From Polaribacter sp. Q13 (GTDB taxonomy: Bacteria; Bacteroidota; Bacteroidia; Flavobacteriales; Flavobacteriaceae), in contig NZ_CP074436.1 in assembly GCF_016858305.2 (NCBI RefSeq), forward strand, positions 2,686,001 to 2,750,000: a stretch of DNA of 64,000 bases, in the 5' to 3' direction. The notes beneath the pieces were generated by a model. The model did not search any database. It saw only the letters and a list, made by a program, of their open reading frames with translations, and was not told the DNA's origin. How positions within the stretch are numbered: the first letter of the stretch is position 1; each line of letters opens with the position of its first letter. Positions 1 through 64,000 of this stretch are shown one piece after another. Position numbers and translations under genes: made by a program.

Positions 1-356
1 TGAATATTTTACAAATCATATTTATTAGTTTAGTAGCAATAATCCACATTTATATTGTCTATTTAGAAATGGTAATTTGGACTTCAAAAAAGGCAATGAA
101 GGCTTTTGGAATAAAAAACAAAGAGTTAGCAGAAGAAACAAAAGTAATGGCTGCAAACCAAGGTTTATATAACGGTTTTTTAGCTGCAGGATTACTCTGG
201 TCTATGTTTATGGTAAAAACTGACATGGCAATTTTCTTTTTGTCTTGTGTTGCTATTGCCGGACTTTATGGAGCCTATTCTACAAAAATAATTAGAATAC
301 TGTACATACAAACCATACCAGCAGCTCTAGGTATTATTTCTATTTTATTATCATAG
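1..356 (+). CDS. DUF1304 family small membrane protein (start codon cut by left edge)
   Basis: Predicted inner-membrane protein of the DUF1304 family, about 118 residues, function unknown. The first internal ATG is at 69, but the frame stays open to the left edge and the added residues (hydrophobic, ending IHIYIVYLEM) are the usual start of the family. Bases 1-2 are TG, so the true start codon most likely begins one base outside the window. Four hydrophobic segments are visible, the last three after the conserved WTSKKAMKAFG stretch, and NQGLYNGFLA is the family hallmark. It stops with TAG at 354-356, 64 bp before the mscS-like gene, which has its own promoter. Confidence 0.85.
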   Translation, partial: NILQIIFISLVAIIHIYIVYLEMVIWTSKKAMKAFGIKNKELAEETKVMAANQGLYNGFLAAGLLWSMFMVKTDMAIFFLSCVAIAGLYGAYSTKIIRILYIQTIPAALGIISILLS

Positions 357-387
357 ATAATTCTTTCATAAATACCTAAGAAACCTT

Positions 388-395
388 TATTTTTG
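388..395 (+). promoter_or_regulatory. Promoter -7 box for mscS-like gene
   Basis: TATTTTTG matches the Bacteroidota -7 consensus TAnnTTTG exactly and lies 25 bp before the ATG at 421. Confidence 0.6.
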
Positions 396-420
396 CAGTT
401 AATTATTATTAAAAATAAAA

Positions 421-1221
421 ATGGAAAAATATCTTACAAATTTAAAAGGATTAGTAATTGAATATACCCCTAAAATTTTAGTTGCATTAGCAATTCTAAT
501 TATTGGTTTAATAGTTATAAAACTAATTGTTAAAGCTTCTAGAAAAGCAATGGAAAAGGGTGGCATAGATGTTACACTTCAAAAGTTTTTAGGAAACTTA
601 ATTGGTTGGGGACTAAAAATATTATTAATTATAGCTGTTATATCTAAACTAGGTGTAGAAACAACTTCTTTTGCAGCAATTTTAGCAGCGGCAGGTTTGG
701 CTGTTGGTTTAGCATTACAAGGATCTCTTGCCAACTTTGCAGGTGGCGTTTTAATAATGGTTTTTAAACCTTTTAAACTTGGCGACTTAGTAGAAGCACA
801 AGGTGAAGTTGGTGTTGTAAAAGAAATTGAAATCTTTACTACAAAACTTACAGGTTTATCTAACAAAGAAATAATAATTCCGAATGGTATTTTATCTAAT
901 GGAAATATTGTTAATTATTCTACAGAAGGTACAAGACGTGTAGACTTAACCATTGGTGTTTCTTATGATGCTGATATTAAGAAAACAAAAGAAGTATTAA
1001 TGAATGTATTAACTTCTCATCCTAAAATTTTAAAAGATCCAGCTCCTGGAGTTACAGTATCTGAGTTAGCAGATAGTTCTGTTAATTTTGCAGTAAGACC
1101 TTGGTGTAAAACCGCAGATTACTGGACCGTGTATTTCGATGTAACGGAAAATGTAAAATTAGCACTTGATAAAGCAGGAATCGAGATTCCTTACCCTCAC
1201 CAAGTAAACCTTAAAAAGTAG
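421..1221 (+). CDS. MscS-family mechanosensitive ion channel
   Basis: Small-conductance mechanosensitive channel of the MscS family, 266 residues (E. coli MscS is 286), releasing solutes on hypo-osmotic shock. Three transmembrane helices are visible at about 18-40, 62-85 and 88-117. The third is the pore helix with the Gly/Ala pattern AAAGLAVGLALQGSLANFAG. The beta domain (about 125-180) contains the family signature IIIPNGILSNGNIVNYS and is followed by the C-terminal alpha/beta domain. It has its own promoter and converges on tsaB, with the last 11 bases overlapping. Paralogs in the family differ in conductance, so the exact subtype is not assigned. Confidence 0.93.
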   Translation: MEKYLTNLKGLVIEYTPKILVALAILIIGLIVIKLIVKASRKAMEKGGIDVTLQKFLGNLIGWGLKILLIIAVISKLGVETTSFAAILAAAGLAVGLALQGSLANFAGGVLIMVFKPFKLGDLVEAQGEVGVVKEIEIFTTKLTGLSNKEIIIPNGILSNGNIVNYSTEGTRRVDLTIGVSYDADIKKTKEVLMNVLTSHPKILKDPAPGVTVSELADSSVNFAVRPWCKTADYWTVYFDVTENVKLALDKAGIEIPYPHQVNLKK

Positions 1222-1897
1222 GTTTCTTTTTCTTTTCAGGAATAACAACAAAATCTTTTAAATAAAAAGGTTCAAAATAAGCGACATCTTCGATGTCGTT
1301 TTTTTTGTACTTAATAAATGATAATTCTGCCATTTCTTTTGCAGATGGAAAAATAGCATCTACAAACACAGCATTTTTATGGGTAATTACTTCTTTACAC
1401 TTATGAGCTCCATCACCTAAAAAAGTAACGATACCCGCTCCTAAATAATCAGAAAAAGAGTTTTCATCTATTATCTCAGCCTTAATATCTCTAATCTGCT
1501 CATAATTTTCATTAAAAACAGCAGCATATACTTCCATTCTTCTTGCATCTAGCATAGGCACAATAATACCTTTATCAATAGAAATTGCATGAGCCAGAGA
1601 TTCTAAGGTTTTTATAGAAATTAATGGCTTGTCAAAGGCAAAACAAAGTCCTTTTGCGGCAGAAACACCAATTCTTAACCCAGTATAAGAACCCGGACCT
1701 TTACTAACCGCTACAGCGTCTATTTCTTTAGAAGTTAAATTTACTTCTTTTAAAACCTCTAAAATAAAAGGGTGTAAAACTTCTGCATGAGAATAATTAC
1801 CATTATTCAATTCTTTTAATGCGATAACTTTGCCGTCTTTTGCTATGCTTACAGAGCAGTTCTTAGTTGCGGTCTCTAGGTTTAGGATAATTGCCAA
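1211..1897 (-). CDS. tsaB: tRNA threonylcarbamoyladenosine biosynthesis protein TsaB
   Basis: TsaB, the inactive Gcp/YeaZ-type partner that with TsaD and TsaE transfers threonylcarbamoyl to A37 of ANN-decoding tRNAs in the cytoplasm. 228 residues, the usual length. The ASKHA N-terminal motif LNLETATKNCSV and the family signature KGPGSYTGLRIG (about residues 66-77) are present. The start codon is TTG at 1897; no in-frame ATG or GTG lies nearby, and an exact -7 box sits 16 bp upstream. It ends in a basic tail and overlaps the mscS-like gene tail-to-tail. The partner genes are not in the window. Confidence 0.93.
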   Translation of the reverse strand: MAIILNLETATKNCSVSIAKDGKVIALKELNNGNYSHAEVLHPFILEVLKEVNLTSKEIDAVAVSKGPGSYTGLRIGVSAAKGLCFAFDKPLISIKTLESLAHAISIDKGIIVPMLDARRMEVYAAVFNENYEQIRDIKAEIIDENSFSDYLGAGIVTFLGDGAHKCKEVITHKNAVFVDAIFPSAKEMAELSFIKYKKNDIEDVAYFEPFYLKDFVVIPEKKKKPTF

Positions 1898-1913
1898 CTT
1901 CTATATTTTTATG

Positions 1914-1921
1914 CAAATATA
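1914..1921 (-). promoter_or_regulatory. Promoter -7 box for tsaB
   Basis: On the minus strand TATATTTG, an exact TAnnTTTG, 16 bp before the TTG start. It lies just after the tolC terminator, so tsaB is probably transcribed on its own. Confidence 0.55.
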
Positions 1922-1940
1922 AGTTATAGAAAAAAGAAAA

Positions 1941-1958
1941 CCTCGCAAATTTGCAAGG
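1941..1958 (-). terminator. Terminator after tolC-like gene
   Basis: Inverted repeat CCTCGCAAA/TTTGCAAGG with one mismatch. On the minus strand it is followed by a T-rich tract, 25 bp after the stop of the TolC-like gene. Confidence 0.6.
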
Positions 1959-1982
1959 CTTCATTAGTAATCTTTATTTTAT

Positions 1983-3341
1983 TTATTCTAAAATTAGTTC
2001 TCCAGAATAGAATTGCAATACTTTCGTTTTAAAAACATAATCGTATTTAGAACGAATCATTGCTCCTTCTGCATTTACTAAACGTGTTCTAACTAAATCA
2101 AAATCGAATAACGTCATTACACCATAATTATACCTTTCTTGTGCATTTTTAAAAGCTTCTTGCTGCGCTGTTAAAGAAATTCTTGCTGCTTGGTAGGCTT
2201 TTAAAGATGATTTTACATCTAAAAAGGCTTGCTCTATAGTTTGTTTTAAATTTAGTTTTTCACTTTCTAATCTAGTTTCAAAAATTTCTTTATTAATTTT
2301 TGATCTTTTTACATTAGCATCGGTTTTAAAACCATTAAAAATTGGAATATTAATATTAAAACCTAGTCCGTAACCAAGATTACCGTCTAATTGATCTAAA
2401 AAATCTCCTGTAGGGAAACCGGTTGGCTTTATAATATAACTATAGTTTGTATTAGCAAAAATAGAACTTGTAACGGTAGGTAAATAATTGCTTTTACTAA
2501 TTTCTATGTCTAAAGTTGCATTATCAATAGCTAATTCTGCTCTTTGAATTTCTGGCATTTTGGTTAGTGACTTTTCATACACAGAGTTTGAGTTCTTATA
2601 TAATAAGTCTGCAGATGGTAAGTCTACATTTACTGGAGCAACATCAAAATTATTAGAAGGCACTTGCAATAATTGTGCTAAATTTAAGATTGCTAAATCT
2701 AGCGCATTCTCTTGTGTAATAACACTTTGCAAATCATTTGCAGCTGTAGATTTAAAATTTAACAATTCACCTTTAGCTATTGTCCCAGCCTCAAACCTAT
2801 CTTTTGCAGCTTGTATTTGTTTCTTACTTATAGCAGCTTGAACTTTAGATACCTCTAAATTTTCTTTTGCGAAAAGAACATTCAAATAACCATTTACAAC
2901 AAACAAAGAAACATCGTTCTCTATCTTTTGTAAATCTAATTTACTTGTTTCTATCCCTAATTTAGCTTGCTTATATAAGTTTAGGTTTCTAAATCCATTA
3001 AAAACAGTTATTCCTGCATTTAAACCTACATTACCCCCAAAAAATGTGGTACTTGCAGATCTGTTATTTGTTACAGGATCAAAGTTAGAACCTGCGGAAA
3101 GATTACCTCCTGTACTTGCACTAACAGATGGTAAAAAATTACCTCTAGAGCTCTTTAAATCTGTCTTAGCAATATCTAAACTTAATTTATTCTGTTGAAT
3201 AGAAATGTTTTTATTTAAAGCTTGATCTACACATTCTTTAAGTGTCCACTTTTTTTGTGAAAAAGAAACAATAGTGGTTAAAAGTGCAACAAATAGGATA
3301 AGTTTAGTTTTCAAAATACAATATTTTTTGGTTGATATCAT
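1983..3341 (-). CDS. TolC family outer-membrane efflux protein
   Basis: Outer-membrane channel of the TolC/OEP family, 452 residues, exit duct for a tripartite exporter or type I secretion system. A signal peptide is visible (basic start, hydrophobic stretch about 12-28, then FSQ). Two OEP repeats follow, each beginning with long coiled-coil helices. Typical motifs are WTLKECVDQALNKNISI near the mature N terminus and ERYNYGVMTLFDF near the C terminus. No periplasmic adaptor or inner-membrane pump gene is next to it, so its partner is encoded elsewhere. It is followed by its own terminator and then tsaB. Confidence 0.92.
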   Translation of the reverse strand: MISTKKYCILKTKLILFVALLTTIVSFSQKKWTLKECVDQALNKNISIQQNKLSLDIAKTDLKSSRGNFLPSVSASTGGNLSAGSNFDPVTNNRSASTTFFGGNVGLNAGITVFNGFRNLNLYKQAKLGIETSKLDLQKIENDVSLFVVNGYLNVLFAKENLEVSKVQAAISKKQIQAAKDRFEAGTIAKGELLNFKSTAANDLQSVITQENALDLAILNLAQLLQVPSNNFDVAPVNVDLPSADLLYKNSNSVYEKSLTKMPEIQRAELAIDNATLDIEISKSNYLPTVTSSIFANTNYSYIIKPTGFPTGDFLDQLDGNLGYGLGFNINIPIFNGFKTDANVKRSKINKEIFETRLESEKLNLKQTIEQAFLDVKSSLKAYQAARISLTAQQEAFKNAQERYNYGVMTLFDFDLVRTRLVNAEGAMIRSKYDYVFKTKVLQFYSGELILE

Positions 3342-3439
3342 TTATATTCTTTACACCAAAAAAGAATATATTTCTTTTGATGTTTAAATAAGACGACTAA
3401 AAGTAAAATTTGTTACAAAATATACCTCATATATAAATG

Positions 3440-3661
3440 TTAAATTTTTGCTTGCTTTTTATATCTATAAATAACAAAAAACAAAACACCTACTAAAAGG
3501 TATGGAAACACCATTAAATAGGTTATTCCATTATTAACACCTTCTGCCATAGAAACATCGCCAGTTTCTACAACAGCCTTACACATGGCACATTGAGAAA
3601 ATGAAAGTTTTGATGCAAAAACCATCAACAAAAAAAATACTAAAGCTCTTTTTTTATACAT
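3440..3661 (-). CDS. Small exported CxxC membrane protein
   Basis: 73-residue protein of unknown function. A hydrophobic signal or anchor segment covers about residues 5-22, then CAMC (Cys 24 and 27), a short polar region and a second transmembrane helix at about 48-66 with a basic tail. The CxxC would face the periplasm. Its start overlaps the DUF420 gene by 8 bp, so the two are translationally coupled. With SCO1 upstream in the same operon, a role in copper or disulfide handling during oxidase assembly is a reasonable inference, not shown. Confidence 0.75.
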   Translation of the reverse strand: MYKKRALVFFLLMVFASKLSFSQCAMCKAVVETGDVSMAEGVNNGITYLMVFPYLLVGVLFFVIYRYKKQAKI

Positions 3662-4193
3662 AATAAGGAGATATCATTAAATAAACTACAACACCGGTAA
3701 TAGCAACATATAGCCACAAAGGAAATGTAAATTTAGCTATTTTTTTATGTTGAGGAAAATTACCTAGTTTTGCTCTCATAAACGTTGTTAACACAAATGG
3801 TATTACCACTATTGATAAAACAATATGAGTTATAAGGATAAAGTAATACACATATTTTATGACACCTTCTCCACCAAATTTAGTAGAATCTGATGTCATG
3901 TGATACGCAATATAAAGTAATAAGAAAATAAGAGAACATGCTATTGCAAACGTATTAAGTTGTGCGTGTAGCTTTCTATTTCCTTTTTTAATTGCAACTA
4001 CTGCGGCTATTAAAGTAATTGCTGTTAATCCATTTATAGTTGCATAAATTGGAGGTAAAAAAGTTAAAGGCGCTACATTAATACCTAAATCTTGTAATTT
4101 AATACCGAATAAAGCTGCAACAGCAATTGGAATTACAATAGATAACCCTGTAATTATTTTCTTGTATTTTTTTTCTTGTGCTAAATTACTCAT
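3654..4193 (-). CDS. DUF420 membrane protein, probable cytochrome oxidase assembly factor
   Basis: DUF420 (YozB/CtaM-like) inner-membrane protein, 179 residues, with five predicted transmembrane helices (about 12-32, 42-66, 77-97, 115-138, 152-175). Conserved histidines are in the segments KLHAQLNTF, YIAYHMT and ITHIVLS; members of this family elsewhere help mature heme-copper oxidases. It overlaps the SCO1 gene upstream by 8 bp and the CxxC mini-protein downstream by 8 bp. The position next to SCO1 and near the oxidase operon supports an assembly role. Confidence 0.85.
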   Translation of the reverse strand: MSNLAQEKKYKKIITGLSIVIPIAVAALFGIKLQDLGINVAPLTFLPPIYATINGLTAITLIAAVVAIKKGNRKLHAQLNTFAIACSLIFLLLYIAYHMTSDSTKFGGEGVIKYVYYFILITHIVLSIVVIPFVLTTFMRAKLGNFPQHKKIAKFTFPLWLYVAITGVVVYLMISPYYV

Positions 4194-4887
4194 TCAACAA
4201 TATTTTAATATCTTCTTTTAATTCTTTTATTTGATCTGAAAAACCTGATTCTGTTAGAGCTCTATAATACATAATAGGATTTCCATATTCATCTTTTCTA
4301 GATCTAATGTTTCCTTCTTTATCCACCAAAGCAAACAAACCAGAGTGTTCAAAACCACCATGTTCTTTACCGCCTTTACCTGCAAATAATTTAAATCCTT
4401 TATTAGCCAAGGCATACACTATAGTATCATTTTCACCTGTTAATAAGTGCCAGTTTTTATGTGTAATACTATTATCTAATGCATATTTTTTTAAAATCTC
4501 TGGTGTATCAATATCTGGAGTAATAGAAAAAGAGGCTATTCCAAAATCTGAATTTGAAGAAAATTCATCTTGAATAGTTACCATTTTTTTATTCATTAAA
4601 GGACAAATAGTAGGACATGTAGAAAAGAAAAATTCTACAACATAAACTTTACCAGCATAATCTTTATTGGTAATTGTAAGTCCATTTTGATCTGTAAACC
4701 CAAAATCTGGGACTTTATTAAATGTATACAACCCTTTTGTAGTGGCCGTATTTTTATCAACCTTATTCAAGCTACTATCTTGAACAAGATCATTGTCATT
4801 AATTCTTCTATCAATGTTTCTAACCACATAAATTCCGAATAAAAGAATGATAAATGAAATACCTATATAAGAATATTTTTTTTTCAT
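4186..4887 (-). CDS. SCO1/SenC family copper chaperone
   Basis: SCO1/SenC/PrrC protein, 233 residues, membrane-anchored thioredoxin-fold copper chaperone for the CuA site of cytochrome oxidase. One N-terminal anchor (about 6-22), then the thioredoxin fold with the copper motif CPTIC (Cys 91 and Cys 95) in FFFSTCPTICPLM. The histidine expected as third ligand lies in the GGFEHSGLFALVD region. It is in an operon: 8 bp after the SCO-like gene upstream and overlapping DUF420 by 8 bp. Confidence 0.93.
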   Translation of the reverse strand: MKKKYSYIGISFIILLFGIYVVRNIDRRINDNDLVQDSSLNKVDKNTATTKGLYTFNKVPDFGFTDQNGLTITNKDYAGKVYVVEFFFSTCPTICPLMNKKMVTIQDEFSSNSDFGIASFSITPDIDTPEILKKYALDNSITHKNWHLLTGENDTIVYALANKGFKLFAGKGGKEHGGFEHSGLFALVDKEGNIRSRKDEYGNPIMYYRALTESGFSDQIKELKEDIKILLNE

Positions 4888-4895
4888 AACCCTGC

Positions 4896-5549
4896 TTATT
4901 TTCTGTCTGCTTTATTCTTGTTTTTATCTTTAAATGCTGTATAATACTCATAAAAAAGCACCAAAACATCATCTTTTAATTTAGCGTTTAACTCAGAAAC
5001 AGAATTCATATTGTACCCAAAAAGTTTTCCGTCTTTACTATCTTGATCACTAATTCTACCTCTTAAATCACCCTTTTTATCAATCAAAAACACCTTAGAA
5101 GTATAAAGATTCGTCAAAGTATTGGTAGAGTTAAAACTTGAATGTAGTGCTACTATTTCTTCTTTAGAACCTGCTATAAATTTCCATTTTACCATATCGG
5201 TAAAAGCACTAATTTCTTTTTTTATTTGTTTAGCATCGCTTTCTTTTCCCTTAGGATAAATAGCAATCATTTGAAATTTATTATACTCTATAAACTTTTT
5301 ATAAATTTTTTCATTTAAATTAAAGAAACCTCCTTTTTCTGCCTGTACATCATTCCCTAAAAAACAGACGATACTTGTATGTCCCTTAAATGTATTTATA
5401 GAGTCTAAGGTAGAAATATCAACCACATTTTTTGTAACAACAGGTAATTTAGTAAAGTTATTTTTTCCGGTTGATAAAATTAAAAAACAGATTAAAGGAA
5501 AAATAAATAGTAAAAATAATACCACTCTTTTTTTAGTAAGTTTCATCAT
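4896..5549 (-). CDS. Membrane-anchored SCO/thioredoxin-like protein without cysteines
   Basis: 217-residue protein not assigned to a named family. An N-terminal anchor (about 8-26) is followed by a region that reads like a thioredoxin or SCO fold: a strand HTSIVCFLGND where the CxxxC would be, a middle KWKFIAGSKEEIVAL, and a strand KVFLIDKKGDLRGRISD resembling the SCO pattern FALVDKEGNIRSR of the next gene. No CxxC or CxxxC is present. It is the first gene of the SCO1-DUF420-CxxC operon, so it may be a degenerate SCO paralog. The C-terminal tail is lysine-rich. Its promoter was not recognised. Confidence 0.7.
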   Translation of the reverse strand: MMKLTKKRVVLFLLFIFPLICFLILSTGKNNFTKLPVVTKNVVDISTLDSINTFKGHTSIVCFLGNDVQAEKGGFFNLNEKIYKKFIEYNKFQMIAIYPKGKESDAKQIKKEISAFTDMVKWKFIAGSKEEIVALHSSFNSTNTLTNLYTSKVFLIDKKGDLRGRISDQDSKDGKLFGYNMNSVSELNAKLKDDVLVLFYEYYTAFKDKNKNKADRK

Positions 5550-5562
5550 TGTTATAAGTTAA

Positions 5563-5600
5563 CCGCGAAGAACGCAAAGTTTTTCGCAAAGTTTGCAAAG
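5563..5600. repeat. Short CGCAAAG-type repeat
   Basis: Four near-copies of a 7-mer (CGCGAAG, CGCAAAG, CGCAAAG, TGCAAAG) follow one another at 9-12 bp steps just upstream of the SCO-like gene. Similar strings are frequent between flavobacterial genes as far as I recall; the role is unknown. Confidence 0.5.
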
Positions 5601-5668
5601 AGTAATTTTTTATACAAGGTATCTAAAACCTTGTGATAAAGTATAATGACGTTAAAAATTTAGTATAA

Positions 5669-5694
5669 AAAAAGGTGGTTAAAACCACCTTTTT
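5669..5694 (-). terminator. Terminator of the oxidase operon
   Basis: Inverted repeat AAAAAGGTGGTT/AACCACCTTTTT with a 2-base loop and A/T flanks, 12 bp after the stop of the subunit IV gene on the minus strand. Confidence 0.8.
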
Positions 5695-5705
5695 AATTTT
5701 TTAAA

Positions 5706-6047
5706 TTACCATTTTACAAGTGGTGCCAATGTGTTATGTATATAACCGCCTTCTGTTAAAAGAAGTGTTAGCAAGTAACTAACTAAGAAAACAACTGTCC
5801 AAACTACAGAACGTCTCAGCCATTTTTTTTCTCCTTCCATGTGCATAAATGCCCAAGTAATGTAATATGCTTTTACTAATGTTAAAATAATGAACATCCA
5901 GTTTAAAGGACTTGTTCCTAAAAAACTTGAAAGATGCAAGAAATCTGGCTTAATAATACCAAATGCAACCTCAACAGTAGTTATTACTGTTAATATTACT
6001 AAAACTACCCAAATTCTATTCGTGTTTGATTTGTGTGCGTGTGCCAT
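5706..6047 (-). CDS. Cytochrome c oxidase subunit IV
   Basis: Small subunit (CyoD/CtaF type) of a heme-copper oxidase, 113 residues with three transmembrane helices at about 12-30, 46-64 and 80-100. The His-containing N terminus MAHAHKSN and the ITWAFMHMEGEKKW segment after helix 2 are typical of the bacterial subunit IV family. It is the last gene of the ctaB-coxIII-coxIII-coxIV operon, 18 bp after subunit III, and is closed by a terminator. Subunits I and II are not in the window. Confidence 0.92.
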   Translation of the reverse strand: MAHAHKSNTNRIWVVLVILTVITTVEVAFGIIKPDFLHLSSFLGTSPLNWMFIILTLVKAYYITWAFMHMEGEKKWLRRSVVWTVVFLVSYLLTLLLTEGGYIHNTLAPLVKW

Positions 6048-6065
6048 TTTAATTTCTTTTATAAA

Positions 6066-7052
6066 TTATACTAAATAGAAGAATGTGAATACAAATACCC
6101 AAACTAAATCTACAAAGTGCCAATATAGTCCTACTTTTTCTACCATTTCATAATGTCCTCTACGTTCATAAGTACCTAGAATAACATTAAAGAAAATAAT
6201 GATGTTAATAATAATTCCTGAAAGTACGTGGAATCCGTGAAATCCTGTAATAAAGAAAAAGAAATCAGCAAAAATGGTGTTTCCATACTCGTTTACATGC
6301 AAGTTAGCACCCTCTACAACCATTTTAGATTTTGCTAATTGTGCCATTCCATCTTCTCTAGAAAGAATTATTTTTTGTTTTGTTGCAGGATCTATCAATT
6401 GAGAACGAACTTGTATTTCTGAATTATTTTTGTAAGAATCTTGAATTTGAGCTACAGAGTAAGAAGATACAGAACCTTCTTTCTCAAACCATAATCCATT
6501 TTGTCTTTCGTGTTGCACTCTTTGATCAGTTCTTTCACCTACCACAAAATCTGATAATGCAATTTGATGACCATCTTTTACAAATTGTAAAATTCTACCC
6601 TCTGTTGTTTTTACCGCTCCGTAAGAACCAGAAATAAAGTTTTTCCACTCCCAAGCCTGAGATCCAACAAAGATGATTCCAAAAATAATAGTAGCAAACA
6701 TGTACCAAGCTACTTTTTTTTGTTTCATTTGATGACCTGCATCTACTGCTAAAACCATTGTTACCGAAGAAACGATAAGAATAAAAGTCATTAATGCCAC
6801 ATAATACATTGGCGCATGCACACCATGTAAACCAGGAAAGTGAGTAAACACCTCATCTGCAATTGGCCATGAATCTATAAATTTAAATCGTGTTAAACCG
6901 TAAGCTGCTAAAAACCCTGAAAAGGTTAAAGCATCAGAAACGATAAAAAACCACATCATCATTTTACCATAACTTGCTCCTAGTGGTTTTATACCACCAC
7001 CGCCGTTCCAAGTTTCTTTACCATCTGTAGGTATAGCAATATTTGCTTCCAT
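6066..7052 (-). CDS. Cytochrome c oxidase subunit III with large hydrophilic insertion
   Basis: Heme-copper oxidase subunit III, 328 residues, much longer than the 195-residue copy upstream. The membrane part is normal: helices around 30-52, 77-100 and 113-131 (ending SQAWEWKNFI), and two after 245 with FFFITGFHGFHVLSG and WHFVDLVWVFVFTFFY. Between them, residues about 135-240 form a hydrophilic insert with no hydrophobic segment, containing ALSDFVVGERTDQ and LIDPATKQKIIL. The insert would lie on one side of the membrane and may bind another subunit. It is preceded by the second subunit III gene. Confidence 0.93.
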   Translation of the reverse strand: MEANIAIPTDGKETWNGGGGIKPLGASYGKMMMWFFIVSDALTFSGFLAAYGLTRFKFIDSWPIADEVFTHFPGLHGVHAPMYYVALMTFILIVSSVTMVLAVDAGHQMKQKKVAWYMFATIIFGIIFVGSQAWEWKNFISGSYGAVKTTEGRILQFVKDGHQIALSDFVVGERTDQRVQHERQNGLWFEKEGSVSSYSVAQIQDSYKNNSEIQVRSQLIDPATKQKIILSREDGMAQLAKSKMVVEGANLHVNEYGNTIFADFFFFITGFHGFHVLSGIIINIIIFFNVILGTYERRGHYEMVEKVGLYWHFVDLVWVFVFTFFYLV

Positions 7053-7108
7053 ATAATAATCTCTGTTAATTAATTCTTAGTTAGTTTGCCAAAAATAACT
7101 ATTTTTCA

Positions 7109-7696
7109 TCACCTAATAAAATAGAAAAAGAAAAATAGGTAAATCCATAGTATATCTACAAAGTGCCAAAAGATTGCACCGAGTTCAAACCCAAGCATAT
7201 TGTCTGATTTGTATTTGTATTTAAAATGATTATAAATAACAACTAGAAGCACAATAATACCTGCTAATACGTGTAAAACGTGCATAAAAGTGATTCCTAT
7301 GATAAAAGATGTTGATACAGTACTCTCTGGTCCTGTAAAAAATAGCCCCACACTTTTTAACTGATTAAAACCAACATATTGTTGCCAGATAAATCCAACA
7401 CCTAATAATAAGGTAGCAATAATCAACAATAATGAAAGTTGTCTTTTATCATTTTTTAAAGCTCTTTGCGAAAAAAACAGTGTAATACTACTTGCTATAA
7501 TTAGTGCTGTACTTATAAAAAATGCCTGAGGTAAATCAAAAGAAACCCAATCATCTCTCTTCATACTTATAACATAAGCACTTGTTAAGCCTGCAAAAAA
7601 CATCACCATACTAATCATGGAAATCCATAACATAGGTTTGGCAGATTTTCTCTTAGCTATATTTAGTTCTTCTTGTAATGTTTGTTCTACTATCAT
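7109..7696 (-). CDS. Cytochrome c oxidase subunit III (short form)
   Basis: Second subunit III, 195 residues with five transmembrane helices (about 22-44, 58-76, 86-104, 128-150, 170-193). Family motifs include MFFAGLTSAYV near the start, GITFMHVLHVLAG in the middle and WHFVDILWIYLFF at the end. It starts 2 bp after ctaB stops and is 56 bp from the long subunit III. Having two subunit III-like genes in a row is usual in Bacteroidota; both may be present in one complex. Confidence 0.93.
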   Translation of the reverse strand: MIVEQTLQEELNIAKRKSAKPMLWISMISMVMFFAGLTSAYVISMKRDDWVSFDLPQAFFISTALIIASSITLFFSQRALKNDKRQLSLLLIIATLLLGVGFIWQQYVGFNQLKSVGLFFTGPESTVSTSFIIGITFMHVLHVLAGIIVLLVVIYNHFKYKYKSDNMLGFELGAIFWHFVDILWIYLFFFFYFIR

Positions 7697-7698
7697 GA

Positions 7699-8601
7699 TT
7701 AATGTAAAAATTTATCTACTACGTATACAATTTGCACTACTGTAATATACAAAACGCTTGATAACATTAGTTTCCTTGCATCAATATCTTCTTGACTTTT
7801 GTGTAATTTAATACCAAAATATAACATATATAACCCTAACAACCCAACAATAATAGCCGTTATAGGATGAATATAGAATGCTCCAGATAATTTTAAAACA
7901 GGAGATATTGAAACTAATATTAATATTATTGTATAAAAAATAATCTGTTTTACTGCTCCTTTATTTTTTTGCCCCATTGGAAGCATATTAAACCCTGCTT
8001 TCATATACTCTTCATGCTGTAACCAACCAATAGCCCAAAAATGAGGAAATTGCCAGAAAAACTGAATCATAAACAAAAAACCGGCCTCCATACCAAATTG
8101 ATTGGTAGCTGCTACCCAACCTAACATAAAAGGAATAGCACCTGGAATGGCACCTACAAAAACAGATAATGGTGTTACAGACTTTAAAGGCGTGTAAACA
8201 CTTGTGTATAAAAATATAGAAACAGCACCAAACAAAGCTGTTTTAGCATTGATGCTATATAAAATAGAAAGGCCTAAAATTGTAAACAAAATTGCAACGG
8301 TAAGTGCAACATTAACAGACATTCTACCAGTTGGTAAAGGTCTATTTTGAGTACGTTTCATTATAAGATCTGTATCTTTTTCTATAATTTGATTAAATGC
8401 ATTGGACGCGCCAACCATTAAAAAACCTCCTATAGCTAACAAAACCAACGTAAAATAATTAACAACATCTATAGCTAATAAATAACCAGCAACAGAAGAA
8501 AAGACTACACTTAAAGACAATCCAACTTTTGTTAGTTGTTTAAAGTCTGAAATTATAGCTTGCATATATATTTTATTATCTGTAATTACTGTTGATTCCA
8601 T
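7699..8601 (-). CDS. ctaB: Protoheme IX farnesyltransferase (heme O synthase)
   Basis: UbiA-superfamily prenyltransferase that adds a farnesyl group to heme B to make heme O for the oxidase; 300 residues, the usual length. Nine transmembrane segments are visible. The first Asp-rich motif NAFNQIIEKDTDLIMKRT with RPLPTGRM after it, and the second region WQFPHFWAIGWLQHEEYMKAGF, are diagnostic. It is the first gene of the oxidase operon, behind a promoter at 8619-8626. Confidence 0.96.
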   Translation of the reverse strand: MESTVITDNKIYMQAIISDFKQLTKVGLSLSVVFSSVAGYLLAIDVVNYFTLVLLAIGGFLMVGASNAFNQIIEKDTDLIMKRTQNRPLPTGRMSVNVALTVAILFTILGLSILYSINAKTALFGAVSIFLYTSVYTPLKSVTPLSVFVGAIPGAIPFMLGWVAATNQFGMEAGFLFMIQFFWQFPHFWAIGWLQHEEYMKAGFNMLPMGQKNKGAVKQIIFYTIILILVSISPVLKLSGAFYIHPITAIIVGLLGLYMLYFGIKLHKSQEDIDARKLMLSSVLYITVVQIVYVVDKFLH

Positions 8602-8618
8602 TTTATAAAAATAGTTTG

Positions 8619-8626
8619 CAAAGATA
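8619..8626 (-). promoter_or_regulatory. Promoter -7 box of the oxidase operon
   Basis: Minus-strand TATCTTTG, an exact TAnnTTTG, 17 bp before the ATG of ctaB. Confidence 0.65.
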
Positions 8627-8683
8627 TTTGATAATTATGACTTTACCACCATTTAAATAAGCTTTTAACTATAAATAAAAAAA

Positions 8684-8705
8684 CCCACTCAATAAATTGA
8701 GTGGG
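8684..8705 (-). terminator. Terminator of the deoC-remB operon
   Basis: Perfect 9-bp stem CCCACTCAA/TTGAGTGGG with a TAAA loop. On the minus strand it is followed by a run of T, about 100 bp after the stop of the RemB-like gene. Confidence 0.85.
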
Positions 8706-8803
8706 AAAATTGCTATGAAAAAGAAAAAGTGTGATTTAATTAAAAACCACACTACAAATGTATATATAAATTTCCTATATTTTTCCCAAAAAAATACTAA
8801 AAT

Positions 8804-10864
8804 TTAAAAATCGAAGTACCAATTAAACAAATCTGCCCTTACACCTACTGATAACCAAACATTTGAACCAGAAGGATAACTTGTTAAAACTGAATCTGAA
8901 GAGAAATCTCTATAGGATAAACCCGCAAATAGACTTGTATTAGTAGAAGGATTTATTAAATAATTGGCTTCAAAGTCTGCTATAAAAATATTGGCGGTAT
9001 TACCTTGTGCTATTTCTACACCTGTATCTGATACTCTGTCATTATAAGATTGATAAATATCACCACCATAACTTATTGCCTGATCTTCTAAATCAAACCC
9101 TTTTTTACCTACAATAATTTTTGCACTACCACTCCACCTGTCTTTCTTGTATCTAGCAATTGCAATTGCTTCCCAAAAGTTTGCTCCCCATAAATGCCCA
9201 AGAGGCTGACTATAATTACCGTAATTTAATATTGGCGATTTATGTGCAAAAGTATAAGGCCTAGCACGATTATATTCTAACTGTAAAAATAAATTTTCTA
9301 CTTTAAAGGCATCAAAATATTTTGCTCCTAATTGATATGCAAATTTATGTTTCCAATCACTCATGTCACTAAAATTTCCAACAGAAAATTCATCAATTAC
9401 TAATTGAGAGTATAAGGAAATATTGTTATTTAATTTATACTTACCTGTTAAACCAACAATTGCATTTCCGGCATCTTCACCTCTATTAAACTCTAAAGAT
9501 CTATAAAAAATTATAGGATTCATAAAGCCTGCATCCATTCCGTTTTCTCCTGCAGAAATTGCTGTCTCAAAAAAGCCTAAGTTTAATTTATCTGTTAAAT
9601 TAATACTTAAATAATGAGCTGCTACGTATTTTCTAGCATGTTCATTTGGGTCTGATACTGAACTTAAAGAAGGTTCTGTATTCCACATCCAAATATTAGT
9701 GTATTGTATTTTCCAAAAATCTACCTTCATTTTTAGATACGTAGTTGGAGAAGAAACATCAGATAAAATAAAAGATCTATATCCGTCTCCAATAAAATTT
9801 TTACCATTACCAAATTGAAATTGCATGTACTTATTTGGTGTATAAGCTATGTAACCTTCTGCAACAGGATAATCATGAGCATCTTCTTTAAATCCTTTTG
9901 TTTTTCCTCTTCCAGGAACCAAACCTTCAGAATTTTTAGGTTTAAAATTTGCTGCAGGATTTGTTATAAAACTATTTACATACTCTGCAAATCTACCCTG
10001 ACTTTCTGCATAGGTTGTAGAAAATGAGAAATTCTTTCCAATTTCTCCATTCACATTTACAATTCTAGAATTATTAAATGTATAATCTACATCAGAATTA
10101 TCTTTCCCTATTTGAAGATCAAACAAGACATCTACCGTAAGCCAATAATCCTCCTTTTTTACTTGAATTAAATGCTCGTTCCAAACTTTTTTACCTAACC
10201 AAGTTTCTTTATTCGGTTTTAAAAACTTCTTTTTTTCCTTAGTTATGTCGTAATACGGCTTTATTTCATTGTAAGTATAAGGTTTAGAGGCCGTATGCGT
10301 TCCTTTTGCTTTATGCAAAGCGAATTCATAATCTACATAACTTCTATGGGTAAAAGGTATATTTAGTTTGCTATTATGCTCTAAAAAAGTAGAATCTGCA
10401 ATTTTCTTTTTTGCCACAACATCTATTAAACTTTCTTTTTTAATTTCTTTAGAAGCATTTTCTACAATAGAATCATTGGTTAAAGGAAATTGAATAGGAA
10501 GCTCAAATTTCATTTCTATTGCATGATCATTATACCATGCAGGCGTAATTTTAGAAAAAACTTTAAAAGCTCTCTTAACTTCTTCTCTAATTTCATCAAA
10601 AGGCGTGTTTACATATATTAATTTAAACTCACCTTCTTTTGTAACCGCAAAAATAGTATTTGCAGTTCCAGTAAATCCTTCTTCTGTTGCAATTGCGGGA
10701 GTTTTAAACTCAGAGAAAAACAGCTCTTTTGTTTGAGCGTAAAAACAATCTTTTAAAGATTGAACTTCAGCATCTTTACAAGCATCAAAAACAGGATACT
10801 TTTCTTCTTGAGCAAAATATATTGAGGGAAATAATAAAACTAGAAATACGTATTTTTTTATCAT
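8804..10864 (-). CDS. RemB-like gliding motility outer-membrane protein with TonB-C-like N terminus
   Basis: 686-residue exported protein, probably RemB-like, linked to gliding motility in Flavobacterium. A signal peptide is visible (MIKKYVFLVLLFPSIYFAQ). Residues about 22-130 resemble the C-terminal domain of the TonB encoded at 17507-18241: PVFDACK, LKDCF, FAVTKEGEF, ITPAW and LPIQF align in order with PVYPGCK, LKDCF, FTINKNGKI, MTPGK and IPITF. After a linker, the rest (about 230-686) is rich in alternating beta strands ending in an aromatic residue (VRADLFNWYFDF), which fits an outer-membrane barrel of the Wzi or RemB type. It is last in the operon, 1 bp after the acetyltransferase gene. 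The RemB name is from memory of the family; the barrel and N-terminal match are seen. Confidence 0.7.
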   Translation of the reverse strand: MIKKYVFLVLLFPSIYFAQEEKYPVFDACKDAEVQSLKDCFYAQTKELFFSEFKTPAIATEEGFTGTANTIFAVTKEGEFKLIYVNTPFDEIREEVKRAFKVFSKITPAWYNDHAIEMKFELPIQFPLTNDSIVENASKEIKKESLIDVVAKKKIADSTFLEHNSKLNIPFTHRSYVDYEFALHKAKGTHTASKPYTYNEIKPYYDITKEKKKFLKPNKETWLGKKVWNEHLIQVKKEDYWLTVDVLFDLQIGKDNSDVDYTFNNSRIVNVNGEIGKNFSFSTTYAESQGRFAEYVNSFITNPAANFKPKNSEGLVPGRGKTKGFKEDAHDYPVAEGYIAYTPNKYMQFQFGNGKNFIGDGYRSFILSDVSSPTTYLKMKVDFWKIQYTNIWMWNTEPSLSSVSDPNEHARKYVAAHYLSINLTDKLNLGFFETAISAGENGMDAGFMNPIIFYRSLEFNRGEDAGNAIVGLTGKYKLNNNISLYSQLVIDEFSVGNFSDMSDWKHKFAYQLGAKYFDAFKVENLFLQLEYNRARPYTFAHKSPILNYGNYSQPLGHLWGANFWEAIAIARYKKDRWSGSAKIIVGKKGFDLEDQAISYGGDIYQSYNDRVSDTGVEIAQGNTANIFIADFEANYLINPSTNTSLFAGLSYRDFSSDSVLTSYPSGSNVWLSVGVRADLFNWYFDF

Positions 10865-10865
10865 T

Positions 10866-11438
10866 CTATAACTTTATAATGGTATTGTTTTTTAATTGAT
10901 ATTTTTCATTGCTTTCTTTACAGATTGCAATTCCGCTTTTATTAAACACTAATCTATGTCCGTATTCACTTACCCAACCAATCTGCTTAGAGGGGTTACC
11001 AACTACAAGTGCAAACGGTAAAACTTCTTTTGTTACTACAGTTCCGGCTCCAATAAGGGCATATTCACCTATAGTATTTCCACAAATAATGGTGGCATTT
11101 GCACCAATACTTGCGCCTTTTTTTACTAAAGTTTGTTGGTATTCATTTTTTCTTTTAATGGCACTTCGTGGATTTATTACGTTTGTAAAAACCATAGAAG
11201 GCCCTAAAAACACATCGTCTTCGCAAATTACACCTGTATAAATAGAAACGTTATTTTGTACTTTTACATTTTTACCCAAAACTACTTCTGGAGAAACCAC
11301 TACATTCTGACCAATATTGCATTGCTCACCAATAACACAATTAGACATGATATGACTAAAATGCCAAATTTTGGTATCTTTTCCGATACTGCAATCAGTA
11401 TCTATTACAGCCGTTTCATGTGCAAAATATTCTATCAA
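10866..11438 (-). CDS. Hexapeptide-repeat N-acetyltransferase (WbpD/WlbB-like)
   Basis: 190-residue left-handed beta-helix acyltransferase. About ten hexapeptide turns are visible (TKIWHFSHIMSNCVIGEQCN, NVSIYTGVICEDDVFLGPS), followed by GNPSKQIGWVSEYG at the C terminus. This pattern closely resembles WbpD/WlbB, which acetylate a 3-amino group of UDP-sugars for O-antigen or capsule building; the exact sugar is not known. It lies 2 bp after deoC and 1 bp before the RemB-like gene. No other sugar-nucleotide gene is adjacent, so the substrate pathway must be elsewhere. Confidence 0.85.
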   Translation of the reverse strand: MIEYFAHETAVIDTDCSIGKDTKIWHFSHIMSNCVIGEQCNIGQNVVVSPEVVLGKNVKVQNNVSIYTGVICEDDVFLGPSMVFTNVINPRSAIKRKNEYQQTLVKKGASIGANATIICGNTIGEYALIGAGTVVTKEVLPFALVVGNPSKQIGWVSEYGHRLVFNKSGIAICKESNEKYQLKNNTIIKL

Positions 11439-11440
11439 AA

Positions 11441-12187
11441 TTAGTATCCTGAATTACTGTTTTGTTCTTTATTAACAATTTCTTTAGAAGATGATGTACC
11501 AATTCTATCTACTCCTAAATTAACCATTTTTACAGCCGTTTCATAATCTCTTACACCACCTGCTGCTTTTATTTTTAATGGTTTTGCGTTATCCGCAATT
11601 AACTTCATTGTTTCAAACGTAGCTCCATTAGGCAAATTGTTTTCTGTTTTAAAAAAACCTGTTGATGATTTTACAAAAACGTTTTCCGCATTTTCCTCTC
11701 CAAAAACAGTGAAAACTATATTTTTAATTAAGCGCGAAATTACAATTATTTCTTTATTTGATAAGGCAGCTACTTCAATGATCCACTTTACCACTTTATT
11801 ATTTTCTAAAGCTAGTGCTATACCTTTTGTAATTTCATTGGTAACCAATTCTATTTCTCCTTTTTTAAAGGCTTCATAATTAACTACAAAATCTAACTCG
11901 TCTGCACCCAAATTAATGGCTTGTTGTGCTTCTTCTAATTTCTCTTGAGTAGTATAAGTACCTTCATGAAAACCAATTACGGTACCAATAAGAATGCTTT
12001 TTTCTGCCTCTTGAAGCATTTTCTTAGCTAAAGGAATATATTTAGCACGAATCATAATTAACTTGTAATCATACAAAATAGCTTCTGTGATTAAATCAAT
12101 AACTTTTTGTTGATTTTCTTCTTCCGTAAGATTTGCTTGACTTGCTGTTTTTAAGTAAGTAGCATCTAAATATTGATTGATTTTCAT
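11441..12187 (-). CDS. deoC: Deoxyribose-phosphate aldolase
   Basis: Class I aldolase splitting 2-deoxyribose 5-phosphate into glyceraldehyde 3-phosphate and acetaldehyde in deoxynucleoside breakdown; 248 residues. The Schiff-base lysine is Lys173 in VFVKSSTGF, the second active-site lysine Lys207 in KIKAAGGVRD, and the catalytic aspartate Asp99 in GADELDFV. The C-terminal tail is short and polar. It is the first gene of a three-gene operon with an acetyltransferase and the RemB-like gene. The promoter box ends only 4 bp before the ATG, so the mRNA may be leaderless. Confidence 0.95.
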   Translation of the reverse strand: MKINQYLDATYLKTASQANLTEEENQQKVIDLITEAILYDYKLIMIRAKYIPLAKKMLQEAEKSILIGTVIGFHEGTYTTQEKLEEAQQAINLGADELDFVVNYEAFKKGEIELVTNEITKGIALALENNKVVKWIIEVAALSNKEIIVISRLIKNIVFTVFGEENAENVFVKSSTGFFKTENNLPNGATFETMKLIADNAKPLKIKAAGGVRDYETAVKMVNLGVDRIGTSSSKEIVNKEQNSNSGY

Positions 12188-12191
12188 TTTA

Positions 12192-12199
12192 CAAAAATA
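12192..12199 (-). promoter_or_regulatory. Promoter -7 box for deoC (leaderless candidate)
   Basis: Minus-strand TATTTTTG, an exact TAnnTTTG. It ends 4 bp before the ATG, so the transcription start would fall at or next to the start codon. Confidence 0.5.
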
Positions 12200-12364
12200 A
12201 CAAAATAATAAATATATTCATCAAAAAGAGGTTGTTTAAAAAGTGTGTTGTTTGTAAATTTGAATTTATTTCAGATTCTTATAAAAATTGAATTTCAATA
12301 CATTAAGATACTGAAAAAAGTTAAGCATGCCAAGGTGTAATCCTTTTTAGAGAACTTCTTTATT

Positions 12365-12640
12365 TTACTCTAAACCAAAAGCAATAGATAAATTACACCT
12401 TACTTTAACAGTGCTACTATTTTGTATATCAGGTTTAAATTTTGGTAACTTTTTAAGAACTCTCATAGCTTCTTTTACTAACGCTTTATATGTAGTTCTT
12501 ATTTTAAAATCAACATTTTCTACTTTATCATCTATTTCAAATAGCGTATGTATTTTATTATCTTCAAAAATAGTTTCAATAATATAATTTTCCCTTTTAC
12601 AATTTCATCAACAATAAACGGTTGGACTTTTATAGTTTTT
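12365..12640 (-). pseudogene. Remnant of a TonB C-terminal domain
   Basis: The minus-strand frame from 12604 to the stop at 12365-12367 has no usable start but reads as a TonB C-terminal domain: FEIDDKVENVD, LKKLPKFKPDIQ and VRCNLSIAFGLE follow the pattern of the intact TonB at 17507 (FTINKNGKI, SALPTMTPG, VSYSIPITFEV). Upstream of a TGA at 12605-12607, another frame continues with QPFIVDEIVK, so at least one frameshift has occurred. The N-terminal transmembrane and proline-rich parts are gone. Confidence 0.65.
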
Positions 12641-12660
12641 CATAATTAACGTGCACAAAA

Positions 12661-12686
12661 AAAGCATCACATTTATGTGATGCTTT
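12661..12686. terminator. Strong hairpin, terminator-like
   Basis: Perfect 12-bp stem AAAGCATCACAT/ATGTGATGCTTT with a 2-base loop and an A-run on the left, so it would work on the minus strand. No intact gene reads into it now. It sits just upstream of the TonB remnant, in the 12188-12882 gap, which otherwise holds nothing I recognise. Confidence 0.55.
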
Positions 12687-12882
12687 CTAAAACTGTAATG
12701 AACTATTTAAAGTTCTGCATTTCCCCCAAAATGCACACTAAAGTTACAAAACATCTTAAATCTAAAATTACAGTTTTGTATAATTGGTTATAAATAATGT
12801 ATAAACTGCAACATAAAGATATTATACCTCTACAATTTTCAAAAAAACAAAACTATTATACTATTTTTGATAAAAACATCTT

Positions 12883-13617
12883 ATGTTAAGAGCTTTAATT
12901 ATTGACGACGAACCTAATGCAATACAAAGTTTAAGTTGGGAATTATCTAATTTTGATACAGAAATAGAAGTTACCGCAACCTTTGTAGATACTGTAAAAG
13001 CTTTAGAGTATTTAGCAAAATATAATATTGATTGCCTTTTTTTAGACATTGATATGCCTACTATGGATGGTTTTCAGTTTTTAAGCAAACTAAAATCTCG
13101 AAACTTTGCTGTAATTGTTACCACTGCTTATAGTGAATATGCCTTAAATGCAATTAAAAATGAAGCTATAGACTATTTACTAAAACCAATAGACACTGAT
13201 GATTTAGAAAAGACAATTTCCAAAATTAAGAAATACCACTTTAGGTCTTTAAATTCTAGTACCATAGAAAAAGTGTTGCTAAATTTTAATAAAAATATGA
13301 CCACCAAAAAAATTACTATAAATACAGATGGTAAGCTTATTTTTTTAAAATCTGAAGAAATACTTTTTATAGTTTCAGATGGTAATTATTCTACCATTCA
13401 TACTACGGATAACAAAAAAATTGTGGTTACTAAAAAATTAAAAGAAATTTACGCGCTACTTCCCAAAGAATTATTTTTTAGAGTACACAACTCGTACATT
13501 ATTAACTTAGAAAAAACTAACGAATTTCATAAAACAGAAGGCTATGTTGTTTTAGAGAACAATCAAAAAATACCCGTTTCTCGTCAAAAAAAGGCAGAAT
13601 TTTTAAATAAATTTTAA
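12883..13617 (+). CDS. LytTR-family response regulator
   Basis: Cytoplasmic response regulator of the LytR/AlgR type, 244 residues. The receiver domain (1-120) has the acidic pair Asp8-Asp9, phosphoacceptor Asp55 in FLDIDMP, TTAYSEYALNA and the Lys in LLKPID. A LytTR DNA-binding domain (about 140-244) shows EILFIVSDGNYS and FFRVHNSYIINL. It lies 3 bp before the gene for the membrane histidine kinase, its likely partner. The target genes are not evident. Confidence 0.94.
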   Translation: MLRALIIDDEPNAIQSLSWELSNFDTEIEVTATFVDTVKALEYLAKYNIDCLFLDIDMPTMDGFQFLSKLKSRNFAVIVTTAYSEYALNAIKNEAIDYLLKPIDTDDLEKTISKIKKYHFRSLNSSTIEKVLLNFNKNMTTKKITINTDGKLIFLKSEEILFIVSDGNYSTIHTTDNKKIVVTKKLKEIYALLPKELFFRVHNSYIINLEKTNEFHKTEGYVVLENNQKIPVSRQKKAEFLNKF

Positions 13618-13620
13618 TGT

Positions 13621-15537
13621 ATGAAAATAAAGATATTAGTACCCCTATTTTTCTTTTTAGCCTTTTACTCTTACTCTCAAGACACCAAAATACCCGAAGA
13701 ATTAGCATACCTTATTAATAATAGAATAAGCTCATTAGATATTCTAGACTCTATTTATTATAAGAAGAAACAAAGCAAAGATCAGATAGAATTATTAATA
13801 AAAAAGAGTAAAGAAGCCTCTTACCTAGAAGGCTTATTATTTGGCTACAACTCTTTAGGACGATATTATAGAGGTCGCTCTCTATTTGATAAATCTGCTA
13901 CAGCTTACAAAAAAGCTATTAAACTAAGTATAGAACTAAAAGATACAATATCTGAAGTACGAAATCTAAATGCAATTGGTACTGTTTATAGAAGACAAGA
14001 TTACGTTAAAAAAGCCTTAAATTATCATCAAGAAGCCCTAAACAAGGCTCTAATGATAAAAAAACCAAACAATAGAGTAAAAAAGAGCATCTCTGTTTCT
14101 CAAAATAGCATGGGAAATATTTACGTAACGCTAAAACAATATAGATTAGCTTTAAATGAATTTAAAAAATCTATTAAAACTCAAAAAGAACTTAACAATC
14201 TATTAGGGCTTGCTATTAATTATCAAAACATAGGTAAAGCCAACCAGAAATTAGGAAATTTAGACGAGGCCATGAAAAACTTTTCTGAATCTCTAAAATA
14301 CAATAACATCCTTAAATCTAAAGTAGGTAAAATAATTTGTGGGTATAGCATTTCTAATGTTCTAATAGAGCAAAAAAAATACAAACAAGCCTTAAAAACT
14401 GTTGATACTGTTGTACAAATGGCGATAGAAAAAAATGACAAATATTACCTTTCTAAAACTTACAATACCCTCGGTTTAGCTCAGTTTTATTTAAATAAAA
14501 ATTCTAAAGCAAAAAAAAATTTAAATACAGCCTTAAGTATTGCTTTAGAGTATAACATACAAGCCATAATTGTTGAAGCCAATTTAAACTTAGCTCTTAT
14601 ATACGAAAAAGAAAAAAATTATAAAAAAGCATTCGTTTATTATAAAAAGGCAAAAGAAGGAGATGCCAAAACATTTAATGAAAGAAACCTAGTCTATGTG
14701 AGCCAATTAATTGCCACTTACAATAAAGAAAGAAGCGATAATAAAATAAAGCAATTAGCTAGAAAAAATGAAATGACACAACTACTAGTTACTAGAAATA
14801 GAAATTTATGGATTATATCTATTTGTATTTTTGTACTAATTACTATTGTTATATTTTCTATAAACAAACAAAGAAGATTAAGAAACGAAAAAAGGATTCT
14901 TTCTTTAAAACAAGACGCTTTAAGAAGCCAAATGAATCCTCATTTTATGTTTAATGCGTTAAACTCTATTAAGTTATTTATTATAGAGAACAATAAAAGG
15001 AAAGCTATTTCTTTTTTAAATAAGTTTTCTAAATTAATGAGAAAAATATTAGATGCCTCTTCCATACAAGAAACAACGTTATTTGAAGAAATAGAAACAA
15101 TGAAACTTTATATGGGTATAGAGAATATTCGCTTTTCTAATGAAATAGATTTTGCAATTAAAACAGATGCTTCTCTTAACTTAACTACTATAAAAATACC
15201 TCCATTAGCTTTACAACCGTTCTTAGAAAACTCTATATGGCATGGTTTATCTCCGAAAAAAGGTGTTAAAAAAATAAACGTATCTATAGAAAGAATTTCT
15301 TCAAAATATATTCAAATTATTATTAAAGACAATGGTATAGGTAGGGAATCTTCTGCTAAAATAAAGGCTGAAAAATCTATTAACAGAAAATCTGTAGGCA
15401 TTAATTTAACAAGAATGAGATTAACTAATTTTGCTAAAAGTCTAAAAAATGATTACACTATTGTTTATAACGATTTAAAAGATAAAGACAATATTGCTTT
15501 AGGCACAGAGGTTATTATTCAGATTCCTTTATTCTAA
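13621..15537 (+). CDS. TPR-containing LytS-type sensor histidine kinase
   Basis: 638-residue membrane kinase. Signal peptide (1-19, ending YSYSQ), then about six tetratricopeptide repeats in the periplasm (about 60-360; for example SEVRNLNAIGTVYRRQDYVK), a coiled linker, one transmembrane helix at about 396-415, and a His_kinase domain. The phosphoacceptor is His441 in QMNPHFMFNALNSIK. The ATP-binding part has PPLALQPFLENSIWHGL and IIKDNGIG. This layout (TPR, one TM, LytS-like kinase) is common in Bacteroidota and pairs with the LytTR regulator just upstream. It overlaps DUF3109 by 9 bp, tail to tail. Confidence 0.93.
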   Translation: MKIKILVPLFFFLAFYSYSQDTKIPEELAYLINNRISSLDILDSIYYKKKQSKDQIELLIKKSKEASYLEGLLFGYNSLGRYYRGRSLFDKSATAYKKAIKLSIELKDTISEVRNLNAIGTVYRRQDYVKKALNYHQEALNKALMIKKPNNRVKKSISVSQNSMGNIYVTLKQYRLALNEFKKSIKTQKELNNLLGLAINYQNIGKANQKLGNLDEAMKNFSESLKYNNILKSKVGKIICGYSISNVLIEQKKYKQALKTVDTVVQMAIEKNDKYYLSKTYNTLGLAQFYLNKNSKAKKNLNTALSIALEYNIQAIIVEANLNLALIYEKEKNYKKAFVYYKKAKEGDAKTFNERNLVYVSQLIATYNKERSDNKIKQLARKNEMTQLLVTRNRNLWIISICIFVLITIVIFSINKQRRLRNEKRILSLKQDALRSQMNPHFMFNALNSIKLFIIENNKRKAISFLNKFSKLMRKILDASSIQETTLFEEIETMKLYMGIENIRFSNEIDFAIKTDASLNLTTIKIPPLALQPFLENSIWHGLSPKKGVKKINVSIERISSKYIQIIIKDNGIGRESSAKIKAEKSINRKSVGINLTRMRLTNFAKSLKNDYTIVYNDLKDKDNIALGTEVIIQIPLF

Positions 15538-16098
15538 ATGTTTTGCAGCCACTTTTTCTAACTCATTATACCAATCTTGTCCAAACTTTCTAACCAAAGC
15601 TTGTTTTACAAACTTATAAATAGGTACTTGTAATTCTTTTCCAAGAGAACAAGCATCATCACAAATTTCCCATTTATCGTAATTTACAGCAGAAAACTCA
15701 CTATACTCTTTAACCCTAATTGGGTATAAATGACAAGAAACAGGTTTTTTCCAGTCTATTTCTCCTTGGTTATATGCTTCTTCAATAGCACATAAAGCAG
15801 TCTTTTTTTCATCAAAAATAACATAGGCACAATCTGCACCATTAATTAAAGGAGTTTCTAATTCTCCCCACTCACTGGTAACCCAAGTACCTTGTTCTTC
15901 AATAACAGCGATACCTTCTTTTCTTAAAAAAGGTTTTACTTTAGGATATATGTCTTCTAAAATTTTTGTTTCTTCTTTATCTAAAGGAGCACCGGCATCG
16001 CCATCTATACAACAAGCACCTTTACAAGCAGACAAATTACAAACAAAATCTTTTTCGATAATATCTTCTGAAACTATAGTTTTTCCAAGTTGAAACAT
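15529..16098 (-). CDS. DUF3109 cysteine-rich protein
   Basis: 189-residue cytoplasmic protein of family DUF3109, unknown function, probably metal-binding. Nine cysteines are visible; the spacing in CNLSACKGACC near residue 20, the Cys of GADCAYVIF, CAIEEAY, SCHLYPIRV and WEICDDACSLG resembles zinc- or iron-chelating proteins of the YkgJ type. A promoter box ends 4 bp before its ATG, so the mRNA may be leaderless. It diverges from marC across about 80 bp. Confidence 0.85.
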   Translation of the reverse strand: MFQLGKTIVSEDIIEKDFVCNLSACKGACCIDGDAGAPLDKEETKILEDIYPKVKPFLRKEGIAVIEEQGTWVTSEWGELETPLINGADCAYVIFDEKKTALCAIEEAYNQGEIDWKKPVSCHLYPIRVKEYSEFSAVNYDKWEICDDACSLGKELQVPIYKFVKQALVRKFGQDWYNELEKVAAKHLE

Positions 16099-16102
16099 CT
16101 CG

Positions 16103-16110
16103 CAAAAATA
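16103..16110 (-). promoter_or_regulatory. Promoter -7 box for DUF3109 gene (leaderless candidate)
   Basis: Minus-strand TATTTTTG, exact TAnnTTTG, ending 4 bp before the ATG at 16098. Confidence 0.55.
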
Positions 16111-16156
16111 GTGTTATTTTTTTCTATAACTTTGCGTTTTCCTAAACAAAGTTGTC

Positions 16157-16164
16157 TAATTTTG
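16157..16164 (+). promoter_or_regulatory. Promoter -7 box for marC
   Basis: TAATTTTG, exact TAnnTTTG, with a TTTG at 16131-16134 that fits the -33 box (22 bp spacing). It lies 17 bp before the ATG at 16182. Confidence 0.65.
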
Positions 16165-16181
16165 CAAAATATATAAAAAGT

Positions 16182-16769
16182 ATGAATTTTAATTTTAAAG
16201 AGGCTCTTACTGCTTTTATGGTTTTGTTTGCAGTAATAGATGTTATTGGTAATATCCCTATTATTATAGACTTACGAAAGAAAGCAGGACATATACAATC
16301 TGAAAAAGCGGCTATTATTGCAGGTTTTATTATGATTGTTTTTTTATTTTTAGGACAAAGTTTACTAAAATTAATTGGAATTGATGTGCATTCATTTGCT
16401 GTTGCAGGTGCTTTAATATTATTCTTTATTGCCTTAGAGATGATTTTAGGAATTACACTCTATAAAGACAACGAAGAGAATGTAAGCGCAATTACAGCTT
16501 CTGTTTTTCCTTTAGCCTTTCCTTTAATTGCGGGTCCAGGAAGTTTAACAACCTTATTATCTTTAAGAGCAGAGTTTCATATAGAAAATATTATAATTGC
16601 TGTTTTAGCAAATGTTTTTTTAATTTATATTGTACTTAAAACGTCTTCTAAAATAGAGCGCATTATAGGTCCAAATGGAATTCAAATTATTAGAAAAATA
16701 TTTGGAGTAATTTTATTAGCTATTTCTGTGAAATTATTTGCAGCAAATATTAAAGTCCTTTTTATTTAA
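16182..16769 (+). CDS. MarC/UPF0056 family membrane protein
   Basis: Integral membrane protein of the MarC family, about 195 residues with six transmembrane helices; transport function unproven in the family. Typical motifs are DVIGNIPIIIDL in the first helix and PLAFPLIAGPGSLTTLLSL after the third, each with the conserved proline/glycine. A frame extension to a TTG at 16152 is possible, but the promoter -7 box lies inside it, so ATG 16182 is chosen. It is followed without a gap by the short flavoprotein gene. Confidence 0.9.
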   Translation: MNFNFKEALTAFMVLFAVIDVIGNIPIIIDLRKKAGHIQSEKAAIIAGFIMIVFLFLGQSLLKLIGIDVHSFAVAGALILFFIALEMILGITLYKDNEENVSAITASVFPLAFPLIAGPGSLTTLLSLRAEFHIENIIIAVLANVFLIYIVLKTSSKIERIIGPNGIQIIRKIFGVILLAISVKLFAANIKVLFI

Positions 16770-17375
16770 ATGAATTTTGATGTTCTAATTATTGGTGGTG
16801 GAGCTTCTGGGTTGCAATGTGCTTTAGTATTGGGTTCTGCAAAAAACAAAGCTTTTGCCGCGGGTAAAACTATTGGAATTATTACGCACCAAAGAGCATC
16901 TCATTTACAAGATGCTTTATTTAATAATGTATTGGGTTTACCTGCTAAAACTTTAGGAAAAGATATTTTAGTTGAAGGTAAAAAACAGCTTTTAACGCTA
17001 TATCCTCATGTACAACAATTAGAGAATGAAAAAGTTTTATCTGTCTTATCTACTAAAAACGGATATCAAATAGAAACTAACAATACTACTTACCTTAGCA
17101 AAATTGTAATTCTTGCTTTAAACTACGCTAAACCACTTACAATAAAAGGCTTAGAATCTTTTATAGAACCTCATAAAAGAGCAAATGCTAAAAAAGATAG
17201 AATTCAACTTAAAAATATAAACCATTTAGTTAAAGATGGTTTATATTGTTGTGGTACTATAGCGGGCTGCAGAAGTCAATTTGCAATTGCAGCAGGTAGC
17301 GGAGCTAGTGTAGCTACCGATATACTAACTATATGGAATAACTACACCCCAACCAAAGTACATGACAAAGTATGA
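16770..17375 (+). CDS. Short FAD-binding thioredoxin-reductase-like protein
   Basis: 201-residue flavoprotein. The N-terminal FAD motif is LIIGGGASGLQCA (about 5-17), and the C-terminal FAD/redox segment is GLYCCGTIAGCRSQFAIAAG, as in the thioredoxin reductase fold. The family is normally near 300 residues: the central NADPH domain, with its own GxGxxG and the CxxC, is missing. It may use another electron donor or act as an oxidase. Its ATG follows the marC stop directly, so the two share an mRNA. What it reduces is unknown. Confidence 0.8.
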   Translation: MNFDVLIIGGGASGLQCALVLGSAKNKAFAAGKTIGIITHQRASHLQDALFNNVLGLPAKTLGKDILVEGKKQLLTLYPHVQQLENEKVLSVLSTKNGYQIETNNTTYLSKIVILALNYAKPLTIKGLESFIEPHKRANAKKDRIQLKNINHLVKDGLYCCGTIAGCRSQFAIAAGSGASVATDILTIWNNYTPTKVHDKV

Positions 17376-17506
17376 TGTAAATCATATTTTAAAGCCCTTT
17401 TAATTTTTAATTTTACAATAGAATACCAGATTCCTGAGAATTTGATAATTCTACAACTATTTTTAAATAATAAAGTTAAAATTATAAACTTTTAAAAGAT
17501 TTCAAA

Positions 17507-18241
17507 ATGGACATTAAAAAAACCCCAGAACAACAGTTAGAAAACTACAGTAAAATTTTTTTACAAATAGGACTAGTATTAGCCTTATTTATTACGTACA
17601 CCTTAATTGAGTATAAAACATACGAAAAGAACGATCTAAAAAGCTTAGGACAAGCTAACATGATTGACGAAATGAAAGAAGACATTCCTATTATAGAAAT
17701 GCAAGAAGTAAAACCACCAGCAAAAAACACACCTCCACCAGTTGTAGAACAAATTACAGTTGTAGAAGATGAAAAAGAAATAGTGGAAACCGTAATTGAA
17801 TCTACAGAAACAGATGAAAATGTAGCTGTAATTGTGAATACCGATGATATTGAAGAAGTAGAAGAAGTAGAAGAAGTGGTAGAGGATATTCCTTTTATAT
17901 TAATTGAAAACGTACCTGTTTACCCAGGCTGTAAAGGAAACAACAAAGAGTTAAAAGACTGTTTTACTAAAAAGGTAACAGAATTTTTTGGAAGAAAATT
18001 TGATGTTAATTTGGCAAATGAATTAGGTTTACAACCAGGTAAAAAGAAATTATTTGTGATTTTTACTATTAATAAAAATGGTAAAATAGATAATGTTAGA
18101 GCTAGAGGGCCACACCCTAGATTAGAAAAAGAAGTAGTAGAAATTATTAGTGCGCTACCTACAATGACTCCAGGAAAACAAAGAGGTACCCCGGTAGGAG
18201 TTAGCTATAGTATACCTATTACATTCGAAGTTAGAATATAA
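17507..18241 (+). CDS. TonB energy transducer
   Basis: TonB-type protein, 244 residues, linking ExbB/ExbD to TonB-dependent outer-membrane receptors. One N-terminal helix (about 18-38), an acidic Pro-containing spacer (about 55-135; PPAKNTPPPVVEQ and a Glu/Val run), then the C-terminal domain (about 140-244) with IENVPVYPGCKGN, LKDCFTKKV, FVIFTINKNGKI, LPTMTPGKQRGTPV and PITFEV. The PGC...DCF pair is typical of Flavobacteriaceae. No exbBD is beside it. A terminator follows at 18424-18459. Confidence 0.93.
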   Translation: MDIKKTPEQQLENYSKIFLQIGLVLALFITYTLIEYKTYEKNDLKSLGQANMIDEMKEDIPIIEMQEVKPPAKNTPPPVVEQITVVEDEKEIVETVIESTETDENVAVIVNTDDIEEVEEVEEVVEDIPFILIENVPVYPGCKGNNKELKDCFTKKVTEFFGRKFDVNLANELGLQPGKKKLFVIFTINKNGKIDNVRARGPHPRLEKEVVEIISALPTMTPGKQRGTPVGVSYSIPITFEVRI

Positions 18242-18423
18242 AAAAAAATCGTCCATTATTTATTAAAAATTAACTTTTGGAAAACTAATTAGAAAAATTA
18301 AGAAAATTACCTATTGAATAGCCTTAATGTATTCTATAGATTTGTAGTATAAAATTAACTACATTATTGATAATCAATATATTTTAATATTTCATTAATA
18401 TTTTCCCCCAATTATATTAATAC

Positions 18424-18459
18424 AAAAAGCTAAACTACCCCCTTAAAGTTTAGCTTTTT
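18424..18459 (+). terminator. Terminator after tonB (copy 1)
   Basis: Stem AAAAAGCTAAACT/AGTTTAGCTTTTT, 13 bp, with the C-rich loop ACCCCCTTAA. It lies 180 bp after the tonB stop and is the first copy of a hairpin repeated at 19211-19246. Confidence 0.7.
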
Positions 18460-18532
18460 CTTATTATAAAAACTTTGTAAAATCAGTAAAAATATTAAAA
18501 TTGTATTCTTTTAAAGAAAAGTAACGTAATCG

Positions 18533-18892
18533 TTAAACTTTTTTAATTGCCTTAATTAACTCATCAAAATCTTTAGCTTTATCAAAAAAAGGCAAATGCC
18601 CCGTATTTAAAACATGTTTTTCTTAGTTCTGTACTAATAGAAAAAACAAAAACTTTTGTATCCTTTTTATTTTCTTGAAGTGCTCTTAATAACTCTATAC
18701 CATCACCATTAAGTAATTTTAAATCGAGTATAATTAGTTTAAAATTAGTTCCTTTAAAAATAGAAATTGCTTCTTGTAGAGTTTTTGCTACACTAATATC
18801 TCTATGCTACTAATATCTTTAGCTGCATTAATAATTTTCTTTCTTATAAAGGAATTGTCCTCTACTAGTATTAAATTTTGCAACGTTGCTTT
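18533..18892 (-). pseudogene. Dead copy of single-domain response regulator
   Basis: Decayed twin of the regulator at 19317-19679. The last codons agree (KAIKKV against EAIKNA), and near the other end LILVEDNSFI matches LLIVEDNSFI. The TTG start of the live copy is replaced by TAG (18893-18895), and indels shift the frame in the middle and near the C-terminal end. Confidence 0.85.
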
Positions 18893-19210
18893 CTATATAG
18901 GGTTAGGTGTCTATTAAAAGCAATATAGGTGGTTTTTATAGATATTTACATTAGTAGAATACGTATCAGCTTGTTTTATTAGAAGCTAATAATTTTTAAG
19001 TTTAGACCTGTTAAATAACATATTGTATTATTTATTTTGATATCTGGTATAAGAAATTTCCTTTTTAAGTTTTACTTAGAAAAATAAGAAAATCACCTAT
19101 TGAACAGTCTTACAATGTTACCTACATTTGAAGAGTAGTATTTATCAAAAAAATAAAACTACTTTTTACAAAATATATTAATGTATTTAGCCCCTAATAT
19201 CTATGTTAAT

Positions 19211-19246
19211 AAAAAGCTAAACCACCCCCCTGTCGTTTAGCTTTTT
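19211..19246 (+). terminator. Terminator-like hairpin (copy 2)
   Basis: Stem AAAAAGCTAAAC/GTTTAGCTTTTT with the C-rich loop CACCCCCCTGTC, followed by TT. It is the second copy of the 18424-18459 hairpin and lies 70 bp beyond the stop of the regulator that reads towards it on the minus strand, so it could work in both directions. Confidence 0.65.
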
Positions 19247-19316
19247 TTGTGCGCTACTTGTAAAAACAAATAAAAATATTAAAATGGTATTCTTTTAAAG
19301 AAAAGTAGCGTAATCG

Positions 19317-19679
19317 TTAAGCATTTTTAATTGCCTCAATTAACTCATCAAAATCTTTCGCTTTATCAAAAAAGGCAAATGCTCCGTATTTAAAACAAAA
19401 AGATTTAAGCTCTGTACTTGCAGAAAAAATAAAAACTTTCGTTTCTGTTTTTTTTCCTTTAAGTATTTTCAATAATTCTATTCCATGTCCATCGGGTAAT
19501 TTCAAATCGAGTATTACTAATTCAAAATTAGTATCATCACAAAGAGAAATTGCTTCTTGTAAAGATTTGGTTAAACGGATATCTCCAATACCACTAATTT
19601 CTTCAGTTGCACTAACGACCAAGTCTCCTATAAAAGAGTTGTCTTCTACTATTAATAAGTTATTTAATGTTGATTTCAA
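19317..19679 (-). CDS. Single-domain response regulator (CheY-like)
   Basis: 120-residue stand-alone receiver domain. The acidic pair is in IVEDNSF, the phosphoacceptor is Asp58 in LVILDLKLPDG, the conserved Ser is in IFSAST and the Lys is in FDKAKD. There is no output domain, so it probably acts by protein contact or as a phosphate sink. The start codon is TTG at 19679. It is the live copy of a tandem duplication and lies 110 bp downstream of the NarL-type regulator of the giant kinase, which suggests the same signalling circuit. Confidence 0.88.
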   Translation of the reverse strand: MKSTLNNLLIVEDNSFIGDLVVSATEEISGIGDIRLTKSLQEAISLCDDTNFELVILDLKLPDGHGIELLKILKGKKTETKVFIFSASTELKSFCFKYGAFAFFDKAKDFDELIEAIKNA

Positions 19680-19790
19680 AATAGGGTAAATATTTAAAAA
19701 AATTACCGGGAGAAATTCAAATATAGGTAGTTTATATAGATATTTATATAAGCAGAATGCTTATCATTACATAAAAAGTATAAATAATTA

Positions 19791-20444
19791 TTAAAGATTT
19801 AATGAAGTTAACCCTTCTTGAATAGCATATTTTGTTAATTCTGGAATGGTGTATAAATCTATTTTTTTCATTATGTTATTTCGGTGAACATCAACCGTTT
19901 TTGGACTTAAAAATAATATATCTCCTATTTGTTTGGAAGAATTACCTTCAGAAATTAATTGTAATACTTCTTTTTCTCTAGAGCTTAATTGTGCTTTTTC
20001 TATAGCTTTCTTCTCTTTAAGTACAGACAGAAACTCTTGATTAATCTCTTTAGATAAATATTTTTTACTTTGCATTACCGTATTAATCGCTATAATTAAT
20101 TCATCTGCATCTCCATCTTTTAACAAATACCCAAAAGCACCAGCTTTAAACATACTTTGTATAAATTGCTTACTAGAATGCATAGAAAGGCCAATTATTT
20201 TTATATCCGGATTATTTTTATGAATTTGTTTTGTAGCTTCTATGCCATTTAAACCTGGCATTGCTACATCCATAACAATTACATTTGGCAACAGTTTAGA
20301 ACATATTTTTATAGCTTCTCTACCATCAGAAGCCTCCCCAATTATATGCATATTAGATCTTTGCTCTATAATATTTCTTAAACCGTCTCGTAATAGTTTA
20401 TGATCATCAACTAATATTATTTTAATTTCTTTTAAATAGCTCAT
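19791..20444 (-). CDS. NarL/LuxR-type response regulator
   Basis: 217-residue DNA-binding response regulator. The receiver domain (5-125) has LVDDHKLLRDGL, phosphoacceptor Asp59 in IVMDVAMPGLNG, and the Lys in YLLKDGDADE. The C-terminal LuxR helix-turn-helix (about 150-215) reads LSSREKEVLQLISEGNSSKQ and VDVHRNNIMKK. Its start overlaps the stop of the giant kinase gene by 4 bp (ATGA), so the two are translated together and form a two-component pair of the HisKA_3/NarL class. Confidence 0.95.
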   Translation of the reverse strand: MSYLKEIKIILVDDHKLLRDGLRNIIEQRSNMHIIGEASDGREAIKICSKLLPNVIVMDVAMPGLNGIEATKQIHKNNPDIKIIGLSMHSSKQFIQSMFKAGAFGYLLKDGDADELIIAINTVMQSKKYLSKEINQEFLSVLKEKKAIEKAQLSSREKEVLQLISEGNSSKQIGDILFLSPKTVDVHRNNIMKKIDLYTIPELTKYAIQEGLTSLNL

Positions 20445-23400
20445 TTAGATAAAGGTATAAAAATTTTAACAGTTGTACCAACATTTATTTTTGAATTTAT
20501 CGCAAATTTTCCTTGTATGTTTCTAATTCGTTCTTTAACCGTAAACAAACCAAAGCCAGAACTAGAACTATTATAGAGACTATTTAAGATTGAAGTATCA
20601 AAACCAACACCATTATCTGTGATAAAAATATCTATTCCTCGTTTATTTTTATCAATCTCTAATGTTATTAAAGAAGCCTTGGCATATTTTATTGCATTGG
20701 TTAACACTTCTTGTATACTTCTAAACAATAAAATAGATTTTACTTCATTAAGTTCTAAACTATCTACATTACTATTAACAACACAAGTAATCTTATGGGT
20801 AGTTTCCGCATTATCAAATAACCAATTTAATGCATCAACAATACCTAATTGATATAAAACTGGAGGCGAAAGTTCATATGTAATTTTACGGCTATTTTCT
20901 AAAGCTTCAGAAATATGTGATTCTATAAAATTTAAATCTTCATCAATCAATTGTAGCTGTGGTCTTTTTTTTAGATCATTAATTTTCATTTTTGAAATAA
21001 CTAAAGATTGACTTAAATGATCGTGTATGTTTGATGCTATTTCCTTTTTTTGTTTTTCTTCTATCAAGGTCATTTCCGTGGTCATTCTCTGAAGAGATGA
21101 TTGGTATTCTTCTATTTCTTGCTTTGCCAACACCCACTGTGTAATATCTCTTGCAGATGACACAAAATGGCTAATCTCTTGCTCTTTATAAACAGGCGAT
21201 GTTAAAAATTCTAACCAAATAAAATGACCTTTTTTATGAAGTACTCTGCAAGTAAAAGGAGTAGTAAATACGCCACTAATCACCCTTTCTTCCATAACAT
21301 TAATTAGAGATTCAACATCATCCTTATGTACTATCCCAAAAACTTTTTCTCCTAAAAGTTCTTGTTGCTCATAACCTAATAGGTTTTTTATAGAAGGGCT
21401 TATATAGGTAAAGGTACTATCTGGTTCATGTAAAGTAATCAAGTCATTAGAATTGTCTGTCAATACTCTATACATCTCTTCTGCCTTTTCTATTTCTATT
21501 CTAATGCGTTTCTGTTCTGTAATATCCTGATTAGTGCCTGTAAAACTGATTAATTCTCCTGTTTCTCCATATTTAGGTTTACTAATACATCTAATCCATT
21601 TTTGCTCACCATTGCGAAGGGTAATTTTATGCTCGATATCAAATGCCTCTCCTAAAGGAATAGATTTAAACATCATTTCTAGATCATCTTTGTGTATTAT
21701 CTTCGGTTCATTGAATAAATCGGGAACACCTTCCTTAGGATCGATACCATAAATATTAAACGTTTCGTCTGACCAATCCATCTCTAACGTTAAAGGGTTA
21801 AATGACCAACTTCCAATTTTCGCTAATTTCTGTGCTTCTTTTAATTTATTTAAGGATTCTCTTTTTGCCGATTCAGCATCTTTTATACTTTGAATACTTT
21901 GTATACTAAGCGGCACATTTTTATATTCTATTTTTGTTTGTGGAATAGGAATTGAAATTATTGCCGCAAATTCATTTCCTTTAAGTGTTTTGTAGTTTAC
22001 TTCTGATGTAAATGTTTTCTCATTATGCCAAATGGATACTATAAAATCTACAAATACTTTATGTGCACCTTTACCAAAAGTGTTTTGAATTTTTCTCTCT
22101 AAAAACTCCTTTTCACTTTCTGCTTTAAACAATTCTAAAGTAGCTTTATTTACCTTGTTTATTATTATTTTATCTAAAATAGAAAATAACACCTCTGGGT
22201 GCTGCTCTAAATATATTTTTAAATTAGGTATTTTAAGTTTTCTAAGTTTTGCTAGCAGCTTAAAAATTTCACTTAAATCTCCGTTCCAAATAGAAACTGT
22301 AGCATTATCAAAGAGGTTTCTATATTTCTCTGAAATTATGAAGTTATTTTGTTCTATTCTTTTTTTAATAGTAATATCTTGATTTGTTCCTTTTAAACTA
22401 ATCACTTCACCATTATCTCCAAAAATAGGTTTACAAATAGCTCTTATAATCTTTTCTTCGTTACCAGGAAGACAAATTCTAAATTCAATATCATACGGAA
22501 TTCCTTTAGTGAGAACTAAGTCGGCTGCATTATTAAAATACGGCTGATCTTCTCTATGAATTCTATTTAGAAAAACATCTCTATCTGGCACCGGATTTCT
22601 ATAATCAAACCCCAAAATACGAAACGTTTCATTAGACCACTTAGATTTTTCTGTTGCAAGATCAAACGTCCAATCTCCAACCTGTGCCAACGCTTGTGCT
22701 TCTTTTAACCTATTAATAGATTCCTTTTTTTCTAATTCAGCTTCTTTAAGACTTTGTATACTTTGTATACTCGCAGGTACTGTTTTTTGTTCTGCCAAAG
22801 TTTGCGGAATTGGAATTGAAAGTATTGCAGCAAATTCGTCTCCTTCTAGGGTTTTATAATTTACTTCTGATGTAAAAGTTTTCTCATGATTCCAAATAGC
22901 TTCTATAAGATTTTTAAAAACTTCCTCTGCTCCTAAACCAAAGGTATCTTGAAAACGAACTAAAAATTCTTTATAATTATTTGCTTTATATAATTTTAAA
23001 GTAGCTTCATTTACGCTATTTATTATCAATTTATCTAACAAAGAATAGGTTACCTCTGGGTGCTGTTCTAAATATATTTTAAAATTGGGTATCTCACGTT
23101 TTCTAAGTTCCTCTATTTGTTTAAATACCTGCGTAAAATCTTCATTCCAAATAGAAATAGTGGCATTATCAAAAAGTTTCCTATAATTAGCTTTTATCCT
23201 AAAGTTTTCTTCTTCTCTTTTTTTGCTCTCCGTAATATCCATGGTAACTCCAAAAACACCACTTTCATTTTTGTTTTCTAGGGCTACAATGTATAAGGTT
23301 CTTATTTCTCCAGATATCCATTTTATTCTAAACTCAAAAGGAACAAATACTTCATCTATTAACAGCGAGTTGATACCTTGCTCCATTTTATACAAATCTT

Positions 23401-26400
23401 CTGGCAATATTTTTCGATTTACATTTTCGTTAGAAGGATAAAAATTCTCTTTAGTTTCCCCAAAAATATTATACATTTCATCAGACCATTCTGCTTTGTC
23501 TGTTTTCATGTTCCAAGACCAATTACCAACATGACTTAATTTTTGTGCTTGATTTAATGCGTTATTTAATTCATATAACTCTTTACTTTGTTGGTCTAAG
23601 GTCTTTTGTTTTATTTTTTGCTCTGTAATATCTTGCATAACACCTCTTCTACCAACAATCTTATTTTGGCTATTGTAAACTGGCTGAACGACACTTCGCT
23701 CCCAAACTTCTTCATTTTTTTCATTGATAAATTTTAATTCAATATCACAAAAAAGTCCTTTTAATGAAACGTCTTTAATTGTTTCTTCTATCTTTTTTTG
23801 AGATTCTTTATCGTAAAATGATACAATTTTTTCTTGCGATGGAATTCCTTTTTTAGGATCTAATCCATACATAAGATATATATCGTCAGACCATATAAAA
23901 GCTTTCGTTTCAATATCATATTCCCAATATCCAATTTTAGCCATCTTACTAGCTTCATTCTTAGAAAATTCACTTTTTTCTAACAATTCTAATGAAGTCT
24001 GAATTTCTTGTTTAGAAAGCTCTAAAGCAAACTGAGCCTTTTTAGAAGCCGTAATATCCTGAAAAACACCTCTTCTTCCAATAACTTTTTTTTGTTTATT
24101 AAATATAGGCTGAACTATCATTCTACCCCAAATCTCTTCATTTCTTAGGTTATTTAATTTTATTTCAATATCATAAGGAATTCCATTTTTCTCTAGATTT
24201 ATAGTTGCTCGTTTCATTTTTTTCTTAGATTCTTCATCTAAAAACTGCATAACATCCTTTAATCCTGGAACTGAGTTTTTGGAATCTAATCCAAAAATAT
24301 AATATAGATAATCAGACCACAAAAAAGTATCCGTAGCATTATTATATTCTAAATAGCCAATTTTAGCTACTTTACTAATTTCATTTTTAGATTTTTCACT
24401 TAGTTCTAATAATTCTAAAGAAGTTTCAATTTTTTGTTTAGAAAGTTCTAAATCAAATTGTGCTTTTTTAGACTCTGTAATATCCTGAGTAATACCTCTT
24501 CTTCCTATAATTTCATTTTGCTGATTAAATATAGGTTGTGTTGCATTTCTAACCCAAACCTCCTCATTTCTTCTGTTAATTATTTTCAACTCAAGATCAT
24601 AAGGAGTTCCCTTTAAATCGAGGTCTAGAGAGGCTTGTTTCATCAATTTTTTTGATGCATCATCAAAAAATGTCAAAATTTCCTCACGCGGTGGTACTGG
24701 CTGTTCTATATCTAACCCAAACATATGATATAAGTATTCAGACCAATGAAAAGTATCTGTAGCAATATCATATTCATGATACCCTATTTTAGCTATTTTA
24801 CTAGCCTCATCCATAGCGTATTTTCTTTTCTCTAAAAGATCTAGAGAATTTTGAATATTTTTTTTAGATTCTTCTAATTCAAATTGTGCATTTTTAGATG
24901 CTGTAATATCTTGTAAAACCCCTCTTCTTCCTATAATTTCATTTTCATTATTATAATCGGGTTGAACTGCATTTCTAACCCATACTTCTTCATTATTTTT
25001 AGTGATAAATTTCAACTCAAGATCAAATGGGGTCCCATTTTCTATCAACTCTAACGTAGCTTGTGTATATATTTTTTTAGATTCATCATCAAAAATTGCT
25101 AGAACTTCATCACGAGATGGAATTCCTTGTTTTATATCAAATCTTAAAATATCATAAACATAATCAGACCATGTAAAAACACCTGTTTCGTTAACATATT
25201 CTTGATATCCTATTTTAGCTATTTCACTTGCTTTACGCAAAGAGTATTCCTTTTTCTCTAAAAGTTTTAAAGTGGTTTCTATCTTTTCTTTAGAAAGCTC
25301 TAATTCTAATTGTGCTTTTTTAGAAGCTGTAATATTATGTAAAACACCTCTTTTACCAACAATTTCATTTTGTTCGTTATAGATGGCTTGTGCCACATTA
25401 CGCACCCAAATTTGTTCACCCTTTAGGTTGATACATTTCAACTCAATATCATAAGAAACACCTTTTAATGTTAGGTTTAGCGTAGCTTTTGCCAACTTTT
25501 CTTGAGATTCTTTTGTAAACGTTTCTATAATTGCTTCTTGCGCCGGAATTCCTTTTTCTGGATTTGAACCAAACAAACGATGCACATACTCAGACCATAC
25601 AACAGTACCCTTTATAGTATCATGCTCCCAATACCCAATTTTGGCTACCTTACTAGCCTCATCCATAGAGTATTTCCTTCTTTCTAACAGCTCTAAAGAG
25701 GTTTGAATATTATTTTTAGAAAGTTCTAACTCTAGTTGTGCATTTTTAGAGGCTGTAATATTGTGCACCACACCTCTTCTTCCAACAATTTCATTTTGTT
25801 CATTATAAATAAGCTGAACTGCATTTCGTACCCAAACATCTTCGTTTTTATTATTAATTAACCTTAACTCAATATCATAAGGAATACCCTTTAAATCTAT
25901 ATCTAACGTAGCTTGTGCTAACTTCTTTTGAGATTCTTTATCATAAAAAGCTACCATTTCTTTTCGTGAAGGAATATTATCTTTAAGATTAAAACCATAA
26001 ACTTCATAAACATAATCAGACCAAGTAAAAGTATCCGTGGCAATATCATATTCCCAATATCCAATTTTAGCTATTCTACTAGATTCTTTTAAAGCGAAAT
26101 CTCTTTTTTCTAAAAGGTTTAGAGAATTTTGAATCTTTGTTTTGGACGATTCTAATTCTAATTGTGCATTTTTCCAATCTGTAATATTCTGTAGAACACC
26201 TCTTCTTCCTATAATTTCATTTTGTTCGTTATATACGGCTTCGCCAACATAACGTACCCAAACTACTCCTCTTTCTAGGTTACATTTTAACTCAATATCA
26301 CAGGGAGTGCCTTTCGTAGTAATATCTAAAACCGCTTGTTGTACCTTTTGTAGAGATTCTTTATCTAAAATTTTTGCAGTTGCCTCTTGTGTTGGAATTT

Positions 26401-28132
26401 CATCTTTTGGATCTAATCCATAAATACGATAAACATAATCCGACCATACATAAGTATCCGTAGCAATATCATATTCCCAATACCCAATTTTAGCCATTTT
26501 ACTAGACTGGCTTAAAGAATAATCTTTTTTTTCTAAAAGGTTTAGAGAGGTTTGAATATTTTGCTTAGACTGTTCTAATGCTAGTTGTGCATTTTTCCAT
26601 TCTGTAATATTCTGTAAAACACCTTTTCTACCAATAATATTTTTATGTTCATTGTAGACTGTTTCAGCAACATACCTAACCCAAACCTCTTCTTTTTTTA
26701 AATTAATACACCTCAACTCAATATCACAAGCAATGCCTTGTGTATTTAGCAGAGTAATAGCTTTGTTTAGCTTTGTTACAGATTCTTTATCAAAAATAGA
26801 TATAATATCTTTTATAGATGGCACTCCATCTTTAGGATCTAAACCGTAAATATCATAAACATAATCAGACCAAACATACGTATCAGTATCAATATTATAT
26901 TCTTGATACCCTATTTTAGCTATTTTACTAGATTCACTTAAAGAATGTTCCTTTATTTCTAGTAGTTCTAAAGAGGTTTCAAGTTTTTTCTTTGCTAAAA
27001 CTCTTTGAGTAATATCTCTAGCAGTGCTTACAAAATAGCTAATTTCTTTTCCTGTATACACGGCAGATGATAAAAATTCTAACCAAATATAATGTCCATC
27101 TTTATGACGAACTCTAAAAGGAATTGGTTCTGTAGCAATGCCTTTACTAAATAACTTTTTATGCAATGTATCTTTTAGAGTCTGTACATCATCCTTATGA
27201 ACAATACTAAAAATAAATTTACCAATAAACTCCGATTGCTCATAACCCAATAGCTTTTTTATAGCAGGACTTATATATCTAAAGGAGCTATCTGGCTCTT
27301 GTAAAAATATTAAATCTCTAGAGTAATCTGTTAAAATTCGATAGATCTCTGCAGTATCTTTAACCTCTTTTTCTGCAGATTCAAACTTCTGTTTATAAGT
27401 TAGAGGCTTAAACACATCTTTTATTTTAAAAAGATGTGATAACGGCTCGCTTGAATCAAAATATTTTAAATATAAATAGAAAATTATGCTGTAAAAAAGA
27501 GTGAAAAAACCTTTAGAAATTAACCCCGATAATATCATGCTATTTAAGTTATCAGATCCCCAAAATGCAATAATTAAAAAAAATATAGTATCAAAACTTA
27601 TTACGAGCAGCATGGTTATAAAAATTTGCAAGAATAAGAATCTTATGTATCTGGCTATAAATTCAAAAATTATTATAATTAACAAGGTATCTATAAGCAA
27701 TGTTACTGCGCCAGTAAGAAAAACCCAACTTCGGCTATCAAAAAGATTAGTTAATACGCTAAATGGTTTGTCTGCTGATATTTCAGTTAAATTCCAACCA
27801 AATAATTTTAAAAATATAGTTACTAATACGTTTATAATTAGCAAAGTGTAGATTACTTTTTTTGTTTCGCTTGCATCTTCTTTTATATATACAATTAGTA
27901 AAGCAAAAACAGTTACCGTAAATAAAATGGACGAACCTGGTGATACAAAAAAATCATTGGTAATCGAAACATAGATAGAGCTCGATATAAATACCTGCAA
28001 AAATTGGATCAATCCCAAACATGCTAATAATAAACCAATTCCTAACTTTTTTCGAAATTGAAATAATACTAATACTATAAAAGCAATTAAAGTACCTTGC
28101 GTAAACAAGATGGCTATCTGACTATAATTCAT
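20441..28132 (-). CDS. Giant multi-PAS sensor histidine kinase (2563 residues)
   Basis: Membrane hybrid of about seven N-terminal helices (1-235) and a long cytoplasmic array. In order: one PAS (about 262-386), eight tandem PAS units of about 142 residues (386-1519) each ending near GRRGVLQNIT or a variant, a ninth-type PAS (1520-1640), a divergent PAS-like module (1640-1800), a PAS (1800-1925), a second divergent module (1925-2085), two PAS (2085-2205, 2206-2335), then HisKA_3 with phosphoacceptor His2370 in SNIHDHLSQSLV and the ATPase domain (EVLTNAIKYA, DNGVGFD, GFGLFTVKERI). The first and last PAS are alike (GYEQ, VHKDDV, WLEFL). I could not name the membrane domain. No heme or flavin motif is evident in the PAS repeats. 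It overlaps its regulator gene by 4 bp. Length and copy number are unusual. Confidence 0.93.
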   Translation of the reverse strand: MNYSQIAILFTQGTLIAFIVLVLFQFRKKLGIGLLLACLGLIQFLQVFISSSIYVSITNDFFVSPGSSILFTVTVFALLIVYIKEDASETKKVIYTLLIINVLVTIFLKLFGWNLTEISADKPFSVLTNLFDSRSWVFLTGAVTLLIDTLLIIIIFEFIARYIRFLFLQIFITMLLVISFDTIFFLIIAFWGSDNLNSMILSGLISKGFFTLFYSIIFYLYLKYFDSSEPLSHLFKIKDVFKPLTYKQKFESAEKEVKDTAEIYRILTDYSRDLIFLQEPDSSFRYISPAIKKLLGYEQSEFIGKFIFSIVHKDDVQTLKDTLHKKLFSKGIATEPIPFRVRHKDGHYIWLEFLSSAVYTGKEISYFVSTARDITQRVLAKKKLETSLELLEIKEHSLSESSKIAKIGYQEYNIDTDTYVWSDYVYDIYGLDPKDGVPSIKDIISIFDKESVTKLNKAITLLNTQGIACDIELRCINLKKEEVWVRYVAETVYNEHKNIIGRKGVLQNITEWKNAQLALEQSKQNIQTSLNLLEKKDYSLSQSSKMAKIGYWEYDIATDTYVWSDYVYRIYGLDPKDEIPTQEATAKILDKESLQKVQQAVLDITTKGTPCDIELKCNLERGVVWVRYVGEAVYNEQNEIIGRRGVLQNITDWKNAQLELESSKTKIQNSLNLLEKRDFALKESSRIAKIGYWEYDIATDTFTWSDYVYEVYGFNLKDNIPSRKEMVAFYDKESQKKLAQATLDIDLKGIPYDIELRLINNKNEDVWVRNAVQLIYNEQNEIVGRRGVVHNITASKNAQLELELSKNNIQTSLELLERRKYSMDEASKVAKIGYWEHDTIKGTVVWSEYVHRLFGSNPEKGIPAQEAIIETFTKESQEKLAKATLNLTLKGVSYDIELKCINLKGEQIWVRNVAQAIYNEQNEIVGKRGVLHNITASKKAQLELELSKEKIETTLKLLEKKEYSLRKASEIAKIGYQEYVNETGVFTWSDYVYDILRFDIKQGIPSRDEVLAIFDDESKKIYTQATLELIENGTPFDLELKFITKNNEEVWVRNAVQPDYNNENEIIGRRGVLQDITASKNAQFELEESKKNIQNSLDLLEKRKYAMDEASKIAKIGYHEYDIATDTFHWSEYLYHMFGLDIEQPVPPREEILTFFDDASKKLMKQASLDLDLKGTPYDLELKIINRRNEEVWVRNATQPIFNQQNEIIGRRGITQDITESKKAQFDLELSKQKIETSLELLELSEKSKNEISKVAKIGYLEYNNATDTFLWSDYLYYIFGLDSKNSVPGLKDVMQFLDEESKKKMKRATINLEKNGIPYDIEIKLNNLRNEEIWGRMIVQPIFNKQKKVIGRRGVFQDITASKKAQFALELSKQEIQTSLELLEKSEFSKNEASKMAKIGYWEYDIETKAFIWSDDIYLMYGLDPKKGIPSQEKIVSFYDKESQKKIEETIKDVSLKGLFCDIELKFINEKNEEVWERSVVQPVYNSQNKIVGRRGVMQDITEQKIKQKTLDQQSKELYELNNALNQAQKLSHVGNWSWNMKTDKAEWSDEMYNIFGETKENFYPSNENVNRKILPEDLYKMEQGINSLLIDEVFVPFEFRIKWISGEIRTLYIVALENKNESGVFGVTMDITESKKREEENFRIKANYRKLFDNATISIWNEDFTQVFKQIEELRKREIPNFKIYLEQHPEVTYSLLDKLIINSVNEATLKLYKANNYKEFLVRFQDTFGLGAEEVFKNLIEAIWNHEKTFTSEVNYKTLEGDEFAAILSIPIPQTLAEQKTVPASIQSIQSLKEAELEKKESINRLKEAQALAQVGDWTFDLATEKSKWSNETFRILGFDYRNPVPDRDVFLNRIHREDQPYFNNAADLVLTKGIPYDIEFRICLPGNEEKIIRAICKPIFGDNGEVISLKGTNQDITIKKRIEQNNFIISEKYRNLFDNATVSIWNGDLSEIFKLLAKLRKLKIPNLKIYLEQHPEVLFSILDKIIINKVNKATLELFKAESEKEFLERKIQNTFGKGAHKVFVDFIVSIWHNEKTFTSEVNYKTLKGNEFAAIISIPIPQTKIEYKNVPLSIQSIQSIKDAESAKRESLNKLKEAQKLAKIGSWSFNPLTLEMDWSDETFNIYGIDPKEGVPDLFNEPKIIHKDDLEMMFKSIPLGEAFDIEHKITLRNGEQKWIRCISKPKYGETGELISFTGTNQDITEQKRIRIEIEKAEEMYRVLTDNSNDLITLHEPDSTFTYISPSIKNLLGYEQQELLGEKVFGIVHKDDVESLINVMEERVISGVFTTPFTCRVLHKKGHFIWLEFLTSPVYKEQEISHFVSSARDITQWVLAKQEIEEYQSSLQRMTTEMTLIEEKQKKEIASNIHDHLSQSLVISKMKINDLKKRPQLQLIDEDLNFIESHISEALENSRKITYELSPPVLYQLGIVDALNWLFDNAETTHKITCVVNSNVDSLELNEVKSILLFRSIQEVLTNAIKYAKASLITLEIDKNKRGIDIFITDNGVGFDTSILNSLYNSSSSGFGLFTVKERIRNIQGKFAINSKINVGTTVKIFIPLSK
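23575..26985 (-). repeat. Eight tandem PAS-encoding repeats of about 426 bp
   Basis: Within the giant kinase, eight units of about 142 codons follow head to tail. Each starts with a helix like SLELLEK, then KIAKIGYWEYD, a core WSDYVY, IELK, VWVRN, NEQNEIIGRRGV and ends in a coiled SKNAQLELELSK linker. They differ at many positions, so they are old duplications rather than an assembly fault. The nucleotide periodicity is obvious from the TTTTAGCTA and TCAGACCA strings recurring every 420-430 bp. Confidence 0.9.
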
Positions 28133-28331
28133 AGTTTTATGATTAATTAGATATCGTTTTTAAATTAGCCTCTCAGCAGATTTATATATCATATTAAATA
28201 TTTTAAAGACCAAGATAAGTATAATTTTTTTTTTATTTTCTCAATATAGAACACTGATATTTAGTTAATCACAAAAAACAAGTATTATAAACTTGATGCT
28301 TATGTTAAAAAAGCTATTTTATAAAACAAAA

Positions 28332-28352
28332 AACCCGGCTATAAGCCAGGTT
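28332..28352 (-). terminator. Terminator of glmS operon
   Basis: Stem AACCCGGCT/AGCCAGGTT with one mismatch and an ATA loop, flanked by A and T runs, 24 bp after the glmS stop on the minus strand. Confidence 0.8.
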
Positions 28353-28375
28353 TTTTATTTTATAAAATATAATTA

Positions 28376-30232
28376 TTATTCTACGGTAACAGATTTTGCC
28401 AAATTTCTTGGTTGATCTACATTTTTACCTAACATTACTGCAATATGGTAAGACAATAATTGAAAAGGAATGGTAGTTAATAGCGGTGTTAATGCTTCTT
28501 CCGTTTCAGGAATTTCAATAACATGATCTGCTATATCTCTAACTTGTGTATCTCCTTCTGTAACTATTGCAATAATTTTACCAGCTCTAGATTTTATTTC
28601 TTGAATATTACTCACTACTTTTTCGTAATGACCTTTATTAGTTGCAATCACAAAAATTGGCATATTCTCATCAATTAAAGCAATTGGACCATGCTTCATT
28701 TCTGCCGCAGGATATCCTTCTGCATGAATGTAAGAAATTTCTTTTAATTTTAAAGCACCTTCTAAAGCTACTGGAAAGTTAAAACCTCTACCTAAGTACA
28801 AACAATTTTTTGCATCTTTATATACAGCAGCAATTTCCTTCACTTTTTCATCAATCTTTAAAAGCGCTTCTATTTTTGCCGGAATTAATTGCATTTTTTG
28901 TAAAAACTCTCTAAGTTCAGATTTAGAAATCTCTCCTTTTTTAGAGGCTAATTTTAACGCAATTAGAGTTAAAACTGTAATTTGTGTTGTAAAAGCTTTT
29001 GTAGAAGCTACACCTATTTCTGGACCTGCATGTGTATATGCTCCTGCATCTGTTTCTCTAGCAATAGAAGAACCCACAACATTACAAATACCAAATACAA
29101 AAGCTCCTTTAGATTTTGCCAACTTAATTGCAGCAAGAGTATCTGCTGTTTCTCCAGATTGAGAAATAGCAATTACTACATCTTTAGACGAAATAATAGG
29201 GTTTCTATATCTAAATTCTGAAGCATATTCTACTTCAACAGGGATACGGGCTTTGTCTTCAATAAGATATTCACCCACCAAACCTGCATGCCAAGAAGTA
29301 CCACAAGCAACTATAATGATTCTCTCTGCATTTAAAAACCTATTCATGTGGTTATCTATACCAGACATTTTAATAAGTCCTTCATTAGGTAACATTCTAC
29401 CTCTATATGTATCTATAATAGCTTTAGGTTGTTCATGAATTTCTTTTAACATGAAATGATCATAACCTCCTTTTTCTATTTGATCTAAACTCAGTTTTAA
29501 TTTCTGAATATTAGTATCAACCATAGTGTCGTCTATAATCTTACGAACTTTTATATCTTTACCAATTTTAATAACAGCTAATTCTTCATCCTCTAAATAA
29601 ATAGCATCCTTTGTATATTCTATAAAAGGAGATGCATCAGAAGCAACAAAAAATTCACTATTGTCTTTTCCTACTCCAATTGCAATAGGACTTCCTAAAC
29701 GAGCAATAACTAACTCGTTTGGTTTTGTTTTATCAAAAACAGCAATAGCATAAGCACCTACAACATTTGTTAATGCTAATTGAACTGCTTGCCCTAACTT
29801 ACAGCCTTCGTTCTTTTTTACTTCTTCTATAAGATTTATTAAAACCTCTGTATCTGTATCACTTTTAAAAGTATAACCTCTAGATATTAGCTCTTTCTTT
29901 AAAGTATCGTAGTTTTCAATAATACCGTTATGTACTATAACAAGTTCACCAGATTGAGAAACATGTGGATGAGAGTTTACATCATTAGGTACACCATGTG
30001 TTGCCCAGCGTGTATGACCAATTCCTATATTTCCTTTTTTTCTTTTTTCGTCATTATCGGTTATCGCTTCTAAATCAGAAACCTTTCCTTTCGTTTTAGA
30101 AAGATGTATTTCTTTTCCGTCATACATCATAATCCCAGAACTATCATACCCTCTGTATTCTAATCTTTTAAGACCATTTATAACAATAGGGTAAGCATCT
30201 CTAAAACCTATATAGCCAGTTATTCCACACAT
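28376..30232 (-). CDS. glmS: Glutamine-fructose-6-phosphate aminotransferase
   Basis: Makes glucosamine 6-phosphate from fructose 6-phosphate and glutamine, the first step to UDP-GlcNAc; 618 residues, full length. The N-terminal glutaminase begins MCGITGYIG with nucleophile Cys2 and has GHTRWATHG. Two SIS domains follow (about 290-430, with SQSGETADTLAAIK, and 460-600), and the C terminus ends NLAKSVTVE, the usual sugar-binding tail. It is the last gene of the operon with DUF4270 and the short GlgA-like gene, 30 bp after DUF4270. Confidence 0.98.
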   Translation of the reverse strand: MCGITGYIGFRDAYPIVINGLKRLEYRGYDSSGIMMYDGKEIHLSKTKGKVSDLEAITDNDEKRKKGNIGIGHTRWATHGVPNDVNSHPHVSQSGELVIVHNGIIENYDTLKKELISRGYTFKSDTDTEVLINLIEEVKKNEGCKLGQAVQLALTNVVGAYAIAVFDKTKPNELVIARLGSPIAIGVGKDNSEFFVASDASPFIEYTKDAIYLEDEELAVIKIGKDIKVRKIIDDTMVDTNIQKLKLSLDQIEKGGYDHFMLKEIHEQPKAIIDTYRGRMLPNEGLIKMSGIDNHMNRFLNAERIIIVACGTSWHAGLVGEYLIEDKARIPVEVEYASEFRYRNPIISSKDVVIAISQSGETADTLAAIKLAKSKGAFVFGICNVVGSSIARETDAGAYTHAGPEIGVASTKAFTTQITVLTLIALKLASKKGEISKSELREFLQKMQLIPAKIEALLKIDEKVKEIAAVYKDAKNCLYLGRGFNFPVALEGALKLKEISYIHAEGYPAAEMKHGPIALIDENMPIFVIATNKGHYEKVVSNIQEIKSRAGKIIAIVTEGDTQVRDIADHVIEIPETEEALTPLLTTIPFQLLSYHIAVMLGKNVDQPRNLAKSVTVE

Positions 30233-30262
30233 AACAATTCTTTTTTTAGTAGTTCGTTCTTG

Positions 30263-31840
30263 TTAATTCGTTTTTTTCTCTGAATAAGAAATCTTTAACT
30301 CTGCCTTTTTACCATTTAAAGCATCTTGATTAAAAAGGGTAACTGCTTTTGGATTCCAATTATAATTCTTAAAAACAGTATCTGTAACTGTTAATAAATC
30401 TGTAGCGTTAATTACTTTAAGTCTTAAAGTAGGAGAATAGTCTGTTTCTCCGCTTAAAATATCTGAAAGATAGTCTGTAATTCTAAAGGTATATTTCTCT
30501 TTCTTTCCTTTACTATCTCTTTCTAATAACCCTCCAAAAACAAACGCTCCTTCTGAATAAACATCTTTTATTTGACTATAAACAGGGTTTACATCTTCAT
30601 TACTCTTATACAAAAATAATTGGTATGGTACAGCTGTAGTATCTGCAGATTGATTAATATATAAAGTTAAGGAAGCATCGTTTATCAATAGATTTCTTGC
30701 TCTTAATTCTTCAATTTCGTCTGCTATTCCGTTGCCATCTGTATCTGCACCAAAAAGGTTTATTTTAGCTTCAGTTCCTGCAGTACCTTGCAGTGTAATT
30801 TTATCTGCAGGATACACTTTATCTTCCATCTTATAAGATGCACTTCTTATACCAGATAAAGAAAAAGAATCATTTTTTCTAAAAGTTTTAATTGTATCGT
30901 TTGTTGCAGTTTCAAATACAGTATTTGTATAATAAATTTCTATTGATGGTTTAATAGCTCCCTCAAAGTTAAAAGAAATTAAGGAACCTTTATTTCCTGT
31001 AGCTTCTAAAATAACTCCTCTAAAATAATTATTAAAAGCATCTTGAGTGTCAAAATGTGAAGATTCATATTGATCTAAAAATAAGTTTTTAATTTCAGTC
31101 TCTTTTAAAGGCACAACTGCAAAAGGAAGTGATAAAGTAGAAGTTGTAGAACTTGAATAGGTAATTGTATCTTTATCAGCTAGTATTCCATTACTTGTCC
31201 ATCTATTAACTACAAGAGTATCTCTTAAAGATGGTATAAATTGATAGTTATCAGTTATATTTAACTCACTACCTTTTGGATCAAAAACATCATTAGAATT
31301 ATAACTATTGTTTTTAGAAGCATCTTTAGGGTTTAACCTACTTAAATATGTGCTAGTTTGATAAACATTTAAGTTAAATGCTTTTGATTGGTCTCCAATT
31401 ATAGAGTCTAATTCGTAAGCATCTCCATCGTCATTTAGAGTTACTTGGTAAGGTAGTTTTAAAAAAACCGTATCTATAGATGTAACAATATGAGTAGTAC
31501 TTGTAGCGTACTTTGCAATTGTATCAGAATTCATTACTTCTAAATTAGAAGTAATTGCTAATTGCGAAACAATAGAAGCCTCTATATTTTTATAATCATC
31601 ACTTGCGTAAACACCTAATAAATATTGCCCTGGTTTATTAGAAATATTATCTGAAATAACATTTTTAATATAACTATTCTCTATTGTAATTCCTTTAACC
31701 GTTAAAGTATTTACATCAAATTTTGTGTTCTCTACTAAACTTGAATCAATATCATTAAAATCTTTTTCACAAGAAATAACAGCTGTAAACACGAATACTA
31801 AAGCCACAATAAATGTACTTTTCTCAAAAAATCTCCTCAC
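30263..31840 (-). CDS. DUF4270 lipoprotein
   Basis: 525-residue lipoprotein of DUF4270, unknown function. Lipobox AVISCEKDF gives lipid-modified Cys24, and the body is beta-rich with repeated Thr/Ser/Asp stretches. It contains an acidic loop DTDGNGIADEIEE that looks like a calcium-binding thrombospondin-type-3 motif. In Flavobacteriaceae this gene is commonly found between glmS and a short glycogen-synthase-like gene, as here (30 bp and 12 bp gaps). An outer-membrane or surface role is likely; nothing more can be said. Confidence 0.88.
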   Translation of the reverse strand: MRRFFEKSTFIVALVFVFTAVISCEKDFNDIDSSLVENTKFDVNTLTVKGITIENSYIKNVISDNISNKPGQYLLGVYASDDYKNIEASIVSQLAITSNLEVMNSDTIAKYATSTTHIVTSIDTVFLKLPYQVTLNDDGDAYELDSIIGDQSKAFNLNVYQTSTYLSRLNPKDASKNNSYNSNDVFDPKGSELNITDNYQFIPSLRDTLVVNRWTSNGILADKDTITYSSSTTSTLSLPFAVVPLKETEIKNLFLDQYESSHFDTQDAFNNYFRGVILEATGNKGSLISFNFEGAIKPSIEIYYTNTVFETATNDTIKTFRKNDSFSLSGIRSASYKMEDKVYPADKITLQGTAGTEAKINLFGADTDGNGIADEIEELRARNLLINDASLTLYINQSADTTAVPYQLFLYKSNEDVNPVYSQIKDVYSEGAFVFGGLLERDSKGKKEKYTFRITDYLSDILSGETDYSPTLRLKVINATDLLTVTDTVFKNYNWNPKAVTLFNQDALNGKKAELKISYSEKKTN

Positions 31841-31852
31841 TTTATAAAATAA

Positions 31853-32662
31853 TTAATTAGCTGAAATTAAATCAGCATAAAAATTTAAATAACTTTCCTT
31901 TAAATCCTCAGATTGATATTCTAAAACTGGAATATCTTTACTTTCTATAAAAGAAGCCAATTCTTCTGAAATTTCCTCACTACCATGTATAATTGCATCA
32001 GAATTCTCTATGGCACTTTTTAAAATATTTGTAAAGTTTGGTGTTTTAATTGTTGCTATTTTTTCATCACAGATGTTATCAAACTTCACTTTATCTGCTA
32101 AAGATTCATCTAATTCTCCTTCAAAAGGATTATTATACAAAGAAGTAATAACCTTACTCTCTGTAAACAAGGGTTCTTCTTTGTAAAACTCCTTCAAATA
32201 AAGAGGTAATAGAGAAGCCATCCATCCATGAACATGAATAATATCTGGTGCCCAGTTTAATTTTTTTACAGTTTCTATAACTCCTTTTGCAAAGAAAATA
32301 GCGCGCTCATCATTGTCTTCAAACAACTCATCATCTTCATCTGTAAAAACGGCTTTTCGTTTAAAATATTCTTCATTATCTATAAAATAAACTTGCATTC
32401 TTTCTTTAGGAATAGAAGCAACTTTTATAATTAATGGCATATCCATATCATTAACTACTAGATTCATACCAGATAAACGAATTACTTCGTGTAGCTGATG
32501 TCTTCGCTCGTTAATTACGCCATATCTTGGCATGAAAATTCTTGTTTGTACTCCTTTAGAATGTGCATTTTTTGCAACATTAAAGGCTGTTGATGATAAT
32601 TCTGTTTCAGGTAAGTATGGCACTACTTCAGATGAAACAAATAATATTCTCTTGTCCTTCAT
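31853..32662 (-). CDS. Short glycogen-synthase-like protein (N-terminal GT5 domain only)
   Basis: 269-residue protein matching only the N-terminal half of GlgA (usually about 480 residues). Recognisable parts are ILFVSSEVVPY, AFNVAKNAHSKGVQTRIFMPRYG, YFIDNEEYF, DDERAIFFAKGVIETV and PDIIHVHGWMASLLPLYLK. The ADP-glucose-binding motif KxGGL that should follow VVPY is replaced by LPETELSSTA, and the whole C-terminal nucleotide-binding domain is absent, so it is unlikely to make glycogen. It is first in the operon with DUF4270 and glmS, behind a promoter at 32689-32696. Confidence 0.85.
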   Translation of the reverse strand: MKDKRILFVSSEVVPYLPETELSSTAFNVAKNAHSKGVQTRIFMPRYGVINERRHQLHEVIRLSGMNLVVNDMDMPLIIKVASIPKERMQVYFIDNEEYFKRKAVFTDEDDELFEDNDERAIFFAKGVIETVKKLNWAPDIIHVHGWMASLLPLYLKEFYKEEPLFTESKVITSLYNNPFEGELDESLADKVKFDNICDEKIATIKTPNFTNILKSAIENSDAIIHGSEEISEELASFIESKDIPVLEYQSEDLKESYLNFYADLISAN

Positions 32663-32688
32663 TAAATCAAACTCTTTTATAAGAAGCG

Positions 32689-32696
32689 CAAAAATA
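32689..32696 (-). promoter_or_regulatory. Promoter -7 box of the GlgA-like/DUF4270/glmS operon
   Basis: Minus-strand TATTTTTG, exact TAnnTTTG, 26 bp before the ATG at 32662. It is back to back with the panC promoter. Confidence 0.65.
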
Positions 32697-32728
32697 CAAA
32701 TTATTATGCTAATATCGTGTTAAATTGG

Positions 32729-32736
32729 TAAGTTTG
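32729..32736 (+). promoter_or_regulatory. Promoter -7 box for panC
   Basis: TAAGTTTG, exact TAnnTTTG, 23 bp before the ATG at 32760. Confidence 0.6.
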
Positions 32737-32759
32737 CAGACTTTACTTAATATTTAAGG

Positions 32760-33608
32760 ATGAAAATATTTAATACGAAACAAGAAATAAAAGATTATTT
32801 AACGTCTAAAAAAGAGGAAAATAAAACCATCGGTTTTGTACCAACTATGGGTGCATTACATGAAGGTCATTTATCTTTGATTAAAAAAGCGATCAAAAAA
32901 AACGACCTCGTTGTGGTCAGTATTTTTATAAATCCTACGCAGTTTGACAACCCCGAAGATTTAGTTAAATACCCAAAAACAATAGAAAACGACACCAAAT
33001 TACTAGAAAGTGTTTCTTGTGATGTGTTATTTCTTCCGTCTGTAAAAGAAATTTATGCAGAAAACATCGCCTCAGAAAAATTTGACTTTGATGGTTTAGA
33101 GCATCAAATGGAAGGAAAATTTAGAAACGGTCATTTTGATGGTGTTGGTACCATTGTAAAAACCCTTTTCGAAATTGTAACACCCAACAGATCCTATTTT
33201 GGTCAAAAAGATTTTCAACAATTACAGATCATCAAAAAAATGGTAAAAAAGAATAGACTTCCTGTAAAAATTAAAGGATGTCCTATTTTTAGAGAAAAAG
33301 ATGGTTTAGCAATGAGTTCTAGAAACACAAGGCTAACTACAGAGCATAGAAACGCAGCTCCTTTTATTTACAAAACGCTTAAAACAGCTCGTAAGAAATT
33401 TGGCACAGAAAATGCAGTTAAAGTAACTGAATGGGTAGAAAATCAATTTAAAAAACATCCTTTTTTAGAATTAGAATACTTTACTATTGCTGATGAAAAA
33501 ACATTAGAAACCATAAAAAACAAGGAATCTAATAAAAAATACCGCGCTTTTATTGCAGTATTTGCAGGAGAAATAAGATTGATAGACAACATTCGTTTAA
33601 AGCATTAG
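32760..33608 (+). CDS. panC: Pantothenate synthetase
   Basis: Joins pantoate and beta-alanine with ATP to make pantothenate; 282 residues, the usual length. The ATP motif [15 protein letters not shown], substrate residues in [13 protein letters not shown] and [14 protein letters not shown], and the KMSKS-like loop [10 protein letters not shown] are all present. It is followed 28 bp later by panD, which supplies beta-alanine, so the pair completes one branch of coenzyme A synthesis. Confidence 0.97.
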
Positions 33609-33624
33609 TAATCAAAAAAAACAG

Positions 33625-33632
33625 TATTTTTG
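33625..33632 (+). promoter_or_regulatory. Promoter -7 box for panD (leaderless candidate)
   Basis: TATTTTTG, exact TAnnTTTG, ending 4 bp before the panD ATG. This suggests panD can be transcribed apart from panC, on an mRNA starting at its ATG. Confidence 0.5.
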
Positions 33633-33636
33633 CCCC

Positions 33637-33987
33637 ATGTTAGTACAAGTTGTAAAATCAAAAATCCACCGAGTAAAAGTTACAGGTGCAGATTTAAATT
33701 ATATAGGAAGCATAACCATTGATGAAGATTTAATGGATGCAGCCAATATTATTGAAGGCGAACGCGTTCAAATCGTAAACAATAATAATGGAGAACGTTT
33801 AGAAACGTATGCAATTCCCGGACCTCGTGGAAGTGGAGAAATCACCTTAAACGGAGCTGCAGCAAGAAAAGTTGCTGTAAATGATGTATTAATCCTTATT
33901 GTTTATGGATTCATGGATTTTGAAGAAGCAAAAAACTTTAAACCCTCTTTAGTTTTCCCTAACGAAAAAGACAATACACTTACATAG
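33637..33987 (+). CDS. panD: Aspartate 1-decarboxylase
   Basis: Pyruvoyl enzyme that makes beta-alanine from aspartate; 116 residues. Self-cleavage would occur between Gly24 and Ser25 in [10 protein letters not shown], creating the pyruvoyl group, and the proenzyme start with Lys9 ([12 protein letters not shown]) is typical. It follows panC and is 2 bp before the flippase-like gene. A second promoter box lies just before its ATG. Confidence 0.96.
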
Positions 33988-33989
33988 AT

Positions 33990-34934
33990 TTGAATATTAA
34001 AAAAATATTAAAAACTATACTACCTCTCATTTTGGGAGGTTTTTTAGTATGGTACTCGCTTTCTAAAATTTCTTTAGACGTCTTAATTGGTTATTTTAAA
34101 GAAGCTCATTATAGTTGGATTTTCTTAGGATTGTTCTTTGGTGTTTTAAGTCACCTTTCTAGAGCTTACAGGTGGAAATTTATGCTAGAACCAATCGGAT
34201 TTAAACCAAAATACACAAACAGTGTTTTAGCCGTTCTAGTAGGATATCTAGTAAACCTTGCACTGCCCAGAGCCGGAGAAGTTTCTAGAGCTTTAGTGCT
34301 AACAAATTACGAAGACGTTCCTTTTGAAAAAGGATTCGGAACCATTGTAGCAGAAAGAATAGCCGATTTAATTATGATGTTATCCATTATATTAATCACA
34401 CTTTTTGTGCAGTTCGATTTTATTTATGATCTCTTAGTTAAAAACTTCAATCCAACAAAAATCATTATTGGTTTAGCTGTTTTATTAATTGGTTTTTACA
34501 TTCTAACATCCTTTGTAAAAAAGGCAAAATCAGGTTTTTTATTAAAAATAAAAACATTTATTACAGGTTTAGGAGAAGGTGTTACCAGCATCTTTAAGAT
34601 GAAAAATAAATGGGCATTTATCTTTCATACAGTTTTTATCTGGGCAATGTATGTTTGTATGTTTTGGGCAACAATACCTGCAATTGATGGATTAGACATT
34701 CCTTTTGGCGGAATTTTAATCGGTTTTATTGCTGGCGGATTTTCTATTGCCGCAACAAATGGCGGAATTGGCTTGTACCCAATTGCTGTTGCTGGTGCTT
34801 TGGCTTTGTTTGATATTCCTACAGAACCTGCAACCGCTTTTGGTTGGATTATGTGGACCGCACAAACAGCAATGATTATCGTTTTTGGTGGTTTAGCTTT
34901 TTTACTTTTACCAATTTACAATAAAAATAAATAG
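33990..34934 (+). CDS. UPF0104/LPG-synthase transmembrane family protein
   Basis: 314-residue inner-membrane protein with about eight transmembrane helices, like the flippase half of MprF but without the synthase domain. Typical family parts are WIFLGLFFGVLSHLSRAYRW, LVGYLVNLALPRAGEVSRAL and GFIAGGFSIAATNGGIGLYP. The start is TTG at 33990, 2 bp after panD stops, with no ATG nearby. It is probably expressed with panCD. The lipid or other substrate is unknown. Confidence 0.87.
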   Translation: MNIKKILKTILPLILGGFLVWYSLSKISLDVLIGYFKEAHYSWIFLGLFFGVLSHLSRAYRWKFMLEPIGFKPKYTNSVLAVLVGYLVNLALPRAGEVSRALVLTNYEDVPFEKGFGTIVAERIADLIMMLSIILITLFVQFDFIYDLLVKNFNPTKIIIGLAVLLIGFYILTSFVKKAKSGFLLKIKTFITGLGEGVTSIFKMKNKWAFIFHTVFIWAMYVCMFWATIPAIDGLDIPFGGILIGFIAGGFSIAATNGGIGLYPIAVAGALALFDIPTEPATAFGWIMWTAQTAMIIVFGGLAFLLLPIYNKNK

Positions 34935-34936
34935 TT

Positions 34937-34965
34937 TTAAAACGCTTCAACAAGAAGCGTTTTAA
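34937..34965. terminator. Bidirectional terminator
   Basis: Stem TTAAAACGCTTC/GAAGCGTTTTAA, 12 bp perfect, loop AACAA, between the flippase-like gene and the convergent dehydrogenase gene. Confidence 0.85.
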
Positions 34966-34989
34966 AGACATTAAAAACCCTAACTATCC

Positions 34990-35904
34990 CTATTCTTCTT
35001 TAAAATAGTTAGTTACGTTTTCTATTACTTTATCACTTAATCTAACAAATGCTTGTTGAGTTCTACCACTAGAAACTTCAAAACAATTTACGTTTGGCTG
35101 GGTTAGTAATTCTTGGTCACCTAAAGCACCCAAAGAATCACAATACACAACATTGTTGTCTGTTTTTATCCAATTATTAAAAGACTTCTCATTCCAGGCA
35201 GGAGATAACCCAATGTTAAACAATATTTTGTGATTTCCGAATTTTAAAAACTCCTTTTCATGCAATAAAACCGTGTTTTTATTTAAAGCAGCAATTACAA
35301 CCTCATTTCTTTCCATTAGTTTATCTAATGATAAAAAATCATATCCTTTTTCTTTTGCATCTTGCTTTTCACTTCTAGCAAAATAAGTAATATCCGCACC
35401 AAAAAAATTAAGTCCATCTGCAACCATACCACCTAATTTACCTAAACCAATAATCCCTACTTTTAAACCAGTAATTTCTCTAGGAACACCACTCCAAGCC
35501 TCCCTTGGTTTACCATTTAAAGTAGTACCAAAACCATGTAAACATCTTACCAATTCGCTAATTACATATTCCACAACCCCCTCGTCACCATAATCACGCA
35601 CACCAGTTACTATAATTCCGCGAGAATTTGCATAATTAATATCTACATTCGCACTCTCTGGAGTGTACAAAGAGCAGCACATACCTATATATTTTATGTT
35701 TGGGCAACGTTCTAAAATTTCTTTTGTTAATGTTGTTGTATAACTTAAAAAAACACCATCTGCATCACCAATACGTTTTACAATTTCATCATCACTAGTT
35801 GGTTTATCTATGTGCAACACCATATTTTCTGTAAAAGATTTTAATTTTAAATTAGCTGCATCTACTAATCCCAAAGGCTCTATTCCCACAATTTTTTTAA
35901 ACAT
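34990..35904 (-). CDS. D-2-hydroxyacid dehydrogenase family protein
   Basis: 304-residue NAD-dependent dehydrogenase of the D-isomer-specific 2-hydroxyacid family. The catalytic domain has IKYIGMCCSLYTPESANVDI, and the NAD domain has VGIIGLGKLGGMVADGL (about 150-166). The usual catalytic Arg/Glu/His set is only partly recognisable: FNIGLSPAWNEKSF replaces the canonical N-x-x-R-G segment, so activity is uncertain. It reads opposite to its neighbours, between the pan genes and radA, which suggests it joined this locus later. Substrate unknown. Confidence 0.78.
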   Translation of the reverse strand: MFKKIVGIEPLGLVDAANLKLKSFTENMVLHIDKPTSDDEIVKRIGDADGVFLSYTTTLTKEILERCPNIKYIGMCCSLYTPESANVDINYANSRGIIVTGVRDYGDEGVVEYVISELVRCLHGFGTTLNGKPREAWSGVPREITGLKVGIIGLGKLGGMVADGLNFFGADITYFARSEKQDAKEKGYDFLSLDKLMERNEVVIAALNKNTVLLHEKEFLKFGNHKILFNIGLSPAWNEKSFNNWIKTDNNVVYCDSLGALGDQELLTQPNVNCFEVSSGRTQQAFVRLSDKVIENVTNYFKEE

Positions 35905-36016
35905 AACGTACTTTATTTACGGTTCTAAATGATAAGACACCAACTTAAGAAATATCATTTATATGAACTAATTTTTCAACTTAACTTTATACCGTTATTA
36001 AGAATAATTAATATTT

Positions 36017-36098
36017 GGGCGCTCCCTAAAAAGGTCGCGCTTTACACTGTATCTTTTTGCTGAAAAAGCAAAAAGGATGCCGTTTCAATCGCTAACGC
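36017..36098 (+). repeat. Dispersed hairpin element, copy A
   Basis: GC-richer 82-bp block starting GGGCGCTCCC and ending GCTAACGC, with a central hairpin ATCTTTTTGC/GCAAAAAGGAT. Related blocks lie at 38836-38902 (opposite orientation) and 59753-59848. It sits in the 35905-36666 gap, which also carries the dead toxin-antitoxin pair and no intact gene. Confidence 0.65.
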
Positions 36099-36177
36099 AA
36101 CTGTTTGCTCGCATTTAGAGAATCTTCAGAATAAGTTTTTTCTTTAAGAAATACTATCTTTAGGAAAAAGCAATTTT

Positions 36178-36387
36178 ATGAACAATCAGGATAAAAGAAA
36201 AGCTTTAGCAAAATAGATTTTAGAAACAGATGAAAATGTTCTAAACGAAGTAGAAGCTGTTTATAATGTGTATTCTAAAAATAAAGAAATTTTAGATAAA
36301 AGAATAAAATTTCACAAAGAAAACCCTACAGCAGGTAGAAATTGGAATGAAGTAAAAACTGAATTATCATTAAAATATAGCGTATAA
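36178..36387 (+). pseudogene. Antitoxin gene remnant (in-frame stop)
   Basis: The frame begins MNNQDKRKALAK, then a TAG at 36214-36216, and continues to TAA at 36385-36387 with ILETDENVLNEVEAVYNVYS and NPTAGRNWNEVKTELSL. The end resembles antitoxins of the addiction-module type. It overlaps the broken toxin frame by about 10 bp, the usual layout. Confidence 0.65.
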
Positions 36388-36576
36388 AATCGTCATTAAA
36401 CCTGAAGCAGAACAAGAACTTTTAGAAGTTTTAGCTTGGTATGAAACCAAAACAGAAAACTTAAGTGTTGAATTATATTTACAAAAAAGTTTCGGTATGA
36501 AATTCACTATACTTTAGAAAAAAATACGATTTACATTCACGCTATTCTTCATACAAGTCGAGAATTACCCAAATAG
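36377..36576 (+). pseudogene. RelE/ParE toxin remnant
   Basis: The first frame reads YKIVIKPEAEQELLEVLAWY and ELYLQKS. After about 36490 the reading shifts to FRYEIHYTLEKNTIYIHAIL, then HTSRELPK and a stop at 36574-36576. These are the start and end of a RelE/ParE ribonuclease/gyrase toxin, with the middle (about 15-20 residues) deleted. Confidence 0.75.
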
Positions 36577-36626
36577 AAGCCATTATATTACACTAAAAAC
36601 ATCTTAAAAGTCACAAGATAACGTTG

Positions 36627-36634
36627 TAACTTTG
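36627..36634 (+). promoter_or_regulatory. Promoter -7 box for radA
   Basis: TAACTTTG, exact TAnnTTTG, 32 bp before the ATG at 36667. Confidence 0.55.
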
Positions 36635-36666
36635 TTTCTCTAAAACTTTGTAACTTCTTAAAAAAA

Positions 36667-38028
36667 ATGGCCAAAACCAAAACAACTTTTTTCTGTCAGA
36701 ATTGCGGAACCCAACATGCAAAATGGGTAGGACAATGTGGTGCTTGTAAAGAATGGAATACCATTGTAGAAGAAGTAATACAAAAAGAAGAAAAACGAGT
36801 TTGGAAACAATCTACAACTGCAAAACAAACCATAAACAAACCCTTAAAAGTTGCTGACATTCAGTTAAACCCAGAAGAAAGAATCGTTACCAATAATAAC
36901 GAGTTAGACACTGTATTAGGTGGCGGATTGGTAAAAGGTTCGGTAACACTTTTAGGTGGTGAACCAGGAATTGGAAAATCGACTTTATTATTGCAAGTTG
37001 CTTTAAATATCAAACAAAAAGTATTGTATGTTTCTGGTGAGGAAAGTCAGTCTCAGATAAAAATGAGAGCAGAAAGACTAGAAGCTAACAACTCTAATTG
37101 CTTAATTCTTACAGAAACGAACACACAAAACATCTTCAAAAACATTGAAGAAACAGAACCCGATGTTTTGGTTATAGATTCTATACAAACATTACACACA
37201 ACTTCTATAGAAGCTTCTCCTGGTACAATTTCTCAAATTAGAGAAACTGCTGCCGAATTGATAAAATACGCTAAGGAAACTGCAACTCCGGTTTTATTAA
37301 TTGGACACATTAACAAAGACGGAAACATTGCTGGACCAAAAATTTTAGAACACATGGTAGATGTTGTTTTACAATTTGAAGGAGACAGAAATCATACCTA
37401 TAGAATTTTAAGATCTCAAAAAAACAGATTTGGCTCTACCTCAGAATTAGGTATTTACGAAATGCTTTCCACTGGATTAAGAGAAATATCTAATCCGTCT
37501 GAAATTTTAATTTCTAAAAAGGATGCAGATTTAAGCGGAACTGCAATTGCGTCTACCTTAGAAGGAATTAGACCTTTAATGATAGAAGTACAAGCGTTGG
37601 TTTCTACAGCTGTTTACGGAACACCTCAGCGTTCTACAACCGGTTATAATTTAAAACGTTTAAACATGATTCTAGCAGTTCTAGAAAAAAGAGCTGGTTT
37701 TAAATTAGGTGCAAAAGATGTCTTTTTAAATATTACCGGAGGCATAAATGTAGACGATCCTGCAATAGATTTAGCAGTTGTGGCTGCCATTTTATCTTCT
37801 AACCAAGATGTTGCCATAAACCCAAATGTTTGTTTTGCTGCAGAAGTTGGTTTGGCAGGAGAAATAAGACCGGTTTCTAAAATAGACCAAAGAATTACCG
37901 AAGCAGAAAAATTAGGATATAAAACGTTAGTAGCTTCTAAATACAATAAGATTTCTTCTAAAAACCACGGAATTCGTTTGGTTTTAGTTGGTAAGATTGA
38001 AGAAGCTTTTGCTACTTTGTTTGCGTAG
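36667..38028 (+). CDS. radA: DNA repair protein RadA
   Basis: RecA-like ATPase that helps branch migration of recombination intermediates; 453 residues. Zinc finger FFCQNCGTQHAKWVGQCGAC near the N terminus, Walker A LLGGEPGIGKSTLLL (about residues 95-109), Walker B DVLVIDSIQ, the RadA-specific KNRFGSTSE motif and a Lon-like C-terminal domain (about 270-453) with LNITGGINVDDPAIDLAV. It has its own promoter. In many Flavobacteriaceae it directly follows panC-panD and the flippase-like gene; here about 1.7 kb intervenes. Confidence 0.97.
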   Translation: MAKTKTTFFCQNCGTQHAKWVGQCGACKEWNTIVEEVIQKEEKRVWKQSTTAKQTINKPLKVADIQLNPEERIVTNNNELDTVLGGGLVKGSVTLLGGEPGIGKSTLLLQVALNIKQKVLYVSGEESQSQIKMRAERLEANNSNCLILTETNTQNIFKNIEETEPDVLVIDSIQTLHTTSIEASPGTISQIRETAAELIKYAKETATPVLLIGHINKDGNIAGPKILEHMVDVVLQFEGDRNHTYRILRSQKNRFGSTSELGIYEMLSTGLREISNPSEILISKKDADLSGTAIASTLEGIRPLMIEVQALVSTAVYGTPQRSTTGYNLKRLNMILAVLEKRAGFKLGAKDVFLNITGGINVDDPAIDLAVVAAILSSNQDVAINPNVCFAAEVGLAGEIRPVSKIDQRITEAEKLGYKTLVASKYNKISSKNHGIRLVLVGKIEEAFATLFA

Positions 38029-38057
38029 TTTTTATTTTATCATCCATAAAAAGACCA

Positions 38058-38078
38058 TTCAGGTTTTAGAAACCTGAA
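38058..38078. terminator. Bidirectional terminator after radA
   Basis: Perfect 9-bp stem TTCAGGTTT/AAACCTGAA, loop TAG, between radA and the convergent acetyltransferase gene. There is no long T-run, so it may be weak. Confidence 0.5.
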
Positions 38079-38114
38079 GAGTCTGAATATTTTACTTCTA
38101 AAAAAACAAATTAT

Positions 38115-38675
38115 CTAGATTTCAAGTTTCCGAATTACTTTACAAGGATTTCCTGCGGCAAAAACATCTGCAGGTATATTTTTAGTAACTACACTTCCTG
38201 CTCCAATTACGGTTCTGTCTCCAATATGTACACCAGGACAAACTACCGTACTTCCTCCAAGCCAAACATCTTCTCCTATAAGTATTGGTTTTGCTAATTC
38301 GAGTCCGGAGGCTCTTTCTTTATGGTTTACAGGGTGTGTTGCTGTGTATAATTGCACATTTGGACCAATTAATGTTCTGGAGCCAATTTTAACAGGCATA
38401 ACATCTAAAACCACGCAATTAAAATTAAAATACACATTGTCTCCTGTAATTATATTGTAGCCATAATCGCAATAAAATGGGGTTTGTATAAAAAGGTTTT
38501 TACCTTTATTTGGAACTAATTTATTTAAAATAATCTTTTTTGTTTCCGCTTTATCTTCGGGTAAATCATTTAGCTCTTTTAACAATAATCTTGCCTCTAA
38601 ACGTTCTTTAATCAGTTCAAGATCTGAAGCGTCATACAATTGGCCAGAGAGCATTTTTTGTTTTTCAGTATTCAT
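38115..38675 (-). CDS. Sugar O-acetyltransferase (Maa/NodL/LacA type)
   Basis: 186-residue hexapeptide acetyltransferase. The N-terminal Mac domain is MLSGQLYDASDLELIKERLE with LLKELN; then FIQTPFYCDYGYNIITGDNV, catalytic His in YTATHPVNHKERA, and GEDVWLGGSTVVCPGVHIG with GAGSVVTKNIPADVFAAGNP. This is the maltose/galactoside O-acetyltransferase pattern; the real sugar is unknown. No close operon partner; read alone, converging on radA. Confidence 0.92.
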   Translation of the reverse strand: MNTEKQKMLSGQLYDASDLELIKERLEARLLLKELNDLPEDKAETKKIILNKLVPNKGKNLFIQTPFYCDYGYNIITGDNVYFNFNCVVLDVMPVKIGSRTLIGPNVQLYTATHPVNHKERASGLELAKPILIGEDVWLGGSTVVCPGVHIGDRTVIGAGSVVTKNIPADVFAAGNPCKVIRKLEI

Positions 38676-38835
38676 TTATTAATTCTATTTGTTTAAAGTT
38701 ACCAAGATCATTTATTTTCTATAAACTAATTGTAAAAAAAGACCCTTCAAACTTTAAAAGCCCAAAAGACCTAACAATATTTTACATCTAATGAAGAACA
38801 AAATTCAATTAATGCTATTTGTTTGCAAACAAGCT

Positions 38836-38902
38836 TAGCCCTGATTGCAGTGACATCCTTTTTGTTTTTTACAAAAAGATATAACGGAAAGCAGGAAATA
38901 GC
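38836..38902 (-). repeat. Dispersed hairpin element, copy B
   Basis: Block beginning TAGCCCTGATTG and ending GCAGGAAATAGC, with hairpin ATCCTTTTTGT/ACAAAAAGAT. In reverse complement it aligns with copy A (36017-36098): both have CATCCTTTTTG, a T-rich loop, CAAAAAGATA and AAAGC in the same order. Confidence 0.6.
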
Positions 38903-38918
38903 TTCTAAAAATAAAAAA

Positions 38919-39923
38919 CTATCTCTTTATTTTACCAGATGTATTTCCGCCCATTAAACTAGTAACATTTTCTACAGAAACCATATTTACGTCCCCCAAA
39001 ACGGTATGTTTTAAAGCACAAGCAGCTGTTGCGAAATTTAAGGCATCCATATCATTATCGTAGTGTAACAAACCATAAATAATACCAGAAGCAAAGGCAT
39101 CTCCAGTACCAACACGATCTATAACGTGTGTAATATCTAACTTATCTGCCTTTATAAACTCTTTACCGTTCCACATTTTACCTTGTATTTCTTGATGAGA
39201 AGCGCTAATAGATTTTCTAGTTTTTCCAATAACTTTTTCTATTCTTGGATATTTTTCCATTAACAATTTAGCAGATGCACTAAAACCACCACCTAATTCT
39301 CCAAGACCAAAAATTTCATAAATACCACGATTACTACTAAGAACAATGTCTGTATTTTTCACCAATTCTGGCATTACTTCTTGCATGGTTTTACCATATT
39401 TCCACATATTTTGACGTGAATTGATGTCACCAGAAACCTTAACCCCCATTCTATTGGCTGTTTTAATAGCTTCTAAACAACATAGTGCAGCACCTTCTGA
39501 AATGGCTGGCGTAATCCCTGTCCAATGAAACCAGTCTGCTCCTTCTAGCACTTCTTCCCAATTAACCATATGCGGCTGAATTAAAGAAAAAGCAGATCCT
39601 TCTCTTTCATAAATTACTTCACTTGATCTATGTACTGCCCCTTTTTCTAAAAAATAGATACCTAACATATTATCACCATAAATAACATTTTTGGTACCTA
39701 ACCAATGTTTTCTTAAAAATTGAGTAGCCGCTTTACCAAGTGCATTATCTGGAAAACGTGTTACATGAGCTGCATCCATACCCAAATAACCACATGATAT
39801 TGCTACATTAGCTTCTCCACCTCCATAGACTAAATCGAATGAAGTTGCTTGAGAAAACATGGTATATCCTGGTGGTGATAAACGCATCATTACTTCACCA
39901 AATGTTATCAATTTTTTAGCCAT
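38919..39923 (-). CDS. PfkB-family sugar kinase, probable 2-keto-3-deoxygluconate kinase
   Basis: 334-residue ribokinase-family kinase, probably KDG kinase by its start ITFGEVMMRLSPPG and by YGGGEANVAISCGYLGMD. The PfkB signature 2 DRVGTGDAFASGIIYGLL gives catalytic Asp in GTGD (about residue 285). The frame extends upstream to 40034, but MAKKLITFGEV at 39923 is the family start, and the extra 37 residues are unlike any known start. It acts on sugar acids in the Entner-Doudoroff or uronate route. A paralog starts at 63704. Confidence 0.85.
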   Translation of the reverse strand: MAKKLITFGEVMMRLSPPGYTMFSQATSFDLVYGGGEANVAISCGYLGMDAAHVTRFPDNALGKAATQFLRKHWLGTKNVIYGDNMLGIYFLEKGAVHRSSEVIYEREGSAFSLIQPHMVNWEEVLEGADWFHWTGITPAISEGAALCCLEAIKTANRMGVKVSGDINSRQNMWKYGKTMQEVMPELVKNTDIVLSSNRGIYEIFGLGELGGGFSASAKLLMEKYPRIEKVIGKTRKSISASHQEIQGKMWNGKEFIKADKLDITHVIDRVGTGDAFASGIIYGLLHYDNDMDALNFATAACALKHTVLGDVNMVSVENVTSLMGGNTSGKIKR

Positions 39924-40033
39924 ATTATTAAATTTTCTATTTATTATATAATCTGATTGAAGGTATCTAAAAAATACCAAACCCACAATAAAATTGGGTT
40001 TCAAAACCGAATAAATATAATCTATATAAATCA

Positions 40034-40063
40034 AAAAAACCGAACAGAAATGTTCGGTTTTTT
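40034..40063 (-). terminator. Terminator of the hemD operon
   Basis: Stem AAAAAACCGAACA/TGTTCGGTTTTTT with GAAA loop, 43 bp after the hemD stop on the minus strand. Perfect and T-tailed in both directions. Confidence 0.88.
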
Positions 40064-40105
40064 ATTGATTTTGTAATAATTATTCTAAAGCTAGATTAAA
40101 ATTAC

Positions 40106-40852
40106 TTATTTCTTATTTGCTACTTTAATGTAATTATCTAATGCCATTGTCATAGAAGGTGTTTCTGGTGAAGGTGCTGTTATATCGCACTTTAAACCTG
40201 CTTCTGTAGCTGCTTTAACTGTAGAATTTCCAAATACAGCAATTCTAGTATCTTTTTGTTGAAATTCTGGAAAATTCTTAAATAAAGAGTCTATTCCAGA
40301 TGGGCTAAAAAACACCAAAACGTCATAGACAACATTTTCTAAATCAGATAAATCACTAACTACAGTTCTATATAAATCTAATCGTTTCCAATTGATTCCT
40401 AACTTATCTAATTCTTCAGGAATTAAAGGTTTTAGTTTATCTGAACTTGGCAATAAGAACTTTTCCGTTTTATGCTTCTTAATTAATTTTGTTAAATCAA
40501 GAAAAGACCTAGTACCAACATAAATTTTACGTTTTCTGTACACTACATATTTTTGCAAGTAATAAGCTACAGCCTCAGACTGACAAAAGTATTTCATTGC
40601 ATCTGGCACTTTAAAACGCATTTCTTCTGCAATTCTAAAGAAATGATCTACAGCATTTCTACTTGTTAAAATAATAGCTGTAAAATTATGTAAATCTACT
40701 TTTTCTCCTCTTACTTCTTTAACAGATATACCTTCTACATGAATAAAAGGTCTAAAATCTATCTTTACTTTTTGTTTATCAGACAGGTCAAAATAAGGGG
40801 AAGTTTCTGTCTTTGGTTCTGGTTGCGATACTAAAATCGTTTTCACTTTCAT
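40106..40852 (-). CDS. hemD: Uroporphyrinogen-III synthase
   Basis: Converts hydroxymethylbilane into uroporphyrinogen III in heme synthesis; 248 residues. Two-lobed family pattern: DLHNFTAIILTSRNAVDHFF in the first half, and VLVFFSPSGIDSLFKNFPEF, IAVFGNSTVKAATEAGLKCD and SPETPSMTMALDNYI in the second. In Flavobacteriaceae it is paired with a DUF4271 membrane protein, as here (18 bp gap). The family is very divergent, so the name rests on the two motifs and the pairing. Confidence 0.9.
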   Translation of the reverse strand: MKVKTILVSQPEPKTETSPYFDLSDKQKVKIDFRPFIHVEGISVKEVRGEKVDLHNFTAIILTSRNAVDHFFRIAEEMRFKVPDAMKYFCQSEAVAYYLQKYVVYRKRKIYVGTRSFLDLTKLIKKHKTEKFLLPSSDKLKPLIPEELDKLGINWKRLDLYRTVVSDLSDLENVVYDVLVFFSPSGIDSLFKNFPEFQQKDTRIAVFGNSTVKAATEAGLKCDITAPSPETPSMTMALDNYIKVANKK

Positions 40853-40870
40853 ATGCTTTCTTTTTTGTAG

Positions 40871-41512
40871 TTAAAACAGCAATCTAAACAGTATAAATAG
40901 CGGCGCTATTTCGAAGGCGCAAAGGTACAAAATAAAATAAAACAACTCACTAAAAATCAGCTTTTTATTACTTACGGCATGGAATATAAAACGAATTAAA
41001 AATAATACCATTGAAAAATAAAGTAAAAAACGAATATCTAATTGAGAATATTCTTCTAAAACAATAGCTATCAGTAGGAAAAATGAAATAGAATACAAAT
41101 ATATAGACTTAGAAACTAAAAAGAATTCTACCTTTTTAGTTATCATAAATACATTAGAAAGTATAAGTTCTAACAACCTTTTAATAAGAAAATAAGAAAA
41201 AACTACACCTAAAATATTTAAAAAAGTATAAAATCCTTGAACCGCCGAAGAATTATAATGCAAATAAATTTTATAAGTAAACAAAGAAAGTACTGATATC
41301 GAAAAAACAAAAATTACATTTTTAAAAGAGTTAAAAAAAGAAGTATTCTCTTCCATTTCAGTTTCAATAAAATTATTATTTAGTAAAGAATAAATACTAC
41401 CTTTTAATCTTACAACACTCAATCCTCTTAATAGAAAAATACAGGCATACAAACATACCAATAAAATGGTAATCCAACTGTCATCAATTATAACTCTATC
41501 TATTGCCTGCAC
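40871..41512 (-). CDS. DUF4271 membrane protein
   Basis: Inner-membrane protein of family DUF4271, about 213 residues, unknown function, about six transmembrane helices. The frame extends to a GTG at 41539, but that codon overlaps the promoter -7 box (41539-41546), so the start is set at the GTG at 41512, giving a VQAIDRVIIDDSWITI N terminus close to the family. It is upstream of hemD and transcribed with it. A link to heme biosynthesis is inferred only from this pairing. Confidence 0.8.
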   Translation of the reverse strand: MQAIDRVIIDDSWITILLVCLYACIFLLRGLSVVRLKGSIYSLLNNNFIETEMEENTSFFNSFKNVIFVFSISVLSLFTYKIYLHYNSSAVQGFYTFLNILGVVFSYFLIKRLLELILSNVFMITKKVEFFLVSKSIYLYSISFFLLIAIVLEEYSQLDIRFLLYFSMVLFLIRFIFHAVSNKKLIFSELFYFILYLCAFEIAPLFILFRLLF

Positions 41513-41538
41513 GTATTTTTGTTTTGATAAGATTAACA

Positions 41539-41546
41539 CAAAATTA
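41539..41546 (-). promoter_or_regulatory. Promoter -7 box of the DUF4271-hemD operon
   Basis: Minus-strand TAATTTTG, exact TAnnTTTG, 26 bp before the GTG at 41512. Its last G is the first base of the alternative GTG, which rules that start out. Confidence 0.6.
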
Positions 41547-41560
41547 GTAATTAAATAATG

Positions 41561-41568
41561 TATATTTG
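41561..41568 (+). promoter_or_regulatory. Promoter -7 box for glycosyltransferase gene
   Basis: TATATTTG, exact TAnnTTTG, 26 bp before the ATG at 41595. Divergent from the hemD-operon promoter 14 bp away. Confidence 0.6.
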
Positions 41569-41594
41569 TCTACTTACCATATGAAATTTTATTT

Positions 41595-42317
41595 ATGTCA
41601 GATGTGTTAGTCATTATACCTACTTATAATGAAAAAGAGAACATAGAAGTTATCATTAGAGCTACCTTTAACCAAGAAAAAGAATTTCATATTTTGGTGG
41701 TTGATGATGATTCTCCTGATGGAACCTCCGAAATTGTAGAGAAATTGATTTCAGAATTTCCAAATCGACTTTTTTTAGAAAAAAGATTGGGTAAAAACGG
41801 TTTAGGAACAGCATACATTCATGGTTTTAAATGGGCCATTTCTAAAAAGTATGATTACATCATAGAAATGGATGCAGATTTTTCTCACAATCCAAAAGAT
41901 TTAATTCGCCTATATAACGCCTGTAAAAAAGATGGTGGTGATGTTTCTGTAGGTTCTAGATATGTAAATAATCAAGTAAACGTTGTTAATTGGGACATGA
42001 AAAGATTGTTACTTTCTTATTTTGCTTCAAAATATGTACGTTTTATAACTAGAATTCCGCTGTTTGATACCACTGCCGGTTTTGTTTGTTGGAAAAGAGA
42101 AGTATTAGAAAAAATACACTTAGACAAAATAAAGTTTATAGGATATGCTTTTCAGATAGAAATGAAATTTAAAGCATGGAAACATGGTTTTAAAATTAAA
42201 GAAGTATCAGTCGTTTTTACAGATAGAACTTTAGGAACCTCTAAGATGAGTGGAAATATAATTTCTGAAGCTTTATTTGGAGTGATAAAAATGAAGTTAA
42301 AAGGCTTGCCTAAATAG
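41595..42317 (+). CDS. Polyprenol-phosphate mannosyl/glycosyltransferase (DPM1-like)
   Basis: GT2-family glycosyltransferase, 240 residues, most like dolichol-/polyprenol-phosphate mannose synthases. Motifs: IIPTYNEKENIEVII at the start, DDDSPDGT, the DxD-type EMDADFSHNPKDL (about 93-105), and DTTAGFVCWKR. No transmembrane domain is fused, so it acts as a soluble membrane-associated enzyme. It is followed 7 bp later by a GNAT gene. Donor and acceptor are inferred from the family only. Confidence 0.88.
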   Translation: MSDVLVIIPTYNEKENIEVIIRATFNQEKEFHILVVDDDSPDGTSEIVEKLISEFPNRLFLEKRLGKNGLGTAYIHGFKWAISKKYDYIIEMDADFSHNPKDLIRLYNACKKDGGDVSVGSRYVNNQVNVVNWDMKRLLLSYFASKYVRFITRIPLFDTTAGFVCWKREVLEKIHLDKIKFIGYAFQIEMKFKAWKHGFKIKEVSVVFTDRTLGTSKMSGNIISEALFGVIKMKLKGLPK

Positions 42318-42324
42318 TTTTTCC

Positions 42325-42786
42325 ATGAATGAAATTTCTATTAGAACTGCTAATCTTGAAGACTTAAAAATATTATTAGAGTTTGAACAAGGAGTTATAA
42401 CAGCAGAAAGACCTTTGGACCCTTTTTTGGGTGACGGAGAGTTATTTTATTACAATATTCCTGAATTAATTTCTAATAAAAACATTCATTTCATTGTTGC
42501 CGTTGCTAATAATGAAATCATTGCTTCTGGTTACCTTAGAATAGAAAACTCTAAACATTATCATAAAAACCCAAAACATGGTTATATTGGTTTTATATTT
42601 GTAAAACCATCTTTTAGAGGAAACCGAGTTAGTACTTTAATTTTAGAATCCTTAAAAAGGTGGGCAACGAAAAAAGAGTTAAAAGAATTAAGGTTAGATG
42701 TTTATGTTGGAAATTCTGGAGCTACAAAATCTTATGAACGCTTTGGTTTTATAAAGAGTTTGGTAAACATGAGAATGGACATATAA
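42325..42786 (+). CDS. GNAT N-acetyltransferase
   Basis: 153-residue acetyltransferase of the GNAT fold. The acetyl-CoA binding region is GYIGFIFVKPSFRGNRVS followed by LILESLKRW, and the C-terminal strand is LDVYVGNSGATKSYERFGF. The substrate is not known. It probably shares the mRNA of the upstream glycosyltransferase (7 bp gap). Confidence 0.87.
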   Translation: MNEISIRTANLEDLKILLEFEQGVITAERPLDPFLGDGELFYYNIPELISNKNIHFIVAVANNEIIASGYLRIENSKHYHKNPKHGYIGFIFVKPSFRGNRVSTLILESLKRWATKKELKELRLDVYVGNSGATKSYERFGFIKSLVNMRMDI

Positions 42787-42836
42787 AAAACTTTTAGTAG
42801 TTAGAAATAGTAAAAAAATAAAAAAAATACACTTTA

Positions 42837-42844
42837 TAACTTTG
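42837..42844 (+). promoter_or_regulatory. Promoter -7 box for pyrC
   Basis: TAACTTTG, exact TAnnTTTG, 39 bp before the ATG at 42884. Confidence 0.55.
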
Positions 42845-42883
42845 CAAAAACCATTAGGTCTTTGCGGTTAAACAATTATAAAA

Positions 42884-44224
42884 ATGGCAAAATCTACTTT
42901 AATAAAAAATGCAACTATCGTTAATGAAAACAAAACCTTTAAAGGAGATGTTTTAATTGAAAACGAAATTATAAAGGAAGTCGCTAAAGATATAAAAGCA
43001 ACTAAAAATGTTGTGGTTATTGATGCTGAAGGTAAATATTTAATTCCTGGCTTTATAGATGACCAAGTTCATTTTAGAGAGCCTGGTTTAACTCACAAAG
43101 CAAATATTGCAACAGAAAGTAGAGCTGCCGTTGCTGGTGGAATAACTACTTTTATAGAAATGCCAAACACCGTACCACAAGCTACCACACAAGATTTATT
43201 AGAAGATAAATTTAAAATTGCAGCCAACGATTCTTACGCAAACTATTCTTTTATGTTTGGTGGTACCAACGATAATTTAGAAGAATTATTAAAAACAGAT
43301 CCTAAAAAAGTAGCCGGAATTAAATTATTCTTGGGTTCTTCTACAGGAAATATGTTGGTTGATAACGAAGAAATTCTAGAAAAAATATTTTCATCAACAA
43401 AAATGATTATTTCTGTGCATTGTGAAGATGAAGCTACGATTAGAAAAAATACACAAGAATTTATAGACAAATATGGTGATGATATTCCTGTAAAATACCA
43501 TCCAATTATTAGAAGTGAGGAGGCTTGTTATTTATCATCTTCTAAAGCAATTGAATTGGCAAAGAAAACGGGTGCAAGATTGCATATTTTTCATGTATCA
43601 ACAGCTAAAGAAACCAAACTTTTTAGAAATGATATTCCGTTAGAAGAAAAACAAATTACCGCAGAAGTTTGTGTGCATCATTTATGGTTTTCAGATAAAG
43701 ATTACGCAGATAAAGGAACACATATTAAATGGAATCCGGCAGTAAAAACAGAAAAAGACAGACTTGGCTTATGGGAAGCATTACTAGACGACAGAATTGA
43801 TGTTTTAGCAACAGACCATGCGCCTCATACTTTAGAAGAAAAAACAAATGTGTATACAAAAGCTCCAAGTGGAGGACCTTTAGTGCAACATGCAGTTATT
43901 GCACTTTTAGAAAAAGTAAAAGAAGGTGTTATTCCTATTGAAAAATTAGTTGAAAAAATGAGCCATAATCCCGCTAAATTATTCCAAATTAAAAAACGTG
44001 GCTTTATAAAAGAAGGATATTTTGCAGATATCGTTTTAATTGACACCAACAAACCACAAACAGTTTCTAAAGATAATATCCTTTATAAATGTGGATGGTC
44101 TCCTTTTGAAGGCACTACTTTTTCATCAACAATTTCTCATACTTTTGTAAATGGAAATTTAATTTATAATGAAGGTGTGTTTAATGATGATATTAAAGGT
44201 AAACGCTTAACTTTTAATCGTTAA
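42884..44224 (+). CDS. pyrC: Dihydroorotase (type I) / amidohydrolase
   Basis: Zinc amidohydrolase of pyrimidine synthesis, forming dihydroorotate from carbamoyl-aspartate; 446 residues. Motifs: PGFIDDQVHFREPGLTHK, the carbamylated Lys in GIKLFLGSSTGNML, metal His in ISVHCED and LHIFHVSTAKE, and catalytic Asp in LATDHAPHT. In the usual HxH metal site the first His is Gln (QVH), a change I recall from other flavobacterial copies. It is followed by a DUF4296 gene with 1 bp between them. Confidence 0.93.
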   Translation: MAKSTLIKNATIVNENKTFKGDVLIENEIIKEVAKDIKATKNVVVIDAEGKYLIPGFIDDQVHFREPGLTHKANIATESRAAVAGGITTFIEMPNTVPQATTQDLLEDKFKIAANDSYANYSFMFGGTNDNLEELLKTDPKKVAGIKLFLGSSTGNMLVDNEEILEKIFSSTKMIISVHCEDEATIRKNTQEFIDKYGDDIPVKYHPIIRSEEACYLSSSKAIELAKKTGARLHIFHVSTAKETKLFRNDIPLEEKQITAEVCVHHLWFSDKDYADKGTHIKWNPAVKTEKDRLGLWEALLDDRIDVLATDHAPHTLEEKTNVYTKAPSGGPLVQHAVIALLEKVKEGVIPIEKLVEKMSHNPAKLFQIKKRGFIKEGYFADIVLIDTNKPQTVSKDNILYKCGWSPFEGTTFSSTISHTFVNGNLIYNEGVFNDDIKGKRLTFNR

Positions 44225-44225
44225 T

Positions 44226-44687
44226 ATGAAAAAATTAAGTTATTTATTGATTCTTACTTTCTTGGTTTCTTGCACAAGTAACACCATTTTTAAAAAACCA
44301 GAAGACCTCATTCCTAGAGATACCATGACGCTATTGCTTGGAGATATGATGATTGCTTCTTCTGCGAAATATGTAAAAAACATAAACGAGCAAAAGAAGA
44401 TTAATTACATGCCTTTTATTTATGAGAAATATAAAATTGATAGCCTTCGTTTTCAAAAAAGTAATTTCTACTATATTTCAAAAATAGACTTATATGAAGA
44501 AATATTTACTGATGTTAAAAAGAACCTAGTAAAACAAAAAGATTTTTATAGTAACTTAAGCAAGCAAAAAGATTCTATTAGAAGAGATTCTATAAAATCT
44601 TCTTTAAAACTGAAAGAAATAGACACTTTAGAAATAACTAAACAAGATTTAGAGCCTAGTAAAAAGATGCTTAAAAAGAAGAATTAA
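44226..44687 (+). CDS. DUF4296 lipoprotein
   Basis: 153-residue lipoprotein of family DUF4296, unknown function. Lipobox FLVSCTSN gives Cys16. The family core is PEDLIPRDTMTLLLGDMMIA, followed by a helical region and a long Lys/Ser/Asp-rich tail. It starts 1 bp after pyrC stops, so translation is probably coupled. It overlaps the end of the convergent epimerase-like gene by 17 bp. Confidence 0.85.
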   Translation: MKKLSYLLILTFLVSCTSNTIFKKPEDLIPRDTMTLLLGDMMIASSAKYVKNINEQKKINYMPFIYEKYKIDSLRFQKSNFYYISKIDLYEEIFTDVKKNLVKQKDFYSNLSKQKDSIRRDSIKSSLKLKEIDTLEITKQDLEPSKKMLKKKN

Positions 44688-45678
44688 CATATTTTTCGCA
44701 TACCTTTTTAATTACAACATCAATTTTTTCAAACTGAAAAGACAAACTTCTTTCAATTTTTTCTGCTGAATATTTAGAAATTGAATGTGCACTTCTGGCT
44801 GAATATTTACTTAATAAAGGCTCTCTTCCTGTAACTAAAGATAATAACCGAGAAATCCTCCAAGAAACAGCCGTTTGCCAAGGCTTTATTTTTATAAAAG
44901 GTCTTTTTTTACCAAAAGCATCTGCCATAGAATAAAAAACATCTTTAAAAGATTTATTTTCTGATACTAAAATAAAACGTTCATTTTTAATACTAGAATC
45001 CGTCAATTTTATCATTACTTCCACAACATCTTTCACTCCAACAAAACCAGTAATTCCTTCTGTATAATATTTGAATCCGTTATACATCTTAGAAAATAAT
45101 TTACCTGAACCAGCTGTAAAAAAACCACTCCCTAAAATAACACCAGGGTTTACAATAACCACATCTACTCCTTCTTGGCTCGCCCGCCAAACCTCCATTT
45201 CTGCACCAAACTTGGTAATTGAGTACCCACTATTATCCGTTTCGGGGTTCCACTCATTTTCTTCGTTAATAAGGCTTCCGTTAAGAGAATCTCCCACAGA
45301 AGCAATAGAGCCTACAAAACAAATTTTACTAACTTTTGCATCAATAGAAAGATTTACAACATTAGCTGTACCATAAATATTAGTTTTTCTCATTTGCCTA
45401 TAATCTTTCGGATTAAAAGAAACTAGCGCAGCACAGTGATACACTTTATTAATGCCCATAAAAGCAGGTATCATTGCTGGAACCTCTGTAATATCTGCCT
45501 TAAACCATTCTATTTTAGAAATTAGAGTAACATCGTCCGAATAAAAAGAAAAAACTTTCTCAACCAATTTTATTTTTTCTTCAGAACGGTAAATAGCACG
45601 TATTTTTTCATCATTCTTAACTAAATGATACAACAAATGTGCGCCTACTAAACCTGTTCCTCCGGTAACTAAAATCAT
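44671..45678 (-). CDS. NAD-dependent epimerase/dehydratase family protein
   Basis: 335-residue extended short-chain dehydrogenase (Rossmann fold). The NAD motif is ILVTGGTGLVGAHLLYHL at the start. The catalytic Tyr-Lys pair is YSITKFGAE, with CFVGSIASVG before it. The family includes sugar epimerases and dihydroflavonol reductase-like proteins; the C-terminal part (KPWQTAVSWRISRLLSLVTG) is hydrophobic. The substrate cannot be told. No neighbour suggests a pathway. Confidence 0.88.
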   Translation of the reverse strand: MILVTGGTGLVGAHLLYHLVKNDEKIRAIYRSEEKIKLVEKVFSFYSDDVTLISKIEWFKADITEVPAMIPAFMGINKVYHCAALVSFNPKDYRQMRKTNIYGTANVVNLSIDAKVSKICFVGSIASVGDSLNGSLINEENEWNPETDNSGYSITKFGAEMEVWRASQEGVDVVIVNPGVILGSGFFTAGSGKLFSKMYNGFKYYTEGITGFVGVKDVVEVMIKLTDSSIKNERFILVSENKSFKDVFYSMADAFGKKRPFIKIKPWQTAVSWRISRLLSLVTGREPLLSKYSARSAHSISKYSAEKIERSLSFQFEKIDVVIKKVCEKYVNSSF

Positions 45679-45711
45679 ACGGCGAATTTATGATTTTTTC
45701 ATTGATAAGTT

Positions 45712-45719
45712 TATCTTTG
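45712..45719 (+). promoter_or_regulatory. Promoter -7 box for tyrS, long leader
   Basis: TATCTTTG, exact TAnnTTTG, 144 bp before the tyrS ATG. The leader would include the palindromic repeat at 45756-45829. Confidence 0.5.
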
Positions 45720-45755
45720 CACAATGAAAATAGCAAATGATTAATTGCTAAAAGA

Positions 45756-45829
45756 TGTCAGATTTAGCTTATCGAAATTGATATTTTATTATATCAATAC
45801 ACAAAAACTTCGACAAGCTCAATTTGACA
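45756..45829. repeat. Imperfect palindrome in tyrS leader
   Basis: Outer arms of 21 bp (starting TGTCAGATTTAGC, ending GCTCAATTTGACA) pair with three mismatches. Inner arms ATTGATAT/ATATCAAT pair perfectly. GTCAAATTGAGCTTGTCGAA-type strings are frequent in flavobacterial intergenic DNA as far as I recall, so this looks like a dispersed repeat. Confidence 0.6.
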
Positions 45830-45863
45830 TTCGTATTATGAATTGAATTAATTTAGACTTATA

Positions 45864-47156
45864 ATGACAAATTTTGTTGAAGAATTACGCTGGCGTGGAT
45901 TATTGCATGATATTATGCCAGATACAGAAGACTATTTATTAAAAAATAAAACAGCCGGTTATATTGGTTTTGACCCAACTGCAGACTCACTACATATTGG
46001 TAGTTTGGTGCAAATTTTCATTTTAAAACACTTTCAAAATGCAGGTCATAATCCTATTGCATTAATTGGTGGAGCAACTGGTATGGTTGGTGATCCTTCT
46101 GGAAAATCTGCTGAACGTAATTTGTTAGATGAAGCTACTTTGGCAAAAAATGTTGCTGGTGTTAGAGAAAATCTAGAACGTTTTTTAGACTTTGATGCTG
46201 CTGCAGAAAACAAAGCAGAATTGGTAAACAATTACGATTGGATGAAAGATATTTCATTAATCGATTTTGTAAGAGATACAGGGAAACACATTACTGTAAA
46301 CTACATGATGGCTAAAGATTCTGTGAAGAAACGTTTGAGTTCTGAATCTTCTGTTGGTATGAGTTTTACCGAATTTACATATCAATTATTTCAAGGGTAC
46401 GATTTTTATCACTTATACCAAGAAAAAAATTGTAGACTGCAAATGGGTGGTTCAGATCAGTGGGGAAATATTACCACAGGTACAGAATTAATTCGTAGAA
46501 AAGCACAAGGAAAAGCATACGCAATTACCGTTCCTTTAGTAACAAAAGCAGACGGAACCAAATTTGGTAAAACAGAAGGCGGAAATGTTTGGTTAAATAC
46601 AGATAGAACTTCTCCATACAAATACTACCAATATTGGTTAAACTCTTCGGATGAAGATGCAGAGAACTTTATTAAAAAGTTTACATTTTTAGACAAAGAA
46701 ACTGTAGAAAACTTAATTGCTGAGCATAAAGAAAATCCGCATTTACGTTTGTTACAGAAAAAATTAGGGGAAGAAGTTACTATTTTAACACATGGTAAAG
46801 AAGCTTATGAAAATGCTTTAAAAGCTTCTAATATTTTATTTGGTAAATCTACGGCTTCTGATTTAAAGTCTTTAGATGAACAAACATTTTTAGATGTTTT
46901 TGATGGCGTACCACAAGCAACAGTATCTACTACAGATATTGAGGAGGGTTTAGATATGATTGGTGCATTAGCAGCTAAAACAGACTTCTTAAAATCTAAC
47001 GGAGACGCTAGAAGAGCATTAAAGGAAAATGCAATTTCTGTAAATAAAGAAAAAGTAAAAGAAGATTATTCTATTACGAAAGAAGATTTAATTGCAAATA
47101 AATATGTGTTATTACAACGTGGTAAAAAAACATATTATCTACTAGTTGTTGAATAA
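45864..47156 (+). CDS. tyrS: Tyrosyl-tRNA synthetase
   Basis: Class Ic aminoacyl-tRNA synthetase charging tRNA-Tyr; 430 residues, full length. HIGH-type motif HIGSLV in GFDPTADSLHIGSLVQI, tyrosine pocket LQMGGSDQWGNITTG, KMSKS-type loop KFGKTEGGNVWL, and a C-terminal S4 RNA-binding domain (about 360-430; SNGDARRALKENAISVNKEK). A terminator lies 137 bp after the stop. The leader contains a palindrome. Confidence 0.98.
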   Translation: MTNFVEELRWRGLLHDIMPDTEDYLLKNKTAGYIGFDPTADSLHIGSLVQIFILKHFQNAGHNPIALIGGATGMVGDPSGKSAERNLLDEATLAKNVAGVRENLERFLDFDAAAENKAELVNNYDWMKDISLIDFVRDTGKHITVNYMMAKDSVKKRLSSESSVGMSFTEFTYQLFQGYDFYHLYQEKNCRLQMGGSDQWGNITTGTELIRRKAQGKAYAITVPLVTKADGTKFGKTEGGNVWLNTDRTSPYKYYQYWLNSSDEDAENFIKKFTFLDKETVENLIAEHKENPHLRLLQKKLGEEVTILTHGKEAYENALKASNILFGKSTASDLKSLDEQTFLDVFDGVPQATVSTTDIEEGLDMIGALAAKTDFLKSNGDARRALKENAISVNKEKVKEDYSITKEDLIANKYVLLQRGKKTYYLLVVE

Positions 47157-47293
47157 AACACGAATCTATTTAGATTCTATTTCCAAACATTACTAAATTT
47201 TAAAGTAATTTTGACGGAAAGTAAAAGCGCTAGCCAAAGAAATTTCTAAATCGCTAAAAATGCTCATTTCAAAATGACATAAGAGATAAATAT

Positions 47294-47325
47294 AAAAAAG
47301 AGCTGAATAAATTCAGCTCTTTTTT
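47294..47325. terminator. Terminator between tyrS and the YHS genes
   Basis: Stem AAAAAAGAGCTGAAT/ATTCAGCTCTTTTTT, 15 bp perfect with an AA loop. Serves tyrS and the convergent YHS pair. Confidence 0.9.
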
Positions 47326-47371
47326 TTGCTACAACATTCACAACATCCCCCGATATTGCTTTCAATCTTCA

Positions 47372-47812
47372 TTATTCATTAATTGTTAACCAGTTTTTAT
47401 CTGCTTTATCTCTTAGCATCTCTGCCCCTTCTTTTTGCCATAATTCTAAGGTATTTATCCCCCAAGAATTGTAAAATAAATATAATTTTCCATCTCTAAC
47501 CTCAAAAGTTTCCGGATCTATAGAAACCTTTTCTCCTTTTACCCCAATGGCGTATGCACAATAACCTCCATAAGCAGGAATATATTTTTTAGGTGATTTA
47601 TTGAAAATTTCTAAATTTTCTTTAGATACAAACTTAAATTGCACACCATCGTAATTTGTTACAAACTTTTTATTTCCTTTCTCTGCAATATTATCGAAAT
47701 AAGAAACCACATCATAACCTTCTACTACGTAACCTTTTTTAGTATTATAATTATTTTTTTGTGCAAAGGCGGTGAATGAAATCAATAAAAAAAGAATTGA
47801 AATTTTTTTCAT
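47372..47812 (-). CDS. Exported YHS-domain protein (copy 2)
   Basis: 146-residue secreted protein with a YHS-type domain. Signal peptide MKKISILFLLISFTAFAQ, then KKGYVVEGYDVVSYF (family start), VQFKFVSKENLEIFNKSPKK, YIPAYGGYCAYAIG and DPETFEVRDGKLYLFYNSWG. YHS domains are linked to metal-binding proteins, but the YHS cysteine is here in YCAYAI. It is 1 bp from its paralog upstream; the pair is a tandem duplicate. Confidence 0.88.
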   Translation of the reverse strand: MKKISILFLLISFTAFAQKNNYNTKKGYVVEGYDVVSYFDNIAEKGNKKFVTNYDGVQFKFVSKENLEIFNKSPKKYIPAYGGYCAYAIGVKGEKVSIDPETFEVRDGKLYLFYNSWGINTLELWQKEGAEMLRDKADKNWLTINE

Positions 47813-47813
47813 T

Positions 47814-48269
47814 TTAGTTTTTTTTGTTCTTTAATTTTGCCCAATTATTAGCTGCATCTTTTTGAAGTTTTGCTGTATCTTCTTCTAACCAACTTTCTAG
47901 TTTATTTGAAAACCATTTATTGTAAAATAAATATAATTTACCATCTCTAATTTCAAAAGTTTCTGGGTCTATCTCTTTTCTTTCATTTCTAGTAGCAATT
48001 GCATAAGCACAAAAACCACCACATTGTGGGATGTATTTTTTAGGATTTCCCGTAAACATCTTTAAATTGTTTTCTGAAGAAAATTGAAATTTAGCACCAT
48101 CATAAGTCGTTATAAATTTCTTTTTACCTTCTACCGGTTTATGATCTACAAAGTAAGAGACCACATCATAGCCATCCGCCACAAAACCTTTTTTAGTGTT
48201 ATAATCTATTTGTTGAGCAGATAAAAGAGTGGAAGCCCCTAAAAAAAGGAATAGTAGAAAATGTTTCAT
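47814..48269 (-). CDS. Exported YHS-domain protein (copy 1)
   Basis: 151-residue secreted YHS protein, paralog of the next gene. Signal peptide MKHFLLFLFLGASTLLSAQ, then KKGFVADGYDVVSYFVDHKP, AKFQFSSENNLKMFTGNPKK, CGGFCAYAIATR and DPETFEIRDGKLYLFYNKW. The two share the FLFYN and GYDVVSYF cores but differ in the middle. Both would act in the periplasm. Function unknown; heme or copper handling has been suggested for related proteins. Confidence 0.88.
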   Translation of the reverse strand: MKHFLLFLFLGASTLLSAQQIDYNTKKGFVADGYDVVSYFVDHKPVEGKKKFITTYDGAKFQFSSENNLKMFTGNPKKYIPQCGGFCAYAIATRNERKEIDPETFEIRDGKLYLFYNKWFSNKLESWLEEDTAKLQKDAANNWAKLKNKKN

Positions 48270-48340
48270 TCGATTGATTTTTAAAGATAGTCGAACAAAT
48301 TCTTATAAAATTACAGTAAATGATAAAATAAAGGTTAAAA

Positions 48341-49120
48341 TTAGCAGCTTTTTATAAATTTTTTTAAGGTAGAAATCAGTGCAATCTTATTTTCAATATG
48401 ACTCATATGTCCGTCAGGAAAAACAATTAACTCAGAATTTGTTTTGTTAGCCTCTTTTTTAGAAGAATCTAAATCTAAAACAAGATCTTTCTCTCCAACA
48501 ATAATCAACTTTCTAAAATTACTTTCTTTTAAAAATTGATTTAAGTTCTCACGATTTTTCATTCCTTCATTCGCAGCAACATAACCTTGCAAAGAGGTTT
48601 GTAAAGCTTCTTTTTTTACAGCTTCAATTTCTTTATTAAATTTTAATAAATTCTCTTGATTAAATAAATTTGAAATCGACATTTTCACCATAGATTCAAA
48701 ATTATTTTGAACCATTTTATTTGCTCTAATTCTTATTTTTTTTCGTTCTTCAGAATCTTCATTAGAAGTTGAATTTAACAAGCACAATCCTTTTATTTTA
48801 GAAGGATTAATTTTGGCAAAAGCTAAAGAAATATAACCTCCTAGAGAATGGCCAACCAAAATATATTTTCTGATTTTTAAATGCTTTAAAACAGCTTCTA
48901 CAGTTTCTGCAAATAACCCCATAGAATGGACATAGCCTAAACAATCAGACTTTCCATGACCTAATAGATCAATAGTAATTACTCGGTTTCTTTTAGTGAG
49001 TTCAGGAACAATTTTATCCCACATAGTGGAATTCTCTAAAAAACCATGAATAAGAACTACAGCAGTTCCTTTTCCTTGATCTGTATAAAAAATATTTGCG
49101 TTTTTATAGTCTAAAATCAT
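48341..49120 (-). CDS. Alpha/beta hydrolase
   Basis: 259-residue alpha/beta hydrolase. Oxyanion motif VVLIHGFLENSTMWD, nucleophile elbow GHSLGG (Ser in YILVGHSLGGYISLAFA), and a C-terminal His in FPDGHMSHIEN. The catalytic Asp is probably in VGEKDLVLDLD. The frame extends upstream to 49168, but a promoter -7 box lies within that extension at 49126-49133, so the ATG at 49120 is taken as the start. The substrate cannot be told. Stands alone on its mRNA. Confidence 0.88.
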   Translation of the reverse strand: MILDYKNANIFYTDQGKGTAVVLIHGFLENSTMWDKIVPELTKRNRVITIDLLGHGKSDCLGYVHSMGLFAETVEAVLKHLKIRKYILVGHSLGGYISLAFAKINPSKIKGLCLLNSTSNEDSEERKKIRIRANKMVQNNFESMVKMSISNLFNQENLLKFNKEIEAVKKEALQTSLQGYVAANEGMKNRENLNQFLKESNFRKLIIVGEKDLVLDLDSSKKEANKTNSELIVFPDGHMSHIENKIALISTLKKFIKSC

Positions 49121-49125
49121 CTTAA

Positions 49126-49133
49126 CAAAGATA
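49126..49133 (-). promoter_or_regulatory. Promoter -7 box for hydrolase (leaderless candidate)
   Basis: Minus-strand TATCTTTG, exact TAnnTTTG, ending 5 bp before the ATG at 49120. Confidence 0.55.
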
Positions 49134-49179
49134 GTATTTGATTCGTTTTTACAATCGATAAACATCATAAAGTATTTAC

Positions 49180-49187
49180 TATATTTG
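49180..49187 (+). promoter_or_regulatory. Promoter -7 box for serine hydrolase
   Basis: TATATTTG, exact TAnnTTTG, 25 bp before the ATG at 49213. Confidence 0.6.
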
Positions 49188-49212
49188 AACTGAATTTAAC
49201 ACCACAAATCCT

Positions 49213-50763
49213 ATGTTTTTAAAAAAAGTAACTCTTCTTGTACTTTTCGTTATTTCATTAACATTAAACGCACAAATACCAGAAAAAAAACTAGATAATC
49301 TAATAGAAAAAACCTTAAAAACTTTTGATGTTCCGGGTATTTCTGTCGGAATTTTAAAAGATGGGAAAATAGTATATGCTAAAGGACACGGAGTTCGTTC
49401 TTTAACCACTAAAAAAGACATGAATGAAAATACTTTGGTTGGCATTGCTTCTAACAGTAAAGGGTTTACTTGTTTTGCTTTGGCAATGATGGTAGATGAA
49501 GGAAAACTAGATTGGGATGATAAAGTGCGTACATACATTCCGGAATTTGAAATGTACGATGCTTGGATTACCCAAAATTTTACAGTTAGAGATTTAGTAA
49601 CGCACAGAAGTGGTTTAGATTTAGGGGCTGGAGATTTAATGTTTTTACCAGAAAATAATGATTTTACTACGGCAGATATCATCAAGAATATAAAATATTT
49701 AAAACCATCGAGTAAATTTAGAACCGATTTTAAATACAACAACAATATGTTTATTATTGCTGGTGAAGTTTTAAAACGAATAAGCGGACTTACCTGGGAA
49801 GAGTTTATTGAAACTAAAATTATGAAACCTGTTGGTATGACAAATAGTAAAGCGTCTTACAATAGAGTTACAAACAGAACAAATATTATTGATGCACATA
49901 CGCGAGCAGATGGTAAAGTAATTCAGATTCCGCACGATTGGAGCGAAACAGCAAATCCTGCTGGAGGAATTGTAAGTAACGTAAACGACATGCTTACGTG
50001 GGCAAAATTTTTAATGAATGACGGTGTAACCGAAAACGGAAAACGTTTGTTAAGTGAAACTCAATTTCACGAACTTTGGCAATTACAAACTCCTTTAAAA
50101 GTTAGAAAAAATGATTCTTATAATTCTAATTTTAGAGGTTACGGTTTAGGTTGGTTTTTAACCGATGTAAAAGGCGGATACAAACAAGTATATCATACAG
50201 GTGGTTTAATTGGTACCGTTACTCAGTTTACCATGATTCCAGATTTAGATTTGGCAATTGTTGTGTTAACCAACCAAATGAACGGAAGTGCTTTTAATAC
50301 CGTTACAAATACCATTAAAGATTCTTATTTAGGTTATAAAGACAGAAACTGGTTAGAAAAATTAGGAACCAATAATATCAAATATTTAAAATACAACGAT
50401 AGTATAAAAGCAAGTGTTTATAGTAAAGTAGAATTAGCTAAAGCTGATAAAAGCCTACCGAAACCAAATCAAATTGTAGGTACTTATAACGATGCTTGGT
50501 TTGGAAATATCATCATCTCTAATGATGGAAACTCTTACAGTATAAAATGTGAGCGTTCGGCTACTTTATTTGGTGAATTATTACCTTACAACCAAACAAC
50601 CTACGTTGCTAAATGGAACAATAGAAGTTATGATGCCGATGTTTTTGTACTATTTTCTTTTGATGAAAAAGGAAACACCACCGGAGCAACCATGAAATTT
50701 ATTGCACCAATTACAGATTTTAGTTTCGACTTTAATCATTTAAACTTGAAAAAAGTAAACTAA
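49213..50763 (+). CDS. Exported class C beta-lactamase-like serine hydrolase
   Basis: 516-residue secreted hydrolase of the beta-lactamase/D-aminopeptidase/esterase family. Signal peptide (1-20, ending LNAQ), catalytic SxxK with Ser80 and Lys83 in GIASNSKGFTC, YNN motif in FKYNNNMFI, HTGG near residue 335. An extra C-terminal domain (about 410-516) of the DUF3471 type follows. No resistance role is implied. It precedes brnQ with only 1 bp between, so both are in one mRNA. Confidence 0.92.
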   Translation: MFLKKVTLLVLFVISLTLNAQIPEKKLDNLIEKTLKTFDVPGISVGILKDGKIVYAKGHGVRSLTTKKDMNENTLVGIASNSKGFTCFALAMMVDEGKLDWDDKVRTYIPEFEMYDAWITQNFTVRDLVTHRSGLDLGAGDLMFLPENNDFTTADIIKNIKYLKPSSKFRTDFKYNNNMFIIAGEVLKRISGLTWEEFIETKIMKPVGMTNSKASYNRVTNRTNIIDAHTRADGKVIQIPHDWSETANPAGGIVSNVNDMLTWAKFLMNDGVTENGKRLLSETQFHELWQLQTPLKVRKNDSYNSNFRGYGLGWFLTDVKGGYKQVYHTGGLIGTVTQFTMIPDLDLAIVVLTNQMNGSAFNTVTNTIKDSYLGYKDRNWLEKLGTNNIKYLKYNDSIKASVYSKVELAKADKSLPKPNQIVGTYNDAWFGNIIISNDGNSYSIKCERSATLFGELLPYNQTTYVAKWNNRSYDADVFVLFSFDEKGNTTGATMKFIAPITDFSFDFNHLNLKKVN

Positions 50764-50764
50764 A

Positions 50765-52036
50765 TTGAATAAAACAAAAGAAATTTGGGTTGCCGGTTTT
50801 GCATTATTTTCACTCTTTTTTGGAGCAGGAAATTTAATTTTACCAACATCTTTAGGAGTAAAAGCAGGTCCAGATTGGTGGATTGTAGTTTTAGGATTTG
50901 TATTAACAGCAATTGTTATTCCCGTTTTAGCCATTTTTGCACACGCTAGATTACAAGGAACTTTGTATGATTTCGGCAAAAAAGTTTCACCACTTTTTAG
51001 TACTATTTATTGTATTTTAATTTACATAATTGCCATTGCTATACCGTCTCCAAGAACTGCTGCCGTAACGCATGAAATAGCAATTCAACCATTTTTTAAT
51101 TCGTCTGCACTAGTAACAAGTATTATTTATTTTGTTTTGGTATTTCTATTTGCAGTAAATCGTTCTAAAATAATTAGCTTAATAGGTGAGTTTTTAACAC
51201 CAATAATTGTCACTATTCTATTAGCAACTATAGGAATTGCTTTTTTTACTTCTCCTGGAAGCATAACTCCTTCAGGATTTAAACATCCTTTTGTAGACGG
51301 GTTATTAGAAGGGTATCAAACATTCGATGCCATTGCAGGTGTAATTCTTGGAGCCGTAATTATTATCTCTTTAAATTTACGTGGCCACACAACTTTTGAT
51401 GCAAAAAAAGAATTAATTACCAAGGCAGGAATAATTGCAGGAGCTGGTTTATTATTAATCTATGGAGGTTTAATTTTAAGCGGATCTTTATTCTCTTCAA
51501 CATTTGCAGAAAATGCGACAAGAATTGAAATTCTATCTGGTTTAAGTTCACAAACTTTAGGTCATTTAGGAGCCACCTTTTTAAGTGTTTTAGTTGCTTT
51601 AGCGTGTTTTACAACGGCCATTGGTATAATAACTGGAACAGCAGATTATGTAAGAGGAATCTGTAATAATTCTAATATAGCTTATACAATTACCGCCTTA
51701 GTTTGTGCGCTTATAGGAATCGTTGTTGGTAGTAATGATGTTGGTTTTATTATTGATGTTGCTGTGCCTGCATTAATGTTTGTCTACCCAATAACAATTG
51801 TATTGATTTTACTAAATGTGGTACCAGAAAAATACGCTTCTAAATTGGTTTTTAGAGGTGTTGTAATTGTGACTTTTATCTTTAGTATTCCAGATTTTTT
51901 AGGCTTTATCATTCCAAGAGAAAACTTAACCGGCATTAAAAGTTTTATTCCGCTTGCAGAACATAGTTTGGGTTGGGTGTTGCCTGCTTTGTTGGTTTTT
52001 GTTTTGTTAAATTTAATTCCAAATAAAACAAATTAA
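50765..52036 (+). CDS. brnQ: Branched-chain amino acid carrier (BrnQ type)
   Basis: Na+-coupled branched-chain amino acid transporter of the LIVCS family; 423 residues with about twelve transmembrane helices. The N-terminal signature FALFSLFFGAGNLILPTSLG and IAIPSPRTAAVTHEIAI are typical. The start is TTG at 50765, one base after the stop of the hydrolase. This suggests uptake of amino acids in the same unit as a secreted hydrolase. Confidence 0.94.
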   Translation: MNKTKEIWVAGFALFSLFFGAGNLILPTSLGVKAGPDWWIVVLGFVLTAIVIPVLAIFAHARLQGTLYDFGKKVSPLFSTIYCILIYIIAIAIPSPRTAAVTHEIAIQPFFNSSALVTSIIYFVLVFLFAVNRSKIISLIGEFLTPIIVTILLATIGIAFFTSPGSITPSGFKHPFVDGLLEGYQTFDAIAGVILGAVIIISLNLRGHTTFDAKKELITKAGIIAGAGLLLIYGGLILSGSLFSSTFAENATRIEILSGLSSQTLGHLGATFLSVLVALACFTTAIGIITGTADYVRGICNNSNIAYTITALVCALIGIVVGSNDVGFIIDVAVPALMFVYPITIVLILLNVVPEKYASKLVFRGVVIVTFIFSIPDFLGFIIPRENLTGIKSFIPLAEHSLGWVLPALLVFVLLNLIPNKTN

Positions 52037-52105
52037 TACTTGTTGGAAACTGCTTTGATTTATTAGAAAACTAAATAGATTCCTTAATTTTAAGAAATTA
52101 TAACC

Positions 52106-53362
52106 TTATTTAAGAAAAATAAATTTTAAATGATTTCTATTTTTACCATCAAAAATTATAAACCCTAAATTGGTGATAAAATGGCTAAAAAGCATCGAAA
52201 TTGCGGCTCCCATTATTTTGTAAGTAGGAATTAAAAGAAGGCCTAAAATTAAGTTTACAAAACAACCTATCATAAATCGATATACATTTTTTTTAAGTTG
52301 ATTACTATTGATGAGGTGTTTTTCAAAAACCATTCCCAGAAAAATGAATATTGGCGACCAACTAAATATTTTTAGCGGCGTAGCGATAGAAGCATAACTT
52401 TCATTAAAAAAAGTGGTTAAAATAGAGGTTCCAAAAAAGGAGTAAAATAATCCTATTAGAACTCCTAATAATAGCATGTATTTATACAAAGCACTTATTT
52501 TTTTCTGATATATATTGATATCCGTTTTATAAGATTCTGCCAAAGATGGATATAATGCGTTAATTATTGAAAAACCAATACTCCAGGTAAGAGCAATAAC
52601 TAAAAAATCAATGGTAGCGAAAAGACCTATTGCAGCATCTCCAAAATAGTATTTTAAAATAAAATCATCAATAGAAATGTAGAGAGATACTAATAAATTT
52701 GAAAGTATTAAAGGATAAGAGTTTTTTAGTAAATATTTTGCCATCAATACAGAAAAATATTTATTTTTAAGTTTGATAGCCGTTTTAGTAATAAAAATAA
52801 AGCCGTAAATAATTCCTTGCAATAAAAAATCAATAATTAAAAGTGATGCAAAATATTGAATTCCAAGTTGATGTTCAACGCCATAATATTGCAACAAAAC
52901 AATACAAAATAAGCTTGAAATTTTACTTATAAAAATATAATTCGTTTTTTTAATAGCATAAAAATAATATTCGAAAACGTCTGTAATCCTTATAAAATAA
53001 CTAAAACCAATTAAAAAGTAAAGCCAAAATAGTTCGTTACTATTATAAAAGTAATTGTAAATTAAAAGTCCTAAAAAAAATAAAATCCAGCTAAAAAGAC
53101 GCAAGTAGAAAGCAGTTACTAAAATTTCTTTTGTTTTTTTCGGATTAAAAATGATCTCTCGAATACAAATTGCAGATAATCCTAAAAATAATACAGGTGC
53201 AAAAAAGGCAATAAATGTTTCAGCAAACTTAAGTTTCCCAATATTTAAAACACCAAGTGCATTAAAAATTTTAGGAATAATAAAGATACCAACAAGTAAC
53301 TGAATCAATTTTTCGGTAATAAACCACTTTGTATTAAGAAAATCTTGTTTACTAAAAAGCAC
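52106..53362 (-). CDS. Wzx-like polysaccharide flippase
   Basis: 418-residue membrane protein of the MOP/Wzx superfamily with about twelve transmembrane helices. Only loose motifs are seen (KWFITEKLIQLLVGIFIIPK at the start, IGFSIINALYPSLAE in the middle). It probably moves lipid-linked oligosaccharide across the inner membrane. The start is GTG at 53362. There are no sugar-transferase genes beside it, so it may belong to a dispersed system. Confidence 0.82.
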   Translation of the reverse strand: MLFSKQDFLNTKWFITEKLIQLLVGIFIIPKIFNALGVLNIGKLKFAETFIAFFAPVLFLGLSAICIREIIFNPKKTKEILVTAFYLRLFSWILFFLGLLIYNYFYNSNELFWLYFLIGFSYFIRITDVFEYYFYAIKKTNYIFISKISSLFCIVLLQYYGVEHQLGIQYFASLLIIDFLLQGIIYGFIFITKTAIKLKNKYFSVLMAKYLLKNSYPLILSNLLVSLYISIDDFILKYYFGDAAIGLFATIDFLVIALTWSIGFSIINALYPSLAESYKTDINIYQKKISALYKYMLLLGVLIGLFYSFFGTSILTTFFNESYASIATPLKIFSWSPIFIFLGMVFEKHLINSNQLKKNVYRFMIGCFVNLILGLLLIPTYKIMGAAISMLFSHFITNLGFIIFDGKNRNHLKFIFLK

Positions 53363-53433
53363 AGGTATCTATTATAGAATTGAATGTATAAAGATTAAAC
53401 TTTTTTTGTAATCTTGTAGCCTAAATTATTAAA

Positions 53434-54420
53434 ATGTCTCCAGAGTTTCTAAGGCGCTACTATATCTTAAAAATTATTACAAATCCAAAAGCTTTTGGTG
53501 TGGATAATGATTTTTATGTAACGCATAAAGAACTTCAACAAAAACTACAGGACAAACAATCAGAATTTATTGAAAATGAATTTTTAAGTAAATTAAATTC
53601 CAACAGTCCAAAAACGGTTCATAGAGATTTGGATTTTATTAAAAAGGAGTTTGGCGTTTATATTTCATTAAAAAGAGGCTATGGATATTTTGTTAAAAGT
53701 GGTAATGTATCCGAAGAAATTACAGATATTTTTAATAGATGCGAACACTTATTAATAAGTAAAAAAGCATCAGAAAATCATTCTTGTGTAGCTACAGAAA
53801 AATCTTCATTAAATAGTAAGTTAGATTTGTTAGGGCTAATTAATGCCATAGAAAACAAGTATGTAATTCATATAAGTTACAAAGGCTGGTATGATGATAA
53901 TCATTTTGAAGAAATTAGTAAAAAAGCCTTCCAACCTTTACATTTAAAAGAAAAAGATAAAGCCTGGTATTTGCTTGCATATTGCCCTGTAAATGCTAAA
54001 ATTACGTCATTTTGTTTAGATGAACGTTTACAGGAAATTAGAATCTTTAAAAGAAAAATATTAGAAGCAATTCCTTTTGATCATAATGCTTATTTTAAAG
54101 ATGCAATTGGTATTTTAAATAATGAAACAAAAGCAGAGAAAATTATACTACAAGTTACCAATCACCATTTAAAATACCTGATAAGCAAACCAATACACGC
54201 TAGTCAGCGTCTTATTGTTGAGCCTGTAAAATGGAATTCAGAGGCGTTAGATTACGCTGATCCTGATATTTGGGGAACGATTGAACTTGAACTCAAACCA
54301 AATTACGAGTTTATAATGGAGATGCTAAAGTTTAACCAATGGATTAAAATTATTTCACCAAAATCTGTGGTAGATAATTTTAAAGAACACCTTCAATCTA
54401 TTGTAAATTACTACAATTAA
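53434..54420 (+). CDS. WYL-domain transcriptional regulator
   Basis: 328-residue regulator. The N-terminal region (about 1-90) is a winged helix-turn-helix with KTVHRDLDFIKKEFG and SLKRGYGYF; the WYL domain is at about 125-200 (HISYKGWYDD, PLHLKEKDKAWYLLAYCP); a C-terminal ligand domain ends in FKEHLQSIVNYY. WYL proteins bind nucleic acids or small ligands and are often found near defence genes, but none is recognised here. The target is unknown. Confidence 0.9.
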   Translation: MSPEFLRRYYILKIITNPKAFGVDNDFYVTHKELQQKLQDKQSEFIENEFLSKLNSNSPKTVHRDLDFIKKEFGVYISLKRGYGYFVKSGNVSEEITDIFNRCEHLLISKKASENHSCVATEKSSLNSKLDLLGLINAIENKYVIHISYKGWYDDNHFEEISKKAFQPLHLKEKDKAWYLLAYCPVNAKITSFCLDERLQEIRIFKRKILEAIPFDHNAYFKDAIGILNNETKAEKIILQVTNHHLKYLISKPIHASQRLIVEPVKWNSEALDYADPDIWGTIELELKPNYEFIMEMLKFNQWIKIISPKSVVDNFKEHLQSIVNYYN

Positions 54421-54793
54421 TTTTTCATAAACTCTTTTCAATTTTCCTTGAAATAGACTTTGTTTGTCTTTTTGACAATTCTATTTTTGAAAATTATAAT
54501 CTACATATGCTAGCGTTGAAATTTAAACATTCTACGAATGTGAAAAGCGAATATATTGCTGATGATTTGTCTGTTATAATTAGTACCATATTTTCTAATC
54601 CAATGGATGAAAAGGAAAAGTACATGTTGCTTTTATGAGAGATTAAGGTGTAGATCCAAAAACCGAAAGGTATTTAAATACTGGGTTTTTGGAGTGTAGA
54701 ATTGTTTAAAAAAAATTATTGGTAATATGGCTATAAAAAATTCTAAATAACAGTAATTATAAAATTTATATTAGGGAGATAAATTTTATAAAA

Positions 54794-54830
54794 ATAAAGA
54801 ATACGCAAAAGTATCGCGTATTCTTTATTT
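54794..54830 (+). terminator. Terminator
   Basis: Stem AATAAAGAATACGC/GCGTATTCTTTATT, 14 bp perfect, 9-base loop. Lies 374 bp after the WYL gene, too far for a simple terminator of it. Confidence 0.7.
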
Positions 54831-54913
54831 AAAATTAATCTTTTTACATAGTATATTATTGTTATAATAGTTAAATCTTTTGAAAAGGGAAATTAAAAAT
54901 TGCTATGAATTGT

Positions 54914-54948
54914 AAAAGGGGTAAATGATGTATTCATTTACCCCTTTT
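54914..54948 (+). terminator. Second terminator
   Basis: Stem AAAAGGGGTAAATGA/TCATTTACCCCTTTT, 15 bp perfect, 5-base loop, with a T-run on the plus strand. It could end a short transcript from the 54830-54914 region, or act for the convergent lipoprotein gene. Confidence 0.75.
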
Positions 54949-55078
54949 TATTTTAAGAGAGTTTTTTATATAAATTTACTCACATTAATTGTTATCTACT
55001 TTTTAATTTTATGTAAATATTGTTTAATTATAAAAAGCATGTACAATTAACCTTATTCTTTGTAACAAAGTATCTTTT

Positions 55079-57100
55079 TTATTCAATTACTTCAATAAAT
55101 ATATCTTTTTTTACTGCACTAAAATCAAGATCTCCAACCAATCCTTTAGAAATTGAGATCAACTGTCCTAAATGATTTTGAAAAATAAAATGTGGATACC
55201 CTTTTGATTCATACTCTTGTTTAACAAACGAAGGATAACTCAATGTTCTAACTTTCTTTTCATGAAAATAGTTTCCAAAAGAATTTGGATTATTATTTGT
55301 ACCTAAAATTAACGAACCATCATTGCTGATATTCGTAGGAAAGAAATCTTGGTTTAAAGTTGATATTAGATTATAATTGTTTGTATCATATACAGTGTTA
55401 TTTCCTGTATTTATAAGATAACTCTTAGCCTTAGAAAATGGGTAGTTATTTTTCCATAGAGGTGTTATATTTAAGTCAACTAAAGTAGAATTACTTGATA
55501 ATTCTCCATCAGAATTAATTTCGACAATAAGATTTTGAGATTTTGTTCTATTTGCTGCTAATATTCTGTTCTCACCTAAATCAATTATATTAATTTCACT
55601 AGAACTAAAATCGTTGTTGTATAGATTATTAGTACTAATTAATTTTAAGTTATTACCTGTCCTTGCAAAGGAATATAATTTTTCTCTATCAGTAGCTAAC
55701 CAATAACCATCTTCATTAACAATAAGATGATCTGGACTAAAAAAAACGTCTACTTCTAGATTTAAATTGTATTTAAAATTTAAATTGACGTCATAAACAG
55801 CAATGGTGCCACCTATATTAACAATTACTTCAGTCCCAAAAGATGATTTAAATACTTTAATAAAAATAATTGAAGAACTATTAAGTTCAATAGAATTTTC
55901 AACTGTATTTGTAGCATAATTATATCTGTATAAATCAGAATTATCAGAATAGTACAATATTGTTTCGTCGGGAGAAAAGGCCAAAAATTTTATTGAATTT
56001 ACAGGTAATATCTCTTCTCTTGTAAAATTTGTAGTTTGTTGATTATTACCTTCAATTACATAGTCATTTCTAGAGCCAAAAATATTATAAACAGAAATAA
56101 CAAAAACAGGATTATTAAAATAAGGAAGTTCTGTAGAATAATTTGTGGTTTTAATATCGTCAATAGAAGCTAATTCTTCTTCTTGGTATCCACCTCCAGA
56201 ACCTGAGGAGTAGTTACGAACAGTTATTTTGTAGTGAGAAAAGTAGTAACCTTCATATTGATCCCAATTAAGATTAACGGTAGCGCTATTTAACTTTTGA
56301 ACAGAAAGATTAACAGAAGGTACTTTAATATAATCTGTTTGTGCTACAGCAGAAATACTTTCTAGAAGACCTTTATCTGTATGTATTTTAAATAGATAAC
56401 AAACTTCATTTATAGCCGGGGGATTTTCGTCTACAAAAGTGGCAACATTAACATCTGTAATGGTTGTAATTAGCTCAAGGTTATTAGTATTACAACCTTC
56501 AGATAATCTATAAATCTCATACTTTTCAAATTCATTATAACCTTTATACTCATCCCATTGTAGTAATATTTTATCTTGGTTGCTTACTGTGCTATCCCAA
56601 AAAAAATTACCAGAATAAAACTCTGTTGGGGGTTCGTAACGATTGCATATTGTTTGATAAACTTCTAATTCTCCGTCAGAATCAACATCTAATTGAAGTT
56701 TAAAAACCAAACGATTAGATGTTAATTCAGTTATAACCCATTGATCTGTTTCTAAACCAGTATTAAATGTTATAATTCCATTAGATAAAGACCAGTTTAA
56801 TTCACTTATTTGTGGTGTACATTCACTATTTACAAAAACATATTCTTTAAATCTCTCTGCTGACTGAAAATTAAAAAAGTCCCTTCCACAATTTTTAACT
56901 GATGCTGGAACATCAATTATTTTTTTTTCATATTTAATTTGATAAATAGACCATTTTCCTTCTAACTGTGCATCTGTTGCAGATGTTTGTGCACCATCAA
57001 AAAAAGTATCATTTAAAGAAAGTTCATCATCAACATTACTACAACTAAAAAAGAGAATTGTAAAAAAAAGGAGTCCATATAAAATAGATAGTTTCTTCAT
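55079..57100 (-). CDS. Large lipoprotein with lipocalin-like, FN3-like and beta-propeller parts
   Basis: 673-residue surface or periplasmic lipoprotein. Lipobox FFSCSNVDDE gives Cys20. Residues about 45-150 look like a lipocalin-type barrel (LEGKWSIYQIKYE, LVFKLQLDVDSDGELEVYQT). About 155-345 hold two fibronectin-III-like domains (ILLQWDEYKGYNEFEKYEI, VNLNWDQYEGYYFSHYKI). The remainder (about 365-650) has repeated strand/loop units with FSPDETILYYSDN typical of a propeller. Function unknown. It stands alone, with terminators beyond its end. Confidence 0.78.
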   Translation of the reverse strand: MKKLSILYGLLFFTILFFSCSNVDDELSLNDTFFDGAQTSATDAQLEGKWSIYQIKYEKKIIDVPASVKNCGRDFFNFQSAERFKEYVFVNSECTPQISELNWSLSNGIITFNTGLETDQWVITELTSNRLVFKLQLDVDSDGELEVYQTICNRYEPPTEFYSGNFFWDSTVSNQDKILLQWDEYKGYNEFEKYEIYRLSEGCNTNNLELITTITDVNVATFVDENPPAINEVCYLFKIHTDKGLLESISAVAQTDYIKVPSVNLSVQKLNSATVNLNWDQYEGYYFSHYKITVRNYSSGSGGGYQEEELASIDDIKTTNYSTELPYFNNPVFVISVYNIFGSRNDYVIEGNNQQTTNFTREEILPVNSIKFLAFSPDETILYYSDNSDLYRYNYATNTVENSIELNSSSIIFIKVFKSSFGTEVIVNIGGTIAVYDVNLNFKYNLNLEVDVFFSPDHLIVNEDGYWLATDREKLYSFARTGNNLKLISTNNLYNNDFSSSEINIIDLGENRILAANRTKSQNLIVEINSDGELSSNSTLVDLNITPLWKNNYPFSKAKSYLINTGNNTVYDTNNYNLISTLNQDFFPTNISNDGSLILGTNNNPNSFGNYFHEKKVRTLSYPSFVKQEYESKGYPHFIFQNHLGQLISISKGLVGDLDFSAVKKDIFIEVIE

Positions 57101-57189
57101 AGCTTTAAGAGTGTGTATTATTGTTTTAATGACTTAAATTAACAATTTTGAAAGGTAATTTAAAAAAATTTAGAAGCAAATGAGATTAT

Positions 57190-57261
57190 ACGTAAAGTTT
57201 CTAATACTTTTAACGACCAACCAACCACAAAACAAAATATGGCAGTTCAAGACATCGTAAA
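57190..57261. repeat. Direct repeat of araC 5' region (copy 1)
   Basis: 72 bp matching 58644-58712 with about 80% identity, including the araC ATG and its first seven codons (MAVQDIV). The frame ends at TAA 57284-57286 after 15 codons, so it is a stub of an araC-like gene. The ribB and crp-like genes lie between the two copies. Confidence 0.85.
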
Positions 57262-57286
57262 TTCATGTTTTGATCACATTTTATAA

Positions 57287-57862
57287 TTAAATTTTAGATT
57301 TTATCCTACTCAACGTTTCTTGAGAAATATTAATATAAGAAGCTACAATTTTGTTTGGTAAACGTTTTACAATGTTAGGATTTATCTTGAATAATTGCTT
57401 GTATCTTTCTGATGCATCTAGTGTCGTAAATGAGATTAATCTCTTAGAATTATTTACATATGCCTTTTCTAAATAGATACTATAAAAATCTTTCCATTTA
57501 GGAACAATGGTCATAAGATGTCTAAAATCATCATGAGTTATGTATAGAAGTTCACTATTTTCAATAACTTGAATCGTTTCTTGCGCAGGTTCATTAGTAA
57601 TGAAACTAACCAATTCTGTAGCAAACTGATTTTCAAAAGCAATATAACGCGTAACGTCTTTTCCTTCCTCATTTATGTAAAATAGCCTTAAGCAACCTTT
57701 TTTTACAAAGTAACTAACCTGACTATTTTTCCCATTAGAAAGTAAAATTTCGTTTTTCTTTTTTTTAATTGCTTTAAAATAAGACAACACAATTTTCAAA
57801 TCTTCATCATCAATATGTATGTTCTTTTTTATAAAATTCGTGAGCTCTATATTGTCTGTCAT
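57287..57862 (-). CDS. Crp/Fnr-family regulator
   Basis: 191-residue cyclic-nucleotide-binding-fold regulator. The jelly-roll domain (about 25-120) has LLSNGKNSQVSYFVKKGCLR and IAFENQFATELVSF; a short C-terminal helix-turn-helix (about 160-191) reads IVASYINISQETLSRIKS. The domain lacks the Arg/Ser pattern for cAMP, so its ligand is unknown. It starts directly after ribB stops (TAGATG) and is therefore co-translated with it. Confidence 0.88.
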   Translation of the reverse strand: MTDNIELTNFIKKNIHIDDEDLKIVLSYFKAIKKKKNEILLSNGKNSQVSYFVKKGCLRLFYINEEGKDVTRYIAFENQFATELVSFITNEPAQETIQVIENSELLYITHDDFRHLMTIVPKWKDFYSIYLEKAYVNNSKRLISFTTLDASERYKQLFKINPNIVKRLPNKIVASYINISQETLSRIKSKI

Positions 57863-58525
57863 CTATTTGTAGTCTCTTACAAATTTACGATAATGAATAA
57901 TATCTTGTATAGATAGTACTATCAAATTATGTTCATTTGCAAACTCTAAAATGGTGTCAATTTTCGCCATTGTTCCATCATCGTTCATTAATTCACACAG
58001 TACAGCTTCTGGTTTTAAACCCGCTAATTTCATTAAATCTACGCTTCCTTCCGTATGACCTTTTCTTTCTAAAACACCATTGTCTTTGGCTCTTAAAGGA
58101 AAAATATGTCCGGGTTTTGCTAAATCATTGCTTGTAGCATTTTCTTTACTCGCAGCTTTTATTGTTGTTAACCTATCTTTAGCAGAAACTCCTGTAGTAA
58201 CGCCTTCCTTGGCTTCAATTGAAACTGTAAAAGGAGTTTGGTAGCTACTTGTATTTTCTTTTACCATATAAGGCAGCTCTAATGCATCTGCTTTTTCATT
58301 AGGTAAACAAAGACAAACAATACCACTACATTTACGAATCATAAGTGCCATTTGATTATTGGTCATATGATGTGCAGAGAATACCAAATCTCCTTCATTT
58401 TCCCTATCCTCATCATCCATTAAGATAATTCCATTTCCATTTTGAAGATGTATAAGCGCTTTTTCTAATCGCTCTTTACTATCATTTCCAAACATTCTTA
58501 ATGTATCTAATTCTGTAAGTACCAT
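57863..58525 (-). CDS. ribB: 3,4-dihydroxy-2-butanone 4-phosphate synthase
   Basis: Makes the four-carbon unit of riboflavin from ribulose 5-phosphate; 220 residues, the length of stand-alone RibB. The acidic metal loop [51 protein letters not shown] and [10 protein letters not shown] with His are present. The RibA (GTP cyclohydrolase II) half of the usual flavobacterial RibBA is absent, so this looks like an extra RibB. It forms an operon with the Crp-like gene, behind a promoter at 58552-58559. Confidence 0.93.
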
Positions 58526-58551
58526 TTTAAATTATATTTAATTTAGGAAAG

Positions 58552-58559
58552 CAAAATTA
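58552..58559 (-). promoter_or_regulatory. Promoter -7 box for ribB
   Basis: Minus-strand TAATTTTG, exact TAnnTTTG, 26 bp before the ATG at 58525. No FMN riboswitch is seen. Confidence 0.6.
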
Positions 58560-58689
58560 ATATTGTCTCAAGTAAAATTATTTGATGTAGGTCAATAAAT
58601 TTATTTATTTTTAAATTGAAGAAATTTTACATTTAGAAATAAAACGTAAAGTTTATAGCTATTTTTACGACCAACAGACAAAACAAAAT

Positions 58690-59529
58690 ATGGCAGTCCA
58701 AGACATTGTAAAGTATTCCTTTAAAGAAACCTTTTCTGTAAGTACCGTTCAGTTTGAAAAAGCGTGCACCATAGATCATTCTGTGCAACAGAACGCCTAC
58801 TCTATTTATTGGATTCAAGAAGGAAAAGGAACCTATAATATCGATTTTGAACAATATACTTTTGAAGACAATGTGCTATTTTTCTTGTCTCCAGGGCAAG
58901 TTTTTACGGTAGATTCCGAGCAAATAAAAACCGCCTACAAACTTACTTTTGTGCGTGATTTTTACTGCATACAAACCCACGATCAAGAAGTGGCGTGTAA
59001 CGGAATTCTGTTCAACAATATTTATGAAACTCCGTTTGTAAAACCTTGTGAAAAGGACACGGCAAAACTCAACTTTATTTTAGAAAGTTTAATTGAGGAA
59101 TTTCAACAAAACGAAACCGCACAATATGATATGTTACAATCGTATTTAAAGCAATTTATTATTTCTTCGGTTCGTGTAAAAAAGGAGAATCATGTAATTA
59201 AAGAAGACACCGAAACACGTCTTTTTAAAGATTTTAGTTTGTTGGTAGAACAAAATTTTAGAACCATGCACTCCGTAACCGATTACGCTAACAGATTAGG
59301 ACTTTCGCCAAAATCGATTAGCAAACACTTTCAAAAGTTAGGCGCAAAAACGCCATCCGACTTTATTAAGAACCGTATTTTATTAGAAGCGAAGCGTCAA
59401 CTCATCTATACAGACAAAACTGTAAAAGAAATCGCTTTCGAACTCGGTTTTAACGATCCTGCGTATTTTACACGTTTCTTTACCAAAGCAATTTCTAAAT
59501 CTCCTCTTCAGTTTAAAAAGGAGTATTAG
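58690..59529 (+). CDS. AraC-family transcriptional regulator
   Basis: 279-residue regulator. N-terminal cupin-like sensing domain (about 20-140; YSIYWIQEGKGTYNIDFE, FFLSPGQVF) and a C-terminal AraC helix-turn-helix pair (about 185-279; SVTDYANRLGLSPKSISKHF, KEIAFELGFNDPAYFTRFF). It lies upstream of two redox units that share a tandem GTCCA block, so it probably controls them. Its codon use is somewhat more G/C-rich than the neighbours, a hint of transfer. Its own 5' end is repeated at 57190-57261. Confidence 0.93.
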   Translation: MAVQDIVKYSFKETFSVSTVQFEKACTIDHSVQQNAYSIYWIQEGKGTYNIDFEQYTFEDNVLFFLSPGQVFTVDSEQIKTAYKLTFVRDFYCIQTHDQEVACNGILFNNIYETPFVKPCEKDTAKLNFILESLIEEFQQNETAQYDMLQSYLKQFIISSVRVKKENHVIKEDTETRLFKDFSLLVEQNFRTMHSVTDYANRLGLSPKSISKHFQKLGAKTPSDFIKNRILLEAKRQLIYTDKTVKEIAFELGFNDPAYFTRFFTKAISKSPLQFKKEY

Positions 59530-59610
59530 CTGTTTATATTTTACCTCAGCTTCAATAAAAAACTTCTTCTAAAACACGTAGTAAAAAGATTTATTTTTTT
59601 CCATTCAGTT

Positions 59611-59703
59611 TTGTCATTTCGAACTTTTGAGAGAAATCTCATAACGTTTGCTTGGTGTTGTATTATCACTGTTATGAGATTTCTCCTATTGTCATAATGA
59701 CAA
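59611..59703. repeat. Long imperfect palindrome
   Basis: Outer arms TTGTCATT/AATGACAA and inner arms GAGAAATCTCATAAC/GTTATGAGATTTCTC pair perfectly; the loop is 25 bp. GTCATTTCGA...GAGAAATCTC strings are frequent in flavobacterial intergenic DNA as far as I recall. Probably a dispersed repeat or mobile hairpin. Confidence 0.65.
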
Positions 59704-59752
59704 GTCTGTGGTTTATTGTTATGGCTTAACTCAATATTTTTTTAATTTTCTT

Positions 59753-59848
59753 GGGCGTGCCCTTATCAGGTCAGGCTTTCGCAACTCGCTTTTTAAAGTT
59801 TTATCAAACTTTAAAAGAGCTCAAACAACTTGCTCTATCCTTCACGCG
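59753..59848 (+). repeat. Dispersed hairpin element, copy C
   Basis: 96-bp block from GGGCGTGCCC to TTCACGCG with a perfect 11-bp hairpin TTTTAAAGTTT/AAACTTTAAAA. It aligns with copy A: both have GGGCG, GGTC, GCTTT, a T-rich stem, AAAAG, CAA and a final ACGC. It precedes the trx regulatory block. A 79-codon frame here is read as chance. Confidence 0.6.
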
Positions 59849-59874
59849 TGAATTTTTGCCAACTATTTTCCGTA

Positions 59875-59931
59875 GTCCAAACAGTAGGAACTTTTGTCCA
59901 TTTTTAAACCTTCATCTCGGTTGCATCTTTG
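59875..59931 (+). promoter_or_regulatory. AraC-type operator and promoter before trx
   Basis: Two GTCCA boxes start at 59875 and 59896 (21 bp apart). CATCTTTG, a weak -7 box, starts at 59924, 24 bp after the second box. The same layout recurs at 60357-60413. The -7 differs from TAnnTTTG at its first base, as expected of a promoter that needs an activator. Confidence 0.65.
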
Positions 59932-60003
59932 CAGTGTGTAACAATAACCACACAACAACAAGTAATTTATCCTGCGTTAGCAGCAACTAAAAAATAAGAA
60001 AAA

Positions 60004-60318
60004 ATGGAAATTCAATTAGAACAAATAGACGTAAAAAATATTATAGAAAACAATAGCAATGTATTGTTCGATTTTTATGCAGAATGGTGTGGACCTTGTC
60101 AAACGTTATTACCAACCATCAACAAATTAGCAGACGAATTAAAAGACGATGTAATTATCAAAAAAATAAATGTAGATGACTACCCTGAATTAGCAGCAAA
60201 GTATAGCGTAAGAAATATACCAACTCTAATTTTCTTTAAAAACGGAGAACCTGCAGACAGACATACGGGTTTAATTACAGAAAGAAATTTAAGAAGTAAA
60301 ATAGACAGACTAAAATAA
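60004..60318 (+). CDS. Thioredoxin
   Basis: 104-residue cytoplasmic thioredoxin; reduces disulfides. Active site WCGPC with Cys29 and Cys32 in FDFYAEWCGPCQTL, cis-proline in VRNIPTLIFFKNG. It has its own regulatory block of two GTCCA boxes and a weak -7 box. It lies beside the AraC gene and a second unit with the same block. A role in the redox regulon of 58690-61545 is inferred. Confidence 0.95.
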   Translation: MEIQLEQIDVKNIIENNSNVLFDFYAEWCGPCQTLLPTINKLADELKDDVIIKKINVDDYPELAAKYSVRNIPTLIFFKNGEPADRHTGLITERNLRSKIDRLK

Positions 60319-60356
60319 GCACTGCAATCATCAAAAAAAAAGCAACTTTTTAACGA

Positions 60357-60413
60357 GTCCAAATCAAAGGAACTTTTGTCCAATTTTTGAAGTCACTATC
60401 GGTTGCATCTTTG
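60357..60413 (+). promoter_or_regulatory. AraC-type operator and promoter before mini-protein/AhpD-like unit
   Basis: GTCCA boxes start at 60357 and 60378 (21 bp apart), with AGGAACTTTTGTCCA and GGTTGCATCTTTGCAG shared with the trx block. CATCTTTG starts at 60406, again 24 bp after the second box. Confidence 0.65.
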
Positions 60414-60449
60414 CAGAGTCAAACAGTAACAATTAAAAAATCAAAAATT

Positions 60450-60554
60450 ATGAAAACAATAGAAAACACACAATGCCCAAACTGTTGGGGTTACCAAACC
60501 TACGACGAGCAAAACCCAGAACAACAACTTTGCGAATGCAAAGCATAATATAAA
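60450..60554 (+). CDS. 34-residue cysteine-rich mini-protein
   Basis: Short frame ATG 60450 to TAA 60552-60554. The product has four cysteines in two pairs, CPNC (9 and 12) and CEC (28 and 30), between which lies WGYQTYDEQNPEQQL. This looks like a small zinc- or metal-binding fold. The CPNCWG start resembles small proteins in flavobacterial genomes near similar genes, as far as I recall. It is the first gene of a unit with the AhpD-like gene (43 bp gap) and the cupredoxin gene. Expression is unproven. Confidence 0.7.
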
Positions 60555-60597
60555 AGAAGAATTAAAAATTAATAATAAAACAATTTAAAATAGAATT

Positions 60598-61146
60598 ATG
60601 AGCACATTTAACGTACCAACAAAAAACGAAGTATCAGAAAATAACCAAGCAATTTTTAACCAATTAGAAAAAGGATTAGGTTTTGTACCCAACTTATACG
60701 CAGCCTTTGCACACAGTGAAACTGCATTGGGTAACTTTTTAGCAATAGGACAAGGAAAAACAAGTTTTTCTGCTAAAGAAAAAGAAGTAATCAACTTAGC
60801 GGTAAGTCAAGTAAACGAATGTGTTTATTGTTTATCTGCACACACTGCAATTGGTAAAATGAATGGTTTTACAGAAGATCAAATTTTAGAATTAAGAACA
60901 GGAAATGCTTCTTTTGACGCAAAATTAGACGCCTTAGCAAAGTTTGCAAGAAGTGTAGCACTTAACAGAGGAGCTGCAACACCAGAAACTGTAGAAAACT
61001 TATATGCAGCCGGATATACAAAAGGAAACTTGGCAGATGCAATTATCTTAATAGGAGAAATTACAATTACCAACTACTTTCATAAAACAACAGATGTGGC
61101 TGTAGATTTTCCTGTAGCGCAGACCTTAGAAGTAGCAACAATTTAA
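60598..61146 (+). CDS. AhpD-like carboxymuconolactone decarboxylase family protein
   Basis: 182-residue CMD/AhpD-family protein. The active-site motif is ECVYCLSAHTAIG, with Cys75, Cys78 and His82, as in AhpD-type peroxidases that use thioredoxin-like partners. The Glu before the first Cys (Glu74) is also present. It probably reduces peroxides with help from the trx at 60004. It lies between the Cys-rich mini-protein and the cupredoxin, in the unit behind the second GTCCA block. Confidence 0.9.
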   Translation: MSTFNVPTKNEVSENNQAIFNQLEKGLGFVPNLYAAFAHSETALGNFLAIGQGKTSFSAKEKEVINLAVSQVNECVYCLSAHTAIGKMNGFTEDQILELRTGNASFDAKLDALAKFARSVALNRGAATPETVENLYAAGYTKGNLADAIILIGEITITNYFHKTTDVAVDFPVAQTLEVATI

Positions 61147-61188
61147 TACATAATCAATTTTAATAATAATTAGTAATACACAACAATC

Positions 61189-61545
61189 ATGAAAAAAGTA
61201 ATCGCAATTTTAGTAATCGTTTTAGGTTTCGCATTCAATACAAATGCACAAGAAGTAAAAACAGTTTCATTAGAACAAACCAAGGGTGAGTTTACTCAGA
61301 AACAACTTACATTATCTGAAGGAACTTATGTTTTTGAGGTAGCAAACAACAATGTAGGTCATAATGTAGGTTTTGTTTTAGCTCCAAAAGCAGATGTAAA
61401 AGCGCACATTAAAAACGCGTATGTTACTGCACAAGTAAAAAACAACACCAAAGAAAGCTCTAAAGAAGTAACTCTTAAGAAAGGTGAATATGTGTATTTC
61501 TGTCCTTTAAACCCAACACCACAATATACTTTAATAGTAGAATAG
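61189..61545 (+). CDS. Exported cupredoxin-like protein
   Basis: 118-residue secreted cupredoxin fold. Signal peptide (1-20, ending TNAQ). Copper-type residues are His58 in NNNVGHNVGF and Cys105 in VYFCPLNPTPQY. The second His, usually after CPLNPTP, is Gln112, and no Met follows, so a type 1 copper site would be incomplete. It is the last gene of the mini-protein/AhpD-like unit, and a strong terminator follows 23 bp later. Confidence 0.88.
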   Translation: MKKVIAILVIVLGFAFNTNAQEVKTVSLEQTKGEFTQKQLTLSEGTYVFEVANNNVGHNVGFVLAPKADVKAHIKNAYVTAQVKNNTKESSKEVTLKKGEYVYFCPLNPTPQYTLIVE

Positions 61546-61568
61546 TTCCCTTAATTCAAGTAGTGATT

Positions 61569-61594
61569 GGCGAGCAGAAATGCTCGCCTTTTTT
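61569..61594 (+). terminator. Terminator of the redox unit
   Basis: Perfect stem GGCGAGCA/TGCTCGCC with a GAAA tetraloop and TTTTTT tail, 23 bp after the cupredoxin stop. Confidence 0.95.
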
Positions 61595-61605
61595 ATTAAA
61601 TAAAC

Positions 61606-61631
61606 AACCTCGTACCAATGGGTACGAGGTT
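61606..61631 (-). terminator. Terminator of ppk2
   Basis: Stem AACCTCGTACC/GGTACGAGGTT, 11 bp perfect with a 4-base loop, 70 bp after the ppk2 stop on the minus strand. Confidence 0.8.
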
Positions 61632-61702
61632 ATTTACGTAACAAATATTTCTTATTTCAAGGAAATCATCAGTGATTTAAAACCTTGGTTATCGCCTTGC
61701 TA

Positions 61703-62509
61703 CTAAAACTTTTCTGGTACAAATGTCTGGTAATTCATTGGTGGTCTTACATACGCTTTACCGTCTGGTAATGGCGGAAGCTCAATTGGTTTAATATCCA
61801 TTTGTTCATAAGGAATCTTACTTAACATATGGCTAATACAATTTAACCTAGCTTTCTTTTTATTTTCTGAATTCACTACAAACCAAGGCACTTGTTTGGT
61901 GTCTGTATGTGCAAACATTTGATCTTTTGCTTTTGAATACTCTAACCAACGTGAACGAGATTGTAAATCCATCGGACTAAATTTCCATCTTTTTAAAGGA
62001 TTAGAAATACGGTTTTTAAAACGTCTTTCTTGTTCTTCATCACTAACAGAAAACCAATATTTTAAAACAATAATGCCAGATCTTACCAACATGCGTTCAA
62101 ATTCTGGGCAAGAACGTAAAAACTCATCATATTCATCATCTGTACAAAAACCCATTACTTTTTCTACACCTGCTCTGTTGTACCAGCTTCTATCAAACAA
62201 CACGATTTCTCCTGCGGCAGGTAAATATTGCACATAACGTTGAAAATACCATTGCGACTTTTCTTTTTCGGTAGGAACACCCAATGCAACTACTTTACAA
62301 ATTCTAGGGTTTAAAGGCTCTGTAAAACGTTTTATAGTTCCTCCTTTTCCAGAAGCATCTCTTCCTTCAAAAAGGATCACTACTTTTAAACCTTGGTTTT
62401 TAACCCATTCTTGCATGTGCACCAATTCTGTGTGCAATATTTTTAATTCATCGTCGTAATTAAATTTCTTCTTATTACTATTTGTTGGTGTTGGTGTAGC
62501 TTTTTCCAT
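61703..62509 (-). CDS. ppk2: Polyphosphate kinase 2
   Basis: PPK2-family kinase that uses polyphosphate to phosphorylate nucleotides; 268 residues, single domain. Walker A FEGRDASGKGGTIKRF, the lid/Walker B segment EIVLFDRSWYNRAGVEKVMG, and VVALGVPTEKEKSQWYFQRY are diagnostic. The size fits class I. Neighbours do not suggest a pathway; no ppk1 is in the window. Confidence 0.94.
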   Translation of the reverse strand: MEKATPTPTNSNKKKFNYDDELKILHTELVHMQEWVKNQGLKVVILFEGRDASGKGGTIKRFTEPLNPRICKVVALGVPTEKEKSQWYFQRYVQYLPAAGEIVLFDRSWYNRAGVEKVMGFCTDDEYDEFLRSCPEFERMLVRSGIIVLKYWFSVSDEEQERRFKNRISNPLKRWKFSPMDLQSRSRWLEYSKAKDQMFAHTDTKQVPWFVVNSENKKKARLNCISHMLSKIPYEQMDIKPIELPPLPDGKAYVRPPMNYQTFVPEKF

Positions 62510-62651
62510 TTATGCAATCTACGAAAATTCAAAAAAAAATAAAACAGTTTTTTATAAATAATAAAAACCCTAATAAATAATTTAAAGTTTCATCAAAATT
62601 AAATGTCTTATTTTAGCATTTCGATTGTTCATATAATTTAAAAATAAACCT

Positions 62652-63437
62652 TTGTTAAACTACTACTTATATTCGCATACCACCGCTACAGAGTGGGTTA
62701 CTTTTGTTCATGGAGCAGGAGGTAGTAGTTCTATTTGGTTTAAACAAGTACGAGATTTTAAAAAGCATTTTAATGTTTTAATTTTAGATTTACGTGGTCA
62801 TGGAGATAGCAAACCAACACTAAAAGACACTTTTAAAGCAAAATATACTTTTGATTCTATTACGGCAGATATTGTTGAAGTAATAGATCATTTAAAAATT
62901 AAAAAATCTCATTTTATTGGTATTTCTTTAGGGACTATTTTAATTAGAAATCTTGCCGAAAAAAGACCAGAGTTGGTAAAAAGCATGATTATGGGAGGTG
63001 CCATTATAAAAATGAATTTCCGCTCTCAGGTTTTAATGAAAGTTGGTAATATCTTTAAATCTGTGGTGCCTTATATGATGTTGTACAAACTCTTTGCGTT
63101 TATTATTATGCCAAAGAAAAATCATAAAAAATCTAGATTACTGTTTGTAAACGAAGCGAAGAAATTATATCAAAAAGAATTTTTACGTTGGTTTAAATTA
63201 ACTTCAGAAATCAATCCTTTACTCCGTTTTTTTAGAACAAAAGATATTCAGATTCCTACTTTATACGTAATGGGAGCCGAAGATCATCTGTTTTTACCTT
63301 CTATAAAAAACATTGTTTCAATACATGTTACGGCATCACTTTTTGTAATTGAAAATTGTGGGCATGTTGTTAATGTAGAACAGCCAGAAATGTTTAACAA
63401 TCATACTATTCGTTTTATCACATCTTTAAGAGCATAA
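62652..63437 (+). CDS. Alpha/beta hydrolase
   Basis: 261-residue alpha/beta hydrolase. Oxyanion region VTFVHGAGGSSSIWF, nucleophile Ser92 in FIGISLGTIL, Asp in MGAEDHLFLP and His in ENCGHVVNVEQPEMF complete the triad. The start is TTG at 62652 by family fit (MLNYYLYSHTTATEW). No ATG lies upstream. Substrate unknown. About 270 bp without a gene follow, in which only the promoter of the next gene is seen. Confidence 0.88.
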   Translation: MLNYYLYSHTTATEWVTFVHGAGGSSSIWFKQVRDFKKHFNVLILDLRGHGDSKPTLKDTFKAKYTFDSITADIVEVIDHLKIKKSHFIGISLGTILIRNLAEKRPELVKSMIMGGAIIKMNFRSQVLMKVGNIFKSVVPYMMLYKLFAFIIMPKKNHKKSRLLFVNEAKKLYQKEFLRWFKLTSEINPLLRFFRTKDIQIPTLYVMGAEDHLFLPSIKNIVSIHVTASLFVIENCGHVVNVEQPEMFNNHTIRFITSLRA

Positions 63438-63676
63438 TTACATATTTATTATCTTTTGATTTACAGTTTTGGTTTTAACTTAACCTGTGTAAAACTGGTT
63501 AACCAATTGACGTGATTTTGCGTGTTTTATTCATTTTTTCTTTTTAACAAAAGAGATATTCAAAAATTAGAATAACCCAAATCTCTTTACCACAAAGGTT
63601 TTACCGTTACTATATATTCAACAATACTTTAAAATAATTAAAAATAAAACAGCTTTTTAATTATTTTTTATAAAGT

Positions 63677-63684
63677 ATCTTTGC
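63677..63684 (+). promoter_or_regulatory. Promoter -7 box for sugar kinase
   Basis: TATCTTTG, exact TAnnTTTG, 19 bp before the ATG at 63704. Confidence 0.6.
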
Positions 63685-63703
63685 TTTATAAAAGTTTTTA
63701 ACA

Positions 63704-64000
63704 TGAATCAGATAATCACATTTGGAGAGGTTTTAATGCGAATTTCGCCTTCAGGAAACAAAAAATTTATTCAATCTAACCAAGTAGAATTTTATTTTGG
63801 TGGTACCGAATTAAATGTAGGTATTTCTGTAGCAAATTTTGGACAAGATGTAAAACATATTTCATGTGTTTCTGATGATTTTATAGGTGATACTGCTATT
63901 TCTTTTCTAAGAAAATTTGATGTTAGCACTTCTGCAATTATTCGCTCTAGCAGACCTTTAGGTGTTTATTTTTTAGAAGTTGGTGCTGTTATGAGAGCAA
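63704..64000 (+). CDS. PfkB-family sugar kinase, N-terminal part (cut by right edge)
   Basis: First 99 codons of a ribokinase-family kinase, probably KDG kinase. The start MNQIITFGEVLMRISPSGNK parallels the gene at 38919-39923 (KLITFGEVMMRLSPPG), and YFGGTELNVGISVANFG is the substrate loop. It has its own promoter and would continue past the edge. The two kinases are paralogs about 24 kb apart. Confidence 0.85.

Follow-up and report, generated by a model that had tools for sequence, protein, structure and literature searches.

A putative tandem-box promoter block tied to a neighbouring AraC-family regulator precedes two redox gene units in Polaribacter sp. Q13

Two copies of a 72-bp block, made of two direct boxes 21 bp apart, 19 bp and then NANNTTTG, lie downstream of an AraC-family gene in Polaribacter sp. 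Q13, the first ahead of a thioredoxin gene and the second ahead of a unit that encodes a 32-aa cysteine protein, a CMD/AhpD-like protein and a cupredoxin-like protein. Comparison with related genomes defines the block, its spacing and its limits, and ties it to the neighbouring AraC gene. On this comparative ground we consider it highly probable that the AraC protein binds the blocks and, with somewhat less assurance, probable that the boxes are AraC boxes and that both units are activated from the blocks. The window referred to throughout is the whole stretch of DNA that was analysed, 64,000 nucleotides long, from a genome of 4.42 Mb in a single contig.

The features of the locus, all on the + strand from 58690, follow one another in the order araC, block 1, thioredoxin, block 2, 32-aa Cys protein, CMD/AhpD-like protein, cupredoxin-like protein and hairpin (Table 1). 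This is the layout that an earlier note on this DNA had given, with the AraC gene upstream, block 1 preceding thioredoxin and block 2 preceding the 32-aa ORF, CMD and cupredoxin. The same note had described GTCCA pairs spaced by 21 bp and a CATCTTTG box 24 bp after the second GTCCA, and both distances are exact: the pairs start at 59875/59896 and 60357/60378, and the CATCTTTG box begins 24 nt past the last base of the second GTCCA in either block. Blocks 1 and 2 are copies of a 94-nt direct repeat with 72% identity. The promoter numbering used here was derived from the position of the sigma-A -7 box, given as -12 to -5 in the accessible text of PMC9723704, and places the distal GTCCA at about -61 to -57 and the proximal box at about -50 to -36. 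Transcription is predicted to begin near 59936 and 60418. The first base of the -7 element is C instead of T, a departure that is kept in at least 90% of 68 aligned blocks and is absent at the rclC homologues described below. GTCCA itself had been proposed as the box; the consensus across relatives makes it only the 3' half of a box of roughly 15 bp.

Table 1. Positions in the window of the AraC gene, the two blocks and the two units behind them
Feature	Position	Strand	Remarks
AraC-family regulator, 279 aa; cupin-like N-domain, C26, C-terminal double HTH	58690..59529	+	
AraC motif C93-x3-H97-D98-x-E100-V-x-C103	in 58690..59529 gene	+	
Block 1, tandem putative AraC boxes and -7 element, 5' of thioredoxin	59865..59936	+	
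Block 1 distal box, conserved half GTCCA; 5' half no longer matches relatives	59875..59879	+	
Block 1 proximal box AGGAACTTTTGTCCA	59886..59900	+	about -50 to -36
Block 1 -7 element CATCTTTG	59924..59931	+	
Thioredoxin, 104 aa, WCGPC; optional member	60004..60318	+	TIGR01068 106.8 bits, cut-off 96.8
Block 2, tandem putative AraC boxes and -7 element, 5' of mini-protein, CMD and cupredoxin	60347..60418	+	
Block 2 distal box GTCCA	60357..60361	+	
Block 2 proximal box AGGAACTTTTGTCCA	60368..60382	+	
Block 2 -7 element CATCTTTG	60406..60413	+	
32-aa Cys protein, CPNCWGYQTYDEQ...CEC	60450..60548	+	
CMD/AhpD-like protein, 182 aa, E-X11-C-X2-C-X3-H	60598..61146	+	PF02627 56.3 bits; TIGR00778 over cut-off
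Cupredoxin-like protein, 118 aa, signal-peptide-like start	61189..61545	+	PF13473 30.9 bits, cut-off 27
Intrinsic-terminator-like hairpin and T run, end of second unit	61569..61594	+	sequence read directly

The bare GTCCA pair by itself is weak evidence. On its forward strand the genome has three copies of GTCCA-N16-GTCCA, two of these being the blocks, and on the reverse strand it has none, and a control search with the reversed pattern gave 10 and 9 matches; counting GTCCA pairs in the genome was dropped as proof since this control outnumbers the real pairs. The full block, unlike the bare pair, is more than chance. The pattern AGTCCA-N6-10-GGAACTTTTGTCCA was found genome-wide at the two blocks alone, with a control count of 0, and a 72-bp model run over the genome returned them at E=1.2e-9 and 1.4e-6 (both blocks belonged to its training set), with the next-best site at 0.025. 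Pattern and model searches of the source genome revealed no third block of the window's class; a sister-type box pair occurs elsewhere in it, at an rclC homologue.

Orthologs of the AraC protein were found in 31 of the 58 genomes of the genus (E <= 2.7e-124), and the nearest relatives with names are mostly from Polaribacter. The earlier note had held that its proposal would be refuted if relatives with these genes failed to conserve the GTCCA pair; all 30 genus genomes with both an AraC ortholog and the cassette keep the block. These counts leave aside L123-L126, which duplicate other loci; for L087-L106 the fetched sequence extends at most 1.5 kb on each side of AraC, and one of the two AraC ortholog copies listed for G202 was examined. 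The proximal GTCCA is present in every one of the 30. In the first block, the distal GTCCA is unchanged in 27 and differs by one base in L102, L109 and L110; L088 reads GTCCT in its second block. The sole AraC ortholog without the cassette (L105, 87%) has no block either. By eye, the sequence past the L105 AraC gene looks transposase-like.

All 12 genus loci with thioredoxin have two blocks, and all 18 cassettes without it have one. The number of blocks in the genus loci equals the number of transcription units, and each unit thus has its own block. Thioredoxin had been counted in the earlier note as a member of the regulon; it is indeed preceded by a block, but it is optional, being present in 12 of the 20 closest genus loci. 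Judged from the compared loci, thioredoxin is a passenger that arrived with a copy of the promoter, and the core of the cassette is AraC, the small Cys protein, CMD and cupredoxin. When orthologous blocks from 19 genus loci were compared in 10-nt bins, identity was 83-100% in the boxes and 82-98% in the -7 element, 59-77% in the spacer and 36-78% in the flanks. The two blocks of L100, unlike those of the window, have most of the spacer in common, which suggests that one block was copied onto the other in that locus.

The AraC gene and its block were also looked for in other flavobacterial genomes, as the earlier note had advised, and the pair was found in 56 genomes of other genera in addition to the 30 of the genus. 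The family survey covered 199 genomes, in which the CMD protein led to 52 loci, each taken at 13 kb. An AraC gene lies on the same strand no more than 2.3 kb upstream of CMD in 40 of them; in the other 12 it is downstream on the same strand (5), on the opposite strand (3), absent (3) or represented by a 24% match only (1). Nearly all of these AraC proteins are 33-43% identical to that of the window, the one in L037 reaching 67%. Most of the family CMD loci contain a tandem block 3' of araC, often a few bases past the stop codon, and many contain a second block ahead of CMD. The family form of the block has two copies of aGGGAA-N-ATtgaCA at 21 bp and, 19 bp further on, CATCTTTG, and 66 blocks score above 14 with a family matrix that reaches at most 7.7 in 265 mononucleotide-shuffled regions. 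This matrix, which was hand-seeded on GGGAA-type boxes, missed the window's blocks (the window region scored -4.1), and they were then aligned to the family blocks by position. A single matrix for all blocks was rejected for having missed the window's class, and two classes were used instead. By this alignment, the GTCCA class is a divergent form of the block, with the consensus GTCCAA-N4-A-gGAACtTTTGTCCATTTT and a distal box whose 5' half no longer matches. It also occurs outside Polaribacter, where untrained members were recovered by model in, for example, L143, L148, L154-L157 and L159; model R1 had 68 training blocks, among them both of the window's.

The spacing was measured across the relatives. 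The proximal 15-mer and the 15-mer 21 bp upstream of it have an identity of 0.562 over 94 blocks, compared with a mean of 0.262 and a maximum of 0.368 at other offsets. The distance between the 40-mer and NANNTTTG is 19 bp in 67 of 69 relatives' blocks, a set in which 64 blocks were chosen by a box matrix blind to NANNTTTG (62 of the 64 at 19 bp) and five were added by hand.

With a cut-off of E <= 1e-4, the 199 family genomes contain 109 block hits, and 90 of these fall in the 1.5 kb that precede one of the 84 best-ranked CMD matches; of the 30 lower-ranked CMD rows, 17 also carry a block. Examination of 18 of the 19 non-CMD blocks (all save G044:575518) found an AraC homologue in the fetched region for all except L145 and L151; for one block each in L141 and L153 the homologue is 4-7 kb off. 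A phylum-wide sample searched at the same cut-off has the block in 18 of 247 genomes, four of them outside the family. Among the 21 phylum-wide blocks examined, out of 27 matches, 14 have a Cys-motif AraC at a distance of 2.5 kb or less and 7 are without one. Eight genomes contain two AraC-block pairs, and in these the block of the nearest outside AraC chose the right partner in 14 of 16 tests; two of the eight belong to the genus and carry both box classes (L110/L118 and L115/L119). Over 94 of 99 loci (L065, L076 and L083 had no AraC hit, and L068 and L080 were removed by filters on length, distance or score), the boxes and the HTH parts correlate in identity at r=0.815, the maximum of 500 permutations being 0.089. 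The N-domain correlates with the boxes no less well (r=0.855); common descent thus accounts for part of the correlation, and we do not claim coevolution with the boxes that is specific to the HTH. The idea that the tandem boxes are under AraC control, put forward in the earlier note, is supported by comparison through the conservation of the block, the count of units and this cognate pairing.

The regulator belongs to the AraC/XylS type by its double HTH (HTH_18 78.2 bits, cut-off 33.6) and its cupin-like N-terminal regulatory domain, and the direct repeats of the blocks, two helical turns apart with the proximal one beside -35/-33, have the form of AraC-type tandem sites. C93 and C103 lie in a conserved loop, F-[YF]-C-I-x2-H-x2-E-V-x-C-x-G-x-L-F, and are present in 94/94 AraC proteins of the paired set, so we propose a thiol switch as the simplest reading of the pair, with a metal site as its main rival. 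F87, F91, G105 and L107 of the N-domain are as invariant as the two cysteines. In the control set (34 homologues in 28 control or other loci, with 20 loci fetched as paralog controls), no block scoring above 15 was found beside any AraC homologue that is without C93. C103 as a strict requirement was rejected because the block-linked paralogs of L120 and L175, which stand outside the 94, have Thr at position 103. Both cysteines are also present in four AraC proteins beside which no block scores above 15 (L105, L121 twice and L122), and at L122 shorter boxes are present. Position 26 or one next to it is a Cys in 38/38 proteins of the window's box class and in 0/7 and 5/49 of the other two. The structure model of the protein (mean pLDDT 84) places C93 and C103 where the last cupin strand ends and beyond it, within a stretch of low confidence. 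Structure comparison returned only general AraC matches for the whole protein, with AraC-type domains matching the HTH region, and the matches in a sequence search of solved structures are confined to the DNA-binding part.

The genes behind the blocks were compared as well. A search for the CPNCW codons found the mini-protein ORF in 33 of 36 loci, the other three being L092, L105 and L113, and in 32 of the 33 it reads on as CPNCWG[YF]QxY; in L096 the frame breaks after CPNCW. The 32-aa Cys protein has no Pfam or NCBIfam hit. A longer protein of 90 aa with the mini-protein motif, CPNCWG, stands behind a block and ahead of MsrA in L192, which is outside the family. The CMD protein has the AhpD-like core (TIGR00778 53.6 bits, cut-off 27.8), and with TIGR01926 (peroxidase-related enzyme) it scores 70.1 bits, under the cut-off of 81.8; the E-X11-C-X2-C-X3-H motif is present in 80/80 CMD proteins longer than 120 aa from the fetched loci. 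Type-1 copper cupredoxins are expected to have a His at Cys+3 as the C-terminal ligand. The window's cupredoxin reads CPLNPTPQ, with Asn at Cys+3 in place of the type-1 Cys-x2-His, and the same Asn is found in the 12 commonest cupredoxin types, covering 50 of 54 homologues. Units behind blocks elsewhere encode thioredoxins (43-55% identical to the window's), OsmC, MsrA and CMD, and other genes so placed encode isochorismatase-like and alpha/beta hydrolases, DUF1348, a quinone-reductase-like dehydrogenase and SDR. In L140, L141, L142, L144, L145 and L146, the gene that comes first after a GGGAA-type block encodes an isochorismatase-like hydrolase whose start resembles a signal peptide; the hydrolase assignment was checked with Pfam for L140 and L145. 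A different small protein (~50-58 aa, HCEQKH..HDFYCDAE) takes the slot of the mini-protein in L036 and other family loci; among 120 listed of its 195 relatives, those with a name are called 'hypothetical' or 'uncharacterized'.

We incline, with limited confidence, to the view that the AraC protein senses thiol oxidants. A signal of another kind, with AraC still controlling both blocks, would be a metal: C93, H97, D98, E100 and C103 could together coordinate copper or zinc, and the cupredoxin could be a sign of a metal response. We regard this as unlikely, although H97, D98 and E100 are at least 90% conserved in the aligned AraC proteins beside both cysteines and a cupredoxin, without CMD, is the earliest gene to be recognised as a target in L143, L148 and L151 and comes after the small Cys protein in L147. 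The cupredoxin is without the C-terminal His of the classical type-1 site, and no copper exporter or metallochaperone was noticed by eye among the ORFs behind the blocks, where thioredoxin, OsmC and MsrA are found. It is also doubtful that AraC is a small-molecule sensor of the HpaA/PobR type, with an aromatic acid or a quinone in its cupin pocket and structural cysteines. HpaA (TIGR02297) is the best NCBIfam model for the protein, at 126.3 bits over residues 36-277, but this is far under the cut-off of 274.65, and the recurrent neighbours differ from those of that type in being thiol-redox proteins. Several relatives are named 'transcriptional activator of pobA' by JGI, the fold of the N-domain is closest to the sugar-sensing RhaR in structure comparison, and the isochorismatase-like and alpha/beta hydrolases, the quinone-reductase-like dehydrogenase and SDR would suit an organic substrate; against this stands the place of both cysteines among the seven invariant residues in the first 180 positions of 61 aligned AraC proteins. 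That the blocks are ordinary sigma-A promoters without any role for AraC, duplicated by chance when thioredoxin was inserted and alike through recent copying, is very improbable: the shared spacer of the L100 blocks does look like copying, but the boxes are conserved while spacers and flanks drift, the fixed-spacing pair recurs beside AraC genes in the other genera, blocks pair with their own AraC type within a genome, and the L105 ortholog, without targets, has no block.

A second set of loci suggests a link to the reactive-chlorine response, to which RclC belongs. A second AraC protein with the same Cys motif is encoded in the window's own genome (L122, C1 at about 1.421 Mb), with its own 21-bp TCCA pair, and its gene adjoins a DUF417 gene, 49% identical to E. 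coli RclC, and a short-chain dehydrogenase gene. DUF417 is rare, scoring over the cut-off in 6 of the 199 family genomes. A Cys-motif AraC lies directly upstream of the DUF417 gene in 5 of the 6, the window's genome included; the sixth DUF417 gene is partial and near a contig end, with no Cys motif in 6 kb. All five AraC-DUF417 gaps contain [AG]TCCA-like pairs exactly 21 bp apart: two gaps have both boxes perfect, and in the other three the distal box has a single mismatch. From the pair to NANNTTTG there are 23 nt, the window's spacing, in four gaps and 22 in one. The 72-bp matrices give low scores at these five promoters (6.6, -8.4, 12.3, 9.0 and 18.5), so their likeness to the window's blocks rests on the shorter shared pattern. 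At L195, in another genome, OsmC stands behind a block and is followed by a DUF417 gene (54% to RclC), and the DUF417 gene of G384 is 54% identical to E. coli RclC.

In P. aeruginosa, according to the accessible text of PMC7950407, RclR, an AraC protein, switches on the AhpD-like gene rclX in response to HOCl and HOSCN and protects against both; the mutant was unaffected by the other oxidants and electrophiles tested. E. coli RclR is an AraC protein activated via oxidation of C21 and C89, as the corresponding text of PMC7464077 has it. The locus described here resembles RclR-RclX and RclR-rclABC in that an AraC-type regulator adjoins its target, which in P. aeruginosa is an AhpD-like CXXC protein, in the sensing by cysteines that we propose for the window's AraC, and in the sister AraC proteins that adjoin DUF417 (rclC-type) genes. 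It differs in its small Cys proteins, thioredoxin and cupredoxin, which are new parts, and in that E. coli RclR has Cupin_6, for which there was no hit in the window's AraC or in 3 relatives scanned. Membership in RclR was rejected for this lack of Cupin_6. A profile comparison of RclR with the window's AraC by hhalign aligns the HTH part alone and not the N-domains; the placement of RclR C21 on C26, and of RclR C86 (not C89) on C93, in one MAFFT alignment is for that reason a lead and was not adopted as a correspondence. By analogy, the AraC protein may work like RclR though it is not RclR. Another known arrangement is that of E. coli AraC at araI1-I2, where two direct half-sites are 21 bp apart and the proximal one is next to the -35 region; the window's boxes are also direct, 21 bp apart and proximal near the -35 region. 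E. coli AraC has a sugar ligand and a distant looping half-site. Tandem direct repeats averaging 21 bp have been predicted for the AraC-type domains of Bacteroides HTCS and read as a dimer on one face of the DNA (PMC3878776, accessible text). These sites resemble the blocks in spacing, but HTCS are hybrid sensor kinases for polysaccharides, and the window's AraC is a one-component protein of 279 aa in which only HTH domains were matched and no fused sensor kinase.

We infer binding, activation and a thiol-oxidation signal through C93/C103, and the mechanism that we propose is as follows. Both blocks would be activator-dependent sigma-A promoters. A dimer of the AraC protein encoded upstream would bind the two ~15-bp boxes, which lie two turns (21 bp) apart on the same DNA face, with the proximal box ending beside -33, and would recruit polymerase to the -7 element with its non-consensus first base. 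The oxidised form of AraC would occupy both boxes and switch on two units together, that of thioredoxin and that of the Cys mini-protein, the AhpD-like CMD and the cupredoxin. Thiol oxidation would be sensed by the C93/C103 pair, perhaps with C26, and it would fall to thioredoxin and CMD to repair or remove thiol oxidants. For the stress or peroxide system suggested in the earlier note, peroxide is one option only, and the neighbours would equally suit thiol oxidants of the hypochlorous-acid kind. Strong thiol oxidants would be likely signals, and a reactive halogen (HOCl, HOBr) is our first, tentative guess, made by analogy because sister AraC genes adjoin rclC homologues with like boxes and because MsrA, OsmC and an AhpD-like protein, of which RclR-RclX also has the last kind, are among the products of units behind blocks. 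It is a speculative and rather unlikely extension that the Bacteroidota as a whole have an independently built, RclR-like halogen response, in which the C-x3-H-x2-E-V-x-C loop of an AraC subfamily would be a HOCl/HOBr thiol switch and the 72-bp block a portable element copied for each new gene.

Algal haloperoxidases make hypohalous acids, and if the halogen reading is true, seaweed-associated Polaribacter and its kin would answer hypohalous acids of this origin. If the mechanism proposed above is true, it would provide a sequence-defined and easily tested promoter and sensor common to many marine bacteria found alongside algae. It would also be a second way of arriving at RclR-like sensing and would place two families of very small cysteine proteins without a Pfam name in a context. 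To our knowledge, thiol- and halogen-stress regulators are hardly known in flavobacteria. Tandem AraC sites and AraC redox sensors are already known types. Searches of the accessible open-access literature, outside of which fall preprints and most subscription papers, gave no description of this AraC, block or cassette, nor of its regulon or sensor motif.

An RNA element at the blocks was considered and rejected: an Rfam scan of 58500-62500 gave two hits, both far under their gathering scores and neither of them over the blocks. The interval between araC and block 1 contains a REP-like inverted element, GTCATTTCGA...GAGAAATCTC and its mirror, at 59613-59685, and the half element occurs 13 times in the source genome.
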